A stretch of DNA of 21,724 nucleotides from a virus: IMG/VR virus record IMGVR_UViG_3300046500_000261, positions 1-21,724 of that record, one strand, 5' to 3'. Position 1 is the first letter of the stretch. The number at the start of each line of letters is the position of its first letter. The notes under the pieces were generated by a model. That model saw only the letters and a list, made by a program, of their open reading frames with translations, ran no database searches and had not been told where the DNA came from. Shown here in pieces: positions 1-21,724 of the stretch. The translations under genes were made by a program, and so were the position numbers.

Positions 1-1650
1 TTGCCAGTCGGACTCTTGGAAAATGAGCCCGCCCTGATTGAGCGAGGCCCACAGTGCCGCGTATTGCGTGCGCGAGAGCAGCACGCCGTTGCATTTGATC
101 CAGCCCGCGCGCGGCGTGACGCGCGGCTCCCAGATAATCATGCCGATCTGCGCGTCGCGAATCGCCGAGGTCACAAACTGGGTGTTGGCAAGGCGCGCGT
201 CCTCGGAGCCCTTGGGCCCCGTCGGCGCGGTCGGCACGCCGGTGAGTGCCGGGCTATTGGTGAGTGCGATTGTGCCGAGGTCGGTCGAGTCAACGGTGAC
301 TCTCAGGCCCGAGCCGTCCGCCCCCCAACCCATGTAGAGCTTGTTGTTGCCTTGCGCGATGCCGCCGCCTTGCTGCACCGGCACGTAGCCGAGGCCGCCT
401 TGCTTGGTCGCGAGAATCGCATCGAGTCCTTCCACGCGCGCCACGTCCGTTCGCGCGAACACGAGCGAGGGCGTGACGGCTACGCCCACGGTGCCGAGTG
501 CCTGCACGATGCCGCACGTCCAGCCCGAGGACCAGAATGCGCGGTCGCTTCCGTCGCCGTTTTGCGAAACCATCAACTCGGACGCAAATACGCGCGGGTA
601 CGTCCACGCGGTATTCGTCTCGCCGATCCAGATACAGGGCAGGGCGCCATCGTTGCCAAAGCGCACCGTCATGCCGCGATCCGCCTGATCGCCGAGCACG
701 GCCGCGCTCGCGCTATCCCACGCGAGAGACGTGTTGCAGTGGCCCGCGAGTTGAATCGTCATCGAGCGGCGCGAGGCGAGTTCGAACACCTCGAGGCGCA
801 GCTTGATAAACGAGTCGCGCGAAGCGGAGTTCGGCGGCAATGCGATCTTGATTGCGCCGGTTGCGGAGCCGGTGACAGCGTAGGCGAGGCCGTCCGGGTT
901 GGTGACTCGCAGAATGCCCATCACACCCGAGCCGGTATTGATGCCGGTACGCGCGGGCACGAACTCAGCCGCCATTTCGGCAACCGAATGGCCCCAACGC
1001 TCCCATTTTGTCGGGTTGCTCGCGGGCGCCGCGCCGAGGTTGTTATCGACAAGCGAGCGGTACGTCTTGCCGTCGGTCGCGTAGAGAATGTGCGCGCCTT
1101 TCATGTAGTTGAAAGTCGCGTCGTATTCGCCCATGCCGCGCAGCTTGCCGACGTACTGCGTGTGCGGGTCGGACTTGGCCTCGTGCTGATTGATGAGCGC
1201 GGTCATGCCCGGCACGTCCGTTGTCACCTGCACGGTGACGGAATCGCGCGGGAACTCGGACACGTCGAACGTGTACGCGAACGGCACATCGAATTGCTTG
1301 GACTTGCGGAAAAGCGGCGTGTTGGCTTGGGACCAAACGGCCCATAGCGTGTTGCCCGCGTAGAAGCCGATTTCGCCGATATCGAGGTCGTTGGGACTCT
1401 TGCCGTTCGGATCGGTGTCGGTGATCGTCACGCCTACTTGAACCGAGGTCGGCGTGGGATTCGTGCCGCTCGAGATAGGAAAGCGCGCAACCTCGTTCAC
1501 GAGCGCCACGCGCGCGCCGGCGTTGGCATCGAGCGCATATTTGCCGGTGCCGATTGCGATGTGCGTGAGCTTGACCGCAACGCCGTTGGTGCCCGGCATG
1601 ATTGCAAGGCCGGCGGTCGTGATCTTGGGGTTAAGGACAGGAGTAGCCAT
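1..1650 (-). CDS. Phage tail fibre with tail-collar domain (3' end outside window)
   Basis: The reading frame opens at ATG 1650-1648 and stays open for 550 codons to the left edge, so the C-terminus is missing. The start is preceded by GAGG about 6 nt upstream. The N-terminus (MATPVLNPKITTAGLAIM, then KLTHIAIGTGKY) matches the attachment domain of P2/Mu-type tail fibres, which binds the baseplate. The middle contains a fibre segment with ILATKQGG, YVPVQQGGG and LRVTVDSTDLG. Near the truncated end, AGWIKCNG (W517, C520) followed by LSRTQYAALW is the phage tail-collar signature. Known role of the family: host receptor recognition. It is the last visible gene of the leftward baseplate operon, following the I-like gene at a distance of three genes. 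A TAGGAAAACGC motif lies 58 nt upstream of the start. I am confident of the fibre call; the receptor cannot be told. Confidence 0.9.
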   Translation of the reverse strand, partial: MATPVLNPKITTAGLAIMPGTNGVAVKLTHIAIGTGKYALDANAGARVALVNEVARFPISSGTNPTPTSVQVGVTITDTDPNGKSPNDLDIGEIGFYAGNTLWAVWSQANTPLFRKSKQFDVPFAYTFDVSEFPRDSVTVQVTTDVPGMTALINQHEAKSDPHTQYVGKLRGMGEYDATFNYMKGAHILYATDGKTYRSLVDNNLGAAPASNPTKWERWGHSVAEMAAEFVPARTGINTGSGVMGILRVTNPDGLAYAVTGSATGAIKIALPPNSASRDSFIKLRLEVFELASRRSMTIQLAGHCNTSLAWDSASAAVLGDQADRGMTVRFGNDGALPCIWIGETNTAWTYPRVFASELMVSQNGDGSDRAFWSSGWTCGIVQALGTVGVAVTPSLVFARTDVARVEGLDAILATKQGGLGYVPVQQGGGIAQGNNKLYMGWGADGSGLRVTVDSTDLGTIALTNSPALTGVPTAPTGPKGSEDARLANTQFVTSAIRDAQIGMIIWEPRVTPRAGWIKCNGVLLSRTQYAALWASLNQGGLIFQESDWQ

Positions 1651-1707
1651 TGATGCCTCGAGTTCGGATCAACCCATTTTCGAGGCACCTTTGCGCGCGC
1701 CGGCGGC

Positions 1708-1718
1708 GCGTTTTCCTA
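1708..1718 (-). promoter_or_regulatory. TAGGAAAACGC motif upstream of tail fibre
   Basis: The minus strand reads TAGGAAAACGC. Its first three bases are the stop codon of the upstream 164-aa gene, and it lies 58 nt before the tail-fibre ATG. The same motif recurs before the other leftward units. Its function as a promoter or factor-binding site is inferred from recurrence and position. Confidence 0.45.
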
Positions 1719-2210
1719 GTCGTCCAAGTAGCTCTCGCCGCCGATGCTGAAAAACATTTCCGAGATTTCACCGGCCATGCCGGCGGCGTCCTCCACTTTG
1801 AGCGCCATGCCGGCCGCGTCCATCACCGCGAGCACCGCAACGGCGCCGTTGCCGATTTCTGACGCAAGCCGATACTTCGTGCCGCTCTCATTCATGCCGT
1901 CCGCTTCGATCCGGTTGCCCGGATCGTGCTTTTGCACAGGCGGCAGCAGTTGGATCGTGCCGATAGCGCGCGCCCGGTAGTAGCGCCGGATTGCGTCCTC
2001 GAAACGGTCCTCGGAAAAGAGCCGGTCGCGCCCGTCCGCGCGCGGGTCGTTGGTCGTCAATAGCGCGCCCTCGAGGCGTTCGGTGAGTGGCAACTCGCGC
2101 GAGACGATGACAAGGCCCGTATCGGGATCGAGCGCGGCGAGAAGGTTCACCGCCGGGCCGAAATAGCCCGCGATGCGCGCCTGTATGCGGATCGCTTTCG
2201 TCTCAGCCAT
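1716..2210 (-). CDS. Hypothetical virion-cluster protein (164 aa)
   Basis: I do not recognise the family. The start is taken at ATG 2210-2208 (MAETKAIR) and not at the longer in-frame ATG at 2243, because the shorter start overlaps the stop of the upstream gene by 8 nt (ATGGCTGA), a typical coupled junction. The protein has an alanine- and glycine-rich C-terminal third ending in IGGESYLDD, with no signal peptide or clear membrane segment. It lies between an unknown 256-aa protein and the tail fibre in the baseplate operon, so a minor virion, tail-assembly or fibre-related role is plausible but unproven. Confidence 0.75.
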   Translation of the reverse strand: MAETKAIRIQARIAGYFGPAVNLLAALDPDTGLVIVSRELPLTERLEGALLTTNDPRADGRDRLFSEDRFEDAIRRYYRARAIGTIQLLPPVQKHDPGNRIEADGMNESGTKYRLASEIGNGAVAVLAVMDAAGMALKVEDAAGMAGEISEMFFSIGGESYLDD

Positions 2211-2973
2211 GTTGCACCGTCTCGATGTTGCCCTCGTCATCAATCGTGGTCGTGCTCGTTGCGCCCTCGCGCGAGAGCGTATCGACTTCGGTAATCACGC
2301 CATAGCCCGCCGGCGCGGCCTTGCCGTCGTTGGGCTCGCCCTTGCGCGGCGCCTGAAAGAGCGGCACGGTCGCGCGGATCGTGATATCGCCCACGAGTAT
2401 CGTGAGGTTCTTCTGATCGACGCCCGTATTGACCGCCCCAAAGTCGATCTGCTCGAGCACGGCCGGGAACTCGTGCGAGAGGCCCGCGAACTCGTGCGTG
2501 TGCATAAAGCGCCGGCCGCCCTCGCCGTTGCACCACAGGTTGAACTGCATCGCGATGGAGTGCGCGGTGCGCTTCTCAGCCGCCGCAATGACGATCTGCG
2601 CGCGGTACTCGTTCGCGCTCGAGCGGGCCTTGTAGGCGCGCTGCAATGGATCGTCGGGAAATGAGATATCGACGGCCGTGCCGACGGCAATGGAGAACTC
2701 GGGGAGCACCGGAGTGAAGTCTTTCGCCACGGCCACGAACACGACAGGCAGCATGGAGGAGAGGCCGGGCTTGCCGGTGTTATCGTTTTTGCGCCACTCG
2801 CTCATCATCAACTCTACTTGGTCGATGATGCGCCCCGGCGCCCACACGATAGCCTTTTTGACATCGCGCGCGCAGTACTCCTCCATCGAGGGCGTATCGG
2901 GCACGAGCGCGTTGAAAAAGCGCACGAGGTATTGGCCGAGGCCCACTTCCACAGGTGTGAGCAGGTCCATCAT
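2203..2973 (-). CDS. Hypothetical virion-associated protein (256 aa)
   Basis: No family is recognised with confidence. The product begins MMDLLTPVEVGLGQYLVRFF and has a mixed alpha/beta composition. It has a helical stretch (RAYKARSSANEYRAQIVIAA), a central HTHEFAGLSHEFPAVLEQ, and a beta-like NLTILVGDITIRATVPLF near residue 205-225. Short proteins with this kind of assembly-domain look, within tail operons of myoviruses, are often tail-completion or terminator proteins; that is an analogy only. The start overlaps the upstream stop by ATGA (2970-2973) and the end overlaps the downstream start by 8 nt, so translation is probably coupled on both sides. Confidence 0.75.
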   Translation of the reverse strand: MMDLLTPVEVGLGQYLVRFFNALVPDTPSMEEYCARDVKKAIVWAPGRIIDQVELMMSEWRKNDNTGKPGLSSMLPVVFVAVAKDFTPVLPEFSIAVGTAVDISFPDDPLQRAYKARSSANEYRAQIVIAAAEKRTAHSIAMQFNLWCNGEGGRRFMHTHEFAGLSHEFPAVLEQIDFGAVNTGVDQKNLTILVGDITIRATVPLFQAPRKGEPNDGKAAPAGYGVITEVDTLSREGATSTTTIDDEGNIETVQHG

Positions 2974-3845
2974 GCGAGCCCGAATTTGCGGCGCACGAGC
3001 GTGAGCGCGTCATCGTTGACCGAGCGCGCCTTTTCCTCGGGCGGCGCCTCGAATGGCGTGAGCGCGCCGGTCTGGAACGAGCGCACGCGCGCCTCAAAAT
3101 CGGCGGTCGCACGCCCGCCGGTGAGCACCGGTGCATGGCCCGTCGAGTCAAGCATCACGGTCTGATCGCCGCCGCGCGCGGCGAGCATCGAGAGCATTTC
3201 CTCGTTCTCCTCGCGCACCCGCTCGAGCGTTTGCATGGCAAGGGTGTGATCCGCTTGCAGCGAGTCGAAAATCGCCATGAATGCGCGCGCTTGGCTTGCC
3301 TGCTCGGCAATGGCCGAATCGAGGATCATGCCGGGCTCGAGCGCATCGGCCGAGTCGAACATCACGCCATCGAGCAGGTAGCCGCGATTGGTCGTGTAGT
3401 TGGGCTCGAGCACGTAGTCAAAGCCGTTGAACTGCGTGGCAACCGAGCCCGCGCGCGAGGGTTCGGCCTTGATTGCCGAGGAGAAGCCGCCGGCCTTGCT
3501 CGAAAAGAGCCGCGCGGCCGTTTGGCCCGGCACCGTATCGAGGAATTCGCTTTCGTGCGTGATCGTGCCGTCGGGCTCGGCGTGCAGGTACGTCGTCACG
3601 AGCGCGGGCTCGATGTAAATCTGCTCGCCACCGTCCATGATCCACTCAGGCGGGCGCATCCCGTATTTCATGCGGATCAGGTGCCCGTAATAGCCGTGCA
3701 GGTCACGGTTTTTCACGCGCTCTTGCACCGCCGGCGAGTTCACAAGGCGCGCGAGCGCGGCCGTGTCGAATTGCCGCTCGGCGCCGTGGTATTTGCGCCC
3801 GCGCTCATGCACGTTGTATTTGATCTTGCCGGTTTTCATTCCCAT
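2970..3845 (-). CDS. Putative prohead protease / scaffold-like protein
   Basis: The first ~130 residues follow the layout of T4 gp21-type capsid maturation proteases. There is an N-terminal strand with NVHERGRKY (compare the NGRxY signature), then VQERVKNRDLHGYYGHLIR with His55. Next come YIEPALVTTYLHA and TITHESEFLDT (His97), then SKAGGFSSAI with Ser122/Ser123 in the position of the nucleophile motif. The C-terminal part is helical and probably coiled-coil (SLQADHTLAMQTLERVREEN), as in a scaffold domain fused to the protease. Role if correct: capsid assembly and cleavage of core proteins. What is odd is the location: it lies between baseplate/tail genes, 5 nt from the I-like gene, and not beside head genes. 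No search was possible, so the assignment rests on motif layout only. Confidence 0.5.
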   Translation of the reverse strand: MGMKTGKIKYNVHERGRKYHGAERQFDTAALARLVNSPAVQERVKNRDLHGYYGHLIRMKYGMRPPEWIMDGGEQIYIEPALVTTYLHAEPDGTITHESEFLDTVPGQTAARLFSSKAGGFSSAIKAEPSRAGSVATQFNGFDYVLEPNYTTNRGYLLDGVMFDSADALEPGMILDSAIAEQASQARAFMAIFDSLQADHTLAMQTLERVREENEEMLSMLAARGGDQTVMLDSTGHAPVLTGGRATADFEARVRSFQTGALTPFEAPPEEKARSVNDDALTLVRRKFGLA

Positions 3846-3850
3846 TGCGC

Positions 3851-5164
3851 TTACCTTGTCAGTTTGCCGATTGCCATAAAGGGCATCACGCCCGATGCGC
3901 CGTTTGCCACGGCAAGCCCGCCCTCGGCGGCGCCGAGGTTTTCGAACACGGTTGAAAGTTGTAGCTCGAGCATCAGCCGCGCGGCGAGCGTGGAGCGAAA
4001 CGCCTTGGTGATTTCGAGCAGGCCAAGCCCGTTGTCGATGGACACAGGCAGCGTCACGCGCACGCGCCCAGTGCGAAACATCGTGAGCGCGGCCGGCGGC
4101 GGCGCGTTGGGCACGTTAAACGTGGCGGTGCCTTGCGCGTCCACCGTGAAGTCCGTCGTCGTCACCGCCGCGCCGACAGTCTTGATGTAGCGCGAGATAC
4201 GGTCGCGCTCGAGTTGCGCGCCCCAAACGTAGAACGTGTCGCCGGCCGCGCCCGTATCGTTTATCGGGTCGATCACGCAGTTCACATAGCCCGAGGCGGC
4301 CGTGAGCGGCACCGTGGCGAGCACGGTTACGCGCGTCCACCCGAGCCCGAGCGTGGCGTAAGTCGCGCCGATGGTGAGGCCCGCCGAGTCCTTCAACCAC
4401 ACGCGCACATCGCCCGTCAGCGTGCCCGAGCGCATCCACACAGACATTGCGTACACCTTGCCCTGCGGCGCGGCATCGTTGAAGTTCTGCCAGATGTAGT
4501 GGTTGCCGGCGGCCGTGCGCGTGACAAGCGCGGCCGTGTTCGTGCCATCGGGCGCAACTGACGCGTTCGGCGTAATCGTGCAGTTGACGCGGCCCCAGTA
4601 GGCGGTGGCCGACGGGAATTCAGAGCCCGTAAAGAGGTTGGTGCGCGCGAACGAAAAGAGTTGCGAGCGGCCTTGCCAGTCCGTCACGAACACATCGGGC
4701 ACGTCCTCGTTGCCTTCCGGGTCGTACACCGCTTCGAAGTTGTTGCCGAGGTCCGTATCGGCAAGCGGCCGGCGGTCGGCGGGGTAGTTCGCCGAGGTGG
4801 CAATCGGATGCCAGAGCGGCTCCACTTTCCACACGCCGGGCCACACCGATTGCAGGTATTGCTTGAGAAAGATGAGCCCGCGCCTCGGATTGCGCGCGCG
4901 TGCGGCCTTGAGCAGAAACGCCGTGCGCGTCGCATCGCGCCGCACGATAGCGAGGCCCCAGTCTTTCAGCGTGCGCTCGATGAGTTCGGTGTTGCCGAGG
5001 TGCGGCATACCCGAGACGTTCACTTGGCGCTCGAGCGGGCGCAGCGTGTCGTTGAACACCTGCATGATGAGCGCCTTGAACTCGGCTTCGAACGCGTCGA
5101 ATTCCGCGCTATTGCGCAGCGGTTGCAGGTCGGGCGCGTCGATAGCGCGCAGAGCCGTTGTCAT
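3851..5164 (-). CDS. Tail protein I-like baseplate protein with inserted sugar-binding-type domain
   Basis: Residues 1-165 resemble P2 gpI / Mu gp48-type baseplate proteins in position and style: it directly follows the J-like gene, 3 nt away, and contains ARNPRRGLIFLKQYLQ. Residues about 166-345 look like an independent jelly-roll module common in phage proteins. The module has NLFTGSEFPSATAYW, then NASVAPDGTNTAALV, then VYAMSVWMRSG, and ends in YVWGAQLERDRISRYIKT. The chain then returns to a baseplate-like C-terminus (TATFNVPNAPPP through VRVTLPVSIDNGLG to residue 437). P2-type gpI is usually around 180-200 aa, so this protein is more than twice the normal length, and the extra length is largely this insert. 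The module family is often linked to carbohydrate binding. Binding a surface sugar at the baseplate is inference. Confidence 0.75.
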   Translation of the reverse strand: MTTALRAIDAPDLQPLRNSAEFDAFEAEFKALIMQVFNDTLRPLERQVNVSGMPHLGNTELIERTLKDWGLAIVRRDATRTAFLLKAARARNPRRGLIFLKQYLQSVWPGVWKVEPLWHPIATSANYPADRRPLADTDLGNNFEAVYDPEGNEDVPDVFVTDWQGRSQLFSFARTNLFTGSEFPSATAYWGRVNCTITPNASVAPDGTNTAALVTRTAAGNHYIWQNFNDAAPQGKVYAMSVWMRSGTLTGDVRVWLKDSAGLTIGATYATLGLGWTRVTVLATVPLTAASGYVNCVIDPINDTGAAGDTFYVWGAQLERDRISRYIKTVGAAVTTTDFTVDAQGTATFNVPNAPPPAALTMFRTGRVRVTLPVSIDNGLGLLEITKAFRSTLAARLMLELQLSTVFENLGAAEGGLAVANGASGVMPFMAIGKLTR

Positions 5165-5167
5165 CGC

Positions 5168-6610
5168 TTAATGGCTCCACTGACCATCGTTGTACGTCGC
5201 CTGCGTCACGTTCACCGTGAGGCTTGCATCGGACACGTAGCGGAACTGCTCGGGCAGCAGATTGGTCTGCGCGGGCAGGGTGATCTGAAAGTCCGAGCCG
5301 TCATCCTGCAAGGCGACGATGTTCTTTTTGAGCGCGTCGGTGATTTTCTTGTTCGACAGGCGGATCATGCCTTGGCGCACGGCCGCCGCGTCGCGCCCGT
5401 AGAGCGCAAGCACCTGCGCGCGAATCTGCGCCTCCACGTCGCCGGTGTCATGCACGACGGACACTTGCGCATTGATCGTGAGGGGCAGCGGGGTTTCCAC
5501 CGCATCAACAAATTTCACCCAGTACGAATCGTCGGCGGCGGCAACCACGTTGCGAATCGACTTTTGCAGCGCCGCGATCTGATCGGCGGTAGTCGCGCCG
5601 TCCGAGAGCACCGCGATAAATTGCCGGTTGATGTTCTGCACGTTGGGCCCGCGCACGCTCTCCTCAACCTGCTCATTCCAGACGGACAGGAATCGCAGGT
5701 TCAGCAGATTGCGGCGGATCAGAAAATCGAAGTTGCCGAGATACACCGCGCTACCGTCATAGCCGCTCGGGTAGGTCGCCAACTGGCGTAGCACCTCGAT
5801 ATCGACGGGATCGGCGCCGGGATTCACGACGCTCGCGAGCTTGAACGTCAGCGCCCGGTCGGCGGTCGTCGTGGTTGCCTCGAGCGTGAATGCCGCGTTG
5901 GTCGCGAGGTCGGTCGCGCCAAGCGTCTCCTCGATGAGCAGCGAGACGGTCGCGCCCGCGTCCGGTTGCGTGCCAAAGGTGTTCGCCCAACCGAATTTCA
6001 CGAACAGGCGCCGTTGCTCATCGGTGACGATATCGAACGCGGGATCGTCGGCGGCCACGTTGGCGAACTCGGGCGCGTAGTAATACTGCGCGCCATCGAC
6101 GCTCACATACACGCCGCTCACGCACTGATCGGCGTCCGAGTTCTCGGGAATCTGCACCGCGTAGAAGGGCGCCGATTGATCGACGGTCGCGCTCTCGGCG
6201 CGCGTGGTCATTTGCTTAACAAGCAGTGTGGCGGTGCCGCCGGCGGGCACGGTCGCGTTGGTCTGCGCGGTGTACACGCGCCCGTTCTGATCGAGCAGGC
6301 GCCGCCCGGCGGTGATTGGCACGCTCACGGTGCCGGGATTGGTCGCCGTGATCGTCATTGTGGGCGGGATCGCGAACGGCAAGATGCCTTTCATGGCCGC
6401 GTCCGCGAGCACGGTCGTGTCACGCGTTTTCGAGAACGGCTCGAGCATCGCAATGTCGAGTTGCTCCGAGAGCATCCCAAACATGGTTGCCACCGCGCCC
6501 ATTGGCGCGAGTAGCGTCGGGTCGCCCGCCTGATAGTAGAGCGCCAGCGCCGGAAAGTTCGTGATTATGGCCGCGAACTTGGCGAGGAAGTCATCGCGCG
6601 TATAAGCCAT
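5168..6610 (-). CDS. Baseplate J / gp6-like wedge protein
   Basis: The start is taken at ATG 6610-6608 (MAYTRDDFLAKF). A longer open frame upstream overlaps the gp25-like gene and has unrelated, low-quality sequence. The 480-aa product shows the usual order of baseplate J/gp6-type proteins. First comes a helical N-terminus (ATMFGMLSEQLDIAML), then ILPFAIPPTMTITATNPGT and VPITAGRRLLDQNGRVYTA, the ring-forming beta region. The C-terminus has DVEAQIRAQVLALYGRDA and LPEQFRYVSDASLTVNV. Known role of the family: wedge subunits that build the baseplate ring and trigger sheath contraction. It lies 1 nt after the gp25-like gene and 3 nt before the I-like gene. This is the strongest sign in the window that the phage has a contractile tail. 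Confidence 0.8.
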   Translation of the reverse strand: MAYTRDDFLAKFAAIITNFPALALYYQAGDPTLLAPMGAVATMFGMLSEQLDIAMLEPFSKTRDTTVLADAAMKGILPFAIPPTMTITATNPGTVSVPITAGRRLLDQNGRVYTAQTNATVPAGGTATLLVKQMTTRAESATVDQSAPFYAVQIPENSDADQCVSGVYVSVDGAQYYYAPEFANVAADDPAFDIVTDEQRRLFVKFGWANTFGTQPDAGATVSLLIEETLGATDLATNAAFTLEATTTTADRALTFKLASVVNPGADPVDIEVLRQLATYPSGYDGSAVYLGNFDFLIRRNLLNLRFLSVWNEQVEESVRGPNVQNINRQFIAVLSDGATTADQIAALQKSIRNVVAAADDSYWVKFVDAVETPLPLTINAQVSVVHDTGDVEAQIRAQVLALYGRDAAAVRQGMIRLSNKKITDALKKNIVALQDDGSDFQITLPAQTNLLPEQFRYVSDASLTVNVTQATYNDGQWSH

Positions 6611-6611
6611 T

Positions 6612-6902
6612 TCAAGCGCCTCCCAAGTCGGTTGCGGTGCCGCCCACTTCGATGAAAATGCGCGTCTTGTCGGGCCCTTCGTTGACCGCGTAGAGGTTGG
6701 TCTGATCGGCCGCCATCGCGCCCACAAGCGGCACGTCTGAGCGCAGCTTGTTGAGCACCGCGTCAGCGAGGCCGCTACGCTGCGGTTGTTGCAGCAGGTC
6801 GGGAACGATGGAGCCGTAGGACGAGCCGAGATAGCCATTCACCGGCGTCTCGAGCCAGTGCTTGACCATGCGTTGCGTGTCGGATGCGGAGATTTTTGCC
6901 AT
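6612..6902 (-). CDS. gp25-like baseplate wedge protein
   Basis: This 96-aa protein opens the leftward baseplate operon. It has the hallmarks of the T4 gp25 / P2 gpW family: a core of LETPVNGYLGSSYGSIVPDL (compare TxxGxxxxxPxxGsxl), a middle helix (LADAVLNKLRSDVP), and a final beta segment TRIFIEVGG. Length fits the family (about 100-140 aa, here at the short side). The family forms part of the baseplate wedge next to gp6, and the next gene here is indeed gp6-like. The start ATG 6902-6900 has no good Shine-Dalgarno sequence. A TAGGAAAACGC motif lies 39 nt upstream, and a small hairpin CTCTG-TCA-CAGAG (6925-6937) lies in the leader. Confidence 0.65.
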   Translation of the reverse strand: MAKISASDTQRMVKHWLETPVNGYLGSSYGSIVPDLLQQPQRSGLADAVLNKLRSDVPLVGAMAADQTNLYAVNEGPDKTRIFIEVGGTATDLGGA

Positions 6903-6940
6903 GCGATGAGTCTATGGGCGTGCGCTCTGTCACAGAGGTG

Positions 6941-6951
6941 GCGTTTTCCTA
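6941..6951 (-). promoter_or_regulatory. TAGGAAAACGC motif upstream of baseplate operon
   Basis: The minus strand reads TAGGAAAACGC, 39 nt before the ATG of the gp25-like gene. No acceptable -35 hexamer lies 17 nt before the bases that would form a -10, so it does not look like an ordinary sigma70 promoter. Its promoter role is inferred from recurrence. Confidence 0.5.
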
Positions 6952-6959
6952 CGCGGTGC

Positions 6960-6979
6960 AATAGCGATATCTCGCTATT
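6960..6979. promoter_or_regulatory. Perfect inverted repeat, candidate operator between divergent operons
   Basis: AATAGCGA-TATC-TCGCTATT is a perfect 8-bp inverted repeat with a 4-nt centre. It lies in the 147-nt space between the leftward baseplate operon and the rightward accessory operon, just upstream of the rightward -35 and next to the TAGGAAAACGC site. Symmetry and location suit a dimeric repressor or activator. The binding protein is unknown; the HTH proteins encoded at 7329, 8153 and 8494 are candidates. Confidence 0.45.
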
Positions 6980-6983
6980 CTGC

Positions 6984-7012
6984 TTGCGCTTACTTGCATA
7001 ACGCTATTATTA
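6984..7012 (+). promoter_or_regulatory. Candidate sigma70-type promoter for first accessory cassette
   Basis: TTGCGC (6984-6989) and TATTAT (7005-7010) or TTATTA (7007-7012) give -35 and -10 elements with a 15- or 17-nt spacer in an AT-rich patch. Initiation near 7017 would leave about 30 nt of leader before the ATG at 7050. The candidate operator ends 4 nt upstream of the -35. Confidence 0.4.
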
Positions 7013-7049
7013 TTTCTGTACCTGATTAGCCGAACCAATCGAAATACAA

Positions 7050-7271
7050 ATGACCATCGGCCTTAAATTCGTCTGCCGAAAGTGCGGCACCATGCACCCG
7101 AGGCGCAACCTTGCCGTGGAGTGTTGCTCGGTGAGCGAGGTGCTTACGACTGACGAACTCGAGGCCATCGGACAGCAGCGGCTATTCGGGGAAAGCGCAC
7201 CGACAGTTGAGACGCGGGAGCCGGTCGCCGTTGAAGGTGGCGGCACAACGAAACAAATGCGTCTGTTCTAA
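7050..7271 (+). CDS. Small Cys-rich protein ending in a clamp-binding-like motif
   Basis: This 73-aa hypothetical protein has CRKC at residues 9-12 and CC at 25-26. Together they could bind one zinc ion, as in a treble-clef or zinc-ribbon knuckle. The C-terminus is QMRLF (residues 69-73), which fits the QxxLF pentapeptide that bacterial polymerases and repair proteins use to dock on the beta sliding clamp; Pol II, for example, ends with QLGLF. The start has only a weak ribosome site (GAAAT). It is the first gene of the rightward cassette, divergent from the baseplate operon. Function is unknown. A DNA-associated small protein recruited to the replication clamp is the working idea. Confidence 0.65.
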   Translation: MTIGLKFVCRKCGTMHPRRNLAVECCSVSEVLTTDELEAIGQQRLFGESAPTVETREPVAVEGGGTTKQMRLF

Positions 7272-7328
7272 TGCAGTTGAGAGTCGGTGATACCCAAAAA
7301 CCGGTTTGCAACGAAAGGAATAAAAACG

Positions 7329-7502
7329 ATGCCCGCACGAAAATCGGCAGAAGTGAAGGAGGCCGTTGATCTAGTCATTTCCGGCAAGGTAAAAACGGCC
7401 TACGCGGCGGCCAAGCAAATGGGTGTGGCGGAATCGTCCATCGCCCGCGATCCGCGCTACCGGGCGTGGCGCAAGGCGCGCAAAGAGCGCCTTCTGAAGT
7501 AA
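7329..7502 (+). CDS. 57-aa helix-turn-helix protein
   Basis: The start is set at ATG 7329 because AGGA lies 9 nt upstream; an earlier in-frame ATG at 7287 has no comparable site. The sequence VKEAVDLVISGKVKTAYAAA, followed by KQMGVAESSIARDPRYRAW, reads as a compact homeodomain-like (Psq/transposase-type) HTH with a basic tail (RKARKERLLK). Proteins of this size and kind in phages usually act as transcriptional regulators, but no target is shown. It is followed by 116 nt without a gene, where a new promoter lies, so it may form a short unit with the preceding gene. Confidence 0.7.
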   Translation: MPARKSAEVKEAVDLVISGKVKTAYAAAKQMGVAESSIARDPRYRAWRKARKERLLK

Positions 7503-7560
7503 CCCCCTCGAAACGCAAGTATCAATAAAGCCAACCGGGATGCCGTTATTGGCATATTGC

Positions 7561-7589
7561 TTGCAATCCATAACGTGAGCGCATACGAT
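7561..7589 (+). promoter_or_regulatory. Sigma70-like promoter P1 with shared 15-mer
   Basis: TTGCAA (7561-7566), a 17-nt spacer and TACGAT (7584-7589) make a sound promoter for the gene at 7619. Bases 7572-7586, AACGTGAGCGCATAC, are identical to 14168-14182 in a second promoter. Two small inverted repeats lie just upstream or over the -35: ATGCC-GTTATT-GGCAT (7540-7555) and ATTGC-TT-GCAAT (7556-7567). These are possible operator halves. Confidence 0.6.
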
Positions 7590-7618
7590 ATAAGTGCGCT
7601 GCAATGAGGAAAACAACG

Positions 7619-7951
7619 ATGAGCGAACAGATGGAAGTGGTTGCGCGCGATGAGGCGGCCGTGGAGCGCGTGCAGGAGGGCGAGCGCGTGTATCTGCTCT
7701 TGCACGATCTTGTGATGCGGCCGTGGCCGAACCCCGAGAACATTCTCGCGGTGCTCGATGAGGTGTTGCCCGGTCTGGAAGTGTCGCGCGAGCAGGCCGT
7801 GAAAATCGGCATGAGGCTCGGGCAGCTAGAGAACCGGGATTGCGAGCGCATCATGCTCGGCTCGCAACCGTGCGTGCCGACGGGGCCTTTTCTCATCAAC
7901 CGCTATGCGCCGCTTTACCGCCGGCGCGACACGGACGCGGCGCGCTCGTGA
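7619..7951 (+). CDS. Hypothetical protein (110 aa)
   Basis: The start is set at ATG 7619, which has AGGA 9 nt upstream, in preference to the in-frame ATG at 7604 that overlaps this ribosome site. The product is mostly helical and acidic in its first half (MSEQMEVVARDEAAVERVQE) and ends in a basic tail. No family is recognised. It is the first gene after promoter P1. Its stop overlaps the GTG start of the next gene (GTGA), so the downstream run is probably translated in a coupled way. Confidence 0.7.
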   Translation: MSEQMEVVARDEAAVERVQEGERVYLLLHDLVMRPWPNPENILAVLDEVLPGLEVSREQAVKIGMRLGQLENRDCERIMLGSQPCVPTGPFLINRYAPLYRRRDTDAARS

Positions 7952-8178
7952 AAGTGATTGTCCCTGTACTGGCGATTGCGGCGGCCTGCAACCTTGGCAT
8001 CGCCGCAATCGAGCAATGGGCGCTCGATGCGAGCTTTGATGAGACGTGCTCGATTGATGACGCCCATATCTGCACCGATAGCCTTGCGTATCTCGAGCTT
8101 CGCGGCTCGGATGACGCGAATCCGTTTTCCGTCCCTTTACGTGGTGAGCACCATGAAAAGACTTTGTACCGACGATGA
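7948..8178 (+). CDS. Small exported or membrane-anchored hypothetical protein (76 aa)
   Basis: The GTG start at 7948 overlaps the preceding stop. The product begins with a short hydrophobic segment (VIVPVLAIAAACNLGIAA), consistent with a signal peptide or signal anchor. The Cys in AIAAAC is a poor lipobox because there is no L, V or I at the -3 position. The remaining 55 residues are acidic, with two Cys (TCSIDDAHIC) that could form a disulfide outside the cytoplasm. The end overlaps the next gene by 26 nt in another frame. Function is unknown. Confidence 0.6.
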   Translation: MKVIVPVLAIAAACNLGIAAIEQWALDASFDETCSIDDAHICTDSLAYLELRGSDDANPFSVPLRGEHHEKTLYRR

Positions 8179-8497
8179 ATTGCGCGAGCGCGTCCGCGCG
8201 CACCTAAAAGCGCACGGCCCGCAACGCACACGCACGCTCGCGAACAATGCGGGCCTTCCATACAACCGAACGCTTGCGCTCTTGCCGGTGATGGTGACTG
8301 AGGGCTTGCTCGAGGAGGTGCCCGGCGGCGTGCATCGCGGCGTGCCGTGCTCGGCGTATCAGGTGCCCGGCGAGCGGCGCGCGCTCTATGGCTCGGCGCG
8401 GCCGTCGTTTGGCGGCGCGCTTGCACTCGAGGCCATGCAGGCGGCGGCGCGCGCGCGGCTCATCGCCCAATCACATTCATTGCGGGTAGCAGCATGA
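8153..8497 (+). CDS. Winged-helix DNA-binding protein (114 aa)
   Basis: The start is taken at ATG 8153 (MKRLCTDDELRERV); the open frame further upstream overlaps the previous gene. Residues about 10-70 read as a winged helix: a first helix (ELRERVRAHLKAHG), then an HTH (RTLANNAGLPYNRTLALLPV), then VTEGLLEEVPG and a wing around GVPCSAYQVP. The C-terminal 40 residues are alanine- and arginine-rich. Likely role is a phage transcription factor. It sits beside a second winged-helix gene at 8494 (ATGA overlap), so the two may act as a pair. Confidence 0.6.
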   Translation: MKRLCTDDELRERVRAHLKAHGPQRTRTLANNAGLPYNRTLALLPVMVTEGLLEEVPGGVHRGVPCSAYQVPGERRALYGSARPSFGGALALEAMQAAARARLIAQSHSLRVAA

Positions 8498-8835
8498 GGA
8501 TCAAACGAAGCGGGAACGGTCGCGCGGGCCTGCGCGAGCGCATCGAATGGCTTTTGCCGGTCATCCAGTCAGGGCGGTACGGCATCATTTCCACGCGCAA
8601 TAAGCAACTCGAGCGCGACTATTGCGACGCCACCGGTGCGCCGCTCATCGCGTATCAGGGCGGGCCGCGCGCCAAGCAACTAAATTCCGACTTGGGCGAG
8701 CTTGCCGAGCGCGGTCTGCTCGAGCGCCAGTTGCACACGCCGCGCGGCGCCTCGCTCACGTACTACGTGTACACGCTCACCGAGCAGGGCGCCGAGGAGG
8801 CGAGGGCGTTGATGAGCGAGGAGGTGCCAGCGTGA
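8494..8835 (+). CDS. Winged-helix (MarR/PadR-style) DNA-binding protein (113 aa)
   Basis: The ATG overlaps the upstream stop (ATGA). After a basic N-terminus (MRIKRSGNGRAGLRERIEWL) comes an HTH-like region with TRNKQLERDY and AKQLNSDLGELAERGLLERQ. A beta wing ends in YYVYTLTEQGAEEARALM, the typical ending of MarR/PadR-like winged helices. This suggests a regulator or a DNA-binding accessory protein. It overlaps the GTG start of the next gene by 4 nt. Confidence 0.6.
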   Translation: MRIKRSGNGRAGLRERIEWLLPVIQSGRYGIISTRNKQLERDYCDATGAPLIAYQGGPRAKQLNSDLGELAERGLLERQLHTPRGASLTYYVYTLTEQGAEEARALMSEEVPA

Positions 8836-9557
8836 GCGATTCGAACTGGCACGCCGCGCTCGAGATATTGCGCGAGGAGCCCGAGCACGAACCCGGCAAG
8901 CGCGATGAGCCGGCGCCCGAGGACACGCCGCCGTTGCCCGTCACGCCGCCGGTGCCGCTCAATGACGCGCTCGTGGCCGCCGAGGACATAGCGCAACGCG
9001 CGATCACACGCGCGGGCTATGAGTTGACGGGATACGTGCTTACGCAGCGCACGCGCGGCTCGAAGTGCGTGATCGACGGCAAGACGGCCGCATGGCTCAA
9101 CGCGGACGCGGCGAAAGACTTGCTGCAATGGAAGCGGCCGAAGCCCGCGCCGTGGGTCGATCAGGCGCCGCCGGAATCCGAGGACGAAGTAGAGCGCCAT
9201 ATGCGCGTGCTCGCAAACCGGCTTGGCATCCCGTTCAATTCGACGGTGCCGCATAACACCGGGTTTTTCGTGCCGGGCGTAAGGAATGCCTATCCGACCG
9301 CATGGGAGGCGATTGAGGCGCTTTTCGAGCTGGTCTATACCTCGCCCGATGCCACCGTGTACCGGCCCGGAAAGGCGGCCCGCGCGTCGGGCGTCATCGT
9401 CATTAGTGGCAACGTCACGGTGAGCGGCGATATCGTCGCGGCGCCGCCGCTCGGCATGGGCCCGGCGCCCGTCGGCGTGGCAGGCGAGCGCATGAGCACG
9501 CCCAAGCCGAAAGCGCCGCCGCCGGCCGTCGAGACGCCTCAAATGGGCTTGTTCTGA
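8832..9557 (+). CDS. Hypothetical protein (241 aa) ending in clamp-binding-like QMGLF
   Basis: The GTG start overlaps the previous stop by GTGA. The first 45 residues are Pro/Glu-rich and probably disordered. A folded region follows with LTGYVLTQRTRGSKCVIDGK, then KDLLQWKRPKPAPWV, then FFVPGVRNAYPTAWEAIEAL. Next comes SGVIVISGNVTVSGDIVAA, and after it a Pro-rich linker. The last five residues are QMGLF (237-241), a near match to the beta-clamp-binding consensus QL[SD]LF. The disordered linker plus terminal motif is how clamp-tethered proteins such as Pol II are built. The enzyme or cargo is not recognised. It is the last gene before the TA-like pair and shares a closely related C-terminal motif with the product of 7050-7271. 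Confidence 0.65.
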   Translation: MSDSNWHAALEILREEPEHEPGKRDEPAPEDTPPLPVTPPVPLNDALVAAEDIAQRAITRAGYELTGYVLTQRTRGSKCVIDGKTAAWLNADAAKDLLQWKRPKPAPWVDQAPPESEDEVERHMRVLANRLGIPFNSTVPHNTGFFVPGVRNAYPTAWEAIEALFELVYTSPDATVYRPGKAARASGVIVISGNVTVSGDIVAAPPLGMGPAPVGVAGERMSTPKPKAPPPAVETPQMGLF

Positions 9558-9582
9558 AAAACCCAACCGGATAGGTTATTAT
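9549..9582 (+). promoter_or_regulatory. Candidate promoter for the DUF4160/DUF2442 pair
   Basis: TTGTTC (9549-9554) with TAGGTT (9572-9577) at a 17-nt spacing, or a better -10 TATTAT at 9577-9582 without a good -35, lies just before the DUF4160 ATG at 9589. If TATTAT is the -10, transcription would start at or near the ATG, giving a leaderless toxin message. AACC-GGATA-GGTT is a small inverted repeat here (9564-9577) that could be an autoregulatory operator. Confidence 0.35.
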
Positions 9583-9588
9583 CAGGCT

Positions 9589-9840
9589 ATGGCAAACGTC
9601 CTCAACGTCGGCAACCTCAACGTCCATATCTATCCGAACGATCACCGGCCGGCGCACATTCACGTGAGAGGGCCGGGCTATGAATTGGTTCTCATCTTGA
9701 ATTGCCCGGACGGGCCGCTCGAGTTGCGCGAGGTTAAGGGCAAGGTCACGAACAGCGAGATTCGCCGCGCGGCGCGCTTGATCGAGCCGCACCTTACGGC
9801 GCTTTGCATCGAATGGAGGCATAAACATGGAAATTACTGA
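9589..9840 (+). CDS. DUF4160 protein, toxin-like partner of a TA-type pair
   Basis: The 83-aa product has the DUF4160 signature: NVHIYPNDHRPAHIHVRGPG, corresponding to the family's IYxxDHxPPHxHV. It then has YELVLILNCPDGPLELREVKG and a helical end (SEIRRAARLIEPHLTALC) of typical length. DUF4160 genes commonly precede DUF2442 genes and are predicted to be toxin-antitoxin pairs. Biochemical function is poorly known, so toxicity is inferred. No ribosome site lies before ATG 9589. The stop overlaps the next start by 14 nt, which points to translational coupling with the partner. Confidence 0.8.
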   Translation: MANVLNVGNLNVHIYPNDHRPAHIHVRGPGYELVLILNCPDGPLELREVKGKVTNSEIRRAARLIEPHLTALCIEWRHKHGNY

Positions 9841-10231
9841 CGCTCAAATTGCAGCGGCACGCGTGCGCGGCGAGCACGTTGGTCCGTGCGCGGTCGCGGC
9901 GCGTTATGTCGCGTCGCGCGAAAGCCTCGAGGTGGAGTTTGACAACGGCGTGCGCATCGCGGTGCCAACGCATCTGATTCAGGGCTTGGCCGAAGCGAAA
10001 CCCGCCGAGTTGAAAGCAATCGAGATTAGCCCGGCGGGTTGGGGCCTGCACTTCCCGGCCATCAATGCGGACGTGTATGCGCCGGCGTTTTTCGAGGGCG
10101 TCTATGGCTCCAAGGTTTGGATGAAAAACCTCGCCAAAATGGGCGGCGAGGCGCGCTCGGAACTGAAGGCGGCAGCGGCGCGCAAAAACGGCGCGAAGGG
10201 CGGGCGCCCGCGCAAGGAGGTGGCCGCATGA
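9827..10231 (+). CDS. DUF2442 protein, antitoxin-like partner
   Basis: This 134-aa protein has a DUF2442 domain at about residues 30-90: ESLEVEFDNGVRIAVPTHL, then an ELKAIEISPAGWGLHFP strand and INADVYAPAFFEGVYG. A basic tail ends in ARKNGAKGGRPRK, a frequent C-terminal DNA-binding-like extension in this family. Such proteins are predicted antitoxins and autoregulators of DUF4160/DUF2442 modules. A strong ribosome site (GGAGG at 9815-9819) lies 7 nt before ATG 9827, unlike the upstream toxin-like gene. The stop overlaps the next ATG by 4 nt. Confidence 0.8.
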   Translation: MEITDAQIAAARVRGEHVGPCAVAARYVASRESLEVEFDNGVRIAVPTHLIQGLAEAKPAELKAIEISPAGWGLHFPAINADVYAPAFFEGVYGSKVWMKNLAKMGGEARSELKAAAARKNGAKGGRPRKEVAA

Positions 10232-10551
10232 ACAAGCCCAACATCGACGATACGAACTACTTTCGCACGTTGGCAGCAAACGACGCGCCGCCGCGCGAGG
10301 AGTCCGTGGCCGAGCCCGATCCGTTTAAGGTGCGGCACGGCGAGACGCGATCATGGGTCATCGAGCCGCGTTGCGAGCGCATCGGGCAGAAGTGGCGCGC
10401 GAACTCGTATGCCGAGCGGCATCCTACCGAGGACGGCGACGATCAGGGCGACGCGCTCACGTTCTCGGACTTGGGCGATTACGACACAGAGCCCGAGGCG
10501 GTCACGCGCGCAATGACGTGGACGCAGCAGTGGATTGAGGAAAACGGTTGA
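10228..10551 (+). CDS. Hypothetical acidic protein (107 aa), end of first accessory cassette
   Basis: ATG 10228 overlaps the previous stop and is preceded by AAGGAGG (10214-10220). The product is acidic and polar (DEs throughout, e.g. EDGDDQGDALTFSDLGDYD), with a likely helical end (AVTRAMTWTQQWIEENG) and no Cys-based zinc site. No family is recognised. It is the last rightward gene before a bidirectional terminator and lies in the same run as the DUF4160/DUF2442 pair, so it may be a third component or an unrelated small gene. Confidence 0.65.
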   Translation: MNKPNIDDTNYFRTLAANDAPPREESVAEPDPFKVRHGETRSWVIEPRCERIGQKWRANSYAERHPTEDGDDQGDALTFSDLGDYDTEPEAVTRAMTWTQQWIEENG

Positions 10552-10553
10552 AA

Positions 10554-10579
10554 AAAGGGCCCCAGTTTTGGGGCCCTTT
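10554..10579. terminator. Bidirectional intrinsic terminator between convergent genes
   Basis: AAAGGGCCCCA pairs with TGGGGCCCTTT around a GTTT loop, an 11-bp stem with A-tract before and T-tract after. It begins 3 nt after the stop of the rightward gene and ends 4 nt before the stop of the leftward fibre gene, so it can end both transcripts. Confidence 0.85.
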
Positions 10580-10583
10580 CTCG

Positions 10584-13498
<2,915 letters not shown>

Positions 13499-13502
<4 letters not shown>

Positions 13503-13894
13503 ACTGCGACTCCGAGAGTAATGAGCACGTCACCGCGCACGACGGGAACAGGAATGCCCGCCTCGTTGGTGATGCGAAGTTCATAGACGCCCGCCTTGTA
13601 TTGCGGAGCGGAGGAAGGGGAGCCGGTGATAGGGCGCGCGCCTGCGAGCGGCGCGAGCTTGGCGATGTTCTCGGCCGAGAAAAGGCTCACGATCTGGCGC
13701 GCGTAGGTCTGAATCTCGCCGGCCGCGCTCGTGAGTTCGAACAGCAGCGCGCCGCCGATCTTGTCGCGCACCACGAGGTGCCCGGTCGTGTCGGACGTGT
13801 CGTAATACCGGCCGCTCTTATCGGCCCAGTCGGACACGGCAAACTCGCGCGGCACGCCCTGATCGAATTCGAGGTTGAAAGTCGGTGTTGTCAT
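13499..13894 (-). CDS. Small beta-rich fibre-associated protein (131 aa)
   Basis: The start is ATG 13894-13892 ([13 protein letters not shown]). The pattern is [14 protein letters not shown], then [18 protein letters not shown], then [15 protein letters not shown] and [12 protein letters not shown]. It resembles small phage proteins that often sit directly before tail-fibre or spike genes and are probably adaptor/collar subunits. That resemblance is from pattern memory and not from a search. The gene is the first of a two-gene leftward unit with the collagen-SGNH fibre, overlapping by ATGA. A variant motif, TAGGAGAACTA, lies 37 nt upstream of the start. Confidence 0.65.
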
Positions 13895-13930
13895 TGGTCT
13901 GTGAGGCGTGATCGGTTGGGGTTGCGCCGT

Positions 13931-13941
13931 TAGTTCTCCTA
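13931..13941 (-). promoter_or_regulatory. Variant TAGGAGAACTA motif before the collagen-fibre unit
   Basis: The minus strand reads TAGGAGAACTA, 37 nt before ATG 13894. It differs from TAGGAAAACGC at three positions. Its first bases form the end of a TGATTA -10-like hexamer, which has TTGCTA 17 nt upstream (13968-13963). Confidence 0.45.
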
Positions 13942-13978
13942 ATCAGTTGACATAAAGCGAATTAGCAACCGATTAGGA
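13937..13978. promoter_or_regulatory. Near-palindromic overlapping divergent promoters
   Basis: TCCTAATCAGTTG (13937-13949) and CAACCGATTAGGA (13966-13978) are inverted copies with 12 of 13 matches around a 16-nt centre. Rightward: TTGACA (13947-13952), 17 nt, CGATTA (13970-13975). Leftward: TTGCTA, 17 nt, TGATTA (13945-13940). The -35 regions overlap face to face, so firing in one direction could hinder the other. Confidence 0.6.
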
Positions 13979-13984
13979 AAACTC
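13974..13984 (+). promoter_or_regulatory. TAGGAAAACTC motif, rightward
   Basis: TAGGAAAACTC on the plus strand directly follows the rightward -10-like CGATTA. It lies about 300 nt before the first gene of the second cassette (14278). Between it and that gene I see only the opposing motif at 14117, the P2 promoter and a small hairpin CTCAC-CCAT-GTGAG (14067-14080); no further gene is visible. Confidence 0.4.
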
Positions 13985-14116
13985 GCCGGGAAGGCGGAAA
14001 GGTGCGCGAATCCGACTATCCGCGCGGTGTTGCTTTGCTTTGCGGACTTCGCGCTGCGGTCTATGGCTCACCCATGTGAGAAACAGCTTACGGCCCGCCG
14101 TCAGTGATACTTGTGT

Positions 14117-14127
14117 GCGTTTTCCTA
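14117..14127 (-). promoter_or_regulatory. TAGGAAAACGC motif, leftward, distal to the collagen-fibre unit
   Basis: The minus strand reads TAGGAAAACGC in an AT-rich stretch, 223 nt upstream of the gene at 13894. It may be a second leftward start or an additional factor site in the 383-nt divergent intergenic region 13895-14277. Confidence 0.4.
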
Positions 14128-14156
14128 CACGGATATTCAGATTTCAATAAAAATAC

Positions 14157-14185
14157 TTGCGTTTCAAAACGTGAGCGCATACATT
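14157..14185 (+). promoter_or_regulatory. Sigma70-like promoter P2 with shared 15-mer
   Basis: TTGCGT (14157-14162), 17 nt, TACATT (14180-14185). The stretch AACGTGAGCGCATAC (14168-14182) is identical to that of P1 at 7572-7586. Start near 14192 would leave about 85 nt of leader before ATG 14278. Confidence 0.6.
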
Positions 14186-14277
14186 ATGAACACAGCAGCA
14201 ACGCAGCGAGGCCGGAACAAGTCACCGGCGGCGCGACGCGAAACCCCGATCCAGACCAATCATTGAGGACTAGCAAA

Positions 14278-14580
14278 ATGAAAAAAATCGCATCCGTCAT
14301 CGTCGCCCTGATCGCCCGCCGCAACGCCGCTCGCAACGATGAGCGCGCTCGTTGGGCCGCCATCAAAAACGCCGCCGTCACGCCCGCCGCGCGCGCCGCC
14401 ATCGCGTACACCGAGGAAGCCGCACAGGAGGCCGTGCGCGATATGTTCGGCCCGCACGCGCTGCTCTATCCGAGCGCGGCCGTGCTCACCGCGTTCGCCG
14501 CCTTCGCCATCGAGCAGTATCCGAACGCTGCGCGCGAGACGCCCGCCGTGCAGGCAATCGGCCGCTTCGCCGCGATCTAA
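14278..14580 (+). CDS. Hypothetical protein (100 aa), first gene of second cassette
   Basis: The start is set at ATG 14278 with GAGGA about 8 nt upstream. The longer open frame to 14104 crosses promoter P2 and is not coding. The product is alanine- and arginine-rich and helical (IVALIARRNAARNDERARWA), with a mildly hydrophobic stretch (YPSAAVLTAFAAFAIEQYP) that may be a weak membrane or amphipathic helix. No family is recognised. As the first gene after P2 it is likely expressed early. Confidence 0.6.
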   Translation: MKKIASVIVALIARRNAARNDERARWAAIKNAAVTPAARAAIAYTEEAAQEAVRDMFGPHALLYPSAAVLTAFAAFAIEQYPNAARETPAVQAIGRFAAI

Positions 14581-14607
14581 GCCCCGTCCACAAAGGAGTT
14601 CGCCGCG

Positions 14608-14775
14608 ATGCTGCGCTTTCTGAAAACCCTGTTCGCGATCTACGGCGCGTGTATCGCCGTGATGTATGCGGCCGGAATGCTCGGCATCGGCGAGTTCCGC
14701 ATGTTCTACGGCACATCGGCCACGCTCGCCGAGCGCGTGTCGCAGACGTGCGCTGCATGGCACGCGGACAAGTAA
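14608..14775 (+). CDS. Tiny membrane protein (55 aa)
   Basis: ATG 14608 is preceded by AAGGAG at 14593-14598. The 55-aa product has one hydrophobic segment (LKTLFAIYGACIAVMYAAGM) near the N-terminus and a polar end with one Cys (QTCAAWHADK). It likely spans the inner membrane once. No family is recognised; it belongs to a run of four tiny membrane proteins. Confidence 0.6.
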   Translation: MLRFLKTLFAIYGACIAVMYAAGMLGIGEFRMFYGTSATLAERVSQTCAAWHADK

Positions 14776-14825
14776 GCCGCGCGCCCCGAGCCCGGTTTTT
14801 CACACAACCTCAAAGGAGGTCCGCA

Positions 14826-14969
14826 ATGCTGTTGGCGTTGAAGGCGTTTCTCGCATCCGTAAGCATCGTCACGATCTTTAGCGTGCCGGCGGTGGCCGTC
14901 GGCGCGGGCGGCCTGATCGTGTTGATCTCCGGGCACCACGGCGGCGGCGGCTTTGTCTGCCGAGGCTAA
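14826..14969 (+). CDS. Tiny membrane protein (47 aa)
   Basis: A strong AAGGAGGT (14813-14820) lies 5 nt before ATG 14826. The product is almost wholly hydrophobic (LKAFLASVSIVTIFSVPAV and GAGGLIVLIS), possibly a hairpin of two short segments. It ends in an unusual HHGGGGFVCRG tail, which could bind metal or be a flexible tail. Function is unknown. Confidence 0.6.
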   Translation: MLLALKAFLASVSIVTIFSVPAVAVGAGGLIVLISGHHGGGGFVCRG

Positions 14970-14990
14970 TGCGCTCATGAGGTAGTCGAA

Positions 14991-15018
14991 TCGCCCTCTT
15001 TCGAGAGGGCGAGCGCCC
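14991..15018 (+). other. Two overlapping hairpins, possible weak terminator or attenuator
   Basis: TCGCCCTC (14991-14998) pairs with GAGGGCGA (15005-15012). GGGCG (15007-15011) can instead pair with CGCCC (15014-15018), so the two stems exclude each other. No U-tract follows, so strong termination is doubtful. It lies in a 165-nt gap between the 47-aa and 42-aa genes, just before another promoter-like region. Confidence 0.35.
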
Positions 15019-15029
15019 TTCCCTATTTG

Positions 15030-15064
15030 TGGTATGTAAGCGTTCGCTACCACACGCATACGAT
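15030..15064 (+). promoter_or_regulatory. Promoter/operator region before the 42-aa gene
   Basis: CGCATACGAT (15055-15064) matches the -10 end of P1, but no good -35 lies 17 nt upstream. GTGGTA (15030-15035) and TACCAC (15048-15053) form an inverted repeat that could be an activator or repressor site replacing the -35. The TAGGAAAACGC motif follows directly. Confidence 0.4.
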
Positions 15065-15075
15065 TAGGAAAACGC
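15065..15075 (+). promoter_or_regulatory. TAGGAAAACGC motif, rightward
   Basis: This is an exact TAGGAAAACGC copy on the plus strand, 60 nt before ATG 15135, directly after a TACGAT -10-like hexamer. It is the only exact copy that drives rightward genes, so the second half of this cassette may also be switched on late. Confidence 0.45.
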
Positions 15076-15134
15076 GCATTTGCTTGAGCACAACACGCAT
15101 CAAACTTAGTATTTTCGTCTTGTAAGGAAACACC

Positions 15135-15263
15135 ATGTTCGTAGCTGGCCTGTTTGTCGGCGTGTTGATTGGTTGCTCGCTTGCCGTTGTGATCGTTGCG
15201 TGCGCGCGTGGTTGGGCGCGTGAGAATGGGGAATATGACCGCGCGTTGAATAGCGCGGCGTGA
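15135..15263 (+). CDS. Tiny membrane protein (42 aa)
   Basis: ATG 15135 has AAGGAAA upstream (15124-15130). The 42-aa product has one strong transmembrane segment (FVAGLFVGVLIGCSLAVVIV) and a short cytoplasmic tail (RGWARENGEYDRALNSAA). No family is recognised. It shares the setting of the neighbouring tiny membrane proteins. Confidence 0.6.
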   Translation: MFVAGLFVGVLIGCSLAVVIVACARGWARENGEYDRALNSAA

Positions 15264-15293
15264 CACGAACAATAAATAACCGAGGACTCACCC

Positions 15294-15530
15294 ATGATTA
15301 TCTTCAAGAAACCGCTCTATATCCGCGTGATCGACGCAATCGCAATCGGCATCCTTATGGGCGCGGCTTATGCCGCTATCCCGTTTCTCGCAATGCGCAA
15401 CTGGCAGGAAGCCGGCGGCCTGAAACGCGCCGCCTACCCGGTGGCGTTCGTTGCCCTGCGCGTGCTCATCGCCCTAACGTTTCCGCTCTACGCCCTGCGC
15501 TCGCGCATTGAAGGTCGGAGGCTCGGATGA
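15294..15530 (+). CDS. Small membrane protein (78 aa)
   Basis: ATG 15294 follows CCGAGGAC. Two hydrophobic segments are visible: IDAIAIGILMGAAYAAIPFL and VAFVALRVLIALTFPLYAL, joined by a polar loop with KRAAYP. The basic end RSRIEGRR suggests that both termini face the cytoplasm. The stop overlaps the next ATG (ATGA). Function is unknown; interference with lysis or superinfection exclusion is only a guess from size and setting. Confidence 0.65.
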   Translation: MIIFKKPLYIRVIDAIAIGILMGAAYAAIPFLAMRNWQEAGGLKRAAYPVAFVALRVLIALTFPLYALRSRIEGRRLG

Positions 15531-15997
15531 GCGAACTTCGCAGCATGGAGCAGATTGTGGCGGCGCGTGACGCAACCCTCGCCATCTATCGAGACTCATC
15601 GGAGGACGTGCGCCGAGCGGCCGAGAACGCCGTGCAATACATGCTCGCCGAGTTGCAGGCAAACAATGGTGCGCCCGCGCCCGCCGATTTTGTCGAGTGG
15701 TTCGCGCGCAACTATCCGCGCGATTGCGTCATTTCTGATCCGTCATGGCACGCGCCGAAAATCTTTCGCGTCGCGCGCAACTGCATCGAGGCGGATCGCG
15801 CCGAGCACATCGAGCGCACCGAGAAAGAGGCCGCCAAGGCGCGCGCGCTCGTGCCGGCCGTGCGCGCGCAAGAGTACGTCTCTGATCGGCCGTACTCCAA
15901 GGGCCAAGTCTTTTTTGAGTTCGTCGTCTTGGATCGCGCGAAGTTGCGAGACGGTGACGTGCTTTATCTCTCACCGTCGGAAGGAAAAGCAGCATGA
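15527..15997 (+). CDS. Hypothetical protein (156 aa)
   Basis: The start overlaps the upstream stop by 4 nt. The N-terminal half is helical (MEQIVAARDATLAIYRDSSE and VRRAAENAVQYMLAELQ). The middle has FVEWFARNYPRDCVISDPSW, and the C-terminus has a short beta region (GQVFFEFVVLDRAKLRDGDV). No family is recognised. It is coupled by ATGA to the MazG-like gene, so it may work in the same nucleotide-related step; that is inference from adjacency. Confidence 0.65.
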   Translation: MSELRSMEQIVAARDATLAIYRDSSEDVRRAAENAVQYMLAELQANNGAPAPADFVEWFARNYPRDCVISDPSWHAPKIFRVARNCIEADRAEHIERTEKEAAKARALVPAVRAQEYVSDRPYSKGQVFFEFVVLDRAKLRDGDVLYLSPSEGKAA

Positions 15998-16992
15998 ACA
16001 CAGACGCTATCCGCAACTTGAACAGCGCCGCGCTCGCGCATTGCAGCGCGGCCGGGCTCGAGTCCTTTTCAATCGAGTGGTGGCCTGAGTTCACGCGGTA
16101 CGTGCTCGAGCACGCGCCCGCGCGTGAGGCCCCACCGCCCGCTACCATCGCGGAACTCATCGCCCTGTTGCAAGAGATTCGCCCCGAGTTCGGCGCGGTC
16201 GGATCGCGTGACGTGGACGTGCGCGCGCAACGGGATCGCATCGACGCGGCTATCCCGGCTCTTGCCGCGCTCGCTACGCCCTTTCAGGCGCGCGTACAGC
16301 CTTGGCTTATGGCCTGCTTTGGCGCGATGATCGCGGGCGACAGAGAGGAGCGCAATCACCGCTTTTTCGAGGAGGCCGGCGAGCTTGTGCAATCGCTCGG
16401 CATGAGCGCGCATGAGGCGCATCAGCTTGTCGATTACGTCTGGAATCGGCCCGTTGGCGAGCCGAATCAGGAAGTGGGCGGCACGATGGTGACGCTCGCG
16501 GCGCTATGCCTTGCCAACGCGCTCGATATGCACGCGGCCGGCGAGACGGAACTCGCGCGCGTGTGGACGAAGGTAGAGCAGATTCGCGCCAAGCAGGCCG
16601 CCAAGCCGAAGCATTCGCCCTTGCCTGAGCACGTCGCGGCCAATCCGGGCGCGGGGTATTGGTATGACCGGGCGCGCGACGAGGGCGAGGCGCCCAATCC
16701 GAGCGACAAGCAAGAGCCTATTGGATATGCGTCGCGGCGCCATCTGGACGGGATGGACGAGAAGCACCCCGCACTTGTCTATCCGAAAAGCGAAGACGAA
16801 TGGACGGTGCCCGTCTATGCCGCACCTCTCGCACAGTCCACAGAGAAAGAACTCGCCAATGCGAGCGACAAGCAACCGCCCCGCCGCTTCACTGACGATC
16901 AGATAGCAGCGTTACGCGTCGCGGCTGATAGTTTGATCGAGCGTTACGCGGCGCCGATCCGCGCCATTCTCAGCGATGCGGAGCACGCATGA
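15994..16992 (+). CDS. MazG-like / DUF550 (dATP/dGTP pyrophosphohydrolase-type) protein
   Basis: Residues about 97-211 match the phage DUF550 family of all-alpha NTP pyrophosphohydrolases. They contain FQARVQPWLMACFGAMIAGD, then EERNHRFFEEAGELVQ with the metal-binding EExxE (126-130). VDYVWNRPVGEPNQEVGGTM (Glu160) and LARVWTKVEQIRAKQAAKP follow. These enzymes split (d)NTPs into NMP and pyrophosphate. In phages they may trim the dNTP pool or favour modified bases. The C-terminal part has a module often seen in phage proteins (PIGYASRRHL through EWTVPVYAAP). The N-terminal ~90 residues are helical and unassigned. The exact substrate cannot be read from the sequence. ATGA overlaps join it to both neighbours. 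Confidence 0.75.
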   Translation: MNTDAIRNLNSAALAHCSAAGLESFSIEWWPEFTRYVLEHAPAREAPPPATIAELIALLQEIRPEFGAVGSRDVDVRAQRDRIDAAIPALAALATPFQARVQPWLMACFGAMIAGDREERNHRFFEEAGELVQSLGMSAHEAHQLVDYVWNRPVGEPNQEVGGTMVTLAALCLANALDMHAAGETELARVWTKVEQIRAKQAAKPKHSPLPEHVAANPGAGYWYDRARDEGEAPNPSDKQEPIGYASRRHLDGMDEKHPALVYPKSEDEWTVPVYAAPLAQSTEKELANASDKQPPRRFTDDQIAALRVAADSLIERYAAPIRAILSDAEHA

Positions 16993-17516
16993 GCCTCGAT
17001 GCAACCGCCCTGCTCGTTGATGAGTTCGTGCATCAGAAGCGCATCACCGTGACGCCCGATGAGCGAGCGCGCCTCGCCGCGCTCGCCTCGTTCGTGCTCG
17101 CGAACGCCGTCATCACGCCCGCGCCCGAGCGCACGGCGCGTCACTGTCAGGCGCCCGGCGCCTACGGCTTTGGCGATATCTGCGCGGCGGCGGCGCGCGA
17201 TGGTGTCGTGTGCCCCGAGGACTCGTGCGACATTGACGAAGGAGTGAGGCCCGCGCTCACCGCTTACGAGAAGCGCATCGCGCCGATCTTGCAAGAGAAC
17301 GCGCGCCGCGCCGCCGACGGTCGCGGCCTGCTCGGGTTGCCGGGCAGAACACTCGCCGAGTACATGGCGGGCTACGGTGATCGTCTCGTGCGCGAGGCGA
17401 GCGCCAAGCGCGGGATTTTCGGTCGGAGGATCGAGCGCACGGAACCATGCGTGCATCCTGAAGGTTGTACGCAGTGCAATTGGTGCGGGTTTCGAGCCGA
17501 GAGCGAGGCCGCGTAA
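16989..17516 (+). CDS. Hypothetical Cys-containing protein (175 aa)
   Basis: The start overlaps the previous stop by ATGA. Central cysteines (HCQAPGAYGFGDIC, then VCPEDSC) and a C-terminal CVHPEGCTQCNWC could form one or two zinc sites. The rest is helical (DERARLAALASFVLANAVI). No family is recognised. Its stop overlaps the ATG of the 29-aa zinc ribbon by one base (TAATG). Confidence 0.6.
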   Translation: MSLDATALLVDEFVHQKRITVTPDERARLAALASFVLANAVITPAPERTARHCQAPGAYGFGDICAAAARDGVVCPEDSCDIDEGVRPALTAYEKRIAPILQENARRAADGRGLLGLPGRTLAEYMAGYGDRLVREASAKRGIFGRRIERTEPCVHPEGCTQCNWCGFRAESEAA

Positions 17517-17605
17517 TGTGCGCGCGGTGCGGCGGCCTCGTGATTTTCGAATGGGATGAGTGGTATGTGTGCGCCCGGTGCGGCGCGACGTGGAGAGACG
17601 AGTGA
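17516..17605 (+). CDS. 29-aa mini zinc-ribbon protein
   Basis: ATG 17516 overlaps the upstream stop by one base (TAATG), and its stop overlaps the next GTG start. The sequence MCARCGGLVIFEWDEWYVCA, followed by RCGATWRDE, has CxxC (2-5) and CxxC (19-22), a minimal zinc ribbon. Conserved Gly after each pair and aromatic residues between them fit a real fold. Position in a tightly coupled operon supports translation despite the size. Role is unknown; such ribbons often bind nucleic acids or proteins. Confidence 0.6.
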   Translation: MCARCGGLVIFEWDEWYVCARCGATWRDE

Positions 17606-17826
17606 GCGAAGAAACGAAAGCCCGCGTTGCTGCGGCCCTGAAAGCCATGCGCGACGGATGCGATCAGAACCCGCACGGAATCGCCGTGTCAATGATCGCC
17701 GGGCACACGCTGAAGGTTAAGAAAGACGGCGCGGGCGCAAAGCGTTGGTCCGTTGACGGGAATGCTTGTTCGCAGTTGGATGCGGCGGCGTTTCTCACTG
17801 AGCGGTTCACAAAGGAGCGGGCGTGA
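17602..17826 (+). CDS. Hypothetical protein (74 aa), GTG start
   Basis: The GTG start at 17602 is chosen because it overlaps the previous stop (GTGA); an in-frame ATG at 17560 lies inside the zinc-ribbon gene. A helix (SEETKARVAAALKAMRDGCD) is followed by a small alpha/beta region with HTLKVKKDGAGAKRWSVDG and a final helix. No family is recognised. The stop overlaps the next GTG. Confidence 0.6.
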   Translation: MSEETKARVAAALKAMRDGCDQNPHGIAVSMIAGHTLKVKKDGAGAKRWSVDGNACSQLDAAAFLTERFTKERA

Positions 17827-18272
17827 GCGAACAGACGCAGATTTTCCTTGTGTACGCCGACACGATGTACGAGGGCAGCTATCCGGTGCGCGCATTCGCG
17901 TCCGAGGAGGCCGCCAACGCGTTCGTGCAGCAATGCCGCGACTATGGCGCCACGAGATTGCAACAGCCGGCTCAGAGCGCGTCTGACGCGGAATGGAATG
18001 TGTACTGGGTGAGAGATAAGGAGTGGGAAACCGCGCACCCGGCCGCGCCTTTCACGCAGCACGACTACAGCGTGAGCCCGCTCGCATACAGCGGCGCGCG
18101 CCCGGATATCGCGCCGCTCGCATGGGCGACAACCTACGAGTGCCCGCCGATCACCACGGCGCGCATTGTCGCGGATATGAATGAGCGCCAGCGCGAGTAT
18201 GTCGTGCGCCACGCCGCGCGGATCGTGGAGCTTGTGCCCGGCCGCGTCATTAAGGGAGCGCCTTTCGCATGA
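17823..18272 (+). CDS. Hypothetical protein (149 aa)
   Basis: The GTG start overlaps the previous stop. The N-terminal ~60 residues show a beta-alpha pattern (IFLVYADTMYEGSYPVRAF and SEEAANAFVQQCRDYG) that recalls phage proteins with a short alpha/beta fold for which no role is known. The middle part has EWNVYWVRDKEWE and the end is helical (NERQREYVVRHAARIVELVP). The stop overlaps the following ATG. Confidence 0.6.
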   Translation: MSEQTQIFLVYADTMYEGSYPVRAFASEEAANAFVQQCRDYGATRLQQPAQSASDAEWNVYWVRDKEWETAHPAAPFTQHDYSVSPLAYSGARPDIAPLAWATTYECPPITTARIVADMNERQREYVVRHAARIVELVPGRVIKGAPFA

Positions 18273-18502
18273 GCACAAAAAGCGACGATCCAAACCTGTT
18301 GACCGCCCTGCTACTCCTGCAAATGGGCCTCGATGGTGGCAACCCCGAGTTCGGCACGCTCGAGGACTATGCGGCGGCGGCGCATTCGTTCGTGCATGTG
18401 CATTGCACCGGCAACCATTCATGGGACAAGGCGCCCGCGATGTTGGCGCGCATTCAGACGGCCGCCGTCGTGCAGGCGGCGGCGCGCGGGCCGCTCGCAT
18501 GA
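18269..18502 (+). CDS. Hypothetical protein (77 aa)
   Basis: ATG 18269 overlaps the previous stop by 4 nt. The product is helical with a short His-rich centre (HSFVHVHCTGNHSW) that could bind a metal ion. The rest (LLTALLLLQMGL at the start, MLARIQTAAVVQAAA at the end) is amphipathic. No family is recognised. The stop overlaps the next ATG. Confidence 0.6.
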   Translation: MSTKSDDPNLLTALLLLQMGLDGGNPEFGTLEDYAAAAHSFVHVHCTGNHSWDKAPAMLARIQTAAVVQAAARGPLA

Positions 18503-18801
18503 GTCAGCACATTTGGGCAACGAACGAGCCGCGCATCGAACTGACAGACAGCCTCGCGGGATGGATCGTCATCAACCTTGCGCGCCGACTGCCCGGCGTA
18601 GCGCATTGGCCCGATGATGCAGAGGAGGGGCTTTCCGCCATCGAACTGAGCGCCCTTGATACGGATGCGCCGCGCGAGCCAAGCGCATTCGCGGAGTATT
18701 GCGCGCGGCGTGGCGAGGTAGGCGACGAGGAGCAGTTGAGACAGGTTCGCGCATTCATCGAGGCGGCGGCGCGAACTGGCGGCGGCGTCACTATCGCGTA
18801 A
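18499..18801 (+). CDS. Hypothetical protein (100 aa), end of the overlapping gene run
   Basis: ATG 18499 overlaps the previous stop. It is acidic and helical (WIVINLARRLPGVAHWPDDA, and EEQLRQVRAFIEAAARTGGG at the end). No family is recognised. It is the last gene before an 83-nt gap with a long stem-loop. Confidence 0.6.
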   Translation: MSQHIWATNEPRIELTDSLAGWIVINLARRLPGVAHWPDDAEEGLSAIELSALDTDAPREPSAFAEYCARRGEVGDEEQLRQVRAFIEAAARTGGGVTIA

Positions 18802-18813
18802 CAGAGCAGTACC

Positions 18814-18860
18814 GGTGCGCTCCCGCCTCTTTCTCGAGCGGCGCGAACAGGGAGCGCACC
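18814..18860 (+). other. Long stem-loop in leader of the 149-aa gene
   Basis: GGTGCGCTCCC (18814-18824) and GGGAGCGCACC (18850-18860) are perfect 11-nt complements with a 25-nt loop. No U-tract follows, so this is not a typical terminator. It ends 24 nt before ATG 18885 and could control RNA stability or processing between the two genes. Confidence 0.55.
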
Positions 18861-18884
18861 ACCCCCAACACAGAGAATCGACGC

Positions 18885-19334
18885 ATGGGCTACTACACGA
18901 AATTTCGCATCGACTGCCACATTAAAGACGAGGCGCCCGAGTCGTTTAAGGACGCGCTCAATCAGCTTGTGAATGTGCGCGCGTGGAGCGATTGGGACAA
19001 CGGCACATACCCGCCGGCGTTCACGCTCGAGCGGGCGCGAACGCCCGAGGGCGAGGCGTATCTCACTGATCAGCGGTATGCGTTCATGGGGAACCCCGAG
19101 GACGAATGCCTTGGCGAGAAAGGCCCTTGGTTTTTCACCGACGGCCGCTTGCGCGTGTGTACCGACGTGAAGGATTACGACGGCGTGATCGACAAGTTTT
19201 GGGCGTGGATAACGCCTTGGATTGTCGAGCCGGCGGGCACCGAAATAGGCGCGTGCAAAGGCGATGATCCAGACGTGCCGAGCCCGGTTATCGTCGGCAT
19301 GAAAGAGCTTGAATTCGGCGCATTTGTCGATTGA
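18885..19334 (+). CDS. Hypothetical MGYYT-type phage protein (149 aa)
   Basis: The start is ATG 18885, with only a weak AGAGA ribosome site. The N-terminus MGYYTKFRIDCHI resembles a group of phage proteins of unknown function that begin MGYYT. The remainder is rich in Trp, Asp and Gly (WSDWDNGTYPPAFTLERA, GPWFFTDGRLRVCTDVKDY) with an alternating strand pattern. It ends the second cassette, 29 nt before a bidirectional terminator. Role is unknown. Confidence 0.7.
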   Translation: MGYYTKFRIDCHIKDEAPESFKDALNQLVNVRAWSDWDNGTYPPAFTLERARTPEGEAYLTDQRYAFMGNPEDECLGEKGPWFFTDGRLRVCTDVKDYDGVIDKFWAWITPWIVEPAGTEIGACKGDDPDVPSPVIVGMKELEFGAFVD

Positions 19335-19363
19335 CGGCTTTACGCATGGTGTAAAGATGGAAA

Positions 19364-19387
19364 AAAGGCCCACGTTTGTGGGCCTTT
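19364..19387. terminator. Bidirectional intrinsic terminator
   Basis: AAAGGCCCAC pairs with GTGGGCCTTT around a GTTT loop, flanked by an A-run and a T-run. It lies between the end of the rightward gene (19334) and the end of the leftward spike gene (19406). It shares the GTTT loop with the terminator at 10554. Confidence 0.85.
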
Positions 19388-19405
19388 CTCTTTGCGCGGC
19401 GTGCG

Positions 19406-20935
19406 TCAGAACGTGTGCAGGTCAACCACACTCCAACCGCCCGGCGTGGAGCCGCCGTTGCGGTGCCAAACCACTTCGATCACGGTTCGCTTGCCGGCCG
19501 CGAGCGTGCCGAGCGTGGCGCCCTCGGCGCTCTTGACCGTGATCGCAAGGTTCGCGGTCGTGCTCGTGCTCGAGTTGTTTTTGATGATCCGAAAGCGCCG
19601 CCCGGTGAATAGTTGCGTGCCCTTCACATTGCCGCCCTGCGGCAGCGTGACCGTGCGCGCGGCGGCCGTAATGGCCTCAAACAGAATGGTCGCCGGCGAG
19701 TCGTGCGAGAGCGTCAGGTTCGCATCGGCCGCGTACTGCGTGCGGCCCAAATCGTTCCAGCTATCCACCGTGACGTACTCGGCCGCATCGCTCGCGCCGC
19801 AATCGGTGAGGATCACGTTCGTCGCCCACGGCACGATGCACTCGCGGAACCGGATTTTGCGTGGCCCGCCGCACTGCGCAACCCATATCGTGCCGGTGTT
19901 GGCGTCATCAATACCGCGAATCGAAAAGAACTTGATATCCATGAAAGAGCGGGCGCCCTCGCACGAGAAAATCGTCGCCGTCACGCCGGTTTCGACGTGC
20001 AGCGTTTCCGTATAAATGTAGTCCGCAAGCAGCACGCCGTTAGGCACTTCGAACAGCTTCTTGTCCTGCGCGTAGTAAGCGCCCTCGAGCGCCCAGTGGC
20101 CGATCACGTGCGTTCCCGACGAGCCGTCGTAAAGCATCCCGACGCCCTTGTTTGCCGAATTGACTTCGATGTTGTCGTACTGGGCGGTCATGGCCTCGTG
20201 AACGAACAGCGTTTCAACCGCCGACTGGCACGAGATATAGAGCCGCGAGAACCGGCAATTGGGCTCACCGGCGGCGCGCTTAATGGTGTTCACGCCGCCC
20301 GCGAAGTCGCCGAACCAGCATTCCTCATAGTGGTTGCCCCACCACAAGGTTAGCGGGGCATTCATGAAATAGTAGAAATTGTTCGCGTTGATATCGCGGA
20401 ACGAGTTGTTGTAGAACGAGGAATCGTCACCGTCCATATCGCAGTAAAACACCGCGCTCGCCGTGGAGCCGGTCTGCATGTTTGCGTATTGGAACGTGAA
20501 TTTCTCGATCAGGCACGAGTGGATAAAGCGCCCTTTCACGCTGAAAATCGGCGTGTTGTTTGCCTTCTGCGTGATGATCGCGCCGCCTCGAGACTCGCCG
20601 TACATATGCACGCCGACGATATCTTTCTCGTCATCGCGGCCAAATAGCAGCGCGGCGGTGAGCGAGTAGTTGGCGTCAGGCCAGAACAGGCCCTTACCCG
20701 GATTGCCGATCACGTCATCGAGCGCGGCCTGCAAGCCCACGGTGTCATCGTTGACGCCATCAGCAACCACGCCCGCATACGAGAGCACTGAGCGCACCGT
20801 AATCGCGCCGCCAGTGTTACCGGTGCCGGCCTCGGCGATTGCCGCGTCCACGTCCGCGAGCATCGCGGGTTGCCACTTTCGAGATTCGAGACTTGTTCCC
20901 ATTGCTATAGCCGGAAGGATGAGGGGTTGCCTCAT
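19406..20935 (-). CDS. Tailspike-like protein with beta-helix (pectate-lyase-3-type) fold
   Basis: After a short N-terminus the 509-aa product has AGVVADGVNDDTVGLQAALD and GLFWPDANYSLTAAL. This is the ADGxxDDTxALQAAL entry motif of right-handed beta-helix depolymerases and spikes. Residues about 110-390 carry beta-helix-like repeats of short strands (CLIEKFTFQYANMQTGS, NNSFRDINANNFYY). The last ~100 residues (PATILFEAITAAARTVTLPQ through GGWSVVDLHTF) look like a trimeric tip or cap. Likely role: binding and perhaps cleaving a host polysaccharide. Catalytic residues cannot be named without structure. Start could be ATG 20935 or 20902; neither has a good ribosome site. A CAGGAAAACGC motif lies 30 nt upstream of 20935. 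Confidence 0.75.
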   Translation of the reverse strand: MRQPLILPAIAMGTSLESRKWQPAMLADVDAAIAEAGTGNTGGAITVRSVLSYAGVVADGVNDDTVGLQAALDDVIGNPGKGLFWPDANYSLTAALLFGRDDEKDIVGVHMYGESRGGAIITQKANNTPIFSVKGRFIHSCLIEKFTFQYANMQTGSTASAVFYCDMDGDDSSFYNNSFRDINANNFYYFMNAPLTLWWGNHYEECWFGDFAGGVNTIKRAAGEPNCRFSRLYISCQSAVETLFVHEAMTAQYDNIEVNSANKGVGMLYDGSSGTHVIGHWALEGAYYAQDKKLFEVPNGVLLADYIYTETLHVETGVTATIFSCEGARSFMDIKFFSIRGIDDANTGTIWVAQCGGPRKIRFRECIVPWATNVILTDCGASDAAEYVTVDSWNDLGRTQYAADANLTLSHDSPATILFEAITAAARTVTLPQGGNVKGTQLFTGRRFRIIKNNSSTSTTANLAITVKSAEGATLGTLAAGKRTVIEVVWHRNGGSTPGGWSVVDLHTF

Positions 20936-20964
20936 TGTCGCGGCGGCGCGCGGCGCGGCGCCCG

Positions 20965-20975
20965 GCGTTTTCCTG
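20965..20975 (-). promoter_or_regulatory. CAGGAAAACGC motif upstream of tailspike
   Basis: The minus strand reads CAGGAAAACGC, which differs from the consensus only at its first base. It lies 30 nt before ATG 20935. Upstream, TTGCTG followed after 18 nt by CATACA could serve as -35 and -10. Confidence 0.45.
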
Positions 20976-21052
20976 TATGGCTATCTGTTTAGGAGAGCAG
21001 CAAAAACATTTCTTGCGGCTCGGAGAGGGTTGAAAGAATCCGCTCGCAAAAA

Positions 21053-21071
21053 GGCCCGCACGAGGCGGGCC
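21053..21071 (-). terminator. Intrinsic terminator after the right-edge fibre gene
   Basis: On the minus strand GGCCCGC and GCGGGCC form a 7-bp stem around CTCGT, followed by a T-run (TTTTTGCG). It lies 27 nt past the stop of the right-edge gene and so ends that leftward transcript. The spike gene downstream must then use its own promoter. Confidence 0.75.
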
Positions 21072-21098
21072 CTTTCTCACATCGACAGCAGCAAAGAC

Positions 21099-21724
21099 TT
21101 AGGCAGCTTGGCCCGGCGTCCAGATTGCCAGCGATTTCGTCTTGTTCCACAACGTGAAGTTGTTGAACGTGTACTTCGCCTTGTCCTGCACGTAGGCCGT
21201 CAGCGTCAACTGGCCCGCGCCGACCGGCACAACGATTTCCTGCGAGAACAGGAAGTCGCCGGTGTTCTGCATCGAGTTCAGCGGGCAGGCGGTTGCCGAG
21301 CCGTCGAACGAGACAGAGATGGTCATGCCGTCACCGAGCACGCCATCGACCGGCACGCCCGAGAGTTCCTCGATGGACACGCGGCCCGTCAGCACGAGCA
21401 CATCGCCCGCTTCGAACGAGTCGGCGCTCTGGTTCACGCCTGCGCCGTACAGCGCATAGCGGCCTTCCTGCACGTTCAGGCTGTACGTCCAGCCCGGCGT
21501 GGTTTCGCTCGCCTCGAGCCAGTTGCTCGAGAACACCGGGGCTTGCGCCGGCTGAATCGCGGCGGTCACGCCGGTGTTCAGGTTCGGATACCAGAACAGC
21601 GGTTCGTTCGGGTTGCTGGTCGTCGGCAGCGTGAACGTGCCGTTGCGCAGCAGGTTGTGCCCTTGGTTTTCGTCCGTCTCAGCGACAGCCGAGACATACG
21701 GGCGGCCGACGTATGCCGACAGGT
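21099..21724 (-). CDS. C-terminal part of a second fibre, paralogous to the collagen-SGNH fibre end (5' end outside window)
   Basis: The frame is open from the right edge to the stop at 21099, giving 207 visible residues. The first visible part (LSAYVGRPYVSAVAETDENQ, then NLLRNGTF) and the last part (NTGDFLFSQEIVVPVGAGQL and KAKYTFNNFTLWNKT) align with the C-terminus of the 972-aa fibre. The matching segments there are [34 protein letters not shown] and [15 protein letters not shown]. This makes it very likely that an SGNH domain, perhaps with collagen-like repeats, lies just outside the window. A GTG at 21569 is in frame but is internal, not the start. Role: receptor binding or surface-sugar modification. 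Confidence 0.7.
   Translation of the reverse strand, partial: LSAYVGRPYVSAVAETDENQGHNLLRNGTFTLPTTSNPNEPLFWYPNLNTGVTAAIQPAQAPVFSSNWLEASETTPGWTYSLNVQEGRYALYGAGVNQSADSFEAGDVLVLTGRVSIEELSGVPVDGVLGDGMTISVSFDGSATACPLNSMQNTGDFLFSQEIVVPVGAGQLTLTAYVQDKAKYTFNNFTLWNKTKSLAIWTPGQAA

Follow-up and report, generated by a model that had tools for sequence, protein, structure and literature searches.

The pro locus and its neighbours

The window, i.e. the whole stretch of DNA analysed here, is a 21,724-base virus fragment (IMGVR_UViG_3300046500_000261), and the gene under study is termed pro hereafter. Orthologs in many phages and conserved neighbours mark pro as a real gene, and an ATGA overlap joins its stop to the start of the next gene. 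The features of the locus are collected in Table 1.

Table 1. Genes and predicted features at the pro locus, in window coordinates
Feature	Coordinates	Strand	Basis or comment
Tail fibre carrying a tail collar domain, extending beyond the window	1..1650	minus	Pfam PF07484 at 24.8 bits (cut-off 24); tail families of PHROGs
ORF of 175 aa, phrog_4179	1716..2243	minus	usually accompanies pro and the terminator
Predicted tail terminator (P1 gp24/T4 gp15-like), 256 aa, PHROG 4333	2203..2973	minus	fold; next gene after pro
pro, predicted prohead (head maturation) protease, 291 aa	2970..3845	minus	ATG start; tblastn, hhalign, fold
Predicted self-cleavage region of Pro	3147..3371	minus	LLD159-G, MFD164-S, ILD176-S, IFD194-S, MLD233-S
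Long tail helix of Pro, residues 172-223	3177..3332	minus	AF2 model
Asp143 codon, predicted third catalytic residue	3417..3419	minus	GFDYVLEP, 84/84; T4 gp21 GVDAVWGP
Ser122 codon, predicted nucleophile	3480..3482	minus	GGFSS, 84/84; T4 gp21 PGVSS
His97 codon, invariant, no counterpart in the T4 triad	3555..3557	minus	84/84
His55 codon, predicted catalytic His	3681..3683	minus	G-x-x-x-H-x-x-R, 84/84; T4 gp21 GELNHPPR
Protein of 437 aa between bplA and pro	3851..5164	minus	N-terminal part phrog_4620
BplA-like baseplate wedge	5168..6838	minus	phrog_1369, E 3.2e-124 from residue 78; hhalign to P1 BplA 99.4%
ORF of phrog_4683, possibly PmgA/T4 gp25-like	6612..6902	minus	weak hhalign to PmgA, 22.8%

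The order of transcription is the possibly PmgA-like ORF, the BplA ortholog, the 437-residue protein, pro, the 256-residue protein, the 175-residue ORF and the tail-collar fibre, all on the same strand, which agrees with a preliminary description made from the letters of the DNA that had placed the gene inside a baseplate operon. The true start of the BplA-like gene is probably near 6610, and the 437-residue protein would, from its position, be a second baseplate wedge protein; neither it nor the 175-residue ORF matched a P1 protein by hhalign.

The 256-residue protein aligns weakly with P1 gp24 in sequence (hhalign 3.2%), and its identification comes from an AlphaFold2 model (pLDDT 87.2), whose best match is 8jan_A (P1 tail, 260 residues; Foldseek E 1.1e-10; VIA Z 16.2, rmsd 3.5, 216 residues), followed by many terminators, T4 gp15 among them. 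The P1 tail terminator is gp24, with 261 residues, according to the available text of PMC12810830, and chain A of 8jan would, judging by its length, be gp24. The modelled fold suggests a function for PHROG 4333, labelled as of unknown function, namely that it is a family of tail terminators.

Homology and predicted fold

The window Pro matched 24 records of a phage collection by tblastn, including P1 Pro (30% identity, E 5e-18, 87% cover), a 'prohead core protein protease' of Xanthomonas phage Rb1 (39.3%, E 5e-50), phage D6 (29.5%, E 1e-12), and proteins of Acinetobacter phage ABMM1 and Cronobacter phage JK004 that are annotated as hypothetical. Comparing P1 Pro with the window Pro by hhalign gave 100% (E 3.6e-48), and the window protein matches PHROG families 30560 (E 2.4e-100, residues 1-280), 4727 and 1801 (E 5.8e-32), i.e. 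the P1 Pro family, with homology over most of its length. The window pro is an ortholog of phage P1 pro, whose product is a predicted prohead protease. In the parts of PMC9024508 that are available, P1 Pro is described as detected in virions by three peptides, as a predicted prohead protease with a predicted location in the head, and as compared with HK97 gp4 by HHpred; the accessible texts of two further papers describe P1 pro as essential by CRISPRi (PMC10695390) and name Pro as the enzyme cutting the P1 capsid protein and DarA (PMC12810830).

Database names for this gene diverge. PHROG 1801 bears the label 'tail fiber protein', a name also given to pro in the RefSeq entries for P1, P7, D6, SJ46, RCS47 and Ro157c2YLVW (in P1 at 13989-15008 of its locus record); the GenBank twins of those entries have Pro, ProB or head processing.

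Searching Pfam (E 0.1) or PDB sequences with the window protein returned no peptidase, and the 77-row family profile gave five matches to PDB sequences (E 0.67-9.3), mostly coiled-coil/helical proteins and no peptidase. Peptidase S78 (PF04586) was likewise without a Pfam match for the window protein and was absent from the 25 of 70 chance-level Pfam families listed for the other 76 family rows. Membership of the HK97/S78 group was considered and dropped. Pfam S78 was matched neither in the window protein nor in the records of nine relatives (0/9), a difference from HK97 gp4 (S78). Peptidase S77 (PF03420), the gp21 sequence family, gave no Pfam match at E 0.1, and hhalign of the family against T4 gp21 gave 25% (E 0.00077) with an alignment that spans the His and not the Ser.

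An AlphaFold2 model of the window Pro was built from 77 family sequences (mean pLDDT 82.5). Ten-residue blocks of residues 1-150 average pLDDT 81-98, and a poorly predicted linker and the long tail helix follow, the latter corresponding to what had been described beforehand as a coiled-coil tail. The best PDB match of the model is T4 gp21 (5jbl; Foldseek E 2.5e-4, probability 1.00; VIA Z 10.5 over 127 residues, with rmsd 2.8 A and 13% identity); herpesvirus proteases come next, none above Z 6.6. Seventy BFVD viral models match at E <= 1e-3, and among the 50 of these that were listed 19 are named head or prohead protease and many others are nameless. It is the predicted fold that links the family to gp21, the sequence profiles not tying the two firmly. 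The reading of the gene as capsid-protease-like is borne out by its homology to P1 Pro, by the structural match to a T4 gp21/herpesvirus protease fold and by an intact His-Ser-Asp set (see below), and the window Pro is almost certainly a protease.

Tail motifs of Pro and the capsid junction

The relatives used were the 80 best of the 368 from the viral scan and all 24 from the genome scan, and a conservation set of 110 sequences was reduced to 84 that are non-redundant at 90%. Position 123 in the protease domain is not conserved in these 84 rows (68 Ser, 12 Trp, 4 Thr), and it was used to set two classes of Pro: 72 Ser/Thr rows (window-type) and 12 Trp rows (P1-type).

The two classes carry different acidic motifs in their tails. 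The 72 window-type tails contain 164 (LMIFVY)-Asp-Ser motifs, found in 69 rows and missing from three, against a shuffle mean of 17.6 and a maximum of 34 in 1000, and Glu-Ser is at chance in them (17 vs 15.3). The 12 P1-type tails contain 46 Glu-Ser motifs, present in 12/12 rows (shuffle mean 5.7, maximum 15), with Asp-Ser at chance (3 vs 2.6). In 110/110 rows residue 123 pairs in the same way with the acidic residue at column 159, Trp with Glu and Ser/Thr with Asp, and tail column 233 is Asp in 70/72 window-type and Glu in 8/12 P1-type rows. Of the six patterns in the first viral scan one carried a tail motif, and the seven loci that it found were all returned by patterns free of it.

Enrichment was also evaluated protein by protein. 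The window Pro has four (LMIFVY)DS motifs where shuffling gives 0.29 (p at its floor, 0.0025), and no other of the window's 24 non-overlapping ORFs is enriched. In P1, where 35 structural proteins were compared, Pro alone reached the p floor for Glu-Ser (five motifs, two of them in the domain), and gp24 had a nominal p of 0.045 for Asp-Ser. For the Burkholderia vietnamiensis G4 plasmid pBVIE05 (CP000621.1), Pro alone of 34 proteins tested was at p 0.001, the next being at 0.012, and all four Asp-Ser sites of the window Pro recur in the Pro of this plasmid. The annotation of pBVIE05 is mostly hypothetical; it resembles a complete phage-plasmid of P1 type from the window's lineage, with portal, capsid, sheath, terminase and DarA/DarB-like proteins. 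The Pro of a near-complete relative, G001, has two tail motifs and is not among the rows listed for the ORF enrichment comparison. Other possible substrates gave no support: the DarA-like N-termini of window-type phages share no common cut motif, and homologs of P1 gp21 do not align at a motif. It is only a suggestion that a site LLE68|A in P1 DarA would fit residues 1-69, which are unresolved in that protein according to the accessible text of PMC12810830.

The major capsid protein of P1, gp23, is cut at E120|S121, as determined by Edman sequencing, and Pro is considered the likeliest enzyme in the available part of PMC9024508. The context of this cut is AMLE|SVAA. The window has no capsid gene, and the junction was read from the capsid proteins of relatives, 54 of which (12 P1-type and 42 window-type) could be aligned across it. 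Rows L080b and L047 were dropped for want of the N-terminal region, and rows obtained by genome search were read as open frames running from the last stop, with no start chosen. The junction column is Glu in 11/12 P1-type rows, the miss being L103 (a Lys in a frame that holds a stop), and Asp in 42/42 window-type rows, or 9/10 and 37/37, respectively, at 90% non-redundancy. The residue before it is Leu or Phe in 12/12 P1-type and 37/42 window-type rows, and the residue after it is Ser in 11/12 and 39/42. Motif counts within single capsid proteins were weak for pBVIE05 (p 0.15) and lower in p for G001 (0.0075); among the 114 ORFs of G001, an unrelated ORF of 182 residues had p 0.005 and one of 158 residues p 0.0075 for the Glu motif, so that single-protein counts there mean little.

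Predicted cleavage specificity

Junction and tail motifs taken together suggest that window-type Pro is an Asp-specific protease, which I consider likely, and it is nearly as likely that enzyme, tail sites and capsid junction changed together on one branch, separating an Asp-cutting from a Glu-cutting lineage. The Glu class forms one side of a single tree branch (12/84 rows, support 100/100), and the Asp/Glu change on it, in either direction, is one event, so the row counts are not independent.

The proposed mechanism would begin with an N-terminal serine protease domain of the herpesvirus/T4-gp21 type (about residues 1-150) joined to the helical tail, which probably places Pro inside the prohead. 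There, Pro would free the major capsid protein of a scaffold-like segment at its N-terminus and would trim the Pro tail at the recurring (L/F)-Asp|Ser sites, so that the helix comes off and head maturation can proceed; the cut would fall after Asp in the window lineage and after Glu in P1-type relatives. This account as a whole, of a head-maturing, P1-like prohead protease with a catalytic triad, a helical tail, cuts after Asp and a gene order characteristic of its lineage, is held to be highly probable.

An alternative, judged unlikely, also sees a head protease, in which the (L/F)DS sites are assembly or targeting motifs, or which still cuts after Glu elsewhere. The available text of PMC5694885 describes both T4 gp21 and the phiKZ-group proteases as cutting after Glu. 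Moreover, other acidic columns swap too: Pro column 48 goes the same way as the tail sites (Glu in 12/12 P1-type and Asp in 63/72 window-type rows), and capsid column 247 goes the opposite way (Asp in 12/12 P1-type and Glu in 41/42 window-type rows), column 90 being mixed. Against this stand the identity of the junction column with the mapped P1 site, the Leu/Phe and Ser that surround it in most window-type rows, and the chance level of Glu motifs in window-type tails. The open-access literature searched, outside which most subscription papers lie, showed neither an Asp-specific prohead protease nor a window-type phage whose capsid cut has been mapped.

For a cut after Asp, residue 123, next to the predicted catalytic Ser, is one candidate specificity residue and position 48 another. 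The idea that residue 123 sets specificity alone was rejected, as T4-family proteases have Ser there, yet T4 cuts after Glu.

Predicted catalytic residues

His55, Arg58, His97, Gly120, Ser122, Gly141, Asp143, Val145 and Pro148 are each found in 84/84 rows, the best 80 of 368 viral relatives included, a conservation that is partly conditional on selection because the patterns of the viral scan contained the segment around His55 or that around Asp143, and those of the genome scan the segment around His97 or that of Ser122-Ser/Trp123, a locus needing only one of the two. The residues named in the preliminary description, His55 in GYYGH, His97 in THES (ITHESE in the protein) and Ser122/Ser123 in GGFSSA, were verified at their positions in the ORF, and its catalytic reading probably holds for His55 and Ser122 but not for Ser123, which varies, or for His97, which lies between His55 and Ser122 and not after the Ser.

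In a 27-row alignment of the T4 family, His85, Ser140 and Asp168 are invariant (GELNHPPR, PGVSSRG and GVDAVWGPS in T4), residues 85 and 140 of gp21 presumably being catalytic. The structural alignment ends at residue 147 of the model and 172 of the T4 chain, an offset of 25 that is also the offset between Asp143 and Asp168. As far as the accessible text of PMC5694885 goes, the triad order of the gp21 group is His-Ser-Asp, with an Asp C-terminal to the Ser as third residue. A His-Ser-Asp set in this order was found in the window family by motif and by conservation and, since motifs, conservation, published order and the offset all agree with gp21, the predicted triad is most likely His55-Ser122-Asp143.

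The triad His55-His97-Ser122, as first suggested, is improbable. His97 is invariant, and herpesvirus proteases do use a second His, which is C-terminal to their Ser; the window family, however, has no conserved His at that place, and the G-x-D-x-V-x-x-P motif around Asp143 is also present in T4 gp21. The Asp after the Ser as third residue of the gp21 group (PMC5694885, available text) likewise argues against it. With Asp143 completing the triad, His97, for which T4 has no counterpart, may assist.

Gene order and the case for a head function

Gene order was surveyed in 110 loci, near-duplicates included and with the best 80 of 368 as viral relatives; one locus (L007) carries a Pro identical to the window's. 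The order of the window is found in 40 loci; in 26 others the terminator follows pro, and the major capsid gene lies 3.5-6 kb downstream. Another 24, including P1, D6 and JK004, have the portal gene upstream of pro and no terminator next to it. In 16 loci, short ones included, the terminator is next and neither of the others was seen nearby, and four fit none of these patterns. Added up, 82 of the 110 loci (40 + 26 + 16) have the terminator next after pro. Baseplate genes follow in eight of the 24 portal-pro loci (L012, L013, L051, L053, L056, L067, L080 and L099), an order intermediate between those of P1 and the window.

Directly following the portal gene is a feature of P1 that does not define the family, and it was not found in the window, where the terminator comes next and baseplate genes lie upstream. 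P1 also keeps its capsid gene apart from other head genes, according to the part of PMC9024508 that is available. The gene order that had been flagged as unusual is so by the practice of T4 and HK97, but not within the lineage, where the 40 loci share it, and the position of pro between baseplate-wedge and tail-terminator/fibre genes is read as a lineage trait and not as a tail function.

A separate prohead protease, which by the preliminary description would have refuted the assignment, was searched for in relatives, the window's own genome being represented by a 21.7-kb fragment. PF04586 and PF03420 were run on nine records (P1, D6, Rb1, ABMM1 and five virus records), and PF01343, PF00574, PF05929 and a gp21 profile on seven (P1, Rb1, pBVIE05 and four virus records); the virus records may be fragments, and families unlike those scanned would escape. 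None was found: PF04586 gave 0/9 (controls detected in 4/14), PF01343 0/7 (11/14), PF00574 0/7 (12/14), PF05929 0/7 (1/14) and the T4 gp21 profile 0/7, with T4 itself found (1/1). PF03420 gave 0/9, but it also detected no control and is therefore uninformative.

That the protease fold was reused for tail or baseplate assembly, with head maturation lost, had been raised in the preliminary description and is very improbable. It draws on the flanking genes, i.e. baseplate wedge, tail terminator and tail fibre. It does not sit well with the place of pro after the portal in 24 loci and near the capsid gene in 26, with invariant catalytic residues, with a cleavage-site signature in which capsid junction and Pro tail change in step, with no other protease having been found in the searched relatives, or with the essentiality of P1 pro and the assignment of P1 Pro, found in virions, to the head (PMC9024508, available text). 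A tail fibre protein, as the phrog_1801 label and the RefSeq product name of P1 pro have it, can practically be dismissed, since fold and conservation, like the P1 literature, point to a protease, and GenBank P1 records say Pro. The initial identification of a head protease holds, its gene-order puzzle becomes a trait of the lineage, and the predicted change of specificity is the new point.

Relation to known head proteases

P1 Pro and the window Pro, as orthologs, share the domain, its invariant residues and an acidic tail site at column 159; P1 Pro differs in the Trp at 123 and the Glu-Ser tail motifs, and P1 pro follows the portal gene, unlike the window pro. T4 gp21 (Pfam Peptidase_S77) belongs to MEROPS U9, and herpesvirus assemblins, which belong to S21, show a distant likeness of fold (Z up to 6.6). 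The likeness of gp21 to the window Pro lies in the predicted fold, the His-Ser-Asp order and the local motifs at all three residues, and the differences are the lack of a significant profile match and the long helical tail of the window Pro. T4 gene 21 lies between the scaffold genes 68 and 22, whereas the window pro is among tail genes, and T4 cuts after Glu (PMC5694885, available text), the window Pro, by prediction, after Asp. The phiKZ-group proteases (MEROPS S80; SPN3US gp245) share the His-Ser-Asp set and have a known C-terminal self-cleavage, with several sites in some propeptides, as predicted for the tail of the window Pro, but they cut after A/S/G-x-Glu, according to the accessible texts of PMC5694885 and PMC10052503.

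If the prediction is true, one family would include head proteases of two kinds, Glu-cutting and Asp-cutting, whose substrates are known, exchanging a few residues in laboratory phage proteins would allow a test of how head protease and capsid co-evolve, and likely processing sites could be read simply in many uncultured phages. The results also indicate that RefSeq and PHROGs mislabel P1 pro as 'tail fiber'.

Two further stretches of the window stood out. At 10584-13502 on the minus strand lies a 972-residue fibre-like protein in which many collagen repeats precede a GDSL-type lipase/esterase domain, and at 15527-18502 a run of plus-strand ORFs with several 4-base overlaps opposes the late-gene strand. 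Ten plus-strand ORFs were scanned, one of which matched PHROG 8593 (E 3.1e-73) and one PHROG 37665 (E 2.3e-24), both function-unknown families.
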